This document shows positions 1-64,000 of a stretch of DNA of 64,000 nt, piece by piece. A model generated the notes under the pieces. It searched no databases. It was not told the DNA's origin and was given only the letters and a program-made list of their open reading frames with translations. The first letter of the stretch is position 1; each line of letters starts with the position of its first letter. Both the position numbers and the translations under genes were made by a program. Where the stretch lies: assembly GCA_030019365.1 (NCBI GenBank), contig JASEFA010000003.1, forward strand, positions 1 to 64,000. The letters run 5' to 3'. Origin of the DNA: Bacillota bacterium (GTDB lineage: Bacteria > Bacillota > Sulfobacillia > JACIYH01).

Positions 1-116
1 ACAAAGTTGACCTCCAGGATCTGGAGTGCGCGGCGTAGCGGCGTTTTCGGGGGAGTAGAGGCAGGCAGGCGCGAGGACGTTCGTGGGTAGCGACGAGACG
101 TCCGCGGTGAGGAAGC

Positions 117-1575
117 ATGAAGGGCAAAGTGGCGCTGGGGGCGACGCTGGCCGTCGTGGCGGTGGCGGCAGTCCTGGTCGGGTACCGCGGCTGGGCGGCG
201 CGACTTCCCCACCCCATATGCGTGATGATGGGGGAGCACCCGGTGAACCGGAGAACCGCCTGCGGGGCCTGGGTGAGGCGGACATCGTATTCGAGTGGCT
301 GGACGAGGAGGGTGCCCCGCGGTTCCTGGCCGTGTTCACCCGCGATCCCGGGTTTCCGGTGGGGCCGGTTTCCCCCCTTTCCCGGGGCGGGATGGACCTG
401 GCGCGGCCGTATGGCCGCGTGGTATGCGCGGGGCTGGGGCCTGACGCGCAGGAATACGCGCGGAGGTACGGTGGGCCACCGGTGCTGGTCCAGTCGACCG
501 CCGCGCGGTACGTCAGCGTGAAAGAAGCGGTACGCCAGCCTGCGGGATCGGGGCAGGGGGGGTCGCCGGCTCAGGGGTGGCAGTTACTGAGGGGAAGGCA
601 CGGTGGCGGGGCGCCCGCACCGGAGGTGGTGGCGGGGAGGGCAGACGGCACGGAGGTGTTCCGGTGGCACTGGGATGGGCGCCATTACCGCCGGGAGGTC
701 GGGGGTGCGACCGCCCGCGTGCAGGCGTTGGCGGTCTTGTTCGCAGAGGAGGGGAGCGGACCCCTCGATTCGGGGGCCTTCCCGCACGGGGTCTTCGCCG
801 GGGAAGGGGGACGGGCACTACTCCATGTGGGCGGCAGGGAGATCCCGGTGGCCTGGGCGCGCAGGTTCGGGGAGCCCCTGGTGCTGGAAGAGGGTCCTGG
901 TCGCCCCTCTCCCGTGCCGCTCCCCCCGGGACGCATCTGGGTGCACATAGTGGGGCCGCAGGCCGACTACACCGTCGCCCTGCACGCCGGACTCCCGCCT
1001 GGCTTTCGGGGGACGGCGGACTGCCCGGCCTGGCAGGTGACCCGGGCCTGGGATCTGGGCGGTGGGCGATGGCTGCTGGAGCAGAAGTGGGTGCGCGACG
1101 TGCTCTACTGGCTGTGGGACCAGTCCACGTCGGGCATGGAGGCGGTGGTGGGCGTGGCCGAGACGGCACGCTTCAACCGGTTCGAGGACGGACGGGTGGT
1201 GTTCCTGGCGCGCGGGGGAGCGGACTGCGGAGCCTATCGCTTCCCCTACCTCATAGTGTACGATGCCCGGGAGGGCGGGTGCTGGGAGGAACCCCTCTAC
1301 GTACCAGCGCATTCGATGCCGATACCGGAGAACTGGTGCTCACCTTCCGGAACGCGGCCCCGGGTCCGGGGGTGAGGGCAGGGAGAGCGCTACGCCCGGC
1401 GGGAGAGTCGCCCGTGGACCGTGTGCTGTTGCGGCTTGCGGGCGACGACCTCGAGGTCAGGGTGCAGTTGAGCGCGGCTACGGTCTGGAAGTGGATGGCA
1501 GACATTGAGTTTCCTGGTGGCGAGGGACAGGCCAGCACGGTACGGTGCCATCTCTCCTTCCGGGCCGCCCGTTGA
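117..1575 (+). pseudogene. Exported protein of unknown function, frame broken twice
   Basis: Best read as one exported protein whose reading frame shifts twice. It opens at ATG 117 after GAGGAAG, with a basic start (MKGKVALG) and about 18 hydrophobic residues, a signal peptide or anchor. Between about 195 and 245 the protein-like reading moves by one base into a frame containing GEADIVFEWLDEEG and LAVFTRDPG. Near 1295-1320 it moves again, into a frame reading AFDADTGELVLTFR and ending at 1575. Each single-frame reading alone lacks either the signal peptide or the sensible C terminus. I recognise no family. The shifts may be real mutations or assembly errors, since both sites are rich in short C and G runs. 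The next gene follows after 45 bases. Confidence 0.5.
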
Positions 1576-1620
1576 TCCGGAGGGCTACCCGCAGCCCCAG
1601 CGCTTCAAGGGGGTAGGAGC

Positions 1621-2712
1621 GTGAGGCGCGTGGTCGGGTTCACGAGCACCCTTTGCTTCCTCGCGGTGTGCCTTGCCCCCGGCGTGGCGAGGGCAAACGC
1701 GCTACCGGTGCGCAAGGAGGCCGTGGCGACGGGTATGGTGGTGGCGGCAGATAACGTGCCGGTCGCCATTCTCAGAGAGGAGCTGACGATACACCTGGGG
1801 CTACCTCCGCGGGGTGGCGGGGCGTGGGACGCGGAGGCCCGCGTGCGGGCCGTGTACCGCCTGGAGAACCGCTCTCGCGAGAGGCAGGAGTTGGAGGTGG
1901 CCTTCCTGGGCTGGGGCCAGGGGTCGCGCACCGCGGACTGGCAGGTTCGCCTGGCCGGGAAGACGCTTCCGGTCCGCGACGACCCCTCGCCTGCCGTGCC
2001 GGGCTTCACGCCCCCATGGCCGGGCCTGGACCCCTTCACGGGGGAGCTATACCGGCCCCGCCATTCCACTGTCGGTACGCCACGGGCAGTGTTCTTCCCC
2101 CTGGTGCTGGAGGCGGGGGAGCGGGCCGATCTCGAAGTTTCGTACGTGGGCCGGTGCGGTTACGACGCGCGGCGGTACGTCAACCCGGTCTTCCACTTCA
2201 GCTACCTCCTGAGCCCGGCGCGGCACTGGGCGGATTTCGGGTATCTGGAAGTGCGGGTACGGGTCCCGCAAGGCGTGCGAGTGGCGAGCAACCTCCCCCT
2301 CAGTTATGGGCAGGGTGACTTCGTGGGGACGTTTGGCGATTTGCCCGGCGAGGAACTTACCGTCGCCTACGTTTCCACAGATGGTATGTGGTTCGGCAGG
2401 TACACCAACCGCGTGACCGTATGGCTTGCCATGCTGGTAGCGTTGCTGGCCGCGGCTGGCCTCCTGCGCTTCCTGGCGGGGAAAACCCCCGGGTGGGGGA
2501 GGATCGCCGCTCAGGTTTGCATCCTGGGGGCGACGGCCTGGTTCCTCCATGTCAACCTCGCAAAGCAGCTGCTGGACTACCCGCTCAACCTGTTGCAGCC
2601 TGTGCTCAGGGTCGTCGTGTGGCTGGCCGCCTTCGTGTATGGCGTCCGTCTGTGGCGCGGGCATCCTGCTGCACGCGCCCCGGCCGGCCCGGACGGCGGG
2701 ATCTCCGGATAA
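1621..2712 (+). CDS. Exported protein with three C-terminal membrane segments, unknown function
   Basis: A 363-residue protein starting at GTG 1621 behind GGGGGTAGGAG. Residues 1-26 form a signal peptide ending in ARANA. A roughly 240-residue extracytoplasmic region with beta-rich character follows (for example LEVAFLGWGQG and LEVSYVGRCGYDARRY). Three hydrophobic helices close the protein: around 263-285 (WLAMLVALLAAAGLL), 293-312 (QVCILGATAWFLHVN) and 325-345 (VVVWLAAFVYGV). This looks like a surface domain held by a C-terminal membrane bundle. No catalytic motif or known family is recognised. It probably shares an operon with the broken exported gene upstream, 45 bases away. Start and frame are well supported; the function is open. 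Confidence 0.7.
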   Translation: MRRVVGFTSTLCFLAVCLAPGVARANALPVRKEAVATGMVVAADNVPVAILREELTIHLGLPPRGGGAWDAEARVRAVYRLENRSRERQELEVAFLGWGQGSRTADWQVRLAGKTLPVRDDPSPAVPGFTPPWPGLDPFTGELYRPRHSTVGTPRAVFFPLVLEAGERADLEVSYVGRCGYDARRYVNPVFHFSYLLSPARHWADFGYLEVRVRVPQGVRVASNLPLSYGQGDFVGTFGDLPGEELTVAYVSTDGMWFGRYTNRVTVWLAMLVALLAAAGLLRFLAGKTPGWGRIAAQVCILGATAWFLHVNLAKQLLDYPLNLLQPVLRVVVWLAAFVYGVRLWRGHPAARAPAGPDGGISG

Positions 2713-2840
2713 GGTGGGGCACGCCCGCCCGTGCCGCTAGCCCCGCGTGGCCGGGGCGGTGGGTCAGGGGAGCGCCTGCCAACCGGTGGACGGCCGGGGG
2801 CACCGGGCGTCCACCTGTGCATCGGCTTCGACCACCGGTT

Positions 2841-3161
2841 CTAACTCCGGTTGTGGCGGAGCGTGCGCAGCACGAAGATCACGGCGAGGACGGTTACCGA
2901 TCCCGCACCCAGGGGGAGCCATGCGGTCACACGTGGGTGCGGGCCCGTGTCGCTGCACAGGCCCGTGGTCGCGTCGTACCACACCGTGCGCGAGGCGGTG
3001 TAACCTTCCGCATCCTCTGCCGTGGCGCGGACGGCGTAAGTGCCGCCAGCCCCCGCCGGGAAGGTGGTGGTGAACTGCCCCGAGAAGCGAGGTTCCCATA
3101 AGTACCAGACTGGGACCGTCGGGGTTCCGGCCTGTCGCTCGCGACGGCTCGCCGTCGCCAC
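2841..3161 (-). pseudogene. C-terminal fragment of an Ig-like surface protein with membrane anchor
   Basis: The minus strand encodes a convincing protein end without a convincing beginning. From about 3115 down it reads VWYLWEPRFSGQFTTTFPAG and then GTYAVRATAEDAEGYTA, a pattern of beta-sandwich (Ig-like or PKD-like) modules on bacterial surface proteins. It ends with a hydrophobic helix (PLGAGSVTVLAVIFVL) and basic residues RTLRHNRS before TAG at 2841, a C-terminal membrane anchor. Upstream on this strand there is no signal peptide or further domain, only the ABC operon of the other strand. I read it as the remnant of a larger gene cut off at its 5' end. A short intact gene from ATG 3161 is possible but would lack an export signal. 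Confidence 0.45.
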
Positions 3162-3254
3162 CGCCTATGGAAAAGCTCGTTTTCCGGGGAGTGAACCTTT
3201 TGGTGCCGTGCTGCGTCCTGGCTTCCGGGAGGGGAAACCCAACGCCGTCCGGGC

Positions 3255-4358
3255 GTGGGCGAAGGGTGGTTGCATGACGTGGCGGGTACGGGCATGGCTC
3301 GTTCGACGGGAGGCGCGGCGGGGAGCGCCGCCTGCGGTGGGGTGGCTGCCGGCCATAGAGTGGCGGCGCGCGACGGGGGGAGCGGCGACGGGCTCCGGGT
3401 GGTGACGCAGGGTCTCATCCGACGATACCCCCGCGGGGTGGTGGCCCTCGACAGCGTGGACCTGGAGATCGGGGAGGGGCTGTTCGGGCTGCTGGGCCCC
3501 AACGGGGCAGGGAAGACCACCCTGATGCGCATCCTGGCCACGCTGCTCCCGCCCACGGCGGGAAGGGCCAGGGTGGGCCCCTACGACGTGCGCAGGGACC
3601 AGCACGAGATCAGGCGGATCCTCGGGTACCTGCCCCAGGAGTTCGGCCTTTACCGCCGCCTGACGGTGGCGGAAGTGCTGGAGTACGTGGCCGGCCTCAA
3701 GGGCATTGCCCCGGCGTGCAGGCGGGCGGAGGTAGGCCGGGTGGTCGAGGTCACCCGCCTGGGCGACGTGCGCAGGCGTGCGGTGGGGGCCCTCTCGGGC
3801 GGGATGAAGCGACGGCTCGGTATCGCCCAGGCCCTGCTCGGCAACCCGCGCCTGCTCATTGTGGACGAGCCCACCGCGGGCCTCGATCCCGAGGAGCGCA
3901 TCCGCTTCCGCAACCTCTTGAGCGAACTGGGCCGGGGACGGGTGGTCATCCTGTCCACCCACGTGGTGGCCGACGTCGAGTCCATCGCCCTGCGGGTGGG
4001 GGTCCTGAACCGGGGGCGTCTGGTGTTCCTTGGCGACCCGGACGGCCTGCGCCGGGTGGCCGGGGGCCTGGTCTGGGAGCTGTGGGTGCCCGACGAGCGC
4101 ATCGACCGGATCAGCCGGCCGCCCCGGGGCCTGCACCCCATCAGCACGCGGATGATGCCGGGCGGGGCGGAGGTGCGCCTGTTGAGCCGCGAAAGTCCCT
4201 GGGGAGAGGGAAGGCCGGTGGAACCTACCCTGGAGGACGGGTACGTGGCCCTGGTATCGGGCTTCGCCGGCGACGCGGCATCGGGCCAGCGTGGCGTGGG
4301 CGGCACGCCAGACCGGCCGGCCCCGGCCGGTGCGGGCGGTAACAGGGGGTGGCGGTGA
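3255..4358 (+). CDS. ABC transporter ATP-binding protein
   Basis: Nucleotide-binding subunit of an ABC-2 type transporter or exporter. Walker A is GPNGAGKTT (about residues 79-87), the Q-loop lies in GYLPQEFGLY, the signature is LSGGMKRRLG, Walker B is LLIVDEPTAGLD and the switch histidine is in LSTHVV. After the ATPase core comes an accessory region of roughly 100 residues, ending in a low-complexity tail. The first 46 or so residues (rich in Gly and Ala) precede the conserved domain and look non-native, so the true start may be a later GTG near 3360 or 3399. The stop overlaps the start of the next gene (TGATG at 4356-4360), so the ATPase and the following permease are translationally coupled. 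First gene of a six-gene operon running to 9701. Confidence 0.9.
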   Translation: MGEGWLHDVAGTGMARSTGGAAGSAACGGVAAGHRVAARDGGSGDGLRVVTQGLIRRYPRGVVALDSVDLEIGEGLFGLLGPNGAGKTTLMRILATLLPPTAGRARVGPYDVRRDQHEIRRILGYLPQEFGLYRRLTVAEVLEYVAGLKGIAPACRRAEVGRVVEVTRLGDVRRRAVGALSGGMKRRLGIAQALLGNPRLLIVDEPTAGLDPEERIRFRNLLSELGRGRVVILSTHVVADVESIALRVGVLNRGRLVFLGDPDGLRRVAGGLVWELWVPDERIDRISRPPRGLHPISTRMMPGGAEVRLLSRESPWGEGRPVEPTLEDGYVALVSGFAGDAASGQRGVGGTPDRPAPAGAGGNRGWR

Positions 4359-6676
4359 TGGCGCGGACCTGGCTGGTCTTCCGCAACGAGTTGCGGCTCC
4401 ACTTCCGCACTCCGGCCACCTGGCTCATCTACCTGGCCTGGCACGGGGCCCTCGGCTACTATCTGTGGAGTGCGACCACCTCGCCCAGCCGGCTGCCCTG
4501 GGCTTTCGCCTATGGCATGTGGCCCATCTTCAGCAGCCTGCTGGTGGTGCTCTTCGTGGCCGCCGCCGGTCGGGACAGGGCGGAGCGGAGCCAGGAGCTG
4601 ATCGATGCCCTCCCTCACCGCACGCACCACCTGGTGGTGGGGAGGTGGCTGGCGGGCTGGGCTGCCTTCGCCCCCCTGGCCCTGGAGATGCTTGTGCTAC
4701 AGGCCATCCTCCTGGGCCGGGCCGGCCTTCCCGGAACGTTGTGGTTCCGCGATGCGCCTTACCTGGCCCTGGAGTATCTCGGTCCCCTCCTGCTGGCGGC
4801 GGGATGGGGGACCGGGACCTGGGTCCTCCTGCGGGGGAGCCGGCTGGCCTATCCGCTGGCAGCCGCCGTGTGGATAGCCCTGGTGGAGCCACCTCCCGTC
4901 GCGGCCGTAAGGCAGGCGGCGCCCAGGCTGCTGGGCTGGATCCCGGACACGCTGGACTGGCTGTGCACTCCCCTCACCGTAGCGCGGCCGGTGTTCTCCT
5001 TTTCGGACCTCTGGGGGACCGCCCCCGAGGGTACGCTGGTGATGCTCCACCACCTGGCCTTCGCCGCCCTGGGGCTGGCCCTGGTGGTGGGCGCGGTGCT
5101 GCTGTGCGGCCGTGCCCGGGAAAACCGTGCCTACGCGAAGGCGGCTGCACTGGTGCTGGTGGTGACGCTGCTCTGCACCTCGGGGATGGCGGGGCTGGTG
5201 CTGGCCGGAGCCGGGCGGAACCTGGCCGCCTATCGCGACCACGCAACGGCACAGGTCGGCGGCACCGCCACTGACGGCGAGGCGGCAGCGGCGGGTGCAC
5301 GGGGTGTAAGCATCGAGAGATACCGCCTGACCGGGGCCCTGCACGGGGATGGCCTGCTCGAGGTCCAGGCCACCTGCTGGGTGCGCAACGGCGGTACGGA
5401 GGCGGTGAGCGCCGTTCCCCTGGCCCTGGACCAGCACTTTGCCGTCGATGCTCCCCATGCGGGGGCGGGCTGGATGCTGCGCCGGCAGGGGGATGTCCTC
5501 GACATCCTGCTCGACCGGCCCCTGGCCCCCGGCGAAGAGCGGGCGTTGAGCATCGGCTACCGGGGACGCATCGAAGAGTGGTGGCCCTACCTGAACTTGG
5601 GATTCTACCGGCTGGCGGTGGTGACGCCCCGGGAAGTGTGGCTGCCCGGCGTGTTTGCCTGGTATCCCCGCCTGCGCGGGGCAGATCAGGCTTTCGAGCG
5701 TATCGTCATGGGTAACCCCGACTACGGGCAGGCCTACCTGATGTACTGCGGGTACGGCCAGCCGGGAGCCTGGTTCGACGTGGAGATGGCGGTACCGCCC
5801 GGCGTGCGGGTGGGTATGAGCCTGCCCGAGGTGAATCAGGGGCAGCACGGGAGCGGGGAACGTGCGGAAGGGCACGGCTGGGCCCCAGCTGGGCTGAGCG
5901 TGCTGGGCAGCCCCTGGCTGGACCGGGTTACGGCACCGGGCCTGCAGATCTTCTGCGCGCTGCCCGGCCGGCCGCTGGCCGAGGGGTTCCTGCCGGTCCT
6001 GGGGGCGGCGGTGGAGTCCTTCCGGAAGTGGGTGCCGGCGGGTCTTCCTGACCCTCTCACCGTCATGGTCATCCCGCGCTATCGCGGGCCCCACCCGGGT
6101 GGTGTGATCCTGATTGACGAGACCTCCCTGGCCGGTGCCGCGCACACGCTGGCACATGGGGGAACCGGCGCCTACGCCTCCGATGCCCCCGCCCTCACCG
6201 CCCTCCGGCACGTGGTGCCCGCCTGGTGGCCGCCGCTCACCGGTTTCTGGGCCCCCGAGTCCCGCCCGGCCGGGCAGGTGAGGACCGCCGCCACCGCCTT
6301 CGTGGCCCGCCACTTCCTGGAGGAGGCTGCCGCCCGCAGTTGGGTGCCCGGGGGCGAAGGGGGACCGGCGGGCAGAGAGGGCGCGGGCGTCGCCCGTGGA
6401 TCTCCCGTTCTGGATCAACCGGACTACTTCCTGATGTTGATGAGGAACTTCCTGCAGGTGGGCGTCGCGACGGAGCCGGGGGACCTGGAGGCCTCGGCCA
6501 CCGGTGAATGGAACCAGCAGGTATGGCGCATGGTGGAACGGCTGGGCGAGATCGAATCGGCCCGTGGCGAAGAGGCCGTGAAAGCTATCCTGGGGGAGAT
6601 GCGGGAACTGGTGGTGGCCGAGCGGACGGGACGGGGGCCCGTGGATGCGGCCATGGTGGAAGCCCTGCTGCGATAG
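4358..6676 (+). CDS. ABC-2 permease fused to a catalytically dead M1-peptidase-like domain
   Basis: A 772-residue membrane protein. The first 270 residues hold about six hydrophobic helices typical of ABC-2 permeases (FRNELRLHFRTPATWLIY at the start, then WPIFSSLLVVLFVAAAG and others). The rest is an extracytoplasmic region with the beta-rich N-terminal fold of M1 aminopeptidases (LDILLDRPLAPGEERALSIGYRG) and a helical end. Some bacterial permeases carry M1-like domains of this kind, normally with HExxHxWW. Here the equivalent stretch at 6206-6229 reads RHVVPAWW: the two Trp remain, but both zinc-binding His and the catalytic Glu are gone. Peptidase activity is therefore not expected; a sensing or binding role is my inference. 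ATG 4358 is chosen because it overlaps the upstream stop and follows GGGGGTGG. Confidence 0.75.
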   Translation: MARTWLVFRNELRLHFRTPATWLIYLAWHGALGYYLWSATTSPSRLPWAFAYGMWPIFSSLLVVLFVAAAGRDRAERSQELIDALPHRTHHLVVGRWLAGWAAFAPLALEMLVLQAILLGRAGLPGTLWFRDAPYLALEYLGPLLLAAGWGTGTWVLLRGSRLAYPLAAAVWIALVEPPPVAAVRQAAPRLLGWIPDTLDWLCTPLTVARPVFSFSDLWGTAPEGTLVMLHHLAFAALGLALVVGAVLLCGRARENRAYAKAAALVLVVTLLCTSGMAGLVLAGAGRNLAAYRDHATAQVGGTATDGEAAAAGARGVSIERYRLTGALHGDGLLEVQATCWVRNGGTEAVSAVPLALDQHFAVDAPHAGAGWMLRRQGDVLDILLDRPLAPGEERALSIGYRGRIEEWWPYLNLGFYRLAVVTPREVWLPGVFAWYPRLRGADQAFERIVMGNPDYGQAYLMYCGYGQPGAWFDVEMAVPPGVRVGMSLPEVNQGQHGSGERAEGHGWAPAGLSVLGSPWLDRVTAPGLQIFCALPGRPLAEGFLPVLGAAVESFRKWVPAGLPDPLTVMVIPRYRGPHPGGVILIDETSLAGAAHTLAHGGTGAYASDAPALTALRHVVPAWWPPLTGFWAPESRPAGQVRTAATAFVARHFLEEAAARSWVPGGEGGPAGREGAGVARGSPVLDQPDYFLMLMRNFLQVGVATEPGDLEASATGEWNQQVWRMVERLGEIESARGEEAVKAILGEMRELVVAERTGRGPVDAAMVEALLR

Positions 6677-6753
6677 CGGTGGCACCGGGGCAGCCGGCCA
6701 GACCCTGTGGCGCCGCTCTCGGGGACGGCTCGGGAAGATGGGGGAAGGCCAGG

Positions 6754-7425
6754 ATGAGGAAGGCTGACACTTGGCTGGACCTGCGCATCATGTACACCTG
6801 GGAGCTCATGCTGCCGGTGGTGGTGGTCTGGGTGGGGCTGGCGGCCCTGTGGGGGGCCAACACCGCCGGGGCTCCCCCCCACATCCGCCTGAACGTGGCC
6901 GGAGCCTTCCTGGAACTGGGGTGCCCCCTGTGGATGGCCGCCTGCCTGGCCCCAGTGGCCACCGCGGAACCGGAGGAGCACACGGCCGAACTGGTGAACT
7001 CATACCCGGGAGCCGGCTGGCGGCTTCTGGCCAGGAGGTGCCTGCTGGCGGCGGGGGTTGGGCTGGCGGGCATTGCCGCCGCCGCCCTGGCCCTGCGCTC
7101 CACCCTGGGGCTGCCCCTGGCGAGTGAACTGGTCACCGGCGCCCTTCCTCCCGCCTTACTGCTGGGTGCGGTGGCCCTGCTGGGCGGGGTCCTGGGGAGG
7201 AGCTACCCGGTGGCGGCATCGGCAGCGGTGGCGTACTGGGTGGCGGAGTGGTTCCTGCGCGGGCGCCTGACTGGACGCCTGTTCATGTTCATGCGCACGT
7301 TGCCCTGCTCCGCCACCATCTGCAACTATGACCTGACGCAGAACCGGCTGCTCCTGCTGGCGCTGGCCGCCCTCCTCCTGGCGGTCACCCTGATCCTGAG
7401 CGAGAGAAGGGAGCGCTACGTTTGA
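6754..7425 (+). CDS. Membrane protein of the ABC/ECF operon (probable ABC-2 permease subunit)
   Basis: A 223-residue integral membrane protein starting at ATG 6754 behind GGGGGAAGG. Hydrophobic helices lie around residues 13-32 (WELMLPVVVVWVGLAAL), 50-70, 95-120 (AAGVGLAGIAAAALAL), 135-160, 165-180 and 200-218 (LLLLALAALLLAVTLIL). A short charged loop (TAEPEEHTAELVNSYP) sits after the second helix. In ABC-2 permeases the loop after helix 2 commonly names the substrate-bound or ATPase-facing region, so a second permease partner is likely, though no diagnostic motif is present. It lies 77 bases after the M1-like permease, and its stop overlaps the TTG start of the sigma factor. It could equally be an uncharacterised accessory protein. 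Confidence 0.65.
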   Translation: MRKADTWLDLRIMYTWELMLPVVVVWVGLAALWGANTAGAPPHIRLNVAGAFLELGCPLWMAACLAPVATAEPEEHTAELVNSYPGAGWRLLARRCLLAAGVGLAGIAAAALALRSTLGLPLASELVTGALPPALLLGAVALLGGVLGRSYPVAASAAVAYWVAEWFLRGRLTGRLFMFMRTLPCSATICNYDLTQNRLLLLALAALLLAVTLILSERRERYV

Positions 7426-7973
7426 CGGGGAACGCTCCCGCGACCGGCCACGCTCCCGACCCCGGTGTGGACGTGGTGGTGCGCGCATGCCGGGGGGACC
7501 GGGAGGCAGCGGGCGATCTGGTCTCGGCCTTCTATCGGCGTATCTTCTCATTCATCTACCGCTCCACGGGGTCGGTCGCCCTGGCCCAGGACCTCACCCA
7601 GGAAACCTTCCTGCGCATGTGGCAGGGCCTGCCGGGCCTGGCCGAACCCGGACGCTTCCGGCCCTGGCTCTACCGGATCGCCTGCAACGTGGTGAAGGAC
7701 CACCACCGGGCCTGGGAGACCCGCCACGTTTTCCCCTCGGATATGACGGGGGCCGGTGAACCGGCCGGGGCGGATTGTGTCCTGGACGTAGCGGAGGCCG
7801 TGTCGCGCCTGCCGCCGGAGCAGCGAGTGGTGCTGGTCCTCAGGTTCTACGAGGGACTGTCCCTCGGGGAGGTGGCCCGAGCCCTGGGCATCCCGGTGGG
7901 TACGGTCAAGTCCCGCCTGCATCACGCCATCAGGTCTCTACGCGGCCTGCTGAGGGAGGGTGAGGGGGCATGA
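7422..7973 (+). CDS. ECF-family RNA polymerase sigma factor
   Basis: A 183-residue group 4 sigma factor. Sigma region 2 spans about residues 25-90, with the core-binding and -10 recognition helices (IYRSTGSVALAQDLTQETFLRMWQ is the usual AEDLTQETFLRVW-type motif, given here as DLTQETFLRMW) and FRPWLYRIACNVVKDHHR. Region 4 spans about 120-175 and ends in a helix-turn-helix (SLGEVARALGIPVGTVKSRLHHA) containing the standard G-I-P-x-G-T-V-K-S-R-L core. A short Asp/Glu-poor linker joins them. TTG 7422 overlaps the upstream stop, and the ATG of the next gene overlaps the sigma stop, so it is embedded in the transporter operon. It presumably directs this operon or related envelope genes. No zinc-finger anti-sigma factor is encoded next to it; the membrane protein downstream takes that position. 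Confidence 0.92.
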   Translation: MTGNAPATGHAPDPGVDVVVRACRGDREAAGDLVSAFYRRIFSFIYRSTGSVALAQDLTQETFLRMWQGLPGLAEPGRFRPWLYRIACNVVKDHHRAWETRHVFPSDMTGAGEPAGADCVLDVAEAVSRLPPEQRVVLVLRFYEGLSLGEVARALGIPVGTVKSRLHHAIRSLRGLLREGEGA

Positions 7974-8845
7974 AGCGCGAGTGCGCGTCCCCCGATGCCA
8001 TGCGGAGGGAGATCGCCCCTCTGGCCGGACGGGGTGGGGAGATGGGGAGGGAAGAGTGGCTGCGGCTGGCCGACCGGCTGGCCTCCTGGGAGGCGCCCGC
8101 ACCTGACGAAGCAGCCGTGCACGATTTCGTGGCCGCACTTAAGGAGCACCCCGTGGGAAGCACGGCCGGGGCGGGATTCCGGGAGTGCCTGCAGGCAGCC
8201 CGGGCCGCCCGCCCGGGGGGACTGGTGGGCCTCCTGTACTGGTTGCTCCCACAGGTGAGGCTGGTGGGCTGGCCTTTCTGGGCGGTGAGTGCGGTGGTGG
8301 TGGCGCTGGGGGCGCTGGTGACCTACGCCTGGGCCGAGGCCGGGGTGCTCCCGGTGGTGTTCCTGGCACCGCTGCTGGCGGCCCTGAGCGTGTGCTACAG
8401 CTTCCGCTTCGAGAGCCCCGAGTGCCGCGAGGTGGAACTCTCCTGCACCATGACGCCGGGCCTGCTGGTGTGGGGGCGGCTGGCCATAGTGGTGGGATAC
8501 GACGTCCTCCTCTCGGTGGGGGCCAGCCTGGCCCTGCTGGGGTGGTCCGATCCCCGGCTGGTGTGGCAGGTGGTGCTGAGCTGGATGGCTCCCCTGCTGT
8601 TCCTCTCCTGCCTGGCGCTGGGGATTTCCCTGCGCTGGGGATACTGGTACGGCACCACCGCGGTGGTGCTCCTGTGGGGATTGCAGGTATTCCTGCGCCG
8701 GCAGCCGGGATGGATTTCGCTGCTGGTGTTGCCGGGCGAACCGCGCTGGACGGCCGTGCAGGTGGCGCTGTGGGCCATGGCCCTCCTGGCCGCCCTGTGG
8801 TCGGCCGGTATGGTGCGTTGGGTGGGGAGGCCGCAAAGTGGCTGA
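7970..8845 (+). CDS. Six-helix membrane protein in the anti-sigma position
   Basis: A 291-residue protein whose ATG overlaps the stop of the ECF sigma gene (ATGA). Residues 1-75 form a soluble, helical, charged N terminus (EEWLRLADRLASWEAPAPDE and AAVHDFVAALKEHP). Six hydrophobic helices follow from about residue 88 to 285 (for example WPFWAVSAVVVALGALVTYA, LPVVFLAPLLAALSVCY and WTAVQVALWAMALLAALW). Anti-sigma factors of ECF systems are usually encoded directly after the sigma gene and pair a cytoplasmic helical N terminus with a membrane anchor. The topology fits, but no HxxxCxxC zinc motif or other anti-sigma signature is visible. It could instead be a permease subunit serving the ATPase at 8976. 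Membrane topology is firm; the role is inferred. Confidence 0.6.
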   Translation: MKRECASPDAMRREIAPLAGRGGEMGREEWLRLADRLASWEAPAPDEAAVHDFVAALKEHPVGSTAGAGFRECLQAARAARPGGLVGLLYWLLPQVRLVGWPFWAVSAVVVALGALVTYAWAEAGVLPVVFLAPLLAALSVCYSFRFESPECREVELSCTMTPGLLVWGRLAIVVGYDVLLSVGASLALLGWSDPRLVWQVVLSWMAPLLFLSCLALGISLRWGYWYGTTAVVLLWGLQVFLRRQPGWISLLVLPGEPRWTAVQVALWAMALLAALWSAGMVRWVGRPQSG

Positions 8846-8975
8846 CGGGGGCGTCGATCGACGCGTCACAGAGCGTGCGCTGCCGTCCGGGACCGCCCTC
8901 GTGACCCGGCCCGTGGTTGCGCGGGGAACATCGCCTGTGCGCCCGTGCGGGAGTGTGCCGGAGGGCGGCGGACAG

Positions 8976-9701
8976 ATGGCGGTGCTCAGCCTGCGGGGCG
9001 TTGGCTACGCGGCGGGCGGACGGTGGCTGCTGCGCAATGTGAACCTGGACCTGACCGCCGGTTCCTGGGCGGTGGTGGGGCCCAACGGGGCGGGGAAGAC
9101 CACCCTGCTCAGGGTGCTGGCCGGGGTGTACCCGCCCGGCGCGGGCCAAATGTACTTCCGGGGGGAGCGCCTGTCCACGCCCCTGGACTGGCGCTGCTAT
9201 CGCGACGGACTGGGCTATGCCCCCCAGTTCCCCGCCGTGTACCCCGAGCTTCCCCCGCGCGCCTTCCTGGCCTACGTGGCCTCCCTGAAGGAGATCCCGC
9301 CGGCGCTGGTGGGGCCCCGGGTGGAGAAAGTGCTGCGCCTGGTGGGTTTGGATGCGGGCGATGGCCGCCCCTGCCGCGCCCTCTCTCACGGCCAGCGCAG
9401 GAGGGTGACCCTGGCCCAGGCCCTGCTCAATGATCCCTCCCTGCTCATACTGGACGAGCCCACCGCCGGCCTGGACTGGGAGAGCAGGTGGGCCCTCACG
9501 CAGATCGTCCTGCAGTTCGGGAAGACGCGGCTGGTGGTGTTCTCCACCCAGGACCTGGCCGACCTGGAGGCCCTGGCCACCCATGTGGTGGTGATCGACA
9601 GGGGCGAAATCGTGCTGGCCGGGGACCGCGAGGCGTTCCTGGCCGGTGCCGCCTCGCCAGAGGAAGCGTACCGGCGACTTGTCTCCGCCGGGGCGAATTG
9701 A
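8976..9701 (+). CDS. ABC transporter ATP-binding protein, second of the operon
   Basis: A 241-residue ABC ATPase. ATG 8976 is preferred because GGAGGGCGG precedes it and the conserved domain starts at once (MAVLSLRGVGYAAGG). Walker A is GPNGAGKTT at about residues 35-43, the Q-loop is in GYAPQFPAVYP, Walker B is LLILDEPTAGLDWE and the H-loop position in VVFSTQDLAD holds Gln instead of His. The signature reads LSHGQRRRVT rather than LSGGQ. Gln for the switch His suggests slow or altered hydrolysis. A 130-base gap separates it from the membrane protein upstream, the longest gap in the operon. It probably powers one or more of the three membrane proteins, giving a system with two different ATPases. 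Confidence 0.88.
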   Translation: MAVLSLRGVGYAAGGRWLLRNVNLDLTAGSWAVVGPNGAGKTTLLRVLAGVYPPGAGQMYFRGERLSTPLDWRCYRDGLGYAPQFPAVYPELPPRAFLAYVASLKEIPPALVGPRVEKVLRLVGLDAGDGRPCRALSHGQRRRVTLAQALLNDPSLLILDEPTAGLDWESRWALTQIVLQFGKTRLVVFSTQDLADLEALATHVVVIDRGEIVLAGDREAFLAGAASPEEAYRRLVSAGAN

Positions 9702-9737
9702 GACAGCCTGCCTGTTGACACGGAGGTGCCGGTTCTG

Positions 9738-10442
9738 TCAGCGGGTCAGGTAGGGTAGGGGGTCGACCGGTTCTCCGTCAAGCCGCAATTCGAAGTGCAG
9801 GTGAGGACCGGTGACGCGCCCCGTCTCGCCCACCCTGCCCACGGGTTCCCCCTTTTCCACATCCTGCCCCGGACGCACCAGGGCCCGGGACAGGTGGGCA
9901 TAGAAGGTGGTTGCTCCTCCCCCGTGGTCGATTTCCACCGTGTACCCGTAGCCACCGATCCACGCCACCCGTTTGACCACGCCCGCTGCCGCCGCCCCGA
10001 TCGGCGTGCCCGCCAGGGCCCCGATGTCGATGCCGCAGTGCATCCTTCCCCAGCGGGAGCCGAAGCGCGAGGTGATGGGTCCGGCCAGGGGCCAGGCCAG
10101 CAGGGGTCGGCTGCGCGACGCTACGGCCACCGTATCACGGGTGGGCCGGACGTTGCCAGCCGGCGTCGACCGGATGCCCGCCGCCCGAGCGGGCCCGGGT
10201 GGCACCGGCGAGGTGAGTTCTCGGGTGACGGCAGCCGTCTGTTCCATTGTGGCAAGCGAGGGCCAGGGCAGAGGTGGGGGAGGAACCGGCGTACCGGCCA
10301 GGGGCGCCTGCAGCAGGCAGATAGCCAGCGCGGCTGCGGCCGCCAGTGACCTCCCGGCGAAAAAGGCCGGTGAACGCGGCCGATTCCCGGAGGCCGGGCC
10401 GGGCGCCCGCCGGGAAGCGCTGTGGCTGCGTAAGTGTGGCAT
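9738..10442 (-). CDS. LytM/M23 metallo-endopeptidase, exported
   Basis: Peptidoglycan-cleaving M23 peptidase. After ATG 10442 comes a basic stretch, then a hydrophobic signal or anchor (SLAAAAALAICLLQAPLAG), a Pro-rich linker, and the M23 domain at the C terminus. Zinc ligands and catalytic residues are visible: HCGIDIG (H and D), and HLHFEL near the end preceded by GRVTGP. TFYAHLS provides the further conserved His. The C-terminal LDGEPVDPLPYL is typical of the family. The start is uncertain: GTG 10445 is also possible, and codons further upstream remain open. It is transcribed away from the SCIFF locus, with which it shares an upstream region. Confidence 0.85.
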   Translation of the reverse strand: MPHLRSHSASRRAPGPASGNRPRSPAFFAGRSLAAAAALAICLLQAPLAGTPVPPPPLPWPSLATMEQTAAVTRELTSPVPPGPARAAGIRSTPAGNVRPTRDTVAVASRSRPLLAWPLAGPITSRFGSRWGRMHCGIDIGALAGTPIGAAAAGVVKRVAWIGGYGYTVEIDHGGGATTFYAHLSRALVRPGQDVEKGEPVGRVGETGRVTGPHLHFELRLDGEPVDPLPYLTR

Positions 10443-10619
10443 CACCCCGTTAGCATTTGCTGGTCGCTTCCTGTTGATGCGTCGTCCCTCGTAGTTACGA
10501 TATGCACGTTTGCCCTGCAGCCCCCTCACCGCACCCGCCGGTCCCGTGTTCGCCCGGGCTCTCAACAACGAGCAGGTAACTGCAGGTATTGTTGAGTTTC
10601 ATGGAACGGTGCGCCGTAG

Positions 10620-10625
10620 TATAAT
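10620..10625 (+). promoter_or_regulatory. -10 element of the scfA promoter
   Basis: A perfect TATAAT lies 48 bases before the scfA start, in otherwise GC-rich DNA. No good -35 sits 17 bases upstream; TTCATG, 16 bases away, is the closest. The expected transcription start near 10632 makes the open GTG at 10631 an implausible start codon and supports GTG 10673. Confidence 0.55.
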
Positions 10626-10672
10626 CCGCGGTGGGTCCGTGGGGAAACGAAAATGGCCGAGGGGTGAGCAGT

Positions 10673-10930
10673 GTGTCGTACAGAGTCGGAACCAAAGAGC
10701 AGGAGCACGTCAGGGTGGTATTCTCGGCGGGGTGGCAGAGAGACCTGCCCCGCGAGTGCCAGGAGTGCCAGACCTCGTGCCAGTCGGCGTGCAAGACTTC
10801 ATGCACGGTGAGCAACCAGCCCTGCCCCCTGGCCGAAAAGGGGGTCCCGGGCGGCGGTGGCCTGGCCTCCGAGGGTCTGGTCCACCAGGGCCTGGCGGAA
10901 CAGGGAGCGGCTGCATCACCTTGCCGCTGA
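10673..10930 (+). CDS. scfA: SCIFF ribosomal peptide precursor with C-terminal extension
   Basis: Precursor of the SCIFF (six cysteines in forty-five residues) family of thioether-bridged peptides, made in most Clostridia and modified by ScfB, encoded next door. The core reads CQECQTSCQSACKTSC followed by TVSNQPC, that is six cysteines in 23 residues, including the family hallmark CQSACKTSC. GTG 10673 is chosen because GAGGGGTGA ends eight bases before it. With this start the product is 85 residues, against about 46 in the family. The extra 35 or so residues after the sixth cysteine (PLAEKGVPGGGG onward) are unusual and end with a seventh cysteine, SPCR. Either the peptide is trimmed, or the extension is a local addition or a frame artefact. 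Confidence 0.88.
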   Translation: MSYRVGTKEQEHVRVVFSAGWQRDLPRECQECQTSCQSACKTSCTVSNQPCPLAEKGVPGGGGLASEGLVHQGLAEQGAAASPCR

Positions 10931-10965
10931 GCGGGGGGCGGGACGACCGCGGGGGAAGACGGGCG

Positions 10966-12558
10966 GTGAGGATGGGCGCCGCGCACCTGCCACCGCGCGT
11001 GCACATGTTCGTGCGGGACGGCCTCCGGCTGGCATTTGATGCGGGCAGCGGCACCCTGCTGGTGCTGGACGAGGCGGGATGGGCGGCGCTGGGCGAGATG
11101 GTCGAGGGCTCCGACCCGCCGGAGCAGGGCTCCCGCCCGGAGGAAGGCTCCCCTGGCGTGCGGCGGGGCCCGCAGGCGCTTCCCGAGGAACGCGGAGGGC
11201 AGGTTCTCCCGCGTCACGTCCGCGCTGCCCGGCGGGAGCTGGAAGAACTCACCGGACGGGGCCTGCTGTTTTCGCCTGTGCCGGTGCCGGTCCCGCCCCG
11301 GCCGGTGCTCAAGGCGCTGTGCCTGCACGTGGCCCACGCCTGCCAGATGCGGTGCGCGTACTGTTTCGCCGCGGGGGGCGATTACGGCGGGGGGACGGAG
11401 TTGATGCCGCCCCAGGTGGCGCGGGCAGCGGTGGACATGCTGCTCGACCCCTCGTCTCCGGTCAGGCGGTGGGCCATCGACTTCTTCGGCGGGGAGCCGC
11501 TCCTCAACTGGCCCGTGGTGGTGGACACCATCGAGTACGCCCGGGACAGGGCTCGCGGGCTGGGAGGGGAGGTGCAGCTCACCCTCACCACCAACGGACT
11601 GGATCTTACGGCTACGCGCCTGGAGTTCCTGAGCCGGGAGCGAGTCAACCTGGTGGTGAGCCTGGACGGCCGGCCTGAGGTGCATGATGCCGTGCGGCGC
11701 CTGGCGGACGGACGTCCCACCTGGGAGCGTGCCCTCGGGGGCGCCCGCCGGGCTGCCTCTTCATACCTGCCGGGTGCCTTGGCAGCCTCGGGAGCGGCGG
11801 GCCCGTCCCTCTGGGTGCGGGGGACGTTCACCCGGCGCAACCCGGACTTTGCCCGCGACGCCATCTACCTGTTTGAGCTTGGCTTTGACCACGTGTCCCT
11901 GGAGCCGGTGTGCGGGGGGCCTGCCGGGCTGGTGCTGGGCCCCGGCGACCTGCCCGTGCTGGCAGGGCAGTACGGGGAACTGGCGCGGTGGTGCGACCAT
12001 CAGGCGGGGAAGGGCAGGCCTGTACGCTTCTACCACTTCGAACTCGACCCCGGTGGCGGCCCCTGCCTGGCCCGGCGCCTGGCGGCCTGCGGGGCCGGCC
12101 GCGAATACCTCGCCGTGACCCCTGGGGGAGAGCTGTACGCCTGCCACCAGCTGGTGGGGGTGAGAGATTTCCTGGTCGGTGACGTACGGCGCGGCATTAC
12201 CCGACCGGAGGTGGGGGACCGCATGGGAGAGCACGACGTGGCACACATGGATAGCTGCCGCCCATGCTGGGCCCGCTTCCTCTGCGGTGGCGGCTGCCGG
12301 GCGGCGGCATTCTTCGAGCACCGCCAACTGGGGCGTCCGCCCTCGCTGGAGTGCGTCCTGCAGCGGATCCGCTGGGAGTGGGCCCTGTGGCTGCGCGCCC
12401 GGCGACAGGGGGATCCCCCAGGAGGCGTGATCCGGCCGGGAGGCCTGGCACGGGCCAAGGGGGGCGGGGCTTCCGGTGAATGCATAAGGTGGCAAGGGAG
12501 GAAAACTAGCTCGGGCGTAGAAGATTATGGGGTCACGTCCCCGGGCACGAGGGGGTGA
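10966..12558 (+). CDS. scfB: SCIFF maturase, radical SAM/SPASM protein
   Basis: Radical SAM enzyme that forms Cys-to-alpha-carbon thioether bridges in SCIFF. An N-terminal peptide-recognition region (about residues 1-105) precedes the radical SAM barrel, whose 4Fe-4S motif is CQMRCAYC (C126, C130, C133). GGEPLL follows in DFFGGEPLLNW. The C terminus carries the SPASM cluster region: CGAGREYLAVTPGGELYACH, then CRPCWARFLCGGGC. GTG 10966 follows GGGGGAAG; ATG 10972 is the alternative. The frame stays open upstream across scfA, but that part does not resemble the family. About 50 residues after the SPASM domain are low-complexity. It starts 35 bases after scfA, and its stop overlaps the next gene by four bases. 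Confidence 0.9.
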   Translation: MRMGAAHLPPRVHMFVRDGLRLAFDAGSGTLLVLDEAGWAALGEMVEGSDPPEQGSRPEEGSPGVRRGPQALPEERGGQVLPRHVRAARRELEELTGRGLLFSPVPVPVPPRPVLKALCLHVAHACQMRCAYCFAAGGDYGGGTELMPPQVARAAVDMLLDPSSPVRRWAIDFFGGEPLLNWPVVVDTIEYARDRARGLGGEVQLTLTTNGLDLTATRLEFLSRERVNLVVSLDGRPEVHDAVRRLADGRPTWERALGGARRAASSYLPGALAASGAAGPSLWVRGTFTRRNPDFARDAIYLFELGFDHVSLEPVCGGPAGLVLGPGDLPVLAGQYGELARWCDHQAGKGRPVRFYHFELDPGGGPCLARRLAACGAGREYLAVTPGGELYACHQLVGVRDFLVGDVRRGITRPEVGDRMGEHDVAHMDSCRPCWARFLCGGGCRAAAFFEHRQLGRPPSLECVLQRIRWEWALWLRARRQGDPPGGVIRPGGLARAKGGGASGECIRWQGRKTSSGVEDYGVTSPGTRG

Positions 12559-13943
12559 TAACGCTGGGTGGCCCGCAGAGCCCGGCGGCCTTAAGCAGGC
12601 GGAGGGTCGGGGTGGCGGTTCTGATCGCCGGCCTTGTGGTTGCGGCGGTGGGGATGATACCGGGGTACATAGCGAGTGCCTACGCGGTGACGGTGGATGG
12701 TCATCCCGTCGGTCTCGTGCGCTCGCCCGAAGTGGTGGACCGGGCGGTGGCGGCAGTGGCCGACCAGGCGGCGGCTGCTTCAGGGGTGGGTGTCTCGCTG
12801 GTCTCGTCCGTCAAGACAGAAAAGGTGAGGAGACCCGAGGGGCCCCTGCTCGAAGAGGATGAACTGAAGGGTGCCCTGGAGGGAAAGCTCAGCTTCGTTG
12901 CCGTTGCCTGGTCCGTAAAGGTGAATGGCGTAAGTGTGGTGGCGCTGGCCACGGAAGCGGATGCCCGCCGGGTCATCGAGGAGATCAAGAGCGAGTACTC
13001 TCGGCCGGGCAAAGGCGCTGTGCTGGTCGACGTCCGCTTCCTGCAGGGGGTCGAGGTGGCCCGGGAGACCGTCGATCCCTCCCGCATAAGGTCACCCGAG
13101 GAGGCCAGGCGCATCCTGATGCGGGGGACCGACCAGCTGGTGACGTACACCGTCAAGCGCGGGGACTCCCTCTGGCGCATCGCCCAGCAGCACGGTCTCA
13201 CCGTGGAGGATCTGCGTCGCGCCAATCCCGCCATGGCGCAGAGCGACATCCTGCAGGTGGGCCAGGAGCTCGCCGTGGTGAAGGCCGAGCCGTACGTCAC
13301 CGTGGCCACAATGGAGAGGCAGGTACAGGAGGTGGCCATCCCCTGCCCGGTACAGGTGAAGTTCAGCCAGGACCGCTGGCCGTGGGAAGAGGTCGTGGAG
13401 ACACCGGGCAGAAACGGTAAGAAGCGCATCACTTACGAGATCTACCGGCAGGCCGGGGCAGTGGTAGAACGCCGCATAGTAGAAGAGGTGGTCCTGGAGG
13501 AGCCCGTCACCCGTGTGATCGTGCGCGGCTCCCGCCAGGTGCCCGCCCTGGGGACAGGCAAGCTGTACTGGCCCGTGGAGGGCGGAGGCCACATCACCTC
13601 CGGGTTCGGGTGGCGGCGGCGCGACTGGCACCCGGCCATAGACATCGCCGCAACAACGGGCACCCCGGTGAGGGCGGCCGACAGCGGCGTGGTCAGCTTT
13701 GCCGGCTGGAATGCCGGTTACGGTCGCCTGATCATCGTCGACCACGGGGGAGGTATGACCACCCGGTACGGACACCTGTCACGTATCGATGTGCGCCCGG
13801 GGGACCGGGTGGAGAGGGGACAGGTGATCGGGGCCGTGGGTGAAACCGGCCGGGCCACCGGACCGCACCTGCACTTCGAGGTCAGGATCGAGGGCGAGGC
13901 CCGCAACCCCCTGCAGTACTATCCCAGTTCCGCGTCCAGGTAA
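12555..13943 (+). CDS. Membrane-anchored M23 endopeptidase with LysM and G5 domains
   Basis: Cell-wall hydrolase of 462 residues. A membrane anchor (residues 18-40, VGVAVLIAGLVVAAVGMI) leads to a 150-residue alpha/beta region, a LysM peptidoglycan-binding repeat (about 197-241, YTVKRGDSLWRIAQQHGL), a G5-like domain (about 246-325, with RITYEIYRQAGAVVERRIV) and the M23 peptidase domain (about 345-455). Catalytic residues are present: HPAIDIA, TRYGHLS and HLHFEV. This order (anchor, LysM, G5, M23) is common in Bacillota and usually belongs to proteins acting in growth, division or spore-wall remodelling. GTG 12555 overlaps the scfB stop, so it may be cotranscribed with the SCIFF genes. An inverted repeat after the gene (13999) should end the transcript. 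Confidence 0.92.
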   Translation: MITLGGPQSPAALSRRRVGVAVLIAGLVVAAVGMIPGYIASAYAVTVDGHPVGLVRSPEVVDRAVAAVADQAAAASGVGVSLVSSVKTEKVRRPEGPLLEEDELKGALEGKLSFVAVAWSVKVNGVSVVALATEADARRVIEEIKSEYSRPGKGAVLVDVRFLQGVEVARETVDPSRIRSPEEARRILMRGTDQLVTYTVKRGDSLWRIAQQHGLTVEDLRRANPAMAQSDILQVGQELAVVKAEPYVTVATMERQVQEVAIPCPVQVKFSQDRWPWEEVVETPGRNGKKRITYEIYRQAGAVVERRIVEEVVLEEPVTRVIVRGSRQVPALGTGKLYWPVEGGGHITSGFGWRRRDWHPAIDIAATTGTPVRAADSGVVSFAGWNAGYGRLIIVDHGGGMTTRYGHLSRIDVRPGDRVERGQVIGAVGETGRATGPHLHFEVRIEGEARNPLQYYPSSASR

Positions 13944-13998
13944 GTTTCGGGCGCCGCCGGTCGCCCTGGTTCGGTGGCGCCGGTGCTCGGGATCGCTT

Positions 13999-14030
13999 CG
14001 GGCTCTCCCCGGGGAGAGCCCGTTTCCGTC
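13999..14030 (+). terminator. Rho-independent terminator after the M23 gene
   Basis: A perfect 24-base palindrome (arms CGGGCTCTCCCC and GGGGAGAGCCCG, 13999-14022) is followed by TTTCCGTCTT. It lies 56 bases after the M23 stop and before the next gene's SD. The T-run is weak, but the stem is strong. Confidence 0.7.
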
Positions 14031-14087
14031 TTCGCGCATATTATGGCAACGGTGAGGCGCCTCCCATAAAGAAAGGGAGGGATAGAG

Positions 14088-14927
14088 ATGCCGACCTCGC
14101 GGTGGGCGGGGGCATGGGATGATGTTGTTACCAGGCCGCTCAAGGGTAGGGTGGGTAAGCCCCGGCGTGTGGGTTTGACCATGGTCCTGGACAAAGGCCT
14201 GGGGTTCGGGGAGACCCGCGACCTGCTGGACATGGCCGCCCCCTACCTGGACATCTACAAGCTCACCTTCGGTACCCCGGCTTTCTACCCGGGAGAGCGC
14301 CTGCGGGAGAAGATCGCCCTCATCCGGGCCTATGACGTGGATGTGTGCCCGGGTGGCACCCTGCTGGAGATTGCGGTCCTGCAGGGTGTGGCGGAGGGGT
14401 TCCTCGAGCGAACGGCTGATCTGGGGTTTTCGTGCGTGGAGATCTCCGACGGCACCATCAGCATGGCCCGGTCCCTGCGCTCCTGGTGCGTCCGGAAGGC
14501 TCTGTCCCTGGGGTTCAAAGTCATCACGGAGGTGGGCAAGAAGGACCCCGCCCAGCGCATGGCCCCCGAGAGCATGAAAGAGGTGGCCCTGCGCGATCTC
14601 GCCGAGGGTGCCTGGAAGGTGATCGTGGAGGCGCGGGAGTCGGGCAAGGGGGTGGGCATCTATGATTCCTCGGGGTCGGTCAGGCCCGGCGAGCTGGAGG
14701 CACTGGTGGAGGGCATGAACGAGGAGGACCTCATCTGGGAGGCCCCTCTGAAGGATCAGCAGGTGGCACTTATCCGGCGCTTCGGGCCCAATGTCAATCT
14801 GGGCAACGTTCCCCCGCAGGACGTGATCGCCCTGGAGGCGCTGCGGGCGGGCATGCGTGCCGATACTCTGCGCGACCTGGTGCTGGCGAACGGGGGGAAG
14901 CTCATAGCCGCCCCCGACACCCCATAG
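14088..14927 (+). CDS. Phosphosulfolactate synthase family protein (ComA/YitD-like)
   Basis: A 279-residue TIM-barrel protein of the ComA family, whose characterised members join phosphoenolpyruvate and sulfite to make phosphosulfolactate. In Bacillus the homologue YitD is linked to spore sulfolactate. Family landmarks run in order: MVLDKGLGF (about 28-36), LDIYKLTFGT, CPGGTLLE, FSCVEISDGT, VITEVGKKDP, IVEARESGKGVG, IWEAPLKDQQ and NVNLGNVPPQDVIALEALR. The start ATG 14088 follows AAAGGGAGGG. No comB or comC homologue adjoins it; the next gene is a small membrane protein 11 bases on. Family membership is secure; the substrate in this organism is inferred. Confidence 0.88.
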   Translation: MPTSRWAGAWDDVVTRPLKGRVGKPRRVGLTMVLDKGLGFGETRDLLDMAAPYLDIYKLTFGTPAFYPGERLREKIALIRAYDVDVCPGGTLLEIAVLQGVAEGFLERTADLGFSCVEISDGTISMARSLRSWCVRKALSLGFKVITEVGKKDPAQRMAPESMKEVALRDLAEGAWKVIVEARESGKGVGIYDSSGSVRPGELEALVEGMNEEDLIWEAPLKDQQVALIRRFGPNVNLGNVPPQDVIALEALRAGMRADTLRDLVLANGGKLIAAPDTP

Positions 14928-14938
14928 CCTTACAGGGG

Positions 14939-15406
14939 GTGGACCGGGTCGCGGAGGCTCTGATCGCGGGGGGTATCCTGATCCTGGGCTGGCTGGGCAA
15001 GAACCACCTGGTGGTGTGGGCCTGCCTGGCCCTTCTTGCTCTCATAGCGGCAGGGTGGACGCCCCACCTGGGGAGCCTGGAGGAGCCCGCCCTCAAAGCC
15101 GGCCTCACCCTGCTCACCCTCTCCATCCTGATCCCCTTCGTTAGGCGGGTAAAGGACCTGGGTGGGCTGTGGGAATCCCTCGCCAGTCCGCTGGGTCTCT
15201 TCGCTGCCCTGACGGGGGCAGTGGCCGCCTACCTGGCCGGCAAGGGCGTCCCTGCCCTGCGGGCCCACCCGGAGATGGCCATCGGGTTGATCGTGGGCTC
15301 GGTGTTGGGAGCAACCCTCTTACGGGGGGTGCCCACTGGCCCCCTCATCGCCGCCGGCGTCACCGGTATCCTGATGGAACTCTGGGGCCGCCTCCTGCGC
15401 GGTTGA
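14939..15406 (+). CDS. UPF0756 (DUF441) membrane protein
   Basis: A 155-residue protein with four to five hydrophobic helices: about 5-20 (EALIAGGILILGWLG), 25-45 (LVVWACLALLALIAAG), 55-72, 83-105 and 110-152. Length, helix spacing and the G-x-PTGPL-I-A-AGV-x-G motif near the end (RGVPTGPLIAAGVTGIL) match the UPF0756 family, which has no known function. GTG 14939 is 11 bases after the ComA-like gene, so the pair likely forms one transcript. The last 87 bases overlap the 3' end of the convergent MFS gene on the other strand. Confidence 0.8.
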   Translation: MDRVAEALIAGGILILGWLGKNHLVVWACLALLALIAAGWTPHLGSLEEPALKAGLTLLTLSILIPFVRRVKDLGGLWESLASPLGLFAALTGAVAAYLAGKGVPALRAHPEMAIGLIVGSVLGATLLRGVPTGPLIAAGVTGILMELWGRLLRG

Positions 15407-16687
15407 CCCCGCCGTGCCCGGCACCGGAAGCTGCGCGGTTGCGCTTGCCTGCGCCGGCCGCGCAGGTGGTGTTTCCGCGGCGCGGCCCTTCAGTTGGGCC
15501 GGTAGCACCCGGCCCGTGTCCAGCCACACTGCCACCACGGCCGCCACCCCCAGGGCCAGCCCCGCCACCACCCAGAACACGAGGGGAAGTCCCACCCTTT
15601 CGGCCAGCCCGAAGGCGGGCGGACCCATGGCCACCGCCCAGAAGCGCGCGGTGCCGTATACTGCCGTGACGAGTCCCCGTTCCTGCTCGGGTACCGAACT
15701 GGTGAACAAGAGGTTGAGCGAGGGCAGGACCAGTCCGGTACCCGCCCCGATGGCGCTCATGAGGACCATCCACGGGCGATGGGCGGACGTCAGGGGAGCA
15801 CCGGCCAGCCCTGCTGCTACCAGAGCGAGCCCCGCCAGGAGCGCGGGTCTGGCGATGCGGGTCAGGATTTTCTGCAGCATTATGCCCGTGGCGTAAGAGA
15901 TGGAGGCCATGGCGGTAACGGGGACGGCCAGGATGAGGCCTTTTGCGAATCCCCTGATGCCGAACTGCGCCTCCAGGAGATCCGAGTAGGTGGCCAGCGC
16001 CCCGAACAGGACGAAGAGCACCGTCATGCCCGCCCCCAGGGCCGCCAGCAGGCATACACCCTTGTCGCGGAAGGTCCGCGTGAGCACGCGAGCATAGTGG
16101 GAGAGGGGCGGGGCCGATTGGCGCCGCGGTGGCTCCCTCACCAGGAACCACACGGCTGCGGCTGCGGGCAGGGCCAGGAACCCATACGCGAAGAACACGG
16201 CAAACCAGCTGATCAGCCCCAGGGCTGCCCCTGCTACCGGCGAGACCACCTTCCCCAGGCCGTTGGCGGATTCGAGGATGCCCAGGGATCGTGCCCGCCG
16301 GCGGCTCTGCTCGGCATCCCCCACCAGGGCCATGGCCAGCTGGTAGGTTCCTCCTGCCCCCAGACCCTGGACGGCGCGCCCGGCCAGCAGCAGGCCGAAG
16401 GGCCGGGCCGCCAGGATCGAGGCCAGCCCGCAGATCAGGCCGCCCGCGCCGTAGGTGACCAGCGCGGGGGCGATGAGCTTCTTGCGACCGATCCGGTCGG
16501 AGAGGAATCCGGTGAAGGGGATGGTGACGCCCGCCACCAGGGAGAAGGCGGTGATCAGGAGACCCACGCCCGAGTCGCTACGCGCCACCGCCCGCTGGAT
16601 GGCCGGCAGCACCGGGATGAGCATGGAGTTCCCCAGCACCATGATGAAGGGTACCAGCGAGAGCACCGCAAGCTCAAGGGATTTCAA
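15320..16687 (-). CDS. MFS transporter (drug-efflux type)
   Basis: A major facilitator superfamily protein of about 455 residues with 12 predicted membrane helices. The loop 2-3 signature is GFLSDRIGRKKLI, and helix 4 carries LLLAGRAVQGLGAGGTYQLA, both typical of the DHA1/DHA2 efflux families. TTG 16687 is chosen because GGGAGGCGGG precedes it and the first helix follows immediately (LAVLSLVPFIMVLG); the open frame continues further upstream without conserved sequence. The last 60 residues (Ala/Pro/Gly-rich, ending GGDEGASGHPP) run antisense into the UPF0756 gene. The substrate cannot be deduced. It may follow the YqhV gene in one transcript, with a gap of about 70 bases. Confidence 0.88.
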   Translation of the reverse strand: MKSLELAVLSLVPFIMVLGNSMLIPVLPAIQRAVARSDSGVGLLITAFSLVAGVTIPFTGFLSDRIGRKKLIAPALVTYGAGGLICGLASILAARPFGLLLAGRAVQGLGAGGTYQLAMALVGDAEQSRRRARSLGILESANGLGKVVSPVAGAALGLISWFAVFFAYGFLALPAAAAVWFLVREPPRRQSAPPLSHYARVLTRTFRDKGVCLLAALGAGMTVLFVLFGALATYSDLLEAQFGIRGFAKGLILAVPVTAMASISYATGIMLQKILTRIARPALLAGLALVAAGLAGAPLTSAHRPWMVLMSAIGAGTGLVLPSLNLLFTSSVPEQERGLVTAVYGTARFWAVAMGPPAFGLAERVGLPLVFWVVAGLALGVAAVVAVWLDTGRVLPAQLKGRAAETPPARPAQASATAQLPVPGTAGSTAQEAAPEFHQDTGDAGGDEGASGHPP

Positions 16688-16757
16688 GTGCCCGCCTCCC
16701 GGGAGCCGGAGCCGCCCCGCATCAGGTTCCCCCGTGCCTGCCGCGTCATATGCGCCC

Positions 16758-17027
16758 TCAACTGCGCGTCCCCAGGATGATGAGGATGATCCCTGCAATC
16801 ACGAGCAGCATCCTGGGTCCGGGGAGATCGCGGGCAAGGCCTGCCAGTCCCAGGCCGCTCACTGTCAAGAATATGAGGGGCCCGACCAGCCCGAGGACGG
16901 CATTTACCCGCAGGGCCTGGGCTGGGGTTCGGAACCAGAACAGCATGAGCATGGCGGCACCGAACTCCAGGCTGGCAGAAAGCAGGCGGACGAAAGCCAT
17001 CCCCGCTACCGCGCGATGCAGGATCAT
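16758..17027 (-). CDS. yqhV: YqhV family membrane protein (DUF2619)
   Basis: An 89-residue protein with three hydrophobic helices. It reads MILHRAVAGMAFVRLLSASLE at the start (first 20: MILHRAVAGMAFVRLLSASL), then MLMLFWFRTPAQALRVNA, LGLVGPLIFLTVSGLGLAG and LLVIAGIILIILGTR. The R-P/T-Q-AL-R-x-N-A-x-LG-x-x-GP pattern is that of YqhV, found beside spoIIIA in Bacillus; no spoIIIA gene is in this window. ATG 17027 follows GGGGGTGGG; GTG 17045 is the alternative start. The function of the family is not established. Confidence 0.75.
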   Translation of the reverse strand: MILHRAVAGMAFVRLLSASLEFGAAMLMLFWFRTPAQALRVNAVLGLVGPLIFLTVSGLGLAGLARDLPGPRMLLVIAGIILIILGTRS

Positions 17028-17150
17028 ATGCCCACCCCCGGTCACCGCACTTTTAAATAGTTGTAACGCGGGTGCAACATTGCCAGCGTACTCTATGTTC
17101 AGCAGGCGAGCCTCCAGTGCGCCGCTGTGTTGACCCCCTCTTCATATATC

Positions 17151-17183
17151 CTGGGTGATACGCACGTATCACCCAGCTTTTTT
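17151..17183 (+). terminator. Strong intrinsic terminator without an upstream gene
   Basis: Stem CTGGGTGATACG (17151-17162) pairs with CGTATCACCCAG (17165-17176), then CTTTTTTC. The T-run follows the stem on the plus strand only. The nearest plus-strand gene upstream ends at 15406, and the next starts at 17339, so it either stops readthrough across the divergent region or attenuates a leader of the gene downstream. Confidence 0.8.
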
Positions 17184-17338
17184 CTGTGCCCGGCATGGGT
17201 GCTGCTTGAGGGAACGGCCGGCGGTACGCCGGGCAGACGTACCTGCCGGCGAGGGCTCGGCCGGGTGCCGCCGTCCGGGGGTGCGGCGTGCGCGGGCGGC
17301 TGGCAAGGAGAATTGATTAGAGGTAGAATATTTGCGTC

Positions 17339-18214
17339 ATGCCGGCTACTACTTGGGGGGCGCCGGCTCGTCCCCGGTTCAACGGACCCGTTCTGAAGAC
17401 TGTTGCGGCACTGATGCTGTGCCTGCTGGCCGCAGGCGTGGCACAGGACGCATCCGCCCGTGTGGGTCGGGCGGTGCTGGCATTCCAGGCCTGGTACGCC
17501 ACGCGCAGTTTGCCCGGGGTACCGCTGCAGGCCGGGCATTTCCGCGTGTGGGTGATACCTTCTGGAGGTGCGGGGGCCACTGACCTGGGACGTGCGCAGT
17601 CCGGCGGGAAGGCCGCCGAAGGGTGGCCCATGCAGTCCGGCGAAGTGCTGGCGCAGCTGGAGCGGGCCTACGCGCGGGTGACGGCAGATCTGGGTGTGGA
17701 GCCAGAGGGGGCGGTACCGGTCGTGTTGCATCCGGACGAAGCATCCCTGGAGAGATATGCTGGTGGCCTGGCGGCCGCTTCTACGGGAGTGTATCGCGGG
17801 GGTGTCATTCACCTGGTGTACCGGGGTGAGCTGTCGGGGCCTGCGGCGCATGAGCTCACCCACTACCTGCTGGAGGCAGTGGCGCCCGGCCGGGTGCCGC
17901 GCTGGTTCCAGGAGGGGCTGGCCCAATTGGAGGAGCTACGGCTTGCGGGACCTGTCCCCTACCGTCCTGTCCCCGCCCCCTTTGCATCGTGGCGCAGGCT
18001 GGAGCGGGACTTCGCGCGCCTGCCGGACGAGGTGGCGTACCGGGCCTCGCTTTCCGCAGTATCTTTCCTGTACCATCAGGGGGGACACCAGGCCCTGCGG
18101 CGGCTGATGCTCCAACTGGCGGCCGGGAGGTCCTTTGCAGCGGCGGTCCGGGTGGCCTGGGGGTGGAGCCCGGGCGAGCTGGAGCGGCAGTGGAGCCGCT
18201 CCGGGGAAGGGTGA
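17339..18214 (+). CDS. Exported gluzincin metalloprotease (peptidase MA-like)
   Basis: A 291-residue zinc peptidase. Residues 18-40 form a signal peptide (VLKTVAALMLCLLAAGVAQ, then ASA). The active site is HELTH at 171-175 (AAHELTHYLLE) with the third ligand region RWFQEGLAQLEE (E192), the pattern of the peptidase MA-like subfamily of gluzincins. The C terminus (SFLYHQGGHQALRRLM and WGWSPGELERQW) is also typical. A -10-like TAGAAT at 17324-17329 sits so close to ATG 17339 that the true start may lie downstream, though no better codon with SD was found. It ends eight bases before walR, suggesting cotranscription with the WalRK operon and an envelope role. Confidence 0.8.
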   Translation: MPATTWGAPARPRFNGPVLKTVAALMLCLLAAGVAQDASARVGRAVLAFQAWYATRSLPGVPLQAGHFRVWVIPSGGAGATDLGRAQSGGKAAEGWPMQSGEVLAQLERAYARVTADLGVEPEGAVPVVLHPDEASLERYAGGLAAASTGVYRGGVIHLVYRGELSGPAAHELTHYLLEAVAPGRVPRWFQEGLAQLEELRLAGPVPYRPVPAPFASWRRLERDFARLPDEVAYRASLSAVSFLYHQGGHQALRRLMLQLAAGRSFAAAVRVAWGWSPGELERQWSRSGEG

Positions 18215-18222
18215 GGCGGAGG

Positions 18223-18906
18223 ATGGCGCAGAAGGTGCTGATCGTCGAGGACGAAAGGCCCATCGCGGAACTGGTTCGCTTCAATCTGGAGAAAGAGGGC
18301 TTCCAGGTGGATGCCTGCTACGATGGGCAGGAGGCGCTGCGCCGGGTGCAGAGCGATCCTCCTCACCTGGTGATCCTCGACCTCATGCTGCCCGGTGTGG
18401 ATGGGCTCACGGTATGCCGCGAGATCCGCAAGGGCTCCCAGGTTCCCATCCTCATCCTGACGGCGCGGGCCGACGAGGTTGACCGGGTGGTGGGGCTCGA
18501 GCTGGGCGCCGACGACTACGTCACCAAGCCTTTCAGCCCCAGGGAGCTGGTGGCCCGGGTGAGGGCCATCCTGAGGCGGGCTGCCGGTCCCCGCCCGGAG
18601 GACACCCCCATCCGGGCGGCGGACCTGGTCATCGACCCGGGCACGTACGAGGTCAGCAAGGGCGGGCGGCGGATACCCCTGAGCGTCAAGGAGTTCGAGC
18701 TGCTGCGCACCCTGGCCTCGCGACCGGGCCAGATCATGACCAGGCAGGTGCTCCTGGACGAGGTGTGGGGGTACCAGTACTTCGGTGACACCCGTACGGT
18801 GGACGTGACCGTGCGGCGCCTGCGGGAGAAGATCGAGGATGATCCGGCCAATCCCCAGTACATTCTCACCAAACGGGGGGCAGGGTACTATTTCCGCAAG
18901 GAGTGA
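18223..18906 (+). CDS. walR: OmpR/PhoB-family response regulator, WalR-like
   Basis: A 227-residue two-component regulator. The receiver domain (about 1-120) has the acidic pair in LIVEDERP, the phosphoacceptor D in LVILDLMLPGVDG, the conserved T in ILTARAD and K in YVTKPFSP. The C-terminal winged helix (about 130-225) ends with the family pattern TVDVTVRRLREKIEDDP and YILTKRGAGYYFRKE. Assignment as WalR (YycF), the essential regulator of wall metabolism in Bacillota, rests on the flanking kinase with PAS domain and on the yycH and yycI genes. ATG 18223 follows GGCGGAGG. The kinase gene overlaps its 3' end. OmpR-family regulators bind 11-bp direct repeats such as those found at 57367. Confidence 0.9.
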   Translation: MAQKVLIVEDERPIAELVRFNLEKEGFQVDACYDGQEALRRVQSDPPHLVILDLMLPGVDGLTVCREIRKGSQVPILILTARADEVDRVVGLELGADDYVTKPFSPRELVARVRAILRRAAGPRPEDTPIRAADLVIDPGTYEVSKGGRRIPLSVKEFELLRTLASRPGQIMTRQVLLDEVWGYQYFGDTRTVDVTVRRLREKIEDDPANPQYILTKRGAGYYFRKE

Positions 18907-20716
18907 CCGTATCCGGCAGGCGGGGGCGCGGGGGCTGGGCTGGGAACGGTTCCACAGCCTGCAGGTGCGGCTTGTCCTGATCTATCTCCTGCTCCTCCTG
19001 CTGGCGGTCGAGGTGACCGGCGGCTATCTGCTCCAGGCCCTCGAACACTACTACCTGCGCGGTTTCATCTCGGCGGTGGACGCTCAGGCCCAGCTGGTGG
19101 CCGGTTTCCTGGAACGCTACCTGGTACCCCAGCCGGACCGGGACTACGTGCAAAGGCTGGTGAACCAGTTCGCCATGCAGTCGGGCAACGAGATCGCGGT
19201 GCTGGGCGCGGGGGGAGAACTGGTGGCCTACGGTTCCGGAAGTGCCGTGGGCGGGCAGCCTCACATCCTGCAGGCCCAGGTGGCACGGGCTCTTACCGGG
19301 GCACGGGCGGATGCCGTCCGCCTCAATCCGGTCACCGAGCAGAGGCAGCTTCACCTGGCCCGTCCCATTCGCTCGGGCGACCGCGTCCTGGGCGCCGTGT
19401 ACATCGCCTCCTCCCTGGAGAGCACGTACCGGGTGCTGGGCGACATCCGGCGCCTGCTGCTGGTGGGGACCTCTCTTGCCCTGGCGGTGACGGCAGGGCT
19501 GGGGTTCCTGCTTTCTCTCAGCATCACCCGGCCCATCAGGGAGGTGACTACGCGAGCGGAGAGGATGGCGTCCGGGGACTTTTCGCAACGGATATCCGTC
19601 TTATCAAATGATGAGATCGGACAGCTGGGCTCCATGTTCAACTTTCTGACTGCCCGGCTGGCCCAGACCCTTGAGGAAATCACGGCGGAAAAGGCCAAAC
19701 TGGAGGCGGTGCTCACCTACATGGCGGAAGGGCTTCTCGCCCTCGACCCCGACCGAAGGATTGTGTTGATGAATCCGGCCTGCGCCAGGCTCCTGGGCCT
19801 GGGTGCTCCCGTGGTGGACCGGCCCGTGGCCGATCTGCTGCCCGACCTGCTCCCCGCCGCTGGCTCGGCCGACCCTGCCACCGTGGTCCCGTCCGAGCGG
19901 ACCATCAGGCGGGGTGAGCGGGTCCTGCACGCCTACTTCGCCCCCCTGCGCCTGGAGCGAGAGCACCAGGGCCTGGTGGTGGTGCTGCGCGACGTCACCG
20001 AGGAGACCAGGCTGGAGGGGATGCGGCGGGACTTCGTGGCCAACGTCTCCCACGAGCTGCGCACGCCCCTGGCCACGGTCAAGGGGTACGTGGAGACTCT
20101 GCTGGACGGGGCCATGGACGACCGGCAGGTATGCGAGCGCTTCCTGCACACGGTGGCTGCCGAGACCGAACGCATGACGGGCCTGGTGCAGGACCTGCTC
20201 CTGCTCTCCCAGCTGGAGCACCGGCAGGCATCTTGGCACATGGAACCCGTCGACCTGCGCGATCCCGCCGAGCAGGCACTGGAGAGACTGCGCCCGGCGG
20301 CAGAGCGCAAGAGGCTGCAATTGATCCTGGACGCCCCCGAAGACCTGCCCCTGGTGGACGGCGACGAGGCTCGATTGACGCAGGTCTTCTCCAACCTGCT
20401 TTCCAACGCGGTGGAGTTCACCCCGCCCGGAGGGCGGGTGACCGTATCCCTGCGGACGGAGCCCGGAAGGCTGGCCTGTGCGGTGGAGGACACGGGGGTG
20501 GGTATCCCTCCGCAGGACCTGGCCCGGGTGTTCGAGCGTTTCTACCGGGTGGACAAGGGTCGTTCCCGGGAGCTGGGGGGAACCGGGCTCGGCCTGTCCA
20601 TTGCCCAGGAAATAGTCCAGGCCCACGGCGGTGACATCTCCATAGACAGCACGGCGGGCCAGGGCACGCGGGTGACCTTCTGGCTCCCCCGGGGAGATGA
20701 TCCCCGTGGGCAATGA
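18839..20716 (+). CDS. walK: Sensor histidine kinase, WalK-like
   Basis: Membrane kinase partner of WalR. Helix 1 lies near residues 43-63 (VRLVLIYLLLLLLAVEVTGG), then an extracytoplasmic sensor of about 135 residues, helix 2 near 205-225, a HAMP domain (TRPIREVTTRAERMASGDF), a PAS domain (about 285-385) and the kinase core. The H-box is VANVSHELRTPLATVKGY, the N-box FSNLLSNAVEFTPP, G1 EDTGVGIPP and G2 GGTGLGLSIAQEI. ATG 18839 overlaps walR by 68 bases. A striking AAGGAG at 18898-18903 precedes no normal start (ATC 18911 is in frame at the right distance), and GTG 18965 has no SD, so the start is unsettled. All kinase motifs are intact. Confidence 0.9.
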   Translation: MIRPIPSTFSPNGGQGTISARSDRIRQAGARGLGWERFHSLQVRLVLIYLLLLLLAVEVTGGYLLQALEHYYLRGFISAVDAQAQLVAGFLERYLVPQPDRDYVQRLVNQFAMQSGNEIAVLGAGGELVAYGSGSAVGGQPHILQAQVARALTGARADAVRLNPVTEQRQLHLARPIRSGDRVLGAVYIASSLESTYRVLGDIRRLLLVGTSLALAVTAGLGFLLSLSITRPIREVTTRAERMASGDFSQRISVLSNDEIGQLGSMFNFLTARLAQTLEEITAEKAKLEAVLTYMAEGLLALDPDRRIVLMNPACARLLGLGAPVVDRPVADLLPDLLPAAGSADPATVVPSERTIRRGERVLHAYFAPLRLEREHQGLVVVLRDVTEETRLEGMRRDFVANVSHELRTPLATVKGYVETLLDGAMDDRQVCERFLHTVAAETERMTGLVQDLLLLSQLEHRQASWHMEPVDLRDPAEQALERLRPAAERKRLQLILDAPEDLPLVDGDEARLTQVFSNLLSNAVEFTPPGGRVTVSLRTEPGRLACAVEDTGVGIPPQDLARVFERFYRVDKGRSRELGGTGLGLSIAQEIVQAHGGDISIDSTAGQGTRVTFWLPRGDDPRGQ

Positions 20717-22064
20717 CCGGCGGCGGGAGAGGGTAACGGGTGTCATCCTGGCGCTGCTGGTCGTGCTCAGCCTGGTCCTGTCCTTCGGCCTGTGGTGGAG
20801 TGCTGCCGGACCCCTCACGGGAGAGGAGCTGTGGAGGCAGGAGCCGCCGTCGCCGCCCCCGACGCCCGAGTGGTACCTGGTGGTGAAGCCCACCCGCCTT
20901 CTTGTCCACCTGGAGGGAGACCGGCGCGCCATGTTCCTCCCCGCATCGGCCGGTTACCGGGACCTGTGGGAAGCCGGCTGTACCAGCGGCGTCGGGCTGG
21001 CCGGGCTGGGCCCTCCGGCGCGAGATCCCTTGCGCGAGAGCGAGGCGCGGGCTCTGGAAGAGGGAGCTTTCCTGGATGCGCGCTTTCCCGCGCCCCTGCC
21101 CGGGCAGGTGGTGGCGCGAGCCTACGGGCTGCGGGGCGATCTGCCCGAGCTGGTGGAAGGGCTGGTGGTAGCCCCGGCACAATGGCCTTACGTGGCTGTG
21201 AGGTACGGCGGTCGCCTCTATCCGCTGGAAGGAGCGGCTGGCCGGGACTATCGCATGCTCGACCAGCTGTTATCAGGGCTGGGGACGCCCGAGGCCGTGG
21301 CCGGTGCGGGCGGTGTCCCGGCGGTGAGCCCCACCCTGCCGGAGGGCTGGGAAGCTGCCCCCGACCTGTGGGTGCCGAAGATGGCCGCCGTCCCCCGCCT
21401 GACGACCGGCTTCGTCCCCCCGCCCGGATACGGGCAAACCCTGGTGGGCCAGTTCTTCGCCGATCCCGGTGTGGTCCGCCGCATCGAGGAGCGGGATGGA
21501 GCCACCATCTTCACCGACGGGCGGTCCGGGCTCAGGGTATACCCCTCTGGAGCCCTGGAGTACAACACGCCGCCTCCCACGGGCACGCGGGGGAGCATCG
21601 AGCCCGATGCTGCTCTCTCGGTCGCCCTCTCCTTCCTCGCCGGTCATGGCGGAATCCCCCCGGGGATGGTCCTGTGGGGATACCGGTCCGCCCGCCTGGA
21701 GGAGGAGCGGTCATGGGCCCTGGGGATGGGCCTGCTGGCCAACGGCCTGGTGGCGGTGGCACCGGGCGGTGCCGTGAGCCTGGCCGTGGGTGAGCAGGGA
21801 CTGTACGAGTACCGGGCGGCTGCCTGGACGCCCTGGCGGGAGTCCAGCGGTTCTCAGCGCATCATGAGTGCCCAGGAGGCGATGGCCCGCCTGGCGGCGC
21901 GCCATCGGGGCGGGGCGCGGGTACTCGACGTGTACCCCGCCTACACGGCACATCCGGCCGTGGCCGGAGAACTGCGACCGGCGTGGATCGTGCGTACGGA
22001 GAATGACCAGTGGGCCGTGGATGCCGTCACCGGCCAGGTGCAGTCCTTCGGGGGGAGGTGGTAG
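20697..22064 (+). CDS. yycH: YycH-family regulator of WalRK
   Basis: A 455-residue membrane-anchored protein that overlaps the walK end by 20 bases. One N-terminal helix (about residues 13-36, VTGVILALLVVLSLVLSFGL) is followed by an extracytoplasmic region of mixed alpha/beta character. The position directly after walK, the topology, the length and the C-terminal WIVRTENDQWAVDAVTGQV place it in the YycH family, which in Bacillus holds WalK inactive together with YycI and in Staphylococcus activates it. Sequence similarity is visible only in patches, so the assignment leans on synteny. Confidence 0.75.
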   Translation: MIPVGNDRRRERVTGVILALLVVLSLVLSFGLWWSAAGPLTGEELWRQEPPSPPPTPEWYLVVKPTRLLVHLEGDRRAMFLPASAGYRDLWEAGCTSGVGLAGLGPPARDPLRESEARALEEGAFLDARFPAPLPGQVVARAYGLRGDLPELVEGLVVAPAQWPYVAVRYGGRLYPLEGAAGRDYRMLDQLLSGLGTPEAVAGAGGVPAVSPTLPEGWEAAPDLWVPKMAAVPRLTTGFVPPPGYGQTLVGQFFADPGVVRRIEERDGATIFTDGRSGLRVYPSGALEYNTPPPTGTRGSIEPDAALSVALSFLAGHGGIPPGMVLWGYRSARLEEERSWALGMGLLANGLVAVAPGGAVSLAVGEQGLYEYRAAAWTPWRESSGSQRIMSAQEAMARLAARHRGGARVLDVYPAYTAHPAVAGELRPAWIVRTENDQWAVDAVTGQVQSFGGRW

Positions 22065-22067
22065 AAA

Positions 22068-23018
22068 TTGGACTGGGCGCGGGCCAAGAACATCTTGATT
22101 GTTGCCTTCCTGGGAGTTAACCTGTTGCTCGGCTACCGCCTCTGGACGGGACCGGCGACGGCGTCTTCGTCCCTGTACACGGTTGGCGCCCGGGAAGTCC
22201 GGGAAGTCGCCGCCCAGTTGCGGGAGCGAGGGGTGGTCCTGGCGGCTGAGATCCCCCGGCGGGCCCGCCCCCTGGCCCTCCTCACCGTGAGCAATCCCCC
22301 GGTGGAACCCGCCGCGGTCGCGGCCCGCTTTCTGGGACCGGGGGCGGAGGTGGTACAGGAGGGCGACGTGTGGCTGGGTCTCAAGGGGCAGGAAGCGGTG
22401 GTGGTCTACCCCGGGGGAGAGGTGTTCTACCGGCGCCTGCCCCGGCCGGGTGCGCAGCCGGGTGGTACCCCGCCCTCCGCGGGCAAGGAAAAGCCCCCGG
22501 ATCCTGACCGGGCGGTGCAGGCTGCCCGCGACTTCTGGGGTGAGCGCGGGGGCCTGCCCACCGGGGCCGACCTGGACTATCATGCGCCCGCCGGGGCGGG
22601 GCGCTACCTGGTGGTGTTCACCTGTCAGGCGGCGGGCCACCGCTTTTTCGGCGGCCGGGCCGCGGCCCTGGTGGGCCCCGGGGGCGTGGAGGAGGCGTAC
22701 GGGGCCTTCCCCCTGGCGGAAAAGCCGTCCGGGAACCCCCGTCCCATCCTGCCCGCCACCGAAGCGCTCCTGCGGGCGGCCCCTCTCCTGGTGGAAAAGG
22801 GCGCGGTGGTGGTGCAGGTGGAGGAGGGGTACTACAGCCCCGTTTACGACGCCCGCGAATGGGAGGCGGTCCCCGTGTGGCGGGTGCGGCTGGGGTCGGG
22901 TGCTTCCCTCTACGTGAATGCCTATACGGGGGAACCGGAAGGGAAGGATGAGCCGTTCCCCCGCAATGGGCAGGAGATATTTGCATATCTGCAGAAGCAG
23001 GGTACCCGGACAAAATGA
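22068..23018 (+). CDS. yycI: YycI-family regulator of WalRK
   Basis: A 316-residue protein starting at TTG 22068, three bases after yycH. It opens with the YycI hallmark MDWARAKNILIVAFLGVNLL (basic, one helix at 8-25), followed by an extracytoplasmic region ending in VWRVRLGSGASLYVNAYTGE, the two-layer fold shared with YycH (PepSY-like ending). YycH and YycI form a membrane complex controlling WalK. A Pro/Gly-rich stretch (residues 125-145, PGAQPGGTPPSAGKEKPPD) interrupts the fold and looks like a lineage-specific loop. The adjacent yycJ metallo-hydrolase gene of Bacillus is absent here. Confidence 0.82.
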   Translation: MDWARAKNILIVAFLGVNLLLGYRLWTGPATASSSLYTVGAREVREVAAQLRERGVVLAAEIPRRARPLALLTVSNPPVEPAAVAARFLGPGAEVVQEGDVWLGLKGQEAVVVYPGGEVFYRRLPRPGAQPGGTPPSAGKEKPPDPDRAVQAARDFWGERGGLPTGADLDYHAPAGAGRYLVVFTCQAAGHRFFGGRAAALVGPGGVEEAYGAFPLAEKPSGNPRPILPATEALLRAAPLLVEKGAVVVQVEEGYYSPVYDAREWEAVPVWRVRLGSGASLYVNAYTGEPEGKDEPFPRNGQEIFAYLQKQGTRTK

Positions 23019-23076
23019 CCCCGGGCCCGATGCGAGCCGGGGTGAGGGTATCCGGGCGAGATGAGGATGGTGCCGG

Positions 23077-24333
23077 TTGGCTAAGCTGAGAGTGGTGGGG
23101 GGACGTCCCCTCCACGGGACGATCAGGGCATCGGGGTCCAAGAATGCGACGGTGGGGGCTATTCCCGCTGCACTCCTGGCCCGGGGCCCCAGCCGCCTGG
23201 AAAACGTACCCGCCATCGGCGACGTGCATGTGTTCATCGATATCCTGCGCGAACTGGGAGCCGAGATCCACTGGCGCGGGCCGGGGGTGCTGGAGATCAA
23301 CCCCAACGGGTTCCGGTCATGGAAGGCTCCCTACGACCTGGTGAAGAGGCTGCGGGCCTCGTACTACCTGCTGGGGGTGTTGCTGGCCAGGTTCGGGCAG
23401 GCCGAGGTGGCCCTCCCCGGGGGATGTGACATCGGGGTGCGGCCCGTCGACTTGCACCTGAAAGGTTTTCGGGCCCTGGGTGCCGAAGTGAGCCTGGAGT
23501 ATGGTGTGGTCAAGGCACGGGCCGACAAGCTCCGGGGCGCCACCATTTACCTCGACGACGCCAGCGTGGGCGCCACCATCAACATCATGCTGGTGGCGTG
23601 CGTGGCCGAAGGCACCACCGTCATCGAGAACGCGGCGCGGGAGCCCCACGTGGCGGATGCGGCCAACTACCTCAACGCCATGGGGGCGCGCATCCACGGC
23701 GCCGGTACCGAGTTCATCCGCATCCAGGGAGTGCCGCACCTGGTAGGCGCCGAACACGCCATCATCCCCGATGAGGTGGAAGTGGGGACGTACATGATGG
23801 CGGCGGTCGCTACCGGGGGCGACATCTCCATAGAGAACGCCATCGCCAAGCACCTGGAAGCGGTGGCGGCGAAACTGAGGGAGACGGGCGCGGAGGTGGA
23901 GACCAACGGCGACTGGATTCGGGTAAAGGGGCCGGGCCGGCCCCGGGCGGCCAACGTCCGTACCCTGCGTTATCCCGGTTTCCCCACCGATCTGCAGCAG
24001 CCGTACGTCTCCGTGGCGGCGCTCGCCGAGGGCGTGAGCGTCGTCCACGAGACCATCTACGAGAACCGCTTTGCTTTCGTGAGCGAGCTTCTGCGCATGG
24101 GTGCCAGGATCAAGGTGGAGGGTCGCACTGCCATCGTGCAGGGGGTGGATAAGCTGCTGGGGGCGCCCGTGCGGGCCCGCAACGACCTGCGCGGAGGTGC
24201 CGCCCTGGTGGTGGCGGCCCTGGCCGCCGAGGGAGAATCGGAGATCGACGACCTGCAATACATCGAGCGCGGGTACGAGCATCTGGATGAAAAGCTGCGG
24301 GCGCTGGGCGCCGAGGTGACGCGCCTGCCCTGA
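23077..24333 (+). CDS. murA: UDP-N-acetylglucosamine 1-carboxyvinyltransferase
   Basis: First committed enzyme of peptidoglycan synthesis: it adds enolpyruvate from phosphoenolpyruvate to UDP-GlcNAc in the cytoplasm. It has 418 residues, the normal length. ASGSKNA (18-24) holds the substrate Lys; the mobile loop reads LPGGCDIGVRPVDLH, with the catalytic Cys at 117 that fosfomycin alkylates. GFPTDLQQPYVSVAALAEG and ENRFAFVSELLRMGA are further family blocks, and the late Arg lies in NDLRGGAALVVAALAAEGES. TTG 23077 follows GATGAGGATGG. It sits in the wal operon, 58 bases after yycI, linking precursor synthesis to wall homeostasis. A 24-bp tandem duplication begins at its stop codon. Confidence 0.97.
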   Translation: MAKLRVVGGRPLHGTIRASGSKNATVGAIPAALLARGPSRLENVPAIGDVHVFIDILRELGAEIHWRGPGVLEINPNGFRSWKAPYDLVKRLRASYYLLGVLLARFGQAEVALPGGCDIGVRPVDLHLKGFRALGAEVSLEYGVVKARADKLRGATIYLDDASVGATINIMLVACVAEGTTVIENAAREPHVADAANYLNAMGARIHGAGTEFIRIQGVPHLVGAEHAIIPDEVEVGTYMMAAVATGGDISIENAIAKHLEAVAAKLRETGAEVETNGDWIRVKGPGRPRAANVRTLRYPGFPTDLQQPYVSVAALAEGVSVVHETIYENRFAFVSELLRMGARIKVEGRTAIVQGVDKLLGAPVRARNDLRGGAALVVAALAAEGESEIDDLQYIERGYEHLDEKLRALGAEVTRLP

Positions 24334-24374
24334 CGCCCGAGCCTGCGCCCGCCCTGACGGCCGACCCTGCGTCC
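24327..24374 (+). repeat. 24-bp tandem duplication at the murA stop
   Basis: Two adjacent 24-bp copies (24327-24350 and 24351-24374) share 21 of 24 positions and begin GCCCTGACG. The first contains the murA stop codon TGA; the second repeats it in the spacer before htrA. Confidence 0.85.
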
Positions 24375-24405
24375 GCCAGCAGCCTGGCTTGTTGGAGGTG
24401 GGAAG

Positions 24406-25521
24406 GTGAGCTACTTCTACGGTCCGATGGAGCCCAGAAGGCGTAACTTCCCGGCCGTATTCGTGGCGCTTGTCGTCCTGGCCGCCTTGGTGCTGGGGGC
24501 GGTGGGCTTCGGCCTGCTCGCCCCGGACGCCTGGGTGGCTTCGGTGCGAGGCGTGCGCAATCCCCAACCCGTGACCGTGACCCCGGTCCGTGCCTCCCCT
24601 GTGCTGCCGGGGACAGAATGGCCGGTGGTGGCGGTGGCCGAGAGGGTGGGGCCTTCGGTGGTGGGTATCGAGGCCAGCGTGTACTACTGGGGATGGTCCC
24701 ATGAGACCAAGGGGGGCTCGGGGGTAGTCCTCTCCCAGGACGGCTACATCGTCACCAACCACCACGTGATCGAAGGGGCCAGGGAGGTTATGGCCATCCT
24801 GCCCGATAGGCGGCGGGTGCCCGCGCGCGTGGTGGGTTCGGACGACCTGAACGATCTGGCCGTCCTCAAGGTGGGTGTGGTGGGCCTCACGCCCGCCGCT
24901 TTCGGGGACTCCGACGCGCTCAAAGTGGGAGAGCTGGCGGTAGCCATAGGTAACCCGGTGGATCCCGCCTTCGAGCGGACGGTGACGGCGGGCATCATCA
25001 GCGGCGTCAACCGGGCCGTGCAGATGGAAGACCGCAACGGGATGGAGTACATTCTGGAGCTGCTCCAGACCGACGCCGCCATCAACCCCGGTAACAGCGG
25101 CGGCCCCCTGTGCAATGCCCGGGGCGAGGTCGTGGGCATCAACACCATCAAGGTGATCGTGCCTAACGTGGAGGGCATGGGGCTGGCCATCCCGTCCAAG
25201 ACCGTATTGCGGGTGGTCAACGAGCTCATGAAGTACGGCCGGGTGATCCGGCCACGCCTGGGCGTGGTGCTGTACGACCCCCGGGCGGTGGAGGTCCCCC
25301 GCGGCATCCCCGTGGAGGACGTGGACCCCGGGGGGCCGGCGGCAGCTGCCGGCATCAGGCGCCAGGATATCATCCTGGCCCTGGGAGGGCGGGAGGTGAA
25401 CTCCCTGGCCGAGTTCCGCCTGGCCCTCTACGAGCATCGACCGGGTGACCGGGTCCAGGTGGTGATCCAGCGGGGCAACCAGCGCCTGCAGTTCACCGTC
25501 ACCCTGGCCCAGGCCGAGTAA
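24406..25521 (+). CDS. htrA: HtrA-family serine protease with PDZ domain
   Basis: Membrane-anchored quality-control protease of 371 residues. One N-terminal helix (about 15-38, FPAVFVALVVLAALVLGAVG) places the protease domain outside the cell. The triad is complete: H120 in IVTNHHVIEGA, D150 in DDLNDLAVLK and S231 in INPGNSGGPL. A single PDZ domain spans about 265-370, with RPRLGVVLY at its start and GRLV-type peptide-binding features near GIPVEDVDPGGPAAAAGI. In Bacillus the wal operon also ends with an htrA-type gene (yycK/htrC), so the position is conserved although murA replaces yycJ. GTG 24406 follows GGAGGTGGGAAG. A terminator lies after the stop. Confidence 0.95.
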   Translation: MSYFYGPMEPRRRNFPAVFVALVVLAALVLGAVGFGLLAPDAWVASVRGVRNPQPVTVTPVRASPVLPGTEWPVVAVAERVGPSVVGIEASVYYWGWSHETKGGSGVVLSQDGYIVTNHHVIEGAREVMAILPDRRRVPARVVGSDDLNDLAVLKVGVVGLTPAAFGDSDALKVGELAVAIGNPVDPAFERTVTAGIISGVNRAVQMEDRNGMEYILELLQTDAAINPGNSGGPLCNARGEVVGINTIKVIVPNVEGMGLAIPSKTVLRVVNELMKYGRVIRPRLGVVLYDPRAVEVPRGIPVEDVDPGGPAAAAGIRRQDIILALGGREVNSLAEFRLALYEHRPGDRVQVVIQRGNQRLQFTVTLAQAE

Positions 25522-25553
25522 GCGACCGCGGCGCGGCCCGCAGCGGTCCGGCA

Positions 25554-25607
25554 CCAGGGGCGCATCTCGGGCGCGCCTCCCGGGATGATCAGCGCCCCTG
25601 GTTTTCT
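25554..25607 (+). terminator. Terminator of the wal-murA-htrA operon
   Basis: CCAGGGGCGC (25554-25563) pairs perfectly with GCGCCCCTGG (25592-25601), followed by TTTTCT. The 28-base loop can fold further (CGGG with CCCG). The 3' arm covers the stop codon and last codons of the convergent PBP gene. Confidence 0.7.
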
Positions 25608-27979
25608 CCTCCCGCGCCGGTGGTTCCTCCCTGCCCGTCCGGCCCGGCGGGGGGCTGCCCCGGACCGGCTGGCGGCGGGGGCTGTGGTTGTTCCGGCGGT
25701 CGGTGTCCGGGCTGGCCGCCCCCCTCCTCATGGCCAGGGGGCGGTTCGGGTGGCACGGGACCGCCGGGTGTGGCGGGACCGGGGCTGCCAGCGGGAACGG
25801 GGGCACCGGGGGTGCCGGTGGGGGGCGGAGAGGGCCGGTTGGCCAGGTATCCGGGGGAGTCCTCCCATCCCCACTCCGGTGGACGGCCTGACCACCATGC
25901 CGGCGATACCGCCGTGGGTTCGGTGCCGGCAATGAACACCTCGGTCACCACGGGCGAGGAGGGGTTGGGCAGCAGGCCGTCCACGGCCGAGACCTGAGTC
26001 CAGCTGATGCCCCGGGGTGCCGGGAACTCGCGCGGGGGGACGTTGTGCAGGGCCGAACTCATGAAGGCCGCCCAGACGGGAGCGGCGATGCCTCCTCCCG
26101 TGGACCAGAGGGACGTGGAGCCGTCGTCGTAGCCGACCCACACTGTCGCCAGCAGGTCGGGGGTATACCCCACGAACCAGGCGTCGCGTAGCTCGTCGGT
26201 GGTGCCGGTCTTGCCGGCGGCGGGCCGGTTGATTACCGGACCCACGCGGCCGGCGGTCCCGCCGGGCGAGAGCACGCTGCGCAGGAGGTCCGTCACGATG
26301 TAAGCCACCCGCTCGTCCAGCACCCTTTCCTTCGCCAGGGGCGTGCGTCCCGGGTCCTCCAGGACGCGGCCGCGGGAGTCCTCGATGCGCAGGACGCAGG
26401 TGGGAGTCACCCGGTAGCCCCCGTTGGCCAGCGTGCAGTATGCGGTGGCCAGTTCCAGGGGGGAGACCGGTGAAGCTCCCAGGGCCAGAGGCCCCACCGC
26501 GTCGAGCGGGCTCTGGATACCCATCAGCCTGGCGTAACGGGCCAGCCGCGATGGTCCCAGGGCCATGCACCAGCGGGAAGTCACCACATTGTCCGAGATC
26601 TTCAGTGCTTCCCTCATCATGAGGGGCCGGTAGTGGTAGGGCTCGTGGTTTTCGGAGGTGTAGTCGGTGGGAATCCAGGGACGGTCAGGCGTGGGCCCGG
26701 GGAAAGCAACCGGCTCGCACACCTGCTGTTCCACCACGGTGTGGCCGCTATCGATGAGGGCGGCGTACAGGAAGGGCTTGAACGCCGAACCGGGCTGACG
26801 ACGCACCGGCGGGGCGGCGCGGTTGAGCTGGGTGACGGAGAAGTCCTTGCCGCCCACCATGGCCCTGATGTGGCCCGTGGAGGGCTCAACGGCCACCAGG
26901 GCGGCCTGAGGCTGGGGCACCCCGCCGGCGTCGCGGGCGCGGTCGGGGATGAGCTGCCCGATGGCCTTCTCCGCGGCCCGTTGCATGTCCAGGTCCAGGG
27001 TGGTGTAGATACGATACCCCGCCCGGTATATATCCCCCGACAGATGGGGGAAGCGCTTCCCCAACTCGTTGAGGACGTAACTGGCGAAGTATCCCGCCTC
27101 ACCCGGCGGGCGCAGGCCCGCCACCTGGATGGCCGTGGATTTGGCTTGCTGCGCCTGCACGGGTGTGATCATGCCCGCCTGAACCATGCGGTCCAGGACC
27201 AGGTTGCGCCGGCGCAGGGCTGCCTCGGGGTCCCGATAGGGGGAGTAAGCCTCGGGGGCACGGATGAGCCCGGCCAGGAGGGCAGCTTCGGGGAGGTTCA
27301 CCTGCGAGACATCGTGCCCGAAGTAAGTCTGGGCCGCCACCTCCACCCCATAGGCACCGTGGCCGAAGTAGATGGTGTTGAGGTACATCTCGAGGATACG
27401 GGACTTGCGAAACGTGATTTCGAGCTTGATGGTGACCAGGGCCTCGTAAGCCTTGCGCCAGAGGGTACGCTCGGTGCGCCCGCTCAGGTTCTTGGCCAGC
27501 TGCTGGGTGATGGTGCTGCCGCCCTCCACGATGCGGCCCGCCTGCAGGTTGCGGATGGCGGCCCGCACGATGGCCACCGGGTTGACGCCCGGGTGACTGT
27601 AAAAATACTCATCTTCGATGGCCAGCACCGCCTGCTGCAGGTGGCGCGGCACCCTGGTCAGGGGGACTTCGACCCGTTTCTGCACGTAAAGGTGCACAGC
27701 AGGGCGGCCCCGGTGGTCATATATTACACTGGCCTCCGGGACCTGCGTTTGGGGAAGGGGGACGGCCAGCGCGGCTCCCAGGACGAGCACCGCCAGGCCG
27801 GCCACCAGGCCCAGGAACAGCCTGGCCCGCTTCCCGGTGGGCGTGGGCGCCGGGTCCTGCCCCTGCGCGCCGGGGAAGTCGGATGACGTCTCGAAGCCCG
27901 TAAGACTGGTTCTTGCGAAGCGTCTGGAGACCCGATAGCTGAGCGTGCGTTGCCTCTTTCTTTCCCGCCTGCTCTGCAC
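25589..27979 (-). CDS. Class A penicillin-binding protein (PBP1A type)
   Basis: Bifunctional peptidoglycan glycosyltransferase and transpeptidase, about 796 residues. A basic N terminus (QSRRERKRQR) precedes one membrane helix (LFLGLVAGLAVLVLGAALAV). The GT51 domain shows AIEDEYFYSHPG with the catalytic Glu, GGSTITQQLAKNL and RKSRILEMYLN. The transpeptidase domain carries RRQPGSAFKPF (catalytic Ser and Lys), SDN in KISDNVVTS and KTGTT in AAGKTGTTDELRDAWFVGYTP. The C-terminal 110 residues are a Pro/Gly-rich tail, probably wall-spanning. GTG 27979 is chosen because CGGAGGGAATCC precedes it; the frame stays open far upstream but there it is antisense to speE. It is divergent from speE. Confidence 0.95.
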   Translation of the reverse strand: MQSRRERKRQRTLSYRVSRRFARTSLTGFETSSDFPGAQGQDPAPTPTGKRARLFLGLVAGLAVLVLGAALAVPLPQTQVPEASVIYDHRGRPAVHLYVQKRVEVPLTRVPRHLQQAVLAIEDEYFYSHPGVNPVAIVRAAIRNLQAGRIVEGGSTITQQLAKNLSGRTERTLWRKAYEALVTIKLEITFRKSRILEMYLNTIYFGHGAYGVEVAAQTYFGHDVSQVNLPEAALLAGLIRAPEAYSPYRDPEAALRRRNLVLDRMVQAGMITPVQAQQAKSTAIQVAGLRPPGEAGYFASYVLNELGKRFPHLSGDIYRAGYRIYTTLDLDMQRAAEKAIGQLIPDRARDAGGVPQPQAALVAVEPSTGHIRAMVGGKDFSVTQLNRAAPPVRRQPGSAFKPFLYAALIDSGHTVVEQQVCEPVAFPGPTPDRPWIPTDYTSENHEPYHYRPLMMREALKISDNVVTSRWCMALGPSRLARYARLMGIQSPLDAVGPLALGASPVSPLELATAYCTLANGGYRVTPTCVLRIEDSRGRVLEDPGRTPLAKERVLDERVAYIVTDLLRSVLSPGGTAGRVGPVINRPAAGKTGTTDELRDAWFVGYTPDLLATVWVGYDDGSTSLWSTGGGIAAPVWAAFMSSALHNVPPREFPAPRGISWTQVSAVDGLLPNPSSPVVTEVFIAGTEPTAVSPAWWSGRPPEWGWEDSPGYLANRPSPPPTGTPGAPVPAGSPGPATPGGPVPPEPPPGHEEGGGQPGHRPPEQPQPPPPAGPGQPPAGPDGQGGTTGAGGENQGR

Positions 27980-28017
27980 GGATTCCCTCCGATTGAGTAT
28001 CCCCCTCAGGCGGCCTG

Positions 28018-28026
28018 TGCTATAAT
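28018..28026 (+). promoter_or_regulatory. Extended -10 promoter of speE
   Basis: TGCTATAAT is a perfect extended -10 element, 35 bases before the TTG start. No -35 lies at the usual spacing (TTGAGT at 27993 is 22 bases away), which extended -10 promoters tolerate. Confidence 0.65.
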
Positions 28027-28060
28027 GCACCGTGTAAATGGGCAGGGGGTGAGAAGGGCA

Positions 28061-29074
28061 TTGCGTTTCCGCTTTGAGGAGGAGCATGCTCCGGGTCTGT
28101 GGCTGGCATACGGCCTGGGGGCCGTTCTGCGACAGGAGAAAACGCCCTACCAGGAGTTGAGCGTGGTGGACACGGAGGCCTTCGGGCGCGCCCTCATCCT
28201 GGACGGAGTGATGCAGACTACCGAGCGGGACGAGTTCTTCTATCACGAGATGATGACCCACGTTCCCATGCTCGCCCATCCGTGCCCCCGGCGGGTGCTG
28301 GTGGTGGGAGGCGGAGACGGGGGCGTGGTGCGCGAGGTGCTGAAACATCCCACCGCGCAGAAGGTGGATCTGGTGGAGATCGATGCCCGGGTGCCGGCGA
28401 GCGCCCGGGAGTTCCTGCCCTTTCTGGCCCGGGCGTTGGATGATCCGCGGGTGAACCAGGTGGTGGAAGACGGTGCCGCGTTCGTGGCCCGGTGTGACGC
28501 GTCGTATGACGTGGCCATTGTGGACTGCACCGACCCCGTCGGGCTCCCCGACTTCGGCGATCCGCCCGCGCTGGCGGCGCCCGATTCGGGCGATCCGCCC
28601 GCGACTGGTGAAGCCCCTTCTCGGGAAGCGCCGGACGGAGGGGATGCCGGATGTGCCCGGGTCCACGGTGCGGCGGGCGGTCCCTTGCGGGAAGGCCCGG
28701 CCGCCAGCCTGTTCCGGCCGGAGTTCTACGCCTCCCTGGCCCGGGTGTTGCAGCCGCACGGGGTGTTCAGTTGCCAGGTGGAGTCGCCCTTCTACTACCC
28801 CGAAGTGCTGGTGAAGGCCCATCGGGTGGTGGGACGGTACTTCCCCCTGGTCCGCATATACCTGGGCCCGGTGCCCACCTATCCCGGGGGCTGGTGGGGA
28901 TATGTGGTGGGTTCCCACGGTCCCGACCCCTCCCGCCCGCCGGAAGAGAGCCGGCTGGGCGGGATTATGACCCGATACTATACGCGAGAGACGCACAGGG
29001 CTGCCTTTGCCCTTCCCCGCTACCTGCAGGAGATGCTCGCCGCCGAGGAGGTGGCACCCTCCGGGGGCGGTTAG
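28061..29074 (+). CDS. speE: Spermidine synthase-like aminopropyltransferase with inserted loop
   Basis: Transfers an aminopropyl group from decarboxylated SAM to putrescine or a similar amine. Landmarks: LRQEKTPYQELSVVDTEAFG, LILDGVMQTTERDEFFYHEMMTH (core: DGVMQTTERDEFFYHEM), the SAM-binding loop VLVVGGGDGGVVREVLKH, VDLVEIDARV, DDPRV with VEDGAAFV, and DVAIVDCTDPVG. Between DCTDPVG and LFRPEFYASL, where the family normally has a few residues, there is a Pro/Ala/Gly-rich insert of about 50 residues built partly from an 11-residue repeat. The rest, including YYPEVLVKAHRVV and YPGGWWGYVVGS, is normal. TTG 28061 is eight bases after GGGGGTGA; GTG 28049 is the alternative. Followed by kamA. Confidence 0.88.
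   Translation: MRFRFEEEHAPGLWLAYGLGAVLRQEKTPYQELSVVDTEAFGRALILDGVMQTTERDEFFYHEMMTHVPMLAHPCPRRVLVVGGGDGGVVREVLKHPTAQKVDLVEIDARVPASAREFLPFLARALDDPRVNQVVEDGAAFVARCDASYDVAIVDCTDPVGLPDFGDPPALAAPDSGDPPATGEAPSREAPDGGDAGCARVHGAAGGPLREGPAASLFRPEFYASLARVLQPHGVFSCQVESPFYYPEVLVKAHRVVGRYFPLVRIYLGPVPTYPGGWWGYVVGSHGPDPSRPPEESRLGGIMTRYYTRETHRAAFALPRYLQEMLAAEEVAPSGGG
28549..28614 (+). repeat. 33-bp tandem repeat inside speE
   Basis: Two consecutive 33-bp units encode the similar 11-residue blocks DFGDPPALAAP and DSGDPPATGEA. The 15-mer GGCGATCCGCCCGCG occurs identically at 28556-28570 and 28589-28603. It lies in the inserted loop of the enzyme. Confidence 0.8.
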
Positions 29075-29117
29075 AGGGGCCCAGCCCGGGGCGCCTCCCG
29101 GGGGAGGCCCTGACCAG

Positions 29118-30455
29118 ATGAGAGACTACCGGGAGATCCCCTTATTCAGGGACGTTACTCCCGAGCAGTGGGACGACTGGCGGTGGCAGCTCGCCCACCG
29201 CATCACCGGCGTCGAGCAACTAAAACAGGTCATCCGCCTGGTTCCTGAGGAAGAACAGGGTATCCGGGCGAGCCTCCTCAGCCTGCGCATGGCCATCACT
29301 CCGTACTACGCCACCCTCATCGACCCGGATGACCCTTCCTGTCCCATCAGGCGCCAGGCGGTCCCGAGCATCCGGGAGCTTGAGCGCTCACCGGGGGAGA
29401 CCGACGATCCCCTGCACGAGGATGTGGACTCGCCCGTGCCCGGCCTGACCCATCGCTACCCGGACCGGGTGCTCTTTCTCCTCACCGACCAGTGCTTCAA
29501 CTACTGCCGGCACTGCACCCGCAAGCGGCTGGTGGGGGTGCGCGACAAGCCCGCCCCCCGGGATAGGGTGGAGATGGCACTGGAGTACATCCGGACCACT
29601 CCCCAGATCCACGATGTGCTGCTGTCGGGCGGAGACCCGCTCACCATGGCCGACGGCCGGCTGGAGTGGGTGCTGGACGAGTTGCGGCGCATCCGCCACG
29701 TGGAAGTGATCCGCATCGGGACGCGGACTCCGGTGGTGGTGCCCATGCGCATCACGCCCCACCTCTGCCGCATGCTGGCCCACTACCACCCGGTTTGGGT
29801 GAACACCCACTTCAACCATCCCCGGGAGCTGACACCCCAGGCGCAGCAAGCGGTGGGGATGCTGGTCGACCACGGCATCCCGGTGGGGAACCAGACCGTG
29901 CTTCTCAAGGGCATCAACGACTGCCCCTTCCTGATGCGCGATCTCATGCGCGGGCTGGTGCGGGCGCGGGTGCGGCCGTACTACATCTACCAGTGCGACC
30001 TCACCTGGGGGCTGGGCCACTTCCGCACCAGCATCCGCAAGGGCCTGGAGATCATGGAGATGCTGCGCGGTCACATTTCCGGTTTCGCTGTCCCCACCTA
30101 TGTGGTGGATGCCCCCGGCGGAGGCGGAAAGATTCCCCTCTCGCCCCAGTATCTCCTGAGCATGACGGATGATCGGGTCATCCTGCGCAACTTCGAAGGG
30201 GTCATCTGCGCCTACCGGGAGCAAGCGGGGGACGGTCGGCAGGCGTGCCGCCTCTGCGGCGGTCGTTGCGGGCAACTGGACGAAGGGCTGGGCAAGCTGA
30301 TGTACGGCGACCAGGTGGCCATGGAGCCGGCAGGCCTGACGCGGACGCACCGGCGCGAGTCCTGGCGGGGCGTTGCCCGGGCCGGGGCCTGGGCCGGTGC
30401 CGGTAGCTGCGCGGGTGCCGGCGACGAGTGCATCCCGAGAGAGGTCGGCCGTTGA
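29118..30455 (+). CDS. kamA: Lysine 2,3-aminomutase
   Basis: Radical SAM, PLP-dependent enzyme converting L-lysine to L-beta-lysine. The cluster motif is CFNYCRHC (C126, C130, C133), followed by TRKR. LSGGDPLT and the block YIYQCDLTWGLGHFRT are diagnostic; the PLP lysine lies in DAPGGGGKIPLSPQYL. The two aspartates that bind the substrate epsilon-amino group in the clostridial enzyme (in YQCD and VVDAPGG) are both present, favouring lysine over glutamate, whose mutase has Lys and Asn there. CRLCGGRC near the C terminus matches the zinc site. The last 30 residues are an Ala/Gly-rich tail not seen in the family. ATG 29118 is preceded by GGGGGAGG. Confidence 0.92.
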   Translation: MRDYREIPLFRDVTPEQWDDWRWQLAHRITGVEQLKQVIRLVPEEEQGIRASLLSLRMAITPYYATLIDPDDPSCPIRRQAVPSIRELERSPGETDDPLHEDVDSPVPGLTHRYPDRVLFLLTDQCFNYCRHCTRKRLVGVRDKPAPRDRVEMALEYIRTTPQIHDVLLSGGDPLTMADGRLEWVLDELRRIRHVEVIRIGTRTPVVVPMRITPHLCRMLAHYHPVWVNTHFNHPRELTPQAQQAVGMLVDHGIPVGNQTVLLKGINDCPFLMRDLMRGLVRARVRPYYIYQCDLTWGLGHFRTSIRKGLEIMEMLRGHISGFAVPTYVVDAPGGGGKIPLSPQYLLSMTDDRVILRNFEGVICAYREQAGDGRQACRLCGGRCGQLDEGLGKLMYGDQVAMEPAGLTRTHRRESWRGVARAGAWAGAGSCAGAGDECIPREVGR

Positions 30456-30479
30456 TCGCGGGAAGCTTTTTGCTAAAAT
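30452..30479 (+). promoter_or_regulatory. Sigma-A-type promoter of rpoE
   Basis: TTGATC (30452-30457), 16 bases, TAAAAT (30474-30479) with TGC just before it (extended -10). It overlaps the end of kamA and lies 26 bases before the rpoE start. Confidence 0.75.
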
Positions 30480-30505
30480 AGCGGAGGATGAGCGGGAGGG
30501 GAGAG

Positions 30506-30946
30506 ATGGCTACGGAGATGGGAACTGCCGAGGGGTTACGGAAGGCTCCCCCTTCGACGGTGGACATCGCCTGCGAGGTGCTGCGGAAACACAGCCGTCC
30601 CATGCACTTCCGGGATCTCTGTGACGAGATCCTGCGCCACCGGCAGGAGGCGGGGTACGACGCCCTTCACGTGGCTCGCATATACACCGACCTGAATCTG
30701 GACCACCGTCTCACCTATCTGGGGGAGGGGAACTGGGGCCTGCGGGAATGGCAGCGCCAACGCATCAGCCGGGCGGTGGCCAGCCAGGCATTACGACCCA
30801 TACGGAAGGAACCCCCCTGGCGCGAGGAGATCGAGCAGACGGAAGAGCCCGAGGGCGTGGGCGCCGGGGACGAGGACGAGGAGGAAGAAGAGGAGGACGA
30901 CGAAGAGGGCGATGGTTCCTGGGACGCTCAGGAAGAAGGGGTGTAG
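30506..30946 (+). CDS. rpoE: RNA polymerase delta subunit
   Basis: A 146-residue protein with the two-part layout of RpoE(delta): an N-terminal HARE-HTH domain (about 15-90, STVDIACEVLRKHSRPMHF, ARIYTDLNLDHRLTYLGEGN, WGLREW) and a disordered acidic tail (DEDEEEEEEDDEEGDG). In Bacillota the delta subunit increases polymerase recycling and specificity. The gene lies directly before pyrG, a gene pair conserved across the phylum. ATG 30506 is chosen because GGGAGGGG precedes it; ATG 30488 has its SD too close. The tail is shorter than in Bacillus but equally acidic. Confidence 0.93.
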   Translation: MATEMGTAEGLRKAPPSTVDIACEVLRKHSRPMHFRDLCDEILRHRQEAGYDALHVARIYTDLNLDHRLTYLGEGNWGLREWQRQRISRAVASQALRPIRKEPPWREEIEQTEEPEGVGAGDEDEEEEEEDDEEGDGSWDAQEEGV

Positions 30947-32644
<1,698 letters not shown>

Positions 32645-32690
32645 CCCCACCGCGCGTCTGTCCGGGAAGGGTTGCGAGGAGGTGTTGCTT

Positions 32691-33695
32691 TTGAGCCGGA
32701 GGAAGAGGGTAGTTGCGGTGGTGCTGACCCTGGTGGTGGTCGGTTCCGTGGTGGCGGTCGCTCTTGCCACGGTGCCGGCGGGGGAGAGGCTGGTGCGGAG
32801 CGGCAACGCCGTCGGTCTGGTTTTCCTGGAAGGTATCATCACCACGGGGTCTTCGGGCAGCCGGCTGCTGGGGGCCGTGCTCGGCTCTGACTCCGTGCTG
32901 GTGGAACTCCGCAAGGCGCGGGAAGACCCGGCTACCCGGGCGGTGGTGCTGCGCATCAACAGTCCCGGCGGCAGCGCTGCCGGGTCCCAGGAGATCGCCC
33001 GGGAGGTCCAGCGGCTGCGGGAGGCCGACAAGGTGGTGGTGACTTCCATGGGCGACGTGGCGGCCTCCGGGGCCTACTGGGTGGCGTCGGCCACCGAGCA
33101 CATCATGGCCGACCCGGGCAGCCTCACCGGCAGCATCGGCGTCATCATGGAGGTGCAGAATCTGGAAGGGCTCTACGGCAAACTGGGCATCCGGTACGAG
33201 ACCATAAAGAGCGGGCCCCACAAGGACATGGGATCACCCGCCCGGCCCCTCGACCCGGAGGAGCGCGCCATCCTGCAGGGGATGGTGGACGACATCTTCC
33301 AGCAGTTCGTGGACGCGGTGGTACAGGGCCGCGCGGGCAAGATGACCCGCCCCCAGGTGCTGGCCCTGGCCGATGGCCGCGTATTCACCGGTCGCCAGGC
33401 CCTGCAGAACGGTCTGGTGGACGAACTGGGCAACCTGCGCGATTCCATCCAGAAGGCTGCCGACCTGGCGGGTATCGGCGAATCCTACGAGGTCAAGACG
33501 TACCGGGAGGTGCATCCTCTGCTAGACCTGCTGCAGGAGATGGGCCTGCGCTTTGGCGGCGCCTTCTGGGGAGGGGCGGCACCCCTGGCGCCGGCTACAG
33601 GGGCAGCCGGTACTGCGGTCCCCGGACCCCTGCAACGGCTGGAGTGGGCCTGGTGGGCCGCCCGCCAGATCCTGACCATGCCGGCCGGTCGCTGA
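32691..33695 (+). CDS. sppA: Signal peptide peptidase SppA
   Basis: Membrane-bound serine/lysine peptidase that degrades signal peptide remnants, in the short (about 334-residue) form of Gram-positives. One N-terminal helix (VVAVVLTLVVVGSVVAVAL) anchors it. The Ser nucleophile lies in GDVAASGAYWVASA and the Lys in KSGPHKDMGSP. RINSPGGS and GSLTGSIGVIME are further family blocks. TTG 32691 is eight bases after AGGAGG. The C-terminal 60 residues are Ala/Pro/Gly-rich. It may be cotranscribed with pyrG (46-base gap). Confidence 0.93.
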   Translation: MSRRKRVVAVVLTLVVVGSVVAVALATVPAGERLVRSGNAVGLVFLEGIITTGSSGSRLLGAVLGSDSVLVELRKAREDPATRAVVLRINSPGGSAAGSQEIAREVQRLREADKVVVTSMGDVAASGAYWVASATEHIMADPGSLTGSIGVIMEVQNLEGLYGKLGIRYETIKSGPHKDMGSPARPLDPEERAILQGMVDDIFQQFVDAVVQGRAGKMTRPQVLALADGRVFTGRQALQNGLVDELGNLRDSIQKAADLAGIGESYEVKTYREVHPLLDLLQEMGLRFGGAFWGGAAPLAPATGAAGTAVPGPLQRLEWAWWAARQILTMPAGR

Positions 33696-33786
33696 GTCCC
33701 GGGCCAGGAGCGCCCTCAGCGGCCGGGCCTGGCGTACGTCCCACGCGCACGCCAGCGAGTCGCATCATCAGGAGGTGGAGACAGCA

Positions 33787-34566
33787 GTGGAACATATGGG
33801 GGAGCAACTGCCCGGGCCTCCCGGCGGGCAGGCATCCACGCCGGGGAAGCCGGCCGCCGCCGTGCCGCCCGAGGAGCGGGCCGCCGCCGTGCCGCCCGAG
33901 GAGCGGGCCGCCGCCGTGCCGCCAGAGAAGCCGCCGCTGGGTGTGCTGGAGCTGATGTACGGCGCCCTGTTCAGCCCGGTGGCCACCTTCCGCGAGGTGG
34001 CGGCGCGTCCGCACCTGGGCCGCGCCGTGGTAGTGCTGGTGGTGGTGGCGGCGGTGAGCGCGACCGTGGGTGCCATCAGCGGGGGGCGGGAGTTCACCGC
34101 CGGGATGGCAGAGGCGGGTGTCCCGGTGTCGGGGGCGAGCTTCGGCCCCGTGGCCTTCCTCTTCGGGCTGGTGGGGCCCTTCCTGTTCTGGTATCTGCAG
34201 ACTGCCATCTTCTACCTCACGGGCGTCCTCCTGGGAGGAAAGGGTCCGGTCCTTCCCCTGATGGCGGCTCTGGCCGTGGCCAGCATGCCCCAGGTGTTCT
34301 CCGCGCCGGTGATGCTGGTGAGCACGGCGGTCCACCAGGGTTTGGGGGTGTGGCTTTCCCTGGCCATCGGGATCTGGGTGATCGTCCTGAACGTTCTGGC
34401 AGTCCGGGAGGCCCTGCACTTTTCCACGGGACGGGCCATCGCCACCCTGGTGCTGCCGCTGGCCGTCATCGTGGTGCTGATGGTGGGGGCGGTTATTGCC
34501 TTCGCCGTGGCCTTCCTGCCCCTGTTCCAGCAGTTCATGCCCGGCACCATGCCCCCGATCCCCTGA
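33787..34566 (+). CDS. Yip1-domain membrane protein
   Basis: A 259-residue protein with five or so hydrophobic helices from about residue 75 on (AVVVLVVVAAVSATVGAI, FLFGLVGPFLFWYLQTAIFY, PLMAALAVASMPQVFSAPVML, WLSLAIGIWVIVLNVLAV and VLPLAVIVVLMVGAVIAFAV). The pattern LMYGALFSPVATFREVAARPHLG before helix 1 and the YLTGVLLGG / MPQVFSAP blocks match Yip1 family proteins of Bacillota. The cytoplasmic N terminus carries a 9-residue tandem repeat (AAAVPPEER) of unknown use. GTG 33787 is 11 bases after AGGAGG; GTG 33775 is inside the SD. The family role in bacteria is unclear. Confidence 0.75.
   Translation: MEHMGEQLPGPPGGQASTPGKPAAAVPPEERAAAVPPEERAAAVPPEKPPLGVLELMYGALFSPVATFREVAARPHLGRAVVVLVVVAAVSATVGAISGGREFTAGMAEAGVPVSGASFGPVAFLFGLVGPFLFWYLQTAIFYLTGVLLGGKGPVLPLMAALAVASMPQVFSAPVMLVSTAVHQGLGVWLSLAIGIWVIVLNVLAVREALHFSTGRAIATLVLPLAVIVVLMVGAVIAFAVAFLPLFQQFMPGTMPPIP
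33853..33933 (+). repeat. 27-bp tandem repeat in the Yip1 gene
   Basis: Three 27-bp units (33853-33879, 33880-33906, 33907-33933) encode AAAVPPEER twice and AAAVPPEKP once. The first two are identical; the third differs near its 3' end. Confidence 0.9.
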
Positions 34567-34630
34567 CCGCTGCCCGTTCCCGACTGAGTACTGGCGGGTT
34601 TACGACTGACGGATGGAGGTCTTGCGCGAC

Positions 34631-36040
34631 ATGACGGCACCGCGACCCGTGCGCATCACCGACACGACCCTGCGCGATGGCCACCAGTCCCTCCTGGCCA
34701 CCCGCATGCGCCTCGAGGACATGCTCCCCATCATCGACAAGATGGACCGCGTGGGCTTTCACTCCTTCGAAGTGTGGGGCGGGGCCACCTTTGACTCGTG
34801 CCTGCGCTTCCTGGCCGAGGACCCGTGGGAGCGCCTGCGCACCCTCCGGCGGGCGTTCAAGAACTCCCGCCTGCAGATGCTCCTGCGCGGTCAGAACCTG
34901 GTGGGGTATCGCCACTACCCGGACGACGTGGCGGAGGCCTTCGTGCGCAAGGCGGTATCCAACGGGCTGGACATCATCCGCATCTTCGATGCCCTGAACG
35001 ACACCCGCAACATGGGGAAGGCCATCGAGGTGACAAAGGAAGCGGGCGCCCACGTCCAGGCCACGGTGGTGTACACCACCAGCCCTATCCATACCGTGGA
35101 CCACTTCGTGGAGGTGGCGCGGGAGCTGGCCGGGATGGGCGCCGATTCCATCTGCCTGAAAGACATGGCGGGCATCCTCGACCCCTACACGGCCCACACC
35201 GTGGTGGGTCGCCTCAAGGCCGAAGTGGGCCTGCCCGTGCAGGTCCATACCCATTACACCAGCGGCATGGCCTCCATGGCCCTCCTCAAGGCTGTCGAAG
35301 CCGGCGCCGACGTCATCGATACCGCCATCTCATCACTGGCCCTGGGGACTTCCCAGCCCGCCTGCGAGACCATGGTGGCTGCCCTGAGGGGTACTCCCTA
35401 CGAAACCGGGCTGGACCTGGGGCTCCTGGGCGAGATCGCCGAGTACTTCCGCGACGTGCGCAAGAAATACGGTGAGTTCGACGTGGCTCCCCCGGGCGTG
35501 GACACCAACGTCCTCCGCTACCAGATCCCGGGGGGCATGATTTCCAACTTCATCTCCCAGCTCTCGCAGCAGAACGCCCTCGACCGGCTGGGGGAAGTGC
35601 TGGATGAGGTCCCCCGCGTGCGGGAAGACCTGGGATACCCGCCCCTGGTGACGCCCTCCAGCCAGATCGTGGGCGCTCAGGCGGTGCTGAATGTGCTGGC
35701 CGGCGAGCGCTACAAGATGGTTACCAATGAAGTGAGAGCCTACCTGCGGGGGCTCTATGGAAGGCCGCCCGGCCCGGTGAATGAAGAGGTGAGGCGGAAG
35801 ATAATAGGGGAGGAGCAGGTGGTGGAGGGGCGCCCCGCCGACGAGCTGGAGCCCGGTCTCCCGGAAGCGCGCAGGCTGGCTGCCCCGTACATGGAGCAGG
35901 AGGAGGACGTCATCTCGGTAGCCCTGTTCCCCCAGGTGGCCCTGAAGTTCCTCCAGGAGCGCATGGCCCGTCGCACCGGGGTGGATTACACCCTGGCCGA
36001 GGAAGCACGCAGGAACGGCCCCGTGCACTACCCCGTGTGA
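34631..36040 (+). CDS. Carboxyltransferase subunit (pyruvate/oxaloacetate type)
   Basis: A 469-residue member of the family containing pyruvate carboxylase B, oxaloacetate decarboxylase alpha and the transcarboxylase 5S subunit. The metal site and barrel motifs are clear: ITDTTLRDGHQSLLATRM, EVWGGATFDSCLRFL, QMLLRGQNLVGYRHYPDD, FDALNDTRNM, the carboxylated-Lys motif SICLKDMAG, and HTHYTSG. The conserved C-terminal domain (GEFDVAPPGVDTNVLRYQIPGGM, NVLAGERYKMVTNE) is present. The protein ends without a biotinyl (AMKM) domain, as in 5S, and no biotin carboxylase or carrier gene adjoins it. ATG 34631 lies ten bases after GGAGGT. The stop codon lies in the first copy of a 30-bp triple repeat. Confidence 0.88.
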   Translation: MTAPRPVRITDTTLRDGHQSLLATRMRLEDMLPIIDKMDRVGFHSFEVWGGATFDSCLRFLAEDPWERLRTLRRAFKNSRLQMLLRGQNLVGYRHYPDDVAEAFVRKAVSNGLDIIRIFDALNDTRNMGKAIEVTKEAGAHVQATVVYTTSPIHTVDHFVEVARELAGMGADSICLKDMAGILDPYTAHTVVGRLKAEVGLPVQVHTHYTSGMASMALLKAVEAGADVIDTAISSLALGTSQPACETMVAALRGTPYETGLDLGLLGEIAEYFRDVRKKYGEFDVAPPGVDTNVLRYQIPGGMISNFISQLSQQNALDRLGEVLDEVPRVREDLGYPPLVTPSSQIVGAQAVLNVLAGERYKMVTNEVRAYLRGLYGRPPGPVNEEVRRKIIGEEQVVEGRPADELEPGLPEARRLAAPYMEQEEDVISVALFPQVALKFLQERMARRTGVDYTLAEEARRNGPVHYPV

Positions 36041-36108
36041 TGGCGGTGCCCCGTGCATTACCCCGTGTGTTGGCCGTGCCCCGTGCAGCGCCCTGTGGGA
36101 TAGCCATG
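36019..36108 (+). repeat. Three 30-bp direct repeats from stop codon to start codon
   Basis: Units at 36019-36048, 36049-36078 and 36079-36108 all begin CCCCGTGCA. Units 1 and 2 match at 27 of 30 bases; units 2 and 3 at 22 of 30. Unit 1 contains the end of the carboxyltransferase gene (PVHYPV, TGA); unit 3 ends with the ATG of cca. Confidence 0.9.
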
Positions 36109-37500
36109 ATGCGACCCGATCTGCTAAGCCGCATACCCGAGCAGGTGATCAGCGTGGCCCGCCGCCTGAGGGAGGCGGGCCACGCCGTGTACGTGGTAGG
36201 AGGTGCCCTGCGCGACCTGCTCCTGGGCCGGGAGCCGGGCGACTGGGACCTGGCCACCTCGGCGCGGCCCGAGGAGATGCGCCCGCTGTTCGCAGGATGG
36301 CGCGTAATCGATGTAGGAGCCCGGCACGGCACCCTGGGTATCATTCCCCCCGGCTCCGCCGGTCCTCCGGGCACGCCAGCCCCCGTTCCGCCCGGTCCTC
36401 CGGGCACGCCTCCCTCCGGTGTTTCCGATGATGCGGGGATGCCCGGCCCCCAACCGGGCACTGGCGGTGTCATTGAGGTGACCACGTTCCGCGCCGAGGG
36501 ACCCTACAGCGACTTCCGCCATCCCGACTACGTGCGTTTCGTGGCTGACCTGAACGAGGACCTGTCCCGCCGTGACTTCACGGTCAACGCCCTGGCCCTG
36601 GACCCGTTCACGGGAGATCTGCACGATCCCTGCGGGGGGCAGGAAGACATGCGGCGGGGTCTGGTGCGGGCCGTAGGGCACGCCGAGAGCCGGTTCCGCG
36701 AGGATGCCATCCGCCCCCTGCGCACCTTCCGCCTCGTGTCCGAGTACGGGTGGGAAATCGAGGAGACCACCTCGCAGGCCGTCGTCAGGTGCGCTGCCCT
36801 GGTGGAGCGGGTTGCTCCTGAGAGGGTGCGCGCGGAGCTCGAGCGCATCCTGCGGGGCCCTCGTGCGGGGAAGGCCCTGAGACTCATGGCCGCCCACGAC
36901 CTGCTGGGGCGCATCTTCCCCGGCATCACCCCCTCTTCAGTGCCGTGGGACGCCATCGACAGGCTCCCGCCCCGGGTGGAGCTTCGCCTGGCCCTTCTCC
37001 TCGAGGGGACCGGCCTGCCCCGCGGGGGAGCGGCCCGGGCTGCGGTGGCAGCGACCCTGGCCAGGTGGCGCTTCCCCACCCAGGTGGCGGAGGAGGTTGG
37101 TGCCCTGGTCGCCCACCGCGCGGACGAAAGCCTGCTGGAGGCCGACCCCGCCCGGTTGCGCCGGTGGATTGCGGGCACCGGCCGGGCCCGTGCCCTTGAC
37201 CTGGTGGAAATCGCAGGGGCGCGCTGGTCCGGGGAGGCTGACGAACTCGCCCGGGCACGCGGGCGCGAGGCCGCCCACGAACTCGGTCGGCGGGTCAGGT
37301 CCCAGCTGGACCGCGGATTCCCCACCGCAGTGGAGGAGCTACCCGTTGGCGGGCACGACGTGATGGAACTGCTCCACCTGTCCCCCGGGCCCCGGGTGGG
37401 CGAAGTGCTCCACCACCTTCTGGAATTGGTCTGGGACGACCCGTCCCTGAACGACCGCCGCGCCCTCCTCGAGCTACTGAAGCGCCTGCGTTCGCTCTGA
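36106..37500 (+). CDS. cca: CCA-adding enzyme / poly(A) polymerase family nucleotidyltransferase
   Basis: Adds or repairs the CCA end of tRNAs. The nucleotidyltransferase core starts VYVVGGALRDLLLGREPGDWDLATSA, with GGALRD and the two metal-binding aspartates in DWDL. RRDFTVNALALDPF and the helical domain block RPLRTFRLVSEYGWEIEE follow (RFREDAIRPLRTFR is the RxxxDxxRxxRxxR motif). Between HGTLGII and GVIEVTTFR, where a short hairpin is expected, there is a 40-residue Pro/Gly-rich insert with an internal 33-bp repeat. An HD-like C-terminal region follows. ATG 36106 or 36109 is the start; no strong SD is visible and the region is part of the triple repeat. Confidence 0.9.
   Translation: MMRPDLLSRIPEQVISVARRLREAGHAVYVVGGALRDLLLGREPGDWDLATSARPEEMRPLFAGWRVIDVGARHGTLGIIPPGSAGPPGTPAPVPPGPPGTPPSGVSDDAGMPGPQPGTGGVIEVTTFRAEGPYSDFRHPDYVRFVADLNEDLSRRDFTVNALALDPFTGDLHDPCGGQEDMRRGLVRAVGHAESRFREDAIRPLRTFRLVSEYGWEIEETTSQAVVRCAALVERVAPERVRAELERILRGPRAGKALRLMAAHDLLGRIFPGITPSSVPWDAIDRLPPRVELRLALLLEGTGLPRGGAARAAVAATLARWRFPTQVAEEVGALVAHRADESLLEADPARLRRWIAGTGRARALDLVEIAGARWSGEADELARARGREAAHELGRRVRSQLDRGFPTAVEELPVGGHDVMELLHLSPGPRVGEVLHHLLELVWDDPSLNDRRALLELLKRLRSL
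36361..36426 (+). repeat. 33-bp repeat inside cca
   Basis: The 17-mer GGTCCTCCGGGCACGCC occurs at 36361-36377 and again at 36394-36410, exactly 33 bases apart (11 codons). It encodes the Gly/Pro-rich loop (GPPGTPAP, GPPGTPPS). The period equals that of the speE insert. Confidence 0.85.
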
Positions 37501-37609
37501 CGCCCCCTTGCCCGGCCCCACAGGCTGGCAGTCAACTACCGGTGCCGGGTCATCCCGGTTGTCTGCACTGCCCCGTCCCCACGGGCCGGCCTGCGGCGCC
37601 GCCCTGCTT

Positions 37610-38566
37610 CTACCGGGACTGGCTGCCTGGCCCTGGGGGCGGCGACGGTTCTACGTGGATCACCACATCGGTACGGAAAAAACGCCCCTCGATCTCTTTC
37701 TCGATGGCGTCACAGAGGGTATGGGCTTCCGCCACGGTGTGGTCGCCGTGCACCACCAGGTGGAGATCTATGTGCCGCTGGGGGCCGGCGCGGCGGGAGC
37801 GCATGCGGTGGAAGCCGACGAAATCGGCGCTGTGCCTGCTGATGATCTCCCGGATGACCTCTTGCTCTTCGGGAGGCAGGGAGATGTCCATGAGGGGCAG
37901 GAAGGCTTCCCGGGTCAGCTCCCACGCAGCGTGAATGATGAGCACGGCCACGATCAGTGCTGCCACCGGGTCGACGATATGGTATCCGGTAACCGCCATG
38001 ATCCCCAGCCCCACGAACACGCCCGCCGAGGTCCACACATCGGTAGACAGGTGCATGGCGTCCGCCCGCAGGGCGACCGAGTCAGCCTGCCTGGCCACCC
38101 GGAACAGGTAGCGCGACACTGCGAAGTTGACCGCCGCGGCCAGCCCCATCACCACCAGCCCCACTCCGAGGGACTCCACCCGGACGCCCTGCACCAGCTT
38201 GCGGACCGCCTCCACGATGATCCAGACGGCTGCGGTGAAGATGAGGACCGCCTCCACCGTTCCCGCCACGTTCTCCACCTTGCCGTGCCCGAAGGGATGT
38301 TCCTCGTCGGCCGGGCGCCGCGACTGCCGAACGGAATAGAAAGCGATCCCGGCCGCCACCAGGTCCATGGCGGAGTGAATCGCCTCCGAGAGTACGCTCA
38401 CCGATCCCATCAGGAGGCCCGCGGCCAGCTTGATGGCCACCAGGGCAGAGTTGGAAAGCACAGATAACCGTGCTGCTCGCACGGCCATTTCTGCCGCTCT
38501 CGCCGGCGGTGGCGCCTGGGGGCGCTGGCTGGGCGTGCTGTCCTGCTCCGCGGGGTGATTGGCCAT
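37610..38566 (-). CDS. Cation diffusion facilitator metal exporter
   Basis: A 318-residue CDF-family transporter that exports divalent metals (Zn, Co, Ni, Cd, Fe or Mn) against protons. Six helices lie between about residues 30 and 215. The metal sites are visible as HSAMD in helix 2 and HLSTD in helix 5. A His-rich loop (EEHPFGHGKVEN) and the cytoplasmic domain (IREIISRHSADFVGFHRMRSR, IDLHLVVHGDHTVAEAHTL) follow. ATG 38566 follows GGAGGGCGG. A promoter, a structured leader and a terminator precede it on this strand, indicating transcription attenuation, presumably by its metal. It is convergent with cca. Confidence 0.92.
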   Translation of the reverse strand: MANHPAEQDSTPSQRPQAPPPARAAEMAVRAARLSVLSNSALVAIKLAAGLLMGSVSVLSEAIHSAMDLVAAGIAFYSVRQSRRPADEEHPFGHGKVENVAGTVEAVLIFTAAVWIIVEAVRKLVQGVRVESLGVGLVVMGLAAAVNFAVSRYLFRVARQADSVALRADAMHLSTDVWTSAGVFVGLGIMAVTGYHIVDPVAALIVAVLIIHAAWELTREAFLPLMDISLPPEEQEVIREIISRHSADFVGFHRMRSRRAGPQRHIDLHLVVHGDHTVAEAHTLCDAIEKEIEGRFFRTDVVIHVEPSPPPGPGSQSR

Positions 38567-38580
38567 ACCGCCCTCCACAC

Positions 38581-38610
38581 AAAGAAAGGGACTTCATCTT
38601 GTGAAGTCCC
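38581..38610 (-). terminator. Attenuator hairpin before the CDF gene
   Basis: On the minus strand GGGACTTCA, loop CAAGA, TGAAGTCCC, then TTTCTTT: a complete intrinsic terminator just 15 bases before the CDF start, downstream of its own promoter. Confidence 0.85.
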
Positions 38611-38740
38611 ACGGGGTGTCCCGCTGCCCGGGCGGGCCCGGCAGCCACCTCCTCTCAACCGGTTCCGCTGCCCCCGTCCCTGGGGAGGCGTGGTCATACC
38701 ATGCTGGAGGTCGGGCGCTGCCTGACGTCCGCTCTTCCAT
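38611..38740 (-). ncRNA. Candidate metal-responsive riboswitch (NiCo/czcD-like)
   Basis: The leader between promoter and terminator is about 150 bases and highly structured. A strong hairpin, GCTGCCGGGC with GCCCGGGCAGC, is followed directly by GGGACA; CAGGCA occurs near the 5' end and GGGGCAGCGG in the middle. As I recall it, the NiCo (czcD) riboswitch, which controls CDF exporters, has an AGGCA segment, a GCAGC-GG segment and GGGACA after its last hairpin, in this order. The closing helix P1 is not evident here, so the class is a suggestion. It may be another metal-sensing leader. Confidence 0.45.
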
Positions 38741-38747
38741 TGCCCGT

Positions 38748-38776
38748 ATTCTACCATATGCGCCCCCGCACCTCAA
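38748..38776 (-). promoter_or_regulatory. Promoter of the CDF leader
   Basis: Minus strand TTGAGG (38776-38771), exactly 17 bases, TAGAAT (38753-38748), with TGG before it as an extended -10. It precedes the CDF start by about 180 bases. The rest of 38777-38864 holds nothing recognised. Confidence 0.75.
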
Positions 38777-38864
38777 CGGTATGCTCCACTCTCCGCACGC
38801 TGCACGCCTCAGCGGTGTGCTCGGCCTGCCGGGACGCACGGGGAACTCTACCTCAGCGTTGGCC

Positions 38865-39845
38865 TTACAGGAGTATCTTTCCCTCCAGCACCAGGCGGGC
38901 TGCTCCGCCCACCCAAACGCGCGGCGGTCCCTCGGGGAATGCCTCCAGGCGTACGTGGATGAGGCTGGGTCTGCCCATGATGTGACCCTGCTCGCAGCGC
39001 AGCCGGGCCACCCCATCGTAGAAGGGGATGAGCCCGCGCAGGGCCAGGTACCCACCCAGGGCCCCGCTGGCCGTTCCGGTAGCCGCCTCCTCACCTATCC
39101 CCACGGCCGGGGCGAAGTCGCGGCAGTGGGCGGCGATTTCACCGCCATCGCCGGTGTCGAGGGCATCGAAGGTGAAGCAGTGGACGCTGACCACCTGCAG
39201 CCTCCGACACAACCTGGCCAGGCGCCCGAAGTCAGGTTCCAGAGACCAGAGTGTCTTGCGGTCCGGAAGGGGGACAATCAGGTCCCAGAGGCCGGTGGAA
39301 ACGATCTCGGGGGTGGCGCGCGGGTCCTCCCCCAGGAGGGCCACCTCTGCCCCCAGCGCTGCGGCGAGCTCCGCCACCGCCTCGCTACCGGGTTCGCCCC
39401 GGGATGCGGGCGGTACCTGCGCCATCATCACCCGCGCGGGGTGGCCGTCATCGTCGAGCAGTACCTGGACAGGCAGGGCTCCCGCCCGGGTGTGCTGGTA
39501 GCACACCAGTTGCCCCGGGTCCTCCGTGGAGGTGTTGCGGCGGGAGGGGAGGCGGTTGCGCAGAGCGAGCGCGAAGAAGGTGGCGATGGTGGCATGCCCG
39601 CAAAGGTCCACCTCGGTGGTGGGGGTGAAAAAGCGCACCGGCAGCGCGGGGCGCGGGCCGCCCGGCTCTGGAGAGTCGTCTGAGGCCCCGGCCAGCACGA
39701 AGGCCGTCTCCGAGACGTTCATCTCCCGGGCGATTTTCTGCATGAGATCCTCGTCCAGCCCGCGGGCATCCGGGACCACCCCTGCGGGATTGCCCCCAAA
39801 CGGCACGGAAGTGAATGCATCCACCTGCCAGATCTCGAGCTCCAC
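38865..39845 (-). CDS. PhzF-family isomerase/epimerase
   Basis: A 326-residue protein with the two-lobed diaminopimelate-epimerase-like fold of the PhzF family. Landmarks: WQVDAFTSVPFGGNPAGVV at the start, MNVSETAFV with the catalytic Glu, RFFTPTTEVDLCGHATIAT (the D-x-CGHAT signature), and in lobe 2 CRDFAPAVGIGEEAATGTASGALGGYL, given here in part as GIGEEAATGTASGALGGYL. Lobe 2 also ends GRPSLIHVRLE. GTG 39845 is preceded by GGGGGTGAC; the frame extends upstream without conserved sequence. Family members isomerise varied small molecules; the substrate is unknown. It lies between the CDF leader and the HTH-nuclease gene. Confidence 0.88.
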   Translation of the reverse strand: MELEIWQVDAFTSVPFGGNPAGVVPDARGLDEDLMQKIAREMNVSETAFVLAGASDDSPEPGGPRPALPVRFFTPTTEVDLCGHATIATFFALALRNRLPSRRNTSTEDPGQLVCYQHTRAGALPVQVLLDDDGHPARVMMAQVPPASRGEPGSEAVAELAAALGAEVALLGEDPRATPEIVSTGLWDLIVPLPDRKTLWSLEPDFGRLARLCRRLQVVSVHCFTFDALDTGDGGEIAAHCRDFAPAVGIGEEAATGTASGALGGYLALRGLIPFYDGVARLRCEQGHIMGRPSLIHVRLEAFPEGPPRVWVGGAARLVLEGKILL

Positions 39846-39967
39846 ATCGTCACCCCCACCCGGCAAGAGCGTCGCCGTCCTGCCCCCGCCGGCGGCGGCT
39901 TGCATCAGACTCATGGGAACCGCCTGAGCACCGTCGGCCTGGCTATTGTACCACAGGAGGTCGGCCC

Positions 39968-40738
39968 TCAGGCCTGGGGGCGGTAACGGTGGCGGAGGAC
40001 CTTCCCGCGGTACTCCGCGCTCGCTTCGGTCAGGTAAGCGACGACCGGGTCTTCCGGGTCCACGTCGCGGCGGGGCAGCAGGTTTCCCACCTTTTGCTGC
40101 ATGCGCTCCAAAGACAGGTCCTCAGCGGTGACGATGACCAGATGGACCCCATGTTGGAGGCTGATGCCTGTCTTCATGGCATCGCGAGCCTGCTGGTCTT
40201 TCGCCACCTGTGGGTCGGGATATCTGGGGGTGGGGCCATAGTGCTGGGGACCGTTGAACTCGAAGGCCACCTTCCCCATATAGATGCGGTCGTATTCCAT
40301 GAGTTCACCGGTCAAGGGATTCGTGAGGTAGCCGGGGCGCACGTTGTTCGCGAAATCCCGCGAGTCGACGATGACGCTCAGCCACTCCTTCATGAGTGCT
40401 TCTCCCTTGTGGGGATAAGTCTCAAGGCGGCGCCTTACTCTTGCCAGCTCCTGCTTGCGTTCCTCAAGGTACGGGTGATGGAGGACATAGACCAGCTTGC
40501 GTCGACGGGCGGTGCGCTTCTCCAGCCACCCCGATGAAACCAGTTCGCGCACATAGCTTTCCAGGGTGCTGTGGCTGGCGATCCCGGCGAGGCTCAGAAG
40601 TTCCTTCCCGGTGGGCGAGCAGTCTCCGGAGTCCCCCGCCAGGTGCAGCAGCACAGCATACAAGAGTCTGGCCCCCGGCCGCAGGGATCCGTCCAGCAGG
40701 AGACGCACCGGCACCCTCACAGTGCGCACTTCCACCAA
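39968..40738 (-). CDS. Winged-helix protein fused to a PD-(D/E)XK/Vsr-like nuclease domain
   Basis: A 256-residue protein. The N terminus (about 1-75) is a helix-turn-helix module of the kind in replication initiators and phage regulators (LLYAVLLHLAGDSGDCSPTG, SLAGIASHSTLESYVRELVS, SGWLEKR). The C-terminal half reads MEYDRIYMGKVAFEFNGPQHY, given in part as YDRIYMGKVAFEFNGPQHY, followed by QQARDAMKTG and HGVHLVIVTAEDLS. Asp, the E-x-N motif and the N-G-x-Q-H-Y turn match the Vsr/DUF559-type restriction-like fold, in which GxQHY is common. I infer a DNA-binding nuclease with sequence targeting. GTG or ATG near 40738 starts it behind GGGAGGTGA. It has no obvious partner gene. Confidence 0.6.
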   Translation of the reverse strand: MVEVRTVRVPVRLLLDGSLRPGARLLYAVLLHLAGDSGDCSPTGKELLSLAGIASHSTLESYVRELVSSGWLEKRTARRRKLVYVLHHPYLEERKQELARVRRRLETYPHKGEALMKEWLSVIVDSRDFANNVRPGYLTNPLTGELMEYDRIYMGKVAFEFNGPQHYGPTPRYPDPQVAKDQQARDAMKTGISLQHGVHLVIVTAEDLSLERMQQKVGNLLPRRDVDPEDPVVAYLTEASAEYRGKVLRHRYRPQA

Positions 40739-41196
40739 TCACCTCCCCTCCCAGTATTCGTCAGAATTCCCCCCCGCCTCCTTCTGTACGCCCCACATAT
40801 GCCGGAAATCGTCGTATGCAGCCGGCTCACATATGCCGAGAATTGGCCTAGCTGGGGGGGGGGAGGGAGGTGGCACAGGACTAAATATGTGATAACAACA
40901 GATGGAACAGGGGGTTCCAGGGGGCTGGTGGAGATCTGGAGATGGGGGATGGCGGCCGACGAGGAGGGTGCGCCGGAATCCGTCATATGCTTGAGGGTTT
41001 CGTGCGCCAAGAATCGGCACATTGGGGCATCTGGCAGGAGGTGGCGACGGAGCCACGGGCTACCGGGGCGGGGCGCAGGGTACCGGAGGGGGCGCGTGGG
41101 TAGGCCGCAACCTGCTCAAGCAATGGGGGAGCCGTTCGATATAACTAGTAGGCGGGCGGCCCCGGCATGGGGCTTTTGACTTTGGGAGGTCGGGGC
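40739..41196. other. Intergenic region with repeated CATATG words and a dyad
   Basis: This 458-base stretch separates the HTH-nuclease gene from the chemotaxis operon and has no credible gene. ACATATGCCG occurs at 40795-40804 and 40829-40838, CATATGC again at 40984. An imperfect dyad GCCRAGAATYGGC occurs at 40835-40847 and 41006-41018. A G-run of 9-10 lies at about 40852. The 3' end carries the sigma-D-like promoter. Confidence 0.5.
41116..41142 (+). promoter_or_regulatory. Sigma-D-like promoter of the chemotaxis operon
   Basis: TCAA (41116-41119), exactly 15 bases, TTCGATAT (41135-41142). The motility sigma factor consensus is TAAA-N15-GCCGATAT, so 9 of 12 positions match at the correct spacing, upstream of chemotaxis genes. 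Confidence 0.5.
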
Positions 41197-43194
41197 ATGA
41201 GACAGACGCTGTGGGACCGCTTGCGCAAGAAGGTGTCGCTGGCGTACCTGCATCTGTTGCTGGTAGCATTGATCCTCGTGCTGGGGACGAGCGCGGTATG
41301 GGGCCACGTGGCTCTGAACTCGGCAGACCGGGTGCGCCAGGAGGCCACAGCCCGGCTGGAGCTGGCATCGCGCCTGCAGGGTGAGATGCGGGCCCTGGTG
41401 TTCCCGGTCACCACCTGGTTGGTGATGGCGGACCCGGGTGCCACCATCTCCTTTGACGGCGCCATGAAGAGGGCCCGGGAAACCCTGGCTCAGATGGAGG
41501 CCGGGTGCCGGACGCTGGATGAGAAGAACGAAGTGCGCAACCTGGGGAACCTCCTTGACTCACTGGGGCTGACGGCCGGGGAGCTTTTCGCTATCCAGAA
41601 GCCGGTGGGGAATCCCGAGACCAGGGCCGGTATGCTGCAGGTGCAGTACAGCCTGATCACCACCGAGGATATGCTGGCGCGATTCGTGAACCAGTACACC
41701 GCAGAGGTGGAGAAGGCCCGCCGGGGAAGCGAGGCGTTCATGAGGGTGGTCCTCTGGGTCACCATCCTCATAACCGTGGGCGGTGTGATTGCAGCCACCC
41801 TGGGCTTTTACACGCTCATCCTCCGGCCCATCAGAACCCTGTCGCGGCACGCCCGGCTGCTGGCTGCAGGCGACCTGCGCCAGGATGTGCCGCCCGTCGG
41901 AGGAGGCGAAGTGCTCAGCCTGGCCGGTTCCCTGAGCACCATGGCCCGCGAGCTGCGGCAGGTCCTCCTGGAGGCTGCGGAAAAGGCCGAAGATACCGCC
42001 CACACCGCCTCGGAACTGAAGGCCGGGGCGGAGAACGCTGCCAGCGGCACATTCCAGATCGCGCGCGGCATCCAGGAGGTGGCCCGGGGCGCATCCGAGC
42101 AGACCCGCCACGCCTCGGAAACGGCGTCCGCCGTGACCGAGCTCAAGGCGGCCATCGGGCAGGTGGCAGCGGGTGCCCAGGAGCAGGCCCGCAACGTGGA
42201 GACGGTCAGTTCCCTCGTGAGCGATATGGTGCGCCTGATGAACGAAGTGGGAGAGGCGGCACGGGCGGTTCAGAGCTCCTCCACGACGGCATCGCAGGCC
42301 GTGGAGAGAGGATATGGTTCCGTCCACTGCATGGTGCAGGCCATGGAGCGCATCAGGGGAACCGGGACGGCTCTTGCCGCCAAGATGGAAGAGTTGGGTG
42401 GCCACTCCGAACGGATTGGCGAGATTGTGGAAGTGATCGACGAGATCGCCGACCAGACCAACCTGCTGGCGCTGAACGCGGCCATCGAAGCCGCCCGGGC
42501 GGGCGAGCACGGGCGGGGCTTCGCCGTGGTGGCCGACGAGGTGCGCAAGCTGGCCGAGCGGTCATCCCGGGCCACCAAGGAGATAGCCGGTCTGATCGCT
42601 TCGGTGCAGAAAGAGACTCGCAGCACGGCTGCCAGCATGGATTCGGCCATGAAGGAAGTGGGCCAGGGAATGGAGGTGGCCCAGGGCGCCCGCGACGCTC
42701 TGGAGGAGATTCGCCGCATGGTGGCGGATTCCGACGCGCAGGCCGAGGCCGTGGCCGGGGCAGCCAATCGCATGCTGGCGCAATCCCAGCAGGTGGCCAG
42801 GGCCATAGATGCCCTGGCGGCGGCCACGGAGGAGAACGCGGCTGCCACCGAGCACATGGCCCAGGGCAGCGACCGGGTGGGCCAGGCGGCGGAGGGGATT
42901 GCCGCCATCACGGAGCAGAATGCGGCGGCAGCCGAGGAGGTGTCGGCAGCCGTGGAAGAGGTCAATGCCGTGGTGGAGCAGGTGGCCGGCTGGGCTCGCA
43001 GCCTGGCCGATATTGCGGAAGATCACCGGCGCTCGGCCACGCGCTTTCAACTCACTGGCGACGGCTCCCGACCTGCCGCTGCCGGCGCGGCCGACTCCGG
43101 CGACGGCGAGGGCGGCGGGCGCACCTGGCTGGGCGGGATGCTGGGACGAATCCGCCGGGTGGCGGCGAGGGCTGGCGGTGGTGGACGAGCGTGA
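41197..43194 (+). CDS. Methyl-accepting chemotaxis protein
   Basis: A 665-residue receptor. Helix 1 (about 15-37, [20 protein letters not shown]), a ligand domain of about 150 residues of four-helix type, helix 2 (about 188-212, [21 protein letters not shown]), a HAMP region ([18 protein letters not shown]) and a long coiled-coil signalling domain. The hairpin tip carries the conserved [20 protein letters not shown] and [18 protein letters not shown]. Pairs of E/Q residues in the coiled coil are likely methylation sites for CheR and CheB, encoded downstream. ATG 41197 is behind GGGAGGT. First gene of the operon. The C-terminal 40 residues are Gly/Ala-rich and lack a pentapeptide tether. Confidence 0.95.
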
Positions 43195-43243
43195 GCGCTG
43201 AGCTGAGCGGGCGCGGGGTGGTGAGCAGGGGTGAGCGCTGAGC
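43191..43243 (+). repeat. Duplicated mcp-cheW junction
   Basis: The 13-mer GTGAGCGCTGAGC occurs at 43191-43203, where it contains the mcp stop TGA, and at 43231-43243, where its GTG starts cheW. The 40-base offset is not a multiple of three. Confidence 0.75.
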
Positions 43244-43692
43244 GGGCCCTGGTGGTGTTCCAGCTCGGGAACGAGGAGTACGCCATCACCGTGGAGCGGG
43301 TGCGCGAGGTGGTGAAGGCGGAGCGCATCACCCGCGTACCGGGGGCTCCCTCCTACGTGCGGGGGATCATCAACCTGCGCGGGCGCGTGGTACCCGTGAT
43401 CGAGCTGCGGCAGCGGCTCGGCCTGGATGCGGCCCCGGTCGAGCGCCCGCGCATCATGGTGGCAGAGGACGGCTCCGCCCTGGTGGGGATGCTGGTGGAC
43501 CGGGCCTTCGAGGTGATGCGTATCCAGCCCGGGCAGCTGCAGCCTCCCGACGAGGTGCTGCAGGGGGACGAGAACAGCCGGTTCGTCGAGGCGGTGGCGA
43601 ATCTGGACGGCCGCCTGGTGGTGGTCCTGCGTCCGGGAGAGCTCCTCGCCCGCGAGGATAAACAGGCCGTGGCGGAAATAGTGGCAAGCTGA
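43231..43692 (+). CDS. cheW: Chemotaxis coupling protein CheW
   Basis: A 153-residue SH3-like adaptor linking receptors to the kinase CheA. It reads VVFQLGNEEYAITVERVREV at the start, then RVPGAPSYVRGIINLRGRVVPVIELRQRLGL, in part YVRGIINLRGRVVPVIELR, the family signature. It ends ENSRFVEAVANLDGRLVVVLRPGELL. The GTG start at 43231 follows GTGGTGAGCAGGGG, a weak SD; the same start context is duplicated 40 bases earlier at the mcp stop. The next gene, cheA, starts 22 bases after it. Confidence 0.95.
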   Translation: MSAERALVVFQLGNEEYAITVERVREVVKAERITRVPGAPSYVRGIINLRGRVVPVIELRQRLGLDAAPVERPRIMVAEDGSALVGMLVDRAFEVMRIQPGQLQPPDEVLQGDENSRFVEAVANLDGRLVVVLRPGELLAREDKQAVAEIVAS

Positions 43693-43714
43693 CGCCGGGC
43701 CAGGGGAGGACCCT

Positions 43715-45667
43715 ATGGGCGACGCCTTTGCCTTCACCGCGGATGACATCGCCGTATTCCTGGTCGAAGGGGAGGAATTGCTGGCGGCGCTGGAATCCAG
43801 CCTCCTGGTCATGGAGGCCTCCGCCCGCCAGGGCGGAAGCGTTGATCCGGAAGTGGTCGCCGGCGCCTTCCGGGCTGCCCACACCCTAAAGGGATCGTCG
43901 GCTGCTGTGGGTCTGCGCGCCATGTCAGTCCTCACCCACGCCATGGAGAACGTCCTGGACGGGGTGCGCCGGGGAGGAAAGCCGGAACCCGCCCAGATGG
44001 AAGCGCTGCTGGGTGCGCTGGACCACATCCGCAGCCAGCTGGCGCACGTGGGGGAGGCGGTCCATCGGGAGGGGCCCGAGGTGCTCGCCCGCCTGGGTGA
44101 ACAGGATGACCCCCGCGCCCGGGAACTGGCCGTCCTCCTGGTGGGAAAGACGAAATCCGGGGCGCTGGGGATTCGCGTCAGATTCCACGAGCAGTGCCTG
44201 ATGCCGGCGGTGCGTGCCTATCAGGCGGTCATGGCGCTGGAGGATGCCGGTGAAATCGTCGCGTGCCAGCCATCCCTCGAGGACATCGAGGCCGAACGGG
44301 TGGGCAACGTTCTCGAGGTGAACCTGGAGACGGCACTCCCTCGCGAGCAGGTCAGGGCGCGGCTGGAAAGCATCTCCGACGTCGTGGAGGTCACGATTTC
44401 CGCGGGCGAGGGCGTCCTCCCGCACGCCCCCCCGGCGGAGACGGCGGCGGCGGCACCCGGTGGTGCGGTGCAGCCCGCCCGGGGAACGGCGGCAGCGGGC
44501 ATCACCCGCAGCGTGCGGGTGGATGTGCGGGTGCTGGACGAACTGATGAACCTGGCGGGTGAGCTGGTCATCCAGCGCACCCGGCTGGGGCGCCTGCTGG
44601 CTGACGCCCGGCTGGTCGATGAGAATCTGGGCAAGGCGGTGGAAGACGTCGGGCGGGTGGCGACCCAGCTGCAGGAGCAGGTCATGAAGGCGCGCATGCT
44701 CCCCGTGGCGAACCTCTTCCGCCGCTTCCCCCGCATGGTGAGAGACCTGGCTACAGCCGCGGCCAAGGAGGTGGAGCTGGTCATCCGGGGCGAGGACACC
44801 GAGCTGGACCGCGCGGTCCTGGAAGAGATCGGCGACCCCCTGGTGCACATCCTGCGCAACGCCGTCGACCACGGCCTGGAGTTCCCGGCCGGGAGGGAGG
44901 CGATGGGGAAACCCCGCACCGGAAAGATCGTGCTGTCAGCCCAGCACGAGGAAAACTACGTCCTCATCTCGGTGCGGGACGACGGGCGGGGGATCGACGT
45001 GGAGCGGGTGCGCCAGAAGGCGATCGCGGCGGGGCTGGTGGGTGCTGATGAGGCGCGCGACCTGCCCGCCCCCGAAGTGATCAACTTCATATTCTCGCCC
45101 GGATTCAGCACCGCCGACAGAGTCACCGAGGTGTCGGGCCGGGGCGTGGGGCTGGACGTGGTGCGGCGGAACGTGCAGCGGGTGGGGGGAACGCTCCAGG
45201 TGGAGAATTTCCCGGGCCAGGGTGTGGAGTTCCAGATGCGCCTGCCCCTCACGCTGGCCATCATCCGCTGCCTGCTCTGCCAGTGGGGTGAAGAGATATA
45301 CGCGGTGCCCCTCGGGCATGTGGACGAGGTGGTGGAGATCGATCTCGAGCGGCTTCCCACGGTGTATCAGAAGAGAGTCCTGCTGGTGCGCGAGAGCGCT
45401 TTGCCCTTCCGGCCGCTGGGTGCGGCCCTGGGGCTTGACCCCGCGCCGGTAGAGTTTGCCCTGGTGGTCAGGGCGGGCGGCCTGCTGGCCGCGCTGGGAG
45501 TGACCGGGCTGCTGGGGGATCAGGAAGTGGTGGTGAAGGACCTGGGAGCGTGGCTGGGCAACGTGCGGGGGATGGCCGGCGCCACCATTTTGGGGGACGG
45601 GCGGGTGGCCCTCATCCTGGACGTAGCGACCCTGCTGCGCACGGCTGGGCGGACCCCGGCCGCCTGA
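43715..45667 (+). CDS. cheA: Chemotaxis histidine kinase CheA
   Basis: A 650-residue kinase with all parts. P1/HPt domain with phosphorylated H56 in FRAAHTLKGSSAAVG; a P2-like docking region around 150-235; dimerisation helices from LDELMNLAGELVIQRTRLGRL (part: MNLAGELVIQRTRLGRL); the ATPase with N-box HILRNAVDHGLE, G1 SVRDDGRGID and G2 VSGRGVGLDVVRRNV; and a CheW-like P5 domain (about 505-645). P3 contains the family block MKARMLPVANLFRRFPRMVRD, quoted in part as KARMLPVANLFRRFPRMVR. ATG 43715 follows GGGGAGGA. The kinase phosphorylates the CheY and CheB encoded next. Confidence 0.97.
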   Translation: MGDAFAFTADDIAVFLVEGEELLAALESSLLVMEASARQGGSVDPEVVAGAFRAAHTLKGSSAAVGLRAMSVLTHAMENVLDGVRRGGKPEPAQMEALLGALDHIRSQLAHVGEAVHREGPEVLARLGEQDDPRARELAVLLVGKTKSGALGIRVRFHEQCLMPAVRAYQAVMALEDAGEIVACQPSLEDIEAERVGNVLEVNLETALPREQVRARLESISDVVEVTISAGEGVLPHAPPAETAAAAPGGAVQPARGTAAAGITRSVRVDVRVLDELMNLAGELVIQRTRLGRLLADARLVDENLGKAVEDVGRVATQLQEQVMKARMLPVANLFRRFPRMVRDLATAAAKEVELVIRGEDTELDRAVLEEIGDPLVHILRNAVDHGLEFPAGREAMGKPRTGKIVLSAQHEENYVLISVRDDGRGIDVERVRQKAIAAGLVGADEARDLPAPEVINFIFSPGFSTADRVTEVSGRGVGLDVVRRNVQRVGGTLQVENFPGQGVEFQMRLPLTLAIIRCLLCQWGEEIYAVPLGHVDEVVEIDLERLPTVYQKRVLLVRESALPFRPLGAALGLDPAPVEFALVVRAGGLLAALGVTGLLGDQEVVVKDLGAWLGNVRGMAGATILGDGRVALILDVATLLRTAGRTPAA

Positions 45668-45761
45668 ACGAAACGGGCGTGGCACCCGGGCTGCCTGGCG
45701 GGGCCCGTGGGTAGCCGCGGCGGAGCATGAACGATACATAGGGTGGGGACGGGGTGTGGGG

Positions 45762-46118
45762 ATGGCCAAGGTTCTGGTGGTGGACGACGCCGCATTCATG
45801 CGCGTGAGACTCTCCAGCCTGCTCAGGCAGGCGGGCCACCAGGTGGTGGAAGCCTCAAACGGCGTCGAGGCAGTGGAGGCGTATGAGGCAGAGAAGCCCG
45901 ACCTGGTGTTCATGGACATCACCATGCCCGAGATGGACGGGCTGGAAGCGCTCAGGCGGCTGCGGGCCAGCGACCCCGAAGCCCGGGTGGTGATGTGTAC
46001 GGCGTTGGGGCAGCAGTCCATGGTGATCGAGGCGATCAAGTCGGGAGCCCGGGACTTCATCGTCAAGCCGTTCCAGCCGGACCGGGTCCTGCAGGCGGTG
46101 CAGAAATGGGTACCTTAA
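45762..46118 (+). CDS. cheY: Chemotaxis response regulator CheY
   Basis: A 118-residue single receiver domain. The acidic pair D8-D9 is in VLVVDDAAFMR, the phosphoacceptor D52 in LVFMDITMPEMDG, and T/K switch residues are in VVMCTALGQQ and DFIVKPFQPDRV. The DDAAFMR and DFIVKPF words are those of CheY in Bacillota. ATG 45762 sits in GGGGATGG with GGGGTGTGGGG before it. The stop overlaps the cheB start (TAATG). It should bind the flagellar switch when phosphorylated; no flagellar gene is in the window. Confidence 0.95.
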   Translation: MAKVLVVDDAAFMRVRLSSLLRQAGHQVVEASNGVEAVEAYEAEKPDLVFMDITMPEMDGLEALRRLRASDPEARVVMCTALGQQSMVIEAIKSGARDFIVKPFQPDRVLQAVQKWVP

Positions 46119-47371
46119 TGTTCCCGCAGGCCCTGGGAGCGGACCCGGGGCGACCCGGTCCGGCGCCCGATGCGGATCGGTCCGACCTGGTGGCAGATCC
46201 GGGGCAGCGCGACCTGACGGGAACTGCGCAACCGCCCGTGCGGGTGCTGGTGGTGGACGACTCCCTGTTCATGCGCATGCTCATCCGCAGCCTGCTGGAG
46301 GAGGACCCCGCCATCCAGGTGGTGGGGCAGGCCCGTGACGGCCTGGAGGGGCTGGCACGGGCGGAGGAACTGGACCCGGACGTGATCACCCTGGACGTGG
46401 AGATGCCCCGCCTGGGCGGGTTGGGGATGCTCGAGCGGCTCATGGGCAGAGATCCCCGCCCGGTGGTGATGGTTTCGGGACTCACCCGCGAAAACGCAGA
46501 AGCCACCATTGCCAGCTTGCGTCTGGGGGCGGTGGACTTCCTGACCAAACCTTCCGGAAGCGTATCTACCGACCTTCCCCGCCTTCGCAGGGAGCTGCAG
46601 GCAAAGGTGAAGGCCGCAGCGACTTTGGGCAAAGGGGGGGTCCGTCGGGTCATGGGTTCTAGCCCGCCCCCGCTCCCGGCAGCAACCCCCCCTGGGCCCC
46701 CTTTAGTGCCGGCCGCCGCCGGGGAGCACCCCATCGTAGAGCATCCCGCCGGCAAGCAGCAGCCGCGGCGGACGCGGGCAGCCCAGCGGTTGGTGGTGGT
46801 GGGTGCTTCCACGGGAGGGCCCTCGGCCCTCCACCTGCTGGTGGCCGCACTGGCCGGGCGTGTCAGCCGTCTGGCTCCTGTTGCCATGGTCATTGTACAG
46901 CACATCCCGCCGGGATTCAGCACGGCCATGGCCCGCAGCCTTGCGCAGACCGCGCGGGGAGTCCTGCGGGTGGAGGAGGCCACGAGCGAGAGGCCACTGC
47001 AGGCGGGCGACGTGCTGCTCGCGCCCGGAGGGTACCACGTGCGGGTGACGCCGGGGCCCGCAGTGGAGCTTAGCCTGGAGCCCCCCGTGGCGGGGGTGCG
47101 CCCGGCCGTCGATATCACCCTTTTGAGTGCGGTGGAGGTGTTCCGGCGGCGGATCCTGGCCCTCATCCTCACGGGTATGGGATCGGACGGCCTGCGGGGC
47201 GCGAGGGCGGTGCGGGAGGCGGGAGGAAGGGTGATCGCCCAGGACCGGGAGACCTCGGTGGTGTACGGGATGCCCCGCGCGGTGGCCGAGGCGGGGCAGG
47301 CAGACGCGGTTCTTCCCCTGCGGGGTATACCTGAGGTGGTGGCGGCGTGGTGGAACAGCCGGGTGGCGTGA
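46118..47371 (+). CDS. cheB: Protein-glutamate methylesterase CheB
   Basis: A 417-residue receptor demethylase/deamidase. An unusual 40-residue N-terminal lead precedes the receiver domain (VRVLVVDDSLFMR, phosphoacceptor in VITLDVEMPRLGG, and FLTKPSG). A Pro-rich linker with LPAATPPGPPL follows, then the esterase domain with the catalytic triad in VVVGASTGGPSAL (Ser), VIVQHIPPGFS (His) and LTGMGSDG (Asp). ATG 46118 overlaps the cheY stop (TAATG), but the native family start would be closer to VRVLVVDD, so the lead is a lineage feature or the start lies further in. Confidence 0.95.
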   Translation: MFPQALGADPGRPGPAPDADRSDLVADPGQRDLTGTAQPPVRVLVVDDSLFMRMLIRSLLEEDPAIQVVGQARDGLEGLARAEELDPDVITLDVEMPRLGGLGMLERLMGRDPRPVVMVSGLTRENAEATIASLRLGAVDFLTKPSGSVSTDLPRLRRELQAKVKAAATLGKGGVRRVMGSSPPPLPAATPPGPPLVPAAAGEHPIVEHPAGKQQPRRTRAAQRLVVVGASTGGPSALHLLVAALAGRVSRLAPVAMVIVQHIPPGFSTAMARSLAQTARGVLRVEEATSERPLQAGDVLLAPGGYHVRVTPGPAVELSLEPPVAGVRPAVDITLLSAVEVFRRRILALILTGMGSDGLRGARAVREAGGRVIAQDRETSVVYGMPRAVAEAGQADAVLPLRGIPEVVAAWWNSRVA

Positions 47372-48148
47372 ATGGAGTTCGGTGAGTTCTGTGAGGAGAT
47401 CCGCGGGCTGACCGGGTTGGACCTCTGCCAGTACCGGCCTCAGCAAATCGAGAGGCGGCTGGGGGGGCTCCTCGCCCGTCAAGGCGTGGCCGATTGGACG
47501 GCATGCCTGGAGCTCTTGCGCCAGGAGCCGGCCCGGCGCGAAGAGTTTGTGGAGTGGGTAACCATCGGGGTTTCCGAGTTCTTCCGCAACCCCGACCGGT
47601 TCGAGGAACTGCGCGGGCAGCATCTGCCTGCCCTCATCGAGGCGGCGGGTCCCGATGGCCTGCGGGCGTGGAGCGCCGGATGCGCTGACGGTCCGGAGCC
47701 TTACTCGGTAGCCATGCTCATCGAGCAGCTCGACCCCGCCGGGTTTCACCGGGTGCTGGCCACCGACATCGACCGGCAGGGCCTGCGGGCCGGCGAGGCG
47801 GGCCTCTACGGCGAGGAGGCAGTCCGCGGGGTCGATACCGTCACCCGCGACCGCTTCTTCCGGCGGCGGAGCAACAGGTGGGAGGTGGTACCGGCGGTGC
47901 GCAGCCGGGTCACCTTCCGCTACCACGACCTGTTCTCGCCCGTCTACCCCCACGGGTTCCATCTCGTGCTCTGCCGGAACGTCCTCATCTACTTCGAGGA
48001 CGGGACCAAGCAGGCCGTCCTGGGCCGGCTGGCCCAGGCCGTGCTGGCCGGAGGGCTGCTTTTCCTGGGTGCCACCGAGATGGTGCGCGATCCCCGTTCT
48101 CTCGGCTTGCGCTATCTTTCACCCTGCTTCTACAGGAGGGAGGGATGA
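47372..48148 (+). CDS. cheR: Chemotaxis protein methyltransferase CheR
   Basis: A 258-residue SAM-dependent enzyme that methylates receptor glutamates. The N-terminal helical domain contains YRPQQIERRLGGLLAR, then VTIGVSEFFRNPDRFEEL, the SAM motif RAWSAGCADGPEPYSVAM, LATDIDRQGLRAGEAGLYG, and FHLVLCRNVLIYFEDGTKQ. These match CheR exactly; the common GCSTGEEPYS motif reads GCADGPEPYS here. ATG 47372 directly follows the cheB stop. It ends one base before the HD-GYP gene. Confidence 0.95.
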   Translation: MEFGEFCEEIRGLTGLDLCQYRPQQIERRLGGLLARQGVADWTACLELLRQEPARREEFVEWVTIGVSEFFRNPDRFEELRGQHLPALIEAAGPDGLRAWSAGCADGPEPYSVAMLIEQLDPAGFHRVLATDIDRQGLRAGEAGLYGEEAVRGVDTVTRDRFFRRRSNRWEVVPAVRSRVTFRYHDLFSPVYPHGFHLVLCRNVLIYFEDGTKQAVLGRLAQAVLAGGLLFLGATEMVRDPRSLGLRYLSPCFYRREG

Positions 48149-48149
48149 G

Positions 48150-49379
48150 ATGCGGCGCGTGAGGGTTTCGGCCCTGCGACCCGGCGTACGCCTGGCGATG
48201 GCGGTATACGGCGCGCGGGGGCTGTTGCTGCGCGAAGGTGTGGACCTGAGCCCCGCCCACATCGACCGGCTGCAACGGGCCCGGGTGGAGGCGGTGTACG
48301 TCGACGATCCGCTGTTCACCGACATTCAGATGCCCCCCGATGTCTCCTGGGAGGTTAAGAGTTCGCTTCTTTCGGCCTGCTCCGCCCTCTGGGATCATTT
48401 CCGCGCTCTCGACCCGGCGGGCGGCGGAACACCAGATAGCGGTTCTGGGGGAGTTGCGCAGGGGGCCGGTGCGCGTGACGGCGCCGCTGCGGCAGCCCGG
48501 AGAGGTGGCGTGCGGCGCGATGATGCTGCGGGCGCAGCCCAGGGGGGCGGTGCGCGCGGCGGCGGCCCGGCGCTGGCCGAGGCGGCGCGGTGGCCGGTCC
48601 CTTACGAGCGCCTCATGGAGATCGCCTCCGTCCTGGAGGACGAGCTCCGCAGCGTACCCGCCTGGGCCGTGCAGATGGTGGCGGGCGGTGAGGATGAGGA
48701 CGGCCCCGTGGTGCACGCCGTCAACACTTCCCTGGTGGCGGCGTCCCTGGCTCGCCAGGCGGGTCTGGGCGGGTACGTGCGCGAGCTGGCGCTGGGCGGC
48801 CTGCTCCACGACATGGGGCTGGCCCTGCTGCCTGCCCATCTCCACCTGGAACCCGATGAGGTGGTTGCGGAGGACCTGCCCCTGCTGCACACGCATCCCC
48901 TGTTGGGCGTGAAGCTGATGCGTGGGCAGCCAGCCAGTGCCTACGTGCAGGCGGCGGTGGCCCAGCACCACGAGCGCGTCGACGCCTCCGGGTATCCCCG
49001 GAGACTGAGGGGTTCGCGTCTGGCCGCTCACTCCCAGCTGGTGGCTGTGGCGGACACCTTCGTCCGGCTGGCCGGGCTGGGCCGGGGGTCCAGTGAGGCG
49101 TGGGAGTACGTGGTGAGCGGAGCGGGCAGCGAGTTCGACCACCGGCTGGTGCAGGCGTTTTCCCAGGCCATTCCCCCTTATCCCCTCGGTTCAGCCGTGC
49201 GCCTCAGCACGGGCGAAGAAGGGGTGGTGGTAGGTCTGGAAACGGGCCTCCTCACCCGTCCGCGCCTGAGGCTGCTCCGGGATGAGGCGGGTCGGCCCCT
49301 GGACCAGCCGGTGACGTACGACCTGGCGGAAAACATGCACCGCAACCGCGTCATCGTGGGCGAAGCCCCCGACGCCTGA
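48150..49379 (+). CDS. HD-GYP domain protein, probable c-di-GMP phosphodiesterase
   Basis: A 409-residue protein. A short N-terminal region (MRRVRVSALRPGVRLAMAVYG, in part VRVSALRPGVRLAMAVYG) is typical of HD-GYP proteins without receiver domains. The catalytic domain has HAVNTSLVAASLARQAG, LGGLLHDMGLALLP (HD), HTHPLLGVKLMR, HHERVDASGYPRRLRG (HHE plus GYP, with DA for DG) and VAVADTFVRL. An HD-GYP PilZ-like tail (YPLGSAVRLSTGEEGVVVG) ends it. Residues 88-150 are low-complexity in this frame, and third-position GC over 48411-48590 is higher in the +1 frame, so two compensating frameshifts are possible. ATG 48150 follows AGGAGGGAGGG. Its place in the operon links c-di-GMP turnover to chemotaxis. 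Confidence 0.88.
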   Translation: MRRVRVSALRPGVRLAMAVYGARGLLLREGVDLSPAHIDRLQRARVEAVYVDDPLFTDIQMPPDVSWEVKSSLLSACSALWDHFRALDPAGGGTPDSGSGGVAQGAGARDGAAAAARRGGVRRDDAAGAAQGGGARGGGPALAEAARWPVPYERLMEIASVLEDELRSVPAWAVQMVAGGEDEDGPVVHAVNTSLVAASLARQAGLGGYVRELALGGLLHDMGLALLPAHLHLEPDEVVAEDLPLLHTHPLLGVKLMRGQPASAYVQAAVAQHHERVDASGYPRRLRGSRLAAHSQLVAVADTFVRLAGLGRGSSEAWEYVVSGAGSEFDHRLVQAFSQAIPPYPLGSAVRLSTGEEGVVVGLETGLLTRPRLRLLRDEAGRPLDQPVTYDLAENMHRNRVIVGEAPDA

Positions 49380-49518
49380 CCGGTCCCGGCCATCAGGGGG
49401 GCTTAACCCGCCCCGGCCATCGCGGGCGAAGCCGCAGAAGCCAAGCGCTGTGTCTGCGTCAGCTGCGGGATCTCTTGCGAAATACAGAGGATGCTCGAGT
49501 TGGCGGGAGGGAGCGGAT

Positions 49519-50004
49519 GTGAACGTGCAATTCCTCAACCCTTTCTTGGTGGCGATCAGGGACGTGCTCGAGAGCGAGCTGGGCGAAACTCCCCAGTTGG
49601 GTACCCTCGCAGCCGAGGAAACATCCTTCACCTCGGACGACGTCACGGTGCTCGTGGGCGTGACGGGCATGGTCGAGGGCATCGTGTTCTACGGCATGTC
49701 GGAGAGCGCTGCCTGCCGGCTGGCCGGCGCTATGATGGGGGCGACCGTGCCCGTCCTCGACGGGATGGCGGAGAGCGCCATCGCCGAGTTAGGTAACATG
49801 ATCGCGGGCCGCGCCAGTGCGGGCCTGGAGGAGGCCGGCTTCAGCAGCCGCCTGGCACCTCCCTCCGTTGTGCACGGTCGGGGAGCCATCATCAGCACGG
49901 TCCAGATCCGCCGCCTGGTGGTCCCCGTCACCACCTCCAGGGGGGAAATCCGCGTCCACCTCGCCCTCCGCCTGCGTCCTAACGCCGAGAACAGTTCGGC
50001 GTAG
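49519..50004 (+). CDS. cheX: CheX-type CheY-P phosphatase
   Basis: A 161-residue protein of the CheC/CheX/FliY group that dephosphorylates CheY. The E-x-x-N catalytic motif is in ESAIAELGNMIAGRASAGLEE, quoted in part as AIAELGNMIAGRASAGL. The opening MNVQFLNPFLVAIRDVLESE and the segment IVFYGMSESAACRLAGAMMG are the usual CheX pattern. Only one E-x-x-N site occurs, as in CheX, against two in CheC. GTG 49519 follows GGGAGGGAGCGG. A 139-base gap separates it from the HD-GYP gene, with no recognised element, so it may have its own promoter or be the last gene of the operon. Confidence 0.88.
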   Translation: MNVQFLNPFLVAIRDVLESELGETPQLGTLAAEETSFTSDDVTVLVGVTGMVEGIVFYGMSESAACRLAGAMMGATVPVLDGMAESAIAELGNMIAGRASAGLEEAGFSSRLAPPSVVHGRGAIISTVQIRRLVVPVTTSRGEIRVHLALRLRPNAENSSA

Positions 50005-50046
50005 GCAGCGGCGGCTGCCGTGCGTGGGCCATGCATCACACGGGGG

Positions 50047-50094
50047 ATCGCACGCGTGCGTTTCTTAAGGTGCCTAATATCGCACGCGTGCGAT
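50047..50094. repeat. Pair of 12-bp perfect palindromes, candidate operator
   Basis: CGCACGCGTGCG occurs at 50049-50060 and 50081-50092, each preceded by AT. The centres are 32 bp apart, about three helical turns. The second is part of a 16-base palindrome ATCGCACGCGTGCGAT. They lie between the convergent ends of cheX and the AlbA gene. Confidence 0.75.
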
Positions 50095-50113
50095 TCGTGT
50101 AGCGATCCCGCGT

Positions 50114-51814
50114 TCACTTTTGGGTACGTGTCGGGCGGTAGGTGGCGGTGCGACCCTTGCCCACCATGCGCAACTCTCCCCTCTGGGTGAGGCGCTTCAG
50201 CAGGCGGTACGCCTGGGGAGGCGGCAGCTGGCACAGCTCGCTGACTTCCTTCCGCGAGATACTTCCGTGCTTGCGCACGTACTGCAGCACCATTTGCTCG
50301 TGCTGGATGGGCTCGAACCCGCGGGCCCTGACGTACTGCGCTGGTTCTCCCAGGGCCCGGTAGAGAGCGGCGCTCAGATGGTAGGACACCTTTCGCTCGC
50401 CGCGCGCTTCCAGGAATCCGCGCTCCACCATTTGGTTCAGGTGGGCGCGCGCGGCCGTTTCGGAACGCTGAATCAGTTCGGCTGCTCGCTTCACGTCCAG
50501 GCTGCGGCTGCGCTCGATCTCATTGAGTATGAGGAGATCTTCGACGGATAGGGGGCGTCCCCGCAGGCTCTGTTCAGCCACGAAGCGCGCCAGTTGCAAG
50601 TTGGCGGGTCCGCCCGGCAGGATTACCGTGACGTCGGTTGCGGTTGACAGGCCGTAGTCCGGGGCGGGTCTGCCGTAGCGGAGCTGCGACTCAAAGATGA
50701 GGTCGATACCGCGCCCCGTCCGTTCCACCACACCGGCGCGCTTGAAGGCATCCACAAGGAGCGGGTTGCGGGGGCGCGGCGGAGCCACCAGCAGGTTATC
50801 CAGGCGGATTCCCTCCGGGAAGCCACCGGGATTGCTGATCCGGATCCGGTCCTTTTCCCACTGGACGTGGACTGCGCCCAGCCGGGTGTAGTCACGGTGC
50901 AGGATGGCGTTGGCTAGGGCTTCCCGGAATCCTTCCTCAGAGTAGTCGGGGATGCCCAGACGGACCAGGCCCAGTATGATCTCCTCCTGAGAATTGCGGG
51001 CGCGAAACCTGGTCATGATCTCATCCGTGACGCGGAGCAGCGGCCAGCGGAAGAAGTCATTGACCTCTACCCGGGTGTCAGATAACACCTGGAATGCTAC
51101 CTCGTGCGTGGGGACGTACCGCCTGAGGGCCTCCTGCTTTCCGAACAAAAGTAAAGCCCCGACCCGCAAGGCCCGGACTTCGTGATTGGCCTCGACCAGG
51201 CCGAGCGCTTTGGCGATCTCGAGGTCGGGGAGAGCGACCAGGGACCTGTCGCCGAGACCCACGCTTTCCCGCACGAAACGGCGGAATCTCTCGAACTCCA
51301 ATGGGTCCAGGTCATCCCACGTGGCCCCGGGCACCCTCAGCGCGGAGTAATCCTGAGCGCCCCCGTTAGCCAGCCGCGCCTGCATCTCGTGGAAGTGATA
51401 GGGTACGCAGGCCGCTTCCCCCCGGCCTCCGATGGCCCGCCGGAGGTATTTGCCCTCCGTGGTTCCCACCGGCAGAGCGCTGCGGGGAACGTCAATCACC
51501 AGGACCGTCTTGCCGCCGACGGTGACCTCGTAGACCCGCGCTGCGAGCGAGGGACGCGTTTGATTGGCGATCAGGGCCTGTACCCGCCTGGGGTCGGTGA
51601 CGCCGCCCTCGTGGCGCGGCCGCGGTCCCGTCACGGTGCCGTCGTCTTCAACTCCGATCAGCAAGAGGCCGCCTTCGCCGTTGGCAAGACAAACCACGGT
51701 CTCCACCAGGTCCCGGTCGCTGAGCGGCTGACGGGCTTCTCCCTTGAACTCTACCGTGAAGGATTCGCCGCGGGCGATGATCTCAAGGAGTTCTGCCTCT
51801 GTCAAGCCCTGCAC
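50114..51814 (-). CDS. AlbA/Schlafen-domain ATPase with winged-helix tail
   Basis: A 566-residue protein. The AlbA_2 (Schlafen-like) domain covers about residues 1-150 and reads ESFTVEFKGEARQPLSDRDL, ANGEGGLLLIGVEDDGTVTG and VLVIDVPRS. A C-terminal GHKL-type ATPase follows (about 280-400: FREALANAILHRDYTRLG, RIRISNPGGFPEGI, VVERTGRGIDLIF). Two winged helices end it (RAAELIQRSETAARAHLNQM and SISRKEVSELCQLPPPQAY). Related proteins are transcription regulators or nucleic-acid enzymes, some in defence loci. The start ATG 51814 has moderate SD. It is the first gene of a small accessory block (antitoxin, toxin, methyltransferase) and lacks ties to the envelope genes around it. Confidence 0.85.
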   Translation of the reverse strand: MQGLTEAELLEIIARGESFTVEFKGEARQPLSDRDLVETVVCLANGEGGLLLIGVEDDGTVTGPRPRHEGGVTDPRRVQALIANQTRPSLAARVYEVTVGGKTVLVIDVPRSALPVGTTEGKYLRRAIGGRGEAACVPYHFHEMQARLANGGAQDYSALRVPGATWDDLDPLEFERFRRFVRESVGLGDRSLVALPDLEIAKALGLVEANHEVRALRVGALLLFGKQEALRRYVPTHEVAFQVLSDTRVEVNDFFRWPLLRVTDEIMTRFRARNSQEEIILGLVRLGIPDYSEEGFREALANAILHRDYTRLGAVHVQWEKDRIRISNPGGFPEGIRLDNLLVAPPRPRNPLLVDAFKRAGVVERTGRGIDLIFESQLRYGRPAPDYGLSTATDVTVILPGGPANLQLARFVAEQSLRGRPLSVEDLLILNEIERSRSLDVKRAAELIQRSETAARAHLNQMVERGFLEARGERKVSYHLSAALYRALGEPAQYVRARGFEPIQHEQMVLQYVRKHGSISRKEVSELCQLPPPQAYRLLKRLTQRGELRMVGKGRTATYRPTRTQK

Positions 51815-51974
51815 CTCGCTGGTATTTCATTCCACGCCAACGTCCTTGTCCCTTCCTTGGGAGCCCGGGGGGATTAGTCCCTGCGAGCCGGCTGTTCCGA
51901 CCGATGCCGCACCTCGAGCGCTCGGGATGAGTCCCGGGCGTCGGTAGGGCGGATGCACTCCTGCATCCCCGCGC

Positions 51975-52364
51975 TCACCAGATCACCTCGACTGGGTAGT
52001 GCGCAATCTGCTGATCGGAGGTCAAGATGGGAAGTTGTTCTAATTGCGCTTGTGCCACCAGAAGCCGGTCGAACGGGTCGCGGTGATGGTCGGGGAGCGT
52101 ATGGACATGGAGGGCATGGCTGATGAGAATTGGCAACGGCTGAATCGCGTTACGAGCCAGCTCTCCGGAAATGAAGGATCCAAGGTCTTCAGCCGCCACC
52201 TCAATCCTTCCGAGTCTTGCCTTGATTGCGATCTCCCATGCGCTCGCGGCGCTCAAGAGGATCGTGTTCTTACCGTCAGCGATAACCCGGGAAGCATGCG
52301 CCGACAGCCGCGGGTCTTCTGTGATCCACCACAGAAAGGCATGGGTGTCCAACAGGACCCTCAT
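51975..52364 (-). CDS. VapC-type PIN-domain toxin
   Basis: A 129-residue PIN ribonuclease toxin. Four acidic residues that bind Mg/Mn are visible: LLDTHAFLWW (first Asp), SAASAWEIAIK (Glu), RDPFDRLLVAQA (Asp) and ILTSDQQI (last Asp). It overlaps the antitoxin gene by four bases (52361-52364), the standard toxin-antitoxin arrangement. The PIN type with DTHAFLWW belongs to the group paired with Phd/YefM antitoxins. It should cut tRNA or mRNA when freed. In-frame and intact, so presumably functional. Confidence 0.92.
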   Translation of the reverse strand: MRVLLDTHAFLWWITEDPRLSAHASRVIADGKNTILLSAASAWEIAIKARLGRIEVAAEDLGSFISGELARNAIQPLPILISHALHVHTLPDHHRDPFDRLLVAQAQLEQLPILTSDQQIAHYPVEVIW

Positions 52365-52606
52365 GTTTCGAAAGCCTCCAGGAAAACATCCGGGAGTGGC
52401 GCATCGAAGTCGGGGCTAATTCTTAGCTTACCCCTGGCACTGCCCGGAAGGCGCTTAAGTGGCCGGTTGCTGAACGGCACCAGACGCGCCACCGGTCGGC
52501 CGGCTCTGGCGATGATAATCTCCTCGCCCGCCTGGACGCGGGTCAGTAGTCGCGACAGATGGGTCTTGGCTTCGTGGACGTTGACCTGGGTGGGCACACT
52601 GATCAC
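52361..52606 (-). CDS. Phd/YefM-family antitoxin
   Basis: An 81-residue antitoxin: MISVPTQVNVHEAKTHLSRL begins with the Phd DNA-binding fold, followed by AGEEIIIARAGRPVARLVPF, the classical Phd/YefM signature. The C-terminal tail (APLPDVFLEAFET) is the toxin-binding part. ATG 52606 is preceded by AGGTGA. It is the upstream gene of the pair and likely autoregulates the operon. The Phd pattern recurs as a broken copy on the other strand at about 53600. Confidence 0.9.
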   Translation of the reverse strand: MISVPTQVNVHEAKTHLSRLLTRVQAGEEIIIARAGRPVARLVPFSNRPLKRLPGSARGKLRISPDFDAPLPDVFLEAFET

Positions 52607-52648
52607 CTGTCACCATTGTGGACTAACCGGTGGACCAAGTCAAGTTGA

Positions 52649-53503
52649 TCACTTTTCCAGGACGCAGACCACCAGGTGGGTGAAATACTCGGGAGCCAGG
52701 GCGGCCAGGAGGCCAAGGTAAGGCCTCAGCGGAAGCTGGCGGTAGTGCACCACCCGCAACGTGCCTCTCAGCATTCCCCGGAACCTGCGAATGCTCATAT
52801 GGTTGATGTATGTGATCCTCACCGGGCCTGCCCGGGGGTGATGGCCGGGGACGGTGCCGAAGCGCAGCCGGAGCCGTTCTTCCCCGTCTGGGAGATCCTT
52901 GACCAGCTGCGCATATGTCAGGCCGAGGGTGTCCTCGCTGCAAAACAGGTGCACCCACGGGACGCCGATGGCGTCGGACAGGTGTGCACCAAAGGGGTGC
53001 CCGTAGGGAGGAAAGCTGACATACAACCGACCGCCCGGCACCAGCACCCGCGCTGCCTCATGCAGGAAGGCCTCCGGCTGCGCCAGGTGTTCCATGAGGT
53101 CGCTGGCCACCGCCACGTCGAAGCTGCGGTCCGGAAAGGGAAGGCGTGTCACGTCGGCAGCCGCGAACTCGGTTCGGTCCGCGACCCCCTTGCGACGGGC
53201 GAAATCCCGGGCATCCGCGAGATACCGCTCCACCAGGTCGACGCCAACGGCACGCCCGGCTCCCGCGCAGGCGAAATACACCGTCTTGCCCCCGGCCCCG
53301 CATCCGGCGTCCAGCAGCCGCTTCCCCGCCACTATACCCTCTGGGGAAGCGAAGTCCCCGAACACCTCCAGCGTGTGGCGGGCCTTCTCGAATTGCCACT
53401 CCGCGTACGATCCCGGGAGGTTGAAAGGGTGCTCCCTGCGTGGAAAGAGCCTGTTGAGGCCAAGCAGCAACCGTACGCTCAGTTTCACCGGCCAACCCCT
53501 CAT
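52649..53503 (-). CDS. Class I SAM-dependent methyltransferase
   Basis: A 284-residue enzyme of the Rossmann methyltransferase fold. SAM-binding motif I is GKRLLDAGCGAGGKTVYFA, the acidic residue after strand 2 is in AVGVDLVERYL, and motif IV/post-I reads AADVTRLPFPDRSFDVAVAS. DLMEHLAQPEAFLHEAARVLVPGG is the usual methyltransferase-11 pattern. An N-terminal 60 residues rich in Leu, Arg and Phe precede it, and a helical C terminus follows. The start is uncertain within 53460-53503. The target (small molecule, lipid or surface sugar) is unknown. It is transcribed toward the toxin-antitoxin genes. Confidence 0.85.
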   Translation of the reverse strand: MRGWPVKLSVRLLLGLNRLFPRREHPFNLPGSYAEWQFEKARHTLEVFGDFASPEGIVAGKRLLDAGCGAGGKTVYFACAGAGRAVGVDLVERYLADARDFARRKGVADRTEFAAADVTRLPFPDRSFDVAVASDLMEHLAQPEAFLHEAARVLVPGGRLYVSFPPYGHPFGAHLSDAIGVPWVHLFCSEDTLGLTYAQLVKDLPDGEERLRLRFGTVPGHHPRAGPVRITYINHMSIRRFRGMLRGTLRVVHYRQLPLRPYLGLLAALAPEYFTHLVVCVLEK

Positions 53504-53579
53504 CGCCAGCCCGCTCCAGTCGCAGCCGCCCTGTGCCTGAACCAGGCTTCGGCGATTACCCTGAAGTCACCTCCTCTGC

Positions 53580-53690
53580 TGCAGCATCCACTGACGCAGG
53601 CAGCTCAAGTGACCAGCAAAGCGCGCGAGACAGTCTCGTAATCACCGAACACAACCGCCCGGTGGCTAGCGTGGTGCCCGCGCGGCCTCC
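53580..53690 (+). pseudogene. Decayed Phd/YefM antitoxin
   Basis: Plus-strand DNA encodes two pieces in different frames: AQVTSKARETV (ending in a stop) and, from the same spot, VITEHNRPVASVVPA. Joined with a one-base shift they give ARETV-VITEHNRPVASVVP, close to the Phd/YefM core. Upstream and downstream parts are missing. The intact antitoxin at 52361 is in the opposite orientation and different in sequence. Confidence 0.45.
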
Positions 53691-53717
53691 TATCCCTGGT
53701 GGTGGGACCGGCTGCTC

Positions 53718-54890
53718 TCATTCGAAGCGGAGCGCCTGTATGGGATCCAGGTTGGCGGCCCGGTTGGCCGGGTACATGCCGAAGAAGATGCCCACCCCGG
53801 CGGAAAAGAGGAAGGCCAGCAGGACCGTGGTCACGGGAATGGCTGCGCTGACGCCGATGGCCCCCCCTGCTCCGTGAGCGAGGACGAGGCCGACCACGAT
53901 GCCGGCGATCCCGCCCAGGCCGCTCAGCACGGCCGACTCGATGAGGAACTGCACCAGGATGTCGCGCTTGCGCGCCCCCAGGGCCTTGCGGATGCCGATC
54001 TCGCGCGTGCGCTCGGTGACCGAGACCAGCATGATGTTCATGATGCCGATGCCTCCCACCAGCAGCGAGATGGCAGCTATTGCCGCCAGCATCATGGTCA
54101 TGGTCCCGGTCACCTGGGTGACCGTCTCCAGCATCTGAGTCTGGCTGAATATCCTGAACGCATCCGCGTCACGGAACCGCGTGGTGAGCCTCTCCCCGAT
54201 GGCGGCCATGAGGGTGTCGACGGCGGCCGGATCCCGGCCCTTCACGTAGACGGTGCGGACACCGCGGCTCTCCACCAGCCGCTGGGCGGTGGTGGCGGGT
54301 ACGATGACCTGGTCATCTCCGGACCCCATCATGGTGCTTCCCTGCGGGGAGAGCACGCCCACCACCAGGAAGCTGTGGCCGTTGATCTTGATCTCTTCTC
54401 CCACGGGGTCGGTAAAGCCGAATAGCTCGCTGACGACGGTCTGGCCCAGCACCACCACGCTCTGCCAGTATTCCACGTCGAGGGGTGCCAGGAAGCGGCC
54501 CTGGGCCACCCCCATGCTGCGGACCTCGGCCAGATTGTGATCCGTGCCTACCAGGCTGGTATCGTGCTCGCGGGTGCCGTACTTTACCGTAACCGAACCC
54601 GAGACGACAGGGGCGGTAGCGACGGCCTCGGGCAGGTCGGCGGTGAGGTCACGCGCTTCCCGGTAGCTGAGGGCGGTCTGGGCCCCGCGCCCACGGATGT
54701 TCACCGTAAGCAGGTAAGATCCCAGGGACTCGATCTGGGCCCTGATCTGGTTTTGAGTGCCCTGACCTATGGCGACCAGCCCGATGACCGCCGCCACCCC
54801 GATGGTGACTCCCAGCATGGTGAGAAACGACCGTAGCTTGTTGGCCAGGATGCCCCCCAGGGCAACCCTGACGGAGGCGAGCAGGTCCAT
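53718..54890 (-). CDS. MacB-type ABC exporter permease
   Basis: A 390-residue FtsX-family permease. It begins [20 protein letters not shown] and [19 protein letters not shown], the standard first helix; a large extracytoplasmic domain (about 45-265) of MacB type follows. Three helices close it: [20 protein letters not shown] with [43 protein letters not shown], and [19 protein letters not shown], ending [17 protein letters not shown] 54890 is one base from the ATPase stop. Works with the ATPase and the adaptor upstream, most likely exporting peptides, antibiotics or lipoproteins. Confidence 0.95.
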
Positions 54891-54891
54891 C

Positions 54892-55569
54892 CTACGCCAC
54901 CCTTTCGTCTCCGACCAGTGAGCCATCCTGCAGCCTGAGCAGTCGCCCCGCCCGCCGGGCCACAGCCATGTCGTGGGTGACGACCAGCAGGGTCCGACCT
55001 GCCGCGTGCAGTTCCGCAAAGAGGTCCAAGATCTCCCCTCCCGACCGGCTGTCCAGGTTGCCCGTGGGCTCGTCGGCCAGGATGACGGCGGGGTCACCGG
55101 CGAGAGCGCGGGCTGCGGCGACGCGTTGTTGCTCCCCCCCGGACAGCTGGCTGGGCAGGTGGTGGAGGCGGTCGCCCAGCCCCACCCTTTCCAGGCACTC
55201 GCAGGCCCGGGCGTACCTGGCCGCGGGCTTGACGCCGCGGTAAAGGAGCGGCAGCTCGACGTTCTCCACCGCCGTCAGCCGGGGGAGCAGGTTGTAGCTC
55301 TGGAACACGAACCCTATCTTGCGGTTGCGGATGCCGGCCAGCTCGTCCGGGCGCAGCCCGGATACCTCGGAGCCGTCCAGGTAGTAGGTGCCGCCGGTGG
55401 GCACGTCCAGGCACCCCAGCAGGTGAAGCAAGGTGGACTTGCCCGATCCGGAGCGCCCGATTACGGCCACGAACTCGCCGGTGGCGATGTGGAAGCTGAT
55501 GCCCCTCAAGGCTTCCACGCTCACCGTCCCCAGGCGGTAGGTCTTGCTGAGGTTATCGACCCGGATCAT
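54892..55569 (-). CDS. MacB/LolD-type ABC exporter ATPase
   Basis: A 225-residue ABC ATPase of the LolD/MacB class. It starts [20 protein letters not shown] with Walker A in GRSGSGKST, the Q-loop in [20 protein letters not shown], signature [15 protein letters not shown], Walker [18 protein letters not shown] and H-loop in [17 protein letters not shown] and DEPTGNLD are class hallmarks. ATG 55569 is inside GGATCATGCC with CCTTTC... upstream; the start MIRVDNL fits the family. It overlaps closely with the adaptor gene (17 bases) and touches the permease. Confidence 0.96.
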
Positions 55570-55585
55570 GCCTGCCACCCTTTCC

Positions 55586-57301
55586 TCAGCGCGGCCCCGT
55601 GCCGCTGCCCTGGCGCCCGGGGGCCATGGGGAAAGCACCGGGTATGCCGGTCGGCCTCCAGGGAGACCCGTTGCCGCCCTGCCCGCCAGCCGAGGCTGCG
55701 TAGAGCACGAGCACCTGGTCCCCCTCCCGCAGGCCGGCCGTGATCTCCGCCACGGTCGGGCTCACCAGGCCCACCTGGACCGGGACGGTACGGGCGCCGG
55801 CGGGAAGCCCCGCCCTGGTGCCCCCGGGCATGGCGGTGCGGTCTCCCGGAAGGGATGTGGCCCCCCGCTCGCGGGCTCCCGCAGAGGATGTGCCCGGCTC
55901 GCCGCCGCCCCCACCGCCTGGCACCCACACGATGTACTCGCGGCCCCGCTGCTGCACCGCCTCCACGGGGACCAGGAGTGCGTCCTGCTTGGCCGCAACC
56001 TCCACCTTCACTTCCACCGTCATGCCGGCACGCAGCTGACCGGGGTCGGACACCTCAACGGTGACGTCGAACACCCCCACACCGCCCTGCGTGCGCCCCT
56101 CCTCGGCCACCGCGGCCACCCTGCCCCGGAAGGTCTGCCCCCGGAGGGCCTCGGTGGTAAGGACCGCCTGCTGGCCCACGGAGACGCTGGAGATGTCCAG
56201 TTCGTCGATGGGTACCACGACCTCGAGCTGCCCGTAGCTGGCGACCACGGCCACCACCGTGTTACCGGAGACTTCATCGCCTTCTGCCACGGGCAGGTCG
56301 ACCACGGTGCCGTCAATCGGTGCCACCACCCTGGTAGAAGCCACCTGGTCCTCCAGAGAAGCCACGTCCAGTTGCGCCTGCTCGACCCGCAACCTCTGGG
56401 ATTCGATCTGGTCGTCCAGGTCCTCACTGGCCAGCACGGCCAGGACCTGACCGCCTTCCACCCGGTCGTTTTCCCTGGCCTTGACCTGAGCCACCGTACC
56501 CGGGGCCGCCGCCCGCACCTCCACGGGACGGGGGTCAGAAAGGGTCGAGGTCTGCACGGCGGAAAGCTTGCCCGCCGGGGTTTCCACGTAAGCCTGGGCC
56601 GTCGTACCGGGGGTCAGGCCTCCGGGGTTCTCGATGTCGATAGTCACCGGATAGAGCACCGCACCGGACCCGGCCGCCTCCCCCAGCCGGTTGACGGCGG
56701 TCACCTTGCCCGGCACGGTGCAGGTATAGTCGGGCAGGAACACTTCCGCCGGCTGCCCTGCCTCGATCTTGTCGATCTGGGCCCGGGTGAAGCGAGCCAC
56801 AAGCTGGATGCGCGTGTCATCGGCAATGGTGGCGATGAGGCTGCCTTCCGCGACCCGTTGGCCCTCCGTGATGGGGAGGGTGGCCAGGCGGCCGCGGAAC
56901 GGTGCCCTGACCGCCAGGGAATCGCGTTTGCGAAGGAGATCTTCCAGGTCGCGCCGGGCCTGCTGCAGACTCAGGCGGGCCTTCTCGAGTTGCAACTGCG
57001 GGTTCTCGCTGGACAGTTCGAGCAGCAGCTGTCCCGCGCTCACCCTTTCCCCTTCTTTGACCGCCACCTGCACCACGCGGCCATTCACTCTCGGCCGCAG
57101 CTCTTTCCGGCTGGCAGCGCGTACCGTCCCCGTGCCCTGGACGCTGACCTCTATGGGTCCTCGCCGCACGGCTACGGTGCGGTAGGGCACCTGCTGGGAG
57201 GACGCGGCCGTTCTCCCCTGCCACCAGCGCCACGCTCCCAGGATGGCGCCCAGCACCAGGAGGGCCGCCACCCACGTTTGCCACCGTCTCAGCCACGCCA
57301 T
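55586..57301 (-). CDS. MacA-type membrane fusion protein with duplicated lipoyl units
   Basis: A 571-residue periplasmic-adaptor-like protein of the HlyD/MacA family. An N-terminal helix (WVAALLVLGAILGAW) anchors it. Two consecutive lipoyl-type half-motif sets occur: RPRVNGRVVQVAVKEGERVS with VRAPFRGRLATLPITEGQRV, and later AAAPGTVAQVKARENDRVEG with VVAPIDGTVVDLPVAEGDEV. Each set has its own coiled-coil helix pair (LQLEKARLSLQQARRDLEDL and IESQRLRVEQAQLDVASLED). Such tandem adaptors are unusual; one set is the norm. A barrel domain and Gly-rich insert (PGGGGGGEPGTSSAG) follow. ATG 57301 lies behind GGGGGTGCGAG, downstream of the repeat box at 57367. Confidence 0.92.
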   Translation of the reverse strand: MAWLRRWQTWVAALLVLGAILGAWRWWQGRTAASSQQVPYRTVAVRRGPIEVSVQGTGTVRAASRKELRPRVNGRVVQVAVKEGERVSAGQLLLELSSENPQLQLEKARLSLQQARRDLEDLLRKRDSLAVRAPFRGRLATLPITEGQRVAEGSLIATIADDTRIQLVARFTRAQIDKIEAGQPAEVFLPDYTCTVPGKVTAVNRLGEAAGSGAVLYPVTIDIENPGGLTPGTTAQAYVETPAGKLSAVQTSTLSDPRPVEVRAAAPGTVAQVKARENDRVEGGQVLAVLASEDLDDQIESQRLRVEQAQLDVASLEDQVASTRVVAPIDGTVVDLPVAEGDEVSGNTVVAVVASYGQLEVVVPIDELDISSVSVGQQAVLTTEALRGQTFRGRVAAVAEEGRTQGGVGVFDVTVEVSDPGQLRAGMTVEVKVEVAAKQDALLVPVEAVQQRGREYIVWVPGGGGGGEPGTSSAGARERGATSLPGDRTAMPGGTRAGLPAGARTVPVQVGLVSPTVAEITAGLREGDQVLVLYAASAGGQGGNGSPWRPTGIPGAFPMAPGRQGSGTGPR

Positions 57302-57366
57302 ATTCGCTCGCACCCCCAGTACTCGGGCCCGGTGCACTTCCGTCGCTAACTTGCTACCACAGGAAC

Positions 57367-57416
57367 GTGAAGACAGTGTGAAGGTGCGGTGAAGATCCCG
57401 TGAAGATCCCGTCAAG
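57367..57416. promoter_or_regulatory. Five 11-bp direct repeats, response-regulator box
   Basis: GTGAAG occurs at 57367, 57378, 57389 and 57400, and GTCAAG at 57411, spaced exactly 11 bp. On the minus strand the unit reads CTTCAC-N5, like the TTCAC cores of PhoP-type OmpR-family regulators, which bind 11-bp direct repeats. It lies between the divergent macA and S-layer genes, just upstream of a TATAAT for the S-layer side. Confidence 0.85.
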
Positions 57417-57425
57417 CACCCTCCC

Positions 57426-57431
57426 TATAAT
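57426..57431 (+). promoter_or_regulatory. -10 element of the S-layer gene promoter
   Basis: Perfect TATAAT, nine bases after the last repeat of the response-regulator box. The -35 position (57403-57408) lies within the repeats and is not consensus, as expected for an activator-dependent promoter. Confidence 0.65.
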
Positions 57432-57436
57432 CCCCT

Positions 57437-57710
57437 GGACAGGCTGCCGGGAACAAAATACCCAGGGTCTGCGTCACAAAGGGAAGGAACGGCGATCACT
57501 CCAGGTAGAGGTCAAGCTACCATATAGCAACTCCCCAGCAGGAAAATTGCGGGCGGACAGCGAATAGCTTCCTCCAGCACATTTTCCGGGGGAGGGATGG
57601 CCTCGCCCGGAGTAAGCGTTGAAGAAGGAGGGGGTGGGACTCACACAGTGCGAGACATCCATTCAAAGGGCCAGAGGACTCTCAATGACGTGTAAAGGAG
57701 GTTAGAAGAC
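57437..57710 (+). promoter_or_regulatory. Long 5' leader of the S-layer gene with strong SD
   Basis: If transcription starts near 57437 the leader is about 270 bases, without a credible ORF. It ends with AAAGGAGGT (57694-57702), the full anti-16S sequence, eight bases before GTG 57711. Long leaders are common in S-layer mRNAs and may stabilise them. I see no known riboswitch fold in it. Confidence 0.55.
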
Positions 57711-60083
57711 GTGAGAAAAGCCTTAGTGGCAGCCCTGGTACTTACCTTCGTACTCTCCATCGCTGCCACTGCCAGCGCGGCGGTGCTTACGCCGGCCAGC
57801 TTCCCCGATGTGAAGGGGCAGGCCTGCGCCGACGCCGTCGCCAAGCTGGAAGCCCTCGGCGTCGGCAAGGGCATCGACGGCCAGTGGATGCCTGAACTCC
57901 CCGTGAACCGGGCTCAGTTCGCCACTTTCGCGGTGCGCATCATGGGCCTGGAGCGTGTTGCGGCTTACCTGAAGGGCGCCACCAAGTTCGCCGATGTGCC
58001 AGCGGACCACTGGGCCAGCGGCTACATTAACGTAGCCGTGGCAAAGAAGCTGGTCCTCGGCTATCCGGACGGGACCTTCCACCCCGACGAGACCATCACG
58101 TTCGCCCAGGCGGCCACCATGCTGGGGCGTGTGGTGGGATACGTCGATCTGCCTGGGGACTGGCCGGCCAACTACATGATCGTGGCCAGTGAAAAGAACC
58201 TGTTCAGCGGGGTTACCTTCGGGGCCGGTGACGTCGTGAATCGCGGGGACATGGCCATTCTCCTGGCCAACGCCCTAGGCGCCACCAAGGTTAAGCCCTC
58301 GGCTGACTTCCCGGGCGTGTACGATGAGACCTCCACTGCCCTCATGAAGGCGTCCTTCAACCTTGACCTGCCGGCTACTGCCATTCTCAACGCCAACGCC
58401 GACGTCGACGCCTCGTTGACCGGGCAGGAGGTCCTGCTTGGGAGCACCAAGTACACCATGCCCGCGGGGGTTAACACCGCGGCGCTGCTCGGGCACGAGG
58501 TCAAGTTCATAGCCGACACCACCAGCTACAAGGTGCTCTATGCTGAAGATGTCACTGCAGCAAGCAACATCGTTACCGGAACGCTGAACGGCGATGCCGC
58601 TTCGACGTCCTTCAAGATCGGTGACATCTCGTACAATCTGGGCGCAGCGACCGTCTTCGTGAACAAGGCCAAGGTCAGTGGAGACGTCTACCTGGCCCTG
58701 AAGAACGGCATGGACGTCACGGCCTTCCTGGGTGCTGACGGCACGGTGCGCTTCGTGGTCGGCTTTGCGTACGACGTCAGCGACGCTAAAGTAGCTGCCG
58801 TCGACACCACGAACAAGACGATTACCGTTGGCGGCACGGCTTATGCAGTTAAGGCCAACACGACCATCACCAAGAACGGCAGTCCGGCCACCTTGAGTGA
58901 CGTGCAGGCGGGGCAGATCATCTACATCGCCTGCGCCCGTGGCGCTAACGGTGCGGTCACCACAGACGCGCTTTACGTGGCCGTGTTCGACAAGACCGTA
59001 TCCGGTACCGTAACCGGAGTTCGGGTGGCATCTGATGCGACATACGTGAAGCTGGGCGGCACCGACTACAAGGTGAGCGCCAAAGCTGAGGGTACACTCG
59101 ACGGTACCAACCTGGACACGAACGGTAACGCCGGCCTGCAAGTCGACGAGCTGAGCAAGCTCTTTAGCTTCGCGGTGACTGCTACGCTTAACAAGGACGG
59201 AGCACTCAGAATCCTGGCCGGAAGCACCGTGGGAACGGTTGGGCTGTACGCCGATAAGGAAACCACTGCCGACGGTAAGACGCTCGTCAAGGTGGATGTC
59301 AAGGGCAACATCGTGAAGATCGAGGATGCCCGTACGAGCCCCACCTACCCGACACTCGTCGGGACGCCTGTCCTCGCCAAGACCAACGCGTCGGGCAAGC
59401 TGACCGATCTGGAGACGTTGGTGCTGGTACCCGGTGGTGCCAGCAACATAACCGTGGACGCGGTGAGCAGCGCTGCCCGGCAGTTGACCGCGGCCGGGAA
59501 CGTGCTATCTGTCTCCGCGGACGCCTTCTTCAAGAAGGGAACGAGCTACGTCGCGCTGGACGGGGTCAAGGTAGGGGACAAGGTATCGCTGTATGCCGAG
59601 ACCTCCGCCGGTGCGGTACTCTACGGTGAGTTGTTCCCGGTGGTGGTAGTGGCCGGGAATGCGTACGGCAAGTACCTCGGGTACTCCGTGGATGAGTCCG
59701 GTGCGGTCACTGCCTATGTGGACGTCAAGGGCAGCACGGTGAGCTACGAGGTGTACCTGAACCAGGCTCCGGCTGTCAGCGTGGGCGACTTCGTCTACGG
59801 TGAGGTCCGCAGCGATGGTAAGATCCAGAACGTCGGCAAGTTCACCGTGCCTGATTACGATGACGCAGAGATCCTGGCGATCAACGACGACGGTAGCCTC
59901 ACCATCACGGGTGGGGTAGTTATCAGCCTGGCGAACGCCAGCCTGTACGACACCGACGCTGCTGGCAAGGTCGCGATTCAGGCCAGCGCCCTGAAGGTCG
60001 GCGACAAGGTCGACGTCTACAAGGGTACCGGTGCTGACGCCAGCAAGTACGTCGTGGTGCAGAGGGTGGCGCTCGCTCCGTAG
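57711..60083 (+). CDS. S-layer protein with three SLH domains
   Basis: A 790-residue exported surface protein. A signal peptide (residues 1-23, KALVAALVLTFVLSIAATASA) precedes three SLH repeats: about 30-75 (FPDVKGQACADAVAKLEALG), 90-135 (FADVPADHWASGYINVAVAKK, in part DVPADHWASGYINVAVA; LVLGYPDGTFHPDETITFAQ) and 150-200 (VNRGDMAILLANAL). SLH domains bind pyruvylated wall polymers. About 590 residues of beta-rich modules follow, with recurring patterns of the TYLVKLG-type (for example VSGTVTGVRVASDATYVKL), poor in Cys. Compared with neighbours it is richer in Asn, Lys, Thr and Ala codons ending in C (AAC, AAG, ACC), the mark of a very highly expressed gene. GTG start after AAAGGAGGT. Confidence 0.95.
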   Translation: MRKALVAALVLTFVLSIAATASAAVLTPASFPDVKGQACADAVAKLEALGVGKGIDGQWMPELPVNRAQFATFAVRIMGLERVAAYLKGATKFADVPADHWASGYINVAVAKKLVLGYPDGTFHPDETITFAQAATMLGRVVGYVDLPGDWPANYMIVASEKNLFSGVTFGAGDVVNRGDMAILLANALGATKVKPSADFPGVYDETSTALMKASFNLDLPATAILNANADVDASLTGQEVLLGSTKYTMPAGVNTAALLGHEVKFIADTTSYKVLYAEDVTAASNIVTGTLNGDAASTSFKIGDISYNLGAATVFVNKAKVSGDVYLALKNGMDVTAFLGADGTVRFVVGFAYDVSDAKVAAVDTTNKTITVGGTAYAVKANTTITKNGSPATLSDVQAGQIIYIACARGANGAVTTDALYVAVFDKTVSGTVTGVRVASDATYVKLGGTDYKVSAKAEGTLDGTNLDTNGNAGLQVDELSKLFSFAVTATLNKDGALRILAGSTVGTVGLYADKETTADGKTLVKVDVKGNIVKIEDARTSPTYPTLVGTPVLAKTNASGKLTDLETLVLVPGGASNITVDAVSSAARQLTAAGNVLSVSADAFFKKGTSYVALDGVKVGDKVSLYAETSAGAVLYGELFPVVVVAGNAYGKYLGYSVDESGAVTAYVDVKGSTVSYEVYLNQAPAVSVGDFVYGEVRSDGKIQNVGKFTVPDYDDAEILAINDDGSLTITGGVVISLANASLYDTDAAGKVAIQASALKVGDKVDVYKGTGADASKYVVVQRVALAP

Positions 60084-60098
60084 TGCGTGGTAGGCCCT

Positions 60099-60131
60099 GG
60101 GGGGCGCGATGAGCGCCCCCCAATTGCTTTA
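60099..60131 (+). terminator. Terminator of the S-layer gene
   Basis: GGGGGGCGC (60099-60107), loop GATGA, GCGCCCCCC (60113-60121), then AATTGCTTTATAT. The open ATG at 60109 lies in its loop and is unlikely to start translation. Confidence 0.85.
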
Positions 60132-60147
60132 TATGGGGGGTTTGACG

Positions 60148-61563
60148 GTGAGGAGCACGCGCGGTCGCGGGGTTGCACTTGCCCTTGTCCTATTAACGGT
60201 GGTGGCATCTCTTGGCCTGATAGTGCAGGGTTCGCGTGTTGCTTCGGGCCAGGGCGAGGTTGGCGGCGGGCCTGGCGAGGCGGCCTTCCGGCAGGCAGTG
60301 GCCCTGGTGCAGGGTCTTGCATTGCGGCCGGTTCCGGTGGAACGTCTGTGGCGCGGCGCCCTCGAGGGCATGGTCAGGGCATTGGGAGACCAGTATTCGG
60401 CGTACCTGTCTCCAGAGGCGGTTAAGGCTTTCGTGCAGGGGGTGGATAGGACGTTTGAGGGGATCGGGGTGACCATCGAAGTCCGGGACAGTTACGTGAC
60501 GGTGGTGTCCCCCATCCCTGGCTCGCCCGCGGAGAGAGTCGGTCTGCGGTCGGGAGATCGTATCTTGAAGGTCGATGGCGAAAGCGTCAGTGGGCTGGTC
60601 CTGGAGGAGGTGGGGTCCAGGATCCGGGGACCTGCCGGGACCAAGGTGGTGCTGGAGGTTGCCCGGCCGGGGACAGAGGGTGCGTTCCAGGTGGTTGTGG
60701 AGAGGGCTCAGGTGTCGCTCCCTAGCGTGGAGTGGCGGCCCCTAGGGAACGGGGTGGGGTACATCCGTGTCGTACAGTTCAGTTCCGGTTCCGGTCGGGA
60801 CTTCGGGGAAGCACTGGCTGCCTTGCGCCGTGACCACAGGGTGCGCGGGCTGGTGCTGGACTTGCGCGACAATGCCGGGGGCATCGTAGGCGAAGCTAGC
60901 GAAGTGGCGTCGCTGCTGGTGCCTTCGGGCCCGATCGCGTTGCTGGTCCAAAGAATCGAGGGAGATAGGGTGTTGCGCGTCGACGGGTCTGGGCCCTCCC
61001 TGCCTGTGGCCGTGCTGGTCAACGGGGGCACGGCCAGCGCAGCCGAGCTGTTGGCGGGCGCGATCCGGGATCGCGGGTTGGGGGTGCTTGTAGGCTCCCG
61101 TACTTTTGGTAAGGGAACCATGCAGGGCCTGTACCCGCTGCCCGACGGGGGGGCCCTCAGGCTGACAGTGGCGGCCTATCTCACTCCCGGGGGGCATTAC
61201 ATCGAAGGCCAGGGACTCCGGCCAGATATCGAGATCCCCGAGGAGTCCACGCGGTTTCCCCGGAATCAGGCCTTGAATTGGCAAAGGGTGCTGAAGAGAG
61301 GGGCCATCGGGCTTGATGTCCTTTCATTGCAAGAGGCGCTCGAGGAGCTGGGGTTTGATTGTGGTGAACCCGACGGCATATTTGGGCCCAGGACCGAGAG
61401 GGCTGTGCGCGCCTTTCAAGCGGGCAGGGGCATGAGGCCTACCGGGGTGGTCGATGAAGCCACGCTGCGCGAAATCGGTCGACCACCGGCGCCGAACGGT
61501 CCAGATGTTGCTCTCGCCCGAGCAAAGGAGTGGGTGTTGGACAGGCTTGGTGGCGCCCGCTGA
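60148..61563 (+). CDS. S41 carboxyl-terminal processing protease with peptidoglycan-binding domain
   Basis: A 471-residue exported protease of the CtpA/CtpB family. A signal anchor (VALALVLLTVVASLGLIVQG) leads to a helical N-terminal domain, a PDZ domain (about 95-180, FEGIGVTIEVRDSYVTV and GSPAERVGLRSGDRIL), and the catalytic core: Ser in VLVNGGTASAAELLAGA and Lys in GSRTFGKGTMQGLYPL, with VLDLRDNAGGIVGEA before them. The C terminus is a PG-binding-1 domain (LQEALEELGFDCGEPDGIFG, RTERAVRAFQAG). GTG 60148 is chosen because GGGGGG and the hydrophobic helix follow; ATG 60109 and 60133 lie in the terminator. First of three S41 copies in tandem. Confidence 0.93.
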   Translation: MRSTRGRGVALALVLLTVVASLGLIVQGSRVASGQGEVGGGPGEAAFRQAVALVQGLALRPVPVERLWRGALEGMVRALGDQYSAYLSPEAVKAFVQGVDRTFEGIGVTIEVRDSYVTVVSPIPGSPAERVGLRSGDRILKVDGESVSGLVLEEVGSRIRGPAGTKVVLEVARPGTEGAFQVVVERAQVSLPSVEWRPLGNGVGYIRVVQFSSGSGRDFGEALAALRRDHRVRGLVLDLRDNAGGIVGEASEVASLLVPSGPIALLVQRIEGDRVLRVDGSGPSLPVAVLVNGGTASAAELLAGAIRDRGLGVLVGSRTFGKGTMQGLYPLPDGGALRLTVAAYLTPGGHYIEGQGLRPDIEIPEESTRFPRNQALNWQRVLKRGAIGLDVLSLQEALEELGFDCGEPDGIFGPRTERAVRAFQAGRGMRPTGVVDEATLREIGRPPAPNGPDVALARAKEWVLDRLGGAR

Positions 61564-61566
61564 GGT

Positions 61567-62110
61567 TGGGACACCTGTGGGGGGCGGGCGCTGGTGCTCG
61601 AGCTGCGTGATAACGGGGGCGGGCTGGTGGATGAGGCGGTGACGGTGGCGCGGCAGCTGGTGCCGACGGGGCCGGTGGCGCACATCATCGGTAAACAGTC
61701 GAGCCAGGTGGTGAAGGCGGAGGGGCCGGGGCTGGGGCTGCCCATCGTGGTGCTGGCGAACAAGGGGACGGCCAGCGCCTCGGAGATCCTGGCGGGGGCC
61801 CTGGTGGATCGGTGCAAGGCGGTGCTGGTGGGGTCGCCCACCTTTGGCAAGGGATCGGTACAGGCGGTGATCCCCCTGGGCGGAGGGAGTGCGGTGAGGC
61901 TGACCACCGCCAGGTACCTGACGCCCAACGGGCACGTGCTAGAGGGGAACCCCCTGAAGCCCCAAATTCTGGTGGAGGAGGAAGATAGGGGGCCGAAGCC
62001 GAAGTTCTCCTGGCGGAGACCTCTAAAAGTGCTCACCGTAGGGCTGGATGTGCTGGCGGCGCAGGAACTGCTGCGGTGGCTGGGCTACCCCGTGGCGTTG
62101 GGGGAATTCG
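61567..62110 (+). pseudogene. Gutted S41 protease copy
   Basis: The plus strand reads LVLELRDNGGGLVDEAVTVA, then PIVVLANKGTASASEILAGAL with the catalytic Ser block and VGSPTFGKGSVQAVIPLG with the Lys block, then LTVGLDVLAAQELLRWLGYP, the beginning of a PG-binding domain. There is no signal peptide, N-terminal domain or PDZ before it, and the PG-binding domain stops after about 20 residues where the next S41 gene begins. It lies four bases after the first copy. I read it as a copy deleted at both ends, not a gene; it keeps high GC3 and no internal stops. Confidence 0.75.
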
Positions 62111-62116
62111 GTCGGG

Positions 62117-63517
62117 ATGCGGGTGAAGAGGCGGGTCAGTGTTGCTCTGGCTTGCGTGGTGGGGGTCAGCCTGCTGGGGCTGGCCATGCTGGGGCCGTCG
62201 GGGCCGGGCGGGGCGCAGAGCCCCGGTTCCGATGGCCTGGCTGCCTTCCTGACCGCGGTGCAGTTGATCAGAGATAAGGCGGTATCGCCCTTCAACGAGC
62301 GCACGGCCTGGGATGTGCTGCTTGAGGCGCTGGTGAGGGCGCTGGGTGACCCTTATGCCGAGTACATACCCGCAGGGGAATATGCCGGGTTGCGGGATGC
62401 GGGTACAAGCGGCATCGGCATCATGGTGGACGTGGTACGGGGCGAGCCCACCGTGGTGGCGGTGGCGGCGGGGTCCAGCGCCGAGAGGGCGGGGATCGTC
62501 CCCGGCGACGTGATCCTGGAGGTGGCGGGGTGGCCGGCGTACGGGCTGTCCGCGGGGGAGATCGAACGGCTCACGCGGGGAGCGGCGGGGTCGCAGGTTA
62601 CGCTCCTCCTGCGGCGTTCGTCGGGGGCGCTCAGCCGGGTGACGTTGCGGCGGCAGGAGATGCCCGCGCAGAGCCTGCGGCTGCAGATCCTGCCCGGTGA
62701 CGTGGCGTATTTGCGCGTCTCCCGCTTCGAGGAGGGGACGGGTCGCGACTTCCGCGGGCTGGTGGACGTGCTGCGCGACTGGGGCATCCGCCGCTACGTC
62801 CTGGACCTGCGCAACAACCCGGGCGGGCTGGTTTCCGAGGCGGTGGAGGCGGCGCAGGCCTTCGTCCCCGCCGGCGTGGTGGGGTTCGCCATGGACCGGC
62901 GTGGCAAGCTGGAGGTCCTGCGCTCTTACTCCTCCCGTTGGGACTTCAACCTGGTGGTCCTGGTGGACCAGGACACGGCCAGCGCGGCGGAGCTGGTGGC
63001 GGGGGCGATCCAGGACCGGGGCGTGGGCAGGGTGGTCGGGACCCGCACCACGGGCAAGGCGGCCGTCCAGAACGTGTTCCCCCTCCCCAACGGGGGAGCC
63101 CTGCGCATTTCCGTGGCGCGTTACCTGACGCCCAGCGCCCGCTCCATATATGGGACGGGGATCACGCCCGACGTGGTGGTGGCGGGGCGGCGGCCCCTGG
63201 GCGATGAGGTGGAGTTGCCGCTTCTCCCCACGGGGACGACCCTCAGGTACGGTTCCCGCGGCTCGGGCGTGCGGGCGCTGCAGCAGTACCTGGCGGCTTT
63301 GGGGTTCGATCCCGGTCCCATCGACGGGATCTTCGGGCCCCGCACCCAGGGCGCGGTGGTGAGATTCCAGCGCTGGGAGGGCCTGTCACCCTCGGGGGTG
63401 GCGGACGCTGCCACCCTGGCCGCCCTCAGGCGCGCTCCGTTCGACTGGCCGCGGGTCCGCCCCGCGGGACAGGATCCCCAGCTTGACCGGGCGCTGGAGC
63501 TCCTGGGTGCCCGCTGA
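62117..63517 (+). CDS. S41 carboxyl-terminal processing protease, third tandem copy
   Basis: A 466-residue protease like the one at 60148. The signal anchor is VKRRVSVALACVVGVSLLGLAM; a helical domain and a PDZ domain follow (GIGIMVDVVRGEPTVVAVAA, AERAGIVPGDVILEVAG). The Ser lies in VLVDQDTASAAELVAGAIQD and the Lys in GTRTTGKAAVQNVFPLPNG, with VLDLRNNPGGLVSEAVEAA before. A PG-binding-1 domain ends it (LRYGSRGSGVRALQQYLAAL, GPIDGIFGPRTQGAVVRFQ). ATG 62117 lies within GTCGGGATGCGGGTG, and GTG 62123 is the alternative; the SD is poor. The two intact copies differ strongly, so the duplication is old. Confidence 0.92.
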   Translation: MRVKRRVSVALACVVGVSLLGLAMLGPSGPGGAQSPGSDGLAAFLTAVQLIRDKAVSPFNERTAWDVLLEALVRALGDPYAEYIPAGEYAGLRDAGTSGIGIMVDVVRGEPTVVAVAAGSSAERAGIVPGDVILEVAGWPAYGLSAGEIERLTRGAAGSQVTLLLRRSSGALSRVTLRRQEMPAQSLRLQILPGDVAYLRVSRFEEGTGRDFRGLVDVLRDWGIRRYVLDLRNNPGGLVSEAVEAAQAFVPAGVVGFAMDRRGKLEVLRSYSSRWDFNLVVLVDQDTASAAELVAGAIQDRGVGRVVGTRTTGKAAVQNVFPLPNGGALRISVARYLTPSARSIYGTGITPDVVVAGRRPLGDEVELPLLPTGTTLRYGSRGSGVRALQQYLAALGFDPGPIDGIFGPRTQGAVVRFQRWEGLSPSGVADAATLAALRRAPFDWPRVRPAGQDPQLDRALELLGAR

Positions 63518-63660
63518 GCGGGTGACGATGCAACATTTGGCTCGGGATTGGCGTCATATACCGGGAATGGGGGACCGCGCCTGCGCCCGTTGCGGTGGCG
63601 TCAGCGGGCGCGCGGTAAGCGCGGGAGGCGGGCGCGTGCGGGCTGGCGGTGCGGGAGGGG

Positions 63661-64000
63661 GTGGGCATCATTCCGCTTGTGGTATTGCGGGAGGTGGAGA
63701 AGAGCTACCGCATCGGCAAGGTGGAGGTGCCGGCCCTGCGGGGGATCACGCTGGAGGTGGAGGAAGGCGAGTTCACCTCGGTGATGGGTCCCTCCGGGTC
63801 GGGTAAGTCCACGCTGCTGAACATCATTGGGTGCCTGGACCATCCCGGTCGGGGCACTTACATACTGGGCGGCAGGGAGGTCAACGGCCTGGGGGATGCC
63901 GCCCTGGCCGCCATCCGCAACCGCATGCTGGGGTTCGTGTTCCAGAGCTTTCACCTGCTGCCCCGCATGACGGCGCGGCAGAACGTGGAGCTTCCCCTGG
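63661..64000 (+). CDS. MacB/LolD-type ABC ATPase (runs off the window)
   Basis: The first 113 or so codons of an ABC ATPase reading VVLREVEKSYRIGKVEVPAL, with Walker A in GPSGSGKST, then NIIGCLDHPGRGTYILGGRE, and the Q-loop in [35 protein letters not shown] and FVFQSFHLLP place it in the LolD/MacB class, like the ATPase at 54892 but distinct in sequence. GTG 63661 (behind CGGGAGGGG, spacing short) or GTG 63679 starts it. The gene continues past 64000, so a permease and an adaptor may follow. Confidence 0.92.
   Translation, partial: MGIIPLVVLREVEKSYRIGKVEVPALRGITLEVEEGEFTSVMGPSGSGKSTLLNIIGCLDHPGRGTYILGGREVNGLGDAALAAIRNRMLGFVFQSFHLLPRMTARQNVELPL

Follow-up and report, generated by a model that had tools for sequence, protein, structure and literature searches.

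A five-unit 11-bp repeat upstream of macA as a likely operator of a Spy-linked OmpR-family regulator in an S-layer bacterium

Main finding

A five-fold 11-bp direct repeat lies between a MacA-type exporter gene and an S-layer gene in the window, the whole stretch of 64,000 nucleotides that was analysed. It is most likely an operator of a PhoB/OmpR-family regulator, read on the minus strand, with the macA-ABC-macB operon as its target. The operator is predicted to activate this operon, and its binder is most likely the regulator encoded outside the window at C1:327767-328441, in an operon for a Spy/LTXXQ protein, a PpiC-type foldase, this response regulator (RR) and a histidine kinase (HK); we give this reading a probability of about 0.77. 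The result is a regulator-operator pair that can be tested, and with it a small envelope-stress regulon predicted for an S-layer bacterium about which little is known. Moreover, a common promoter layout allows a MacAB exporter to be assigned to a regulator to which it is not linked.

The repeat array

GTGAAG recurs at 57367, 57378, 57389 and 57400, followed by GTCAAG at 57411, in steps of exactly 11 bp, and the array ends nine bases before a TATAAT; all of these positions agree exactly with the initial annotation. On the minus strand the units carry TTCAC cores, and the features of the array and the exporter operon are as follows.

57367..57416, minus strand: predicted operator of five 11-bp units (from direct reading, shuffles and comparison with G002)
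Units of the operator, minus strand, distal to proximal: CTTGAC at 57411-57416, then CTTCAC at 57400-57405, 57389-57394, 57378-57383 and 57367-57372
57351..57356, minus strand: predicted -10 hexamer of macA, TAGCAA (TAAGAA in G002), exactly 10 bp past the last CTTCAC, the same gap as at other predicted promoters
55586..57301, minus strand: macA, membrane-fusion protein (HlyD_3, HlyD_D23, Biotin_lipoyl_2), with its ATG 49 bp past the -10 hexamer
54892..55638, minus strand: ABC ATPase of a MacAB-type exporter
53718..54890, minus strand: MacB-type permease (MacB_PCD, FtsX), its start (MDLLASV) picked by eye within the longer open reading frame 53718-55097

The five-fold repeat is not due to chance. 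In shuffled sequence of 64 kb, 0.01 matches to three consecutive units with at most three mismatches are expected, whereas the window has three, which overlap and all fall in 57367-57416. With a two-unit matrix, the same place is the top template match in the window, scoring 28.9 against 14.7 at the next separate place, and a pattern scan of the whole 2.94-Mb genome found a comparable array at only one other locus, C1:216.6 kb. An Rfam search of the region around the box found no RNA element; its two matches, mir-661 and IRES_Bip, were far below their gathering scores. It is highly improbable that a neutral 11-bp minisatellite explains the array. Two adjacent 11-bp periods have the spacer GGGAT in common, as a minisatellite would, and the array at C1:216.6 kb looks minisatellite-like, with another repeat in its place in G002; however, the CTTCAC cores persist while the spacers vary within and between species, and the distance from box to -10 hexamer is maintained in several families.

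The macA promoter and its conservation

A -10-like hexamer for macA lies on the minus strand 10 bp past the last CTTCAC and had been overlooked in the initial annotation. In the relative G002, whose macA product is 90% identical, the orthologous gene is preceded by CTTCAC-CAGAT-CTTCAC-ATTGT-GTTCAC, the same ten bases (GTTCCTGTGG) and then TAAGAA, so that the three proximal operator units are conserved together with the 10-bp gap and the -10 hexamer. The earlier proposal of a box of the OmpR/PhoB family, whose TTCAC cores are read on the minus strand, is supported. The proximal unit would replace a -35 element at a fixed short distance from the -10: N10 followed by TANNNT or TANNAA is found at the promoters of the genus and in G037, G052, G015 and G040, and a search for a consensus sigma-70 promoter found none. 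The hexamer TAGCAA of the window is weak, which counts against the preferred explanation.

In G002, about 300 bp of other DNA lies between the macA box and the S-layer leader. Because macA of G002 retains the box while the S-layer leaders of G001 and G002 lack it, the box travels with macA. Scanning the contigs of the window genome with MacA returned distant matches only. A second MacA-like gene is located at C3:64453, to the right of the window, with S41 peptidase genes at 60109-64000 and beyond; gene order in G001 (L056) is similar to this stretch.

The Spy-linked regulator and its predicted targets

The pattern TTCAC-N6-TTCAC-N10-TANNNT, with one mismatch allowed, occurs at 10 places in the three members of the genus (the window genome G000, G001 and G002), and the reversed pattern at none. 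One of these places is the operon at C1:330.3 kb of the window genome, and the orthologous operons of G001 and G002 are also among them. The products of the operon are a Spy/LTXXQ protein, a foldase of the PpiC/SurA type (found in G000 and G002), a response regulator of the OmpR family (Response_reg and Trans_reg_C) encoded at C1:327767-328441 and a histidine kinase. The kinase is predicted to have two membrane segments, with about 140 residues outside the cytoplasm between them. The promoter layout is present at the regulator's own operon in G000, G001, G002, G037 and G052, and weakly in G054 (P = 0.034). Further boxes precede a gene for a DUF2680-like secreted protein in G000, G001 and G002 (its Pfam match is below the gathering score), a gene for an HtrA-like trypsin/PDZ protease in G000 and, as a single box, a DUF4405 gene in G001. 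G001 also has a partial HtrA-like homologue just upstream of the Spy box (L057, C32, upstream of 7636), which is 75% identical over 171 residues with one in-frame stop. The predicted targets come from scanning the genome for near-exact patterns, few mismatches being allowed, and the list of them is hence incomplete.

The regulator and macAB are also linked genetically in relatives. In G001, G037 and G052 a single cluster, Spy-RR-HK-MacA-ABC-MacB, has the box promoter before Spy, and in G015 the regulator gene is divergent from macAB, with TATCAC-N5-TATCAC-N10-TAGGAT upstream of macA. In G060, macAB is followed by a more distant RR-HK pair. In the MacA tree the window protein groups with those of G002, G054, G060 and G032, and the MacA proteins encoded in Spy clusters fall outside this clade. 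A second exporter lineage thus carries the box, and one type of regulator is tied to exporters of more than one lineage. Because its own operon has the same promoter, its orthologues are clustered with macAB and further boxes lie at envelope genes, the Spy-linked regulator is the likely binder.

A matrix trained only on promoters of the genus was applied to other families, with 2000 dinucleotide shuffles per region. Low probabilities were obtained in G037 (P = 0.0005), G052 (P = 0.0005), G040 (P = 0.0015), G015 (P = 0.0035) and at Spy of G054 (P = 0.034). Fisher's combination of the five promoters gives 1.9e-9, which overstates the case because the regions were not chosen blind, and the test is partly circular, since some of the promoters had been seen before the template was written. 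Among regions listed as uncertain, G067 (P = 0.001) and G060 macA (P = 0.0065) gave low values, and G030 and G032 did not. The G054 macA region gave P = 0.18, its TTGACAC-type 11-bp repeats not being recognised by the matrix.

Comparative sequence analysis shows the repeats with their conservation, spacing and orientation, and the linkage of the genes; from these we infer the following mechanism. The kinase of the Spy operon would sense damage to the cell envelope, and the phosphorylated regulator would bind the 11-bp units head-to-tail. Occupying the position of a -35 element, the bound regulator may then bring RNA polymerase to the -10 hexamer, which lies ten bases beyond the last unit. Autoregulation would follow from the presence of this site at the regulator's own operon, and MacAB would form the exporter arm of an envelope-stress regulon, alongside the DUF2680-like and HtrA-like genes.

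Alternative targets and binders

The initial annotation proposed the S-layer gene, the macA operon or both as the target. The macA part is borne out by the conservation in G002, the orientation of the units and the 10-bp gap; the S-layer part is not, and the features that bear on it are these.

57422..57710, plus strand: conserved S-layer leader, whose identity to G001 and G002 ends at about 57422, short of the box
57426..57431, plus strand: TATAAT, a possible -10 hexamer of the S-layer gene, not conserved (TCTAAT in G001, TGCAAT in G002)
57711..60083, plus strand: gene for an S-layer-homology (SLH) protein, which we do not regard as a target of the box

Activation of the S-layer gene by the box from the TATAAT at 57426, whether in addition to macA or in its place, is quite unlikely. 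The plus-strand CGTGAA-type units likewise end 10 bp before the TATAAT (shuffle P = 0.007), and the gene is divergent from macA across a short gap common to both. Against this, the leader shares 93% identity with that of G001 and 94% with that of G002, the sequence further upstream is unrelated, and neither the box nor the TATAAT is present at these orthologous leaders, from which we conclude that the S-layer gene is probably not the target. The forward score is also low, 2.7 against the window-best 28.9 on the macA strand with the two-unit matrix (the scales differ), and at the other predicted targets it is always the TTCAC strand that is directed towards the gene, the non-conserved array at C1:216.6 kb being the one exception. 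Perfect TATAAT hexamers occur three times in the window, this one included. The long leader matches no Rfam family above threshold, and the proteins behind it diverge, with 71% identity in G001 and 38% over a part in G002. A broader scheme seems improbable: a Cpx/Bae-like regulon (Spy, PpiC, HtrA-like, DUF2680-like and MacAB) with an expanded five-unit operator on which the regulator polymerises, and which would also set the divergent S-layer promoter in the window species. If true, it would couple surface-layer production to envelope stress there.

Regarding the binder, another OmpR-family regulator could take the place of the Spy-linked one or bind as well, most plausibly the paralogue at C3:342994-343656 beside a copper-type P-type ATPase gene, and macAB would then belong to a metal response. 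The paralogue shares about 61-64% identity and the core of the recognition helix with the Spy-linked regulator, it follows the P-type ATPase gene in each of the three genomes of the genus (read by eye), and the Pfam family for heavy-metal resistance is among those matched by Spy-type proteins. Nevertheless, this seems unlikely, since no good template match lies within 10 kb around its gene in the three genomes, whereas the operon of the Spy-linked regulator has one, and it is the orthologues of the latter that are clustered with macAB. Binding by WalR or PhoP is very unlikely, although both are of the OmpR family. The recognition helices are VDVTVRRLREKI in WalR, VDVHVRWLREKI in PhoP, VDTHVKNLREKL in the Spy-linked regulator and VDAHVKNLRQKL in the C3:343-kb paralogue, and the cores of the first two (VTVRRL in WalR, HVRWL in PhoP) are unlike HVKNL of the Spy-linked regulator. 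WalR, which the initial annotation had put forward, also differs in its published site, TGTWAH-N5-TGTWAH (PMC9210968), the window site being CTTCAC-N5; its helix, VDVTVRRL, and this site both speak against it. PhoP seems to use the same layout at pstS of the window genome (L153, about 230-300, C2), where 11-bp units GTTAAC...CTTAAC...CTTAAC-N10-TAGAGT probably form a PhoP box with a TTAAC core. In Streptomyces the PHO box reads GTTCACC (PMC4415409), yet the units at pstS are CTTAAC and not CTTCAC.

Comparison with known systems

PHO boxes consist of 11-nt direct-repeat units in which the core is conserved and the spacer less so; the core is GTTCACC for Streptomyces PhoP (PMC4415409). The window array resembles PhoB/PhoP-type boxes in such units, but its predicted binder is not a phosphate regulator, the targets are envelope-stress genes and macA has five units. 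In Mycobacterium tuberculosis, PhoP binds TCACAGC repeats cooperatively head-to-tail, and three and four motifs are bound more tightly than two (PMC4832192); given this, the simple reading of five units is a higher affinity or cooperativity.

BaeSR controls spy in Escherichia coli, and BaeR is the best PDB relative of the Spy-linked regulator, a likeness that consists in the best PDB sequence match only. In Acinetobacter baumannii, BaeSR affects macAB-tolC expression, but EMSA did not reveal direct binding of BaeR at macA (PMC4498774), whereas here macA has a clear box, and Spy and a foldase are encoded together with the regulator in one operon. The envelope-stress system CpxAR is also comparable: CpxR of Pseudomonas aeruginosa recognises the direct repeat GTAAA-N5-GTAAA, with cpxP and efflux targets (PMC12802237), and the reverse complement of the window core, GTGAA, is one base off GTAAA, although core sequence and unit spacing differ. 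In Gram-positive bacteria, MadRS of Enterococcus faecalis controls a MacAB-like three-gene exporter, madEFG (PMC10614854); its sensor is coupled to a Bce-type transporter, and in the parts of that source available to us no linkage to Spy, foldase or HtrA was found. Similarly, Streptomyces CutRS/CssRS exert two-component control of HtrA-type proteases in secretion stress (PMC12802291), but the CutR site is TAWATAAA and not an 11-bp TTCAC repeat, and MacAB was not found in the accessible part of that account. The molecular kind is known, and the regulon in this lineage appears to be undescribed; a limited literature search did not turn up the present system, which is weak evidence of absence. 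The predicted regulon suggests that the Spy/HtrA/foldase/efflux logic of Cpx and Bae extends to this distant lineage.

Related arrays

At C1:216581-216641 (L096, about 2582-2641), 11-bp GTGAAC units lie directly upstream of a TTGACA-N17-TAGCAT promoter and a lipoprotein-like gene. This array was rejected as a second target: it has the opposite orientation and no -10 hexamer at the right gap, and it is absent from the G002 orthologue, which keeps TTGACA-N17-TAGCAT and has a different repeat upstream, GGCGGATGGTGGGGAG. A template match with a score of 18.3 lies near a regulator gene at C1:667 kb (L076). Upstream of macA in G054 (L060, about 8350-8450), the 11-bp repeats TTGACACATTC-TTGACACAGTT-TCGACACAGTT may be the same operator in diverged form, and the regulator of G054 has the recognition helix HIKRL.
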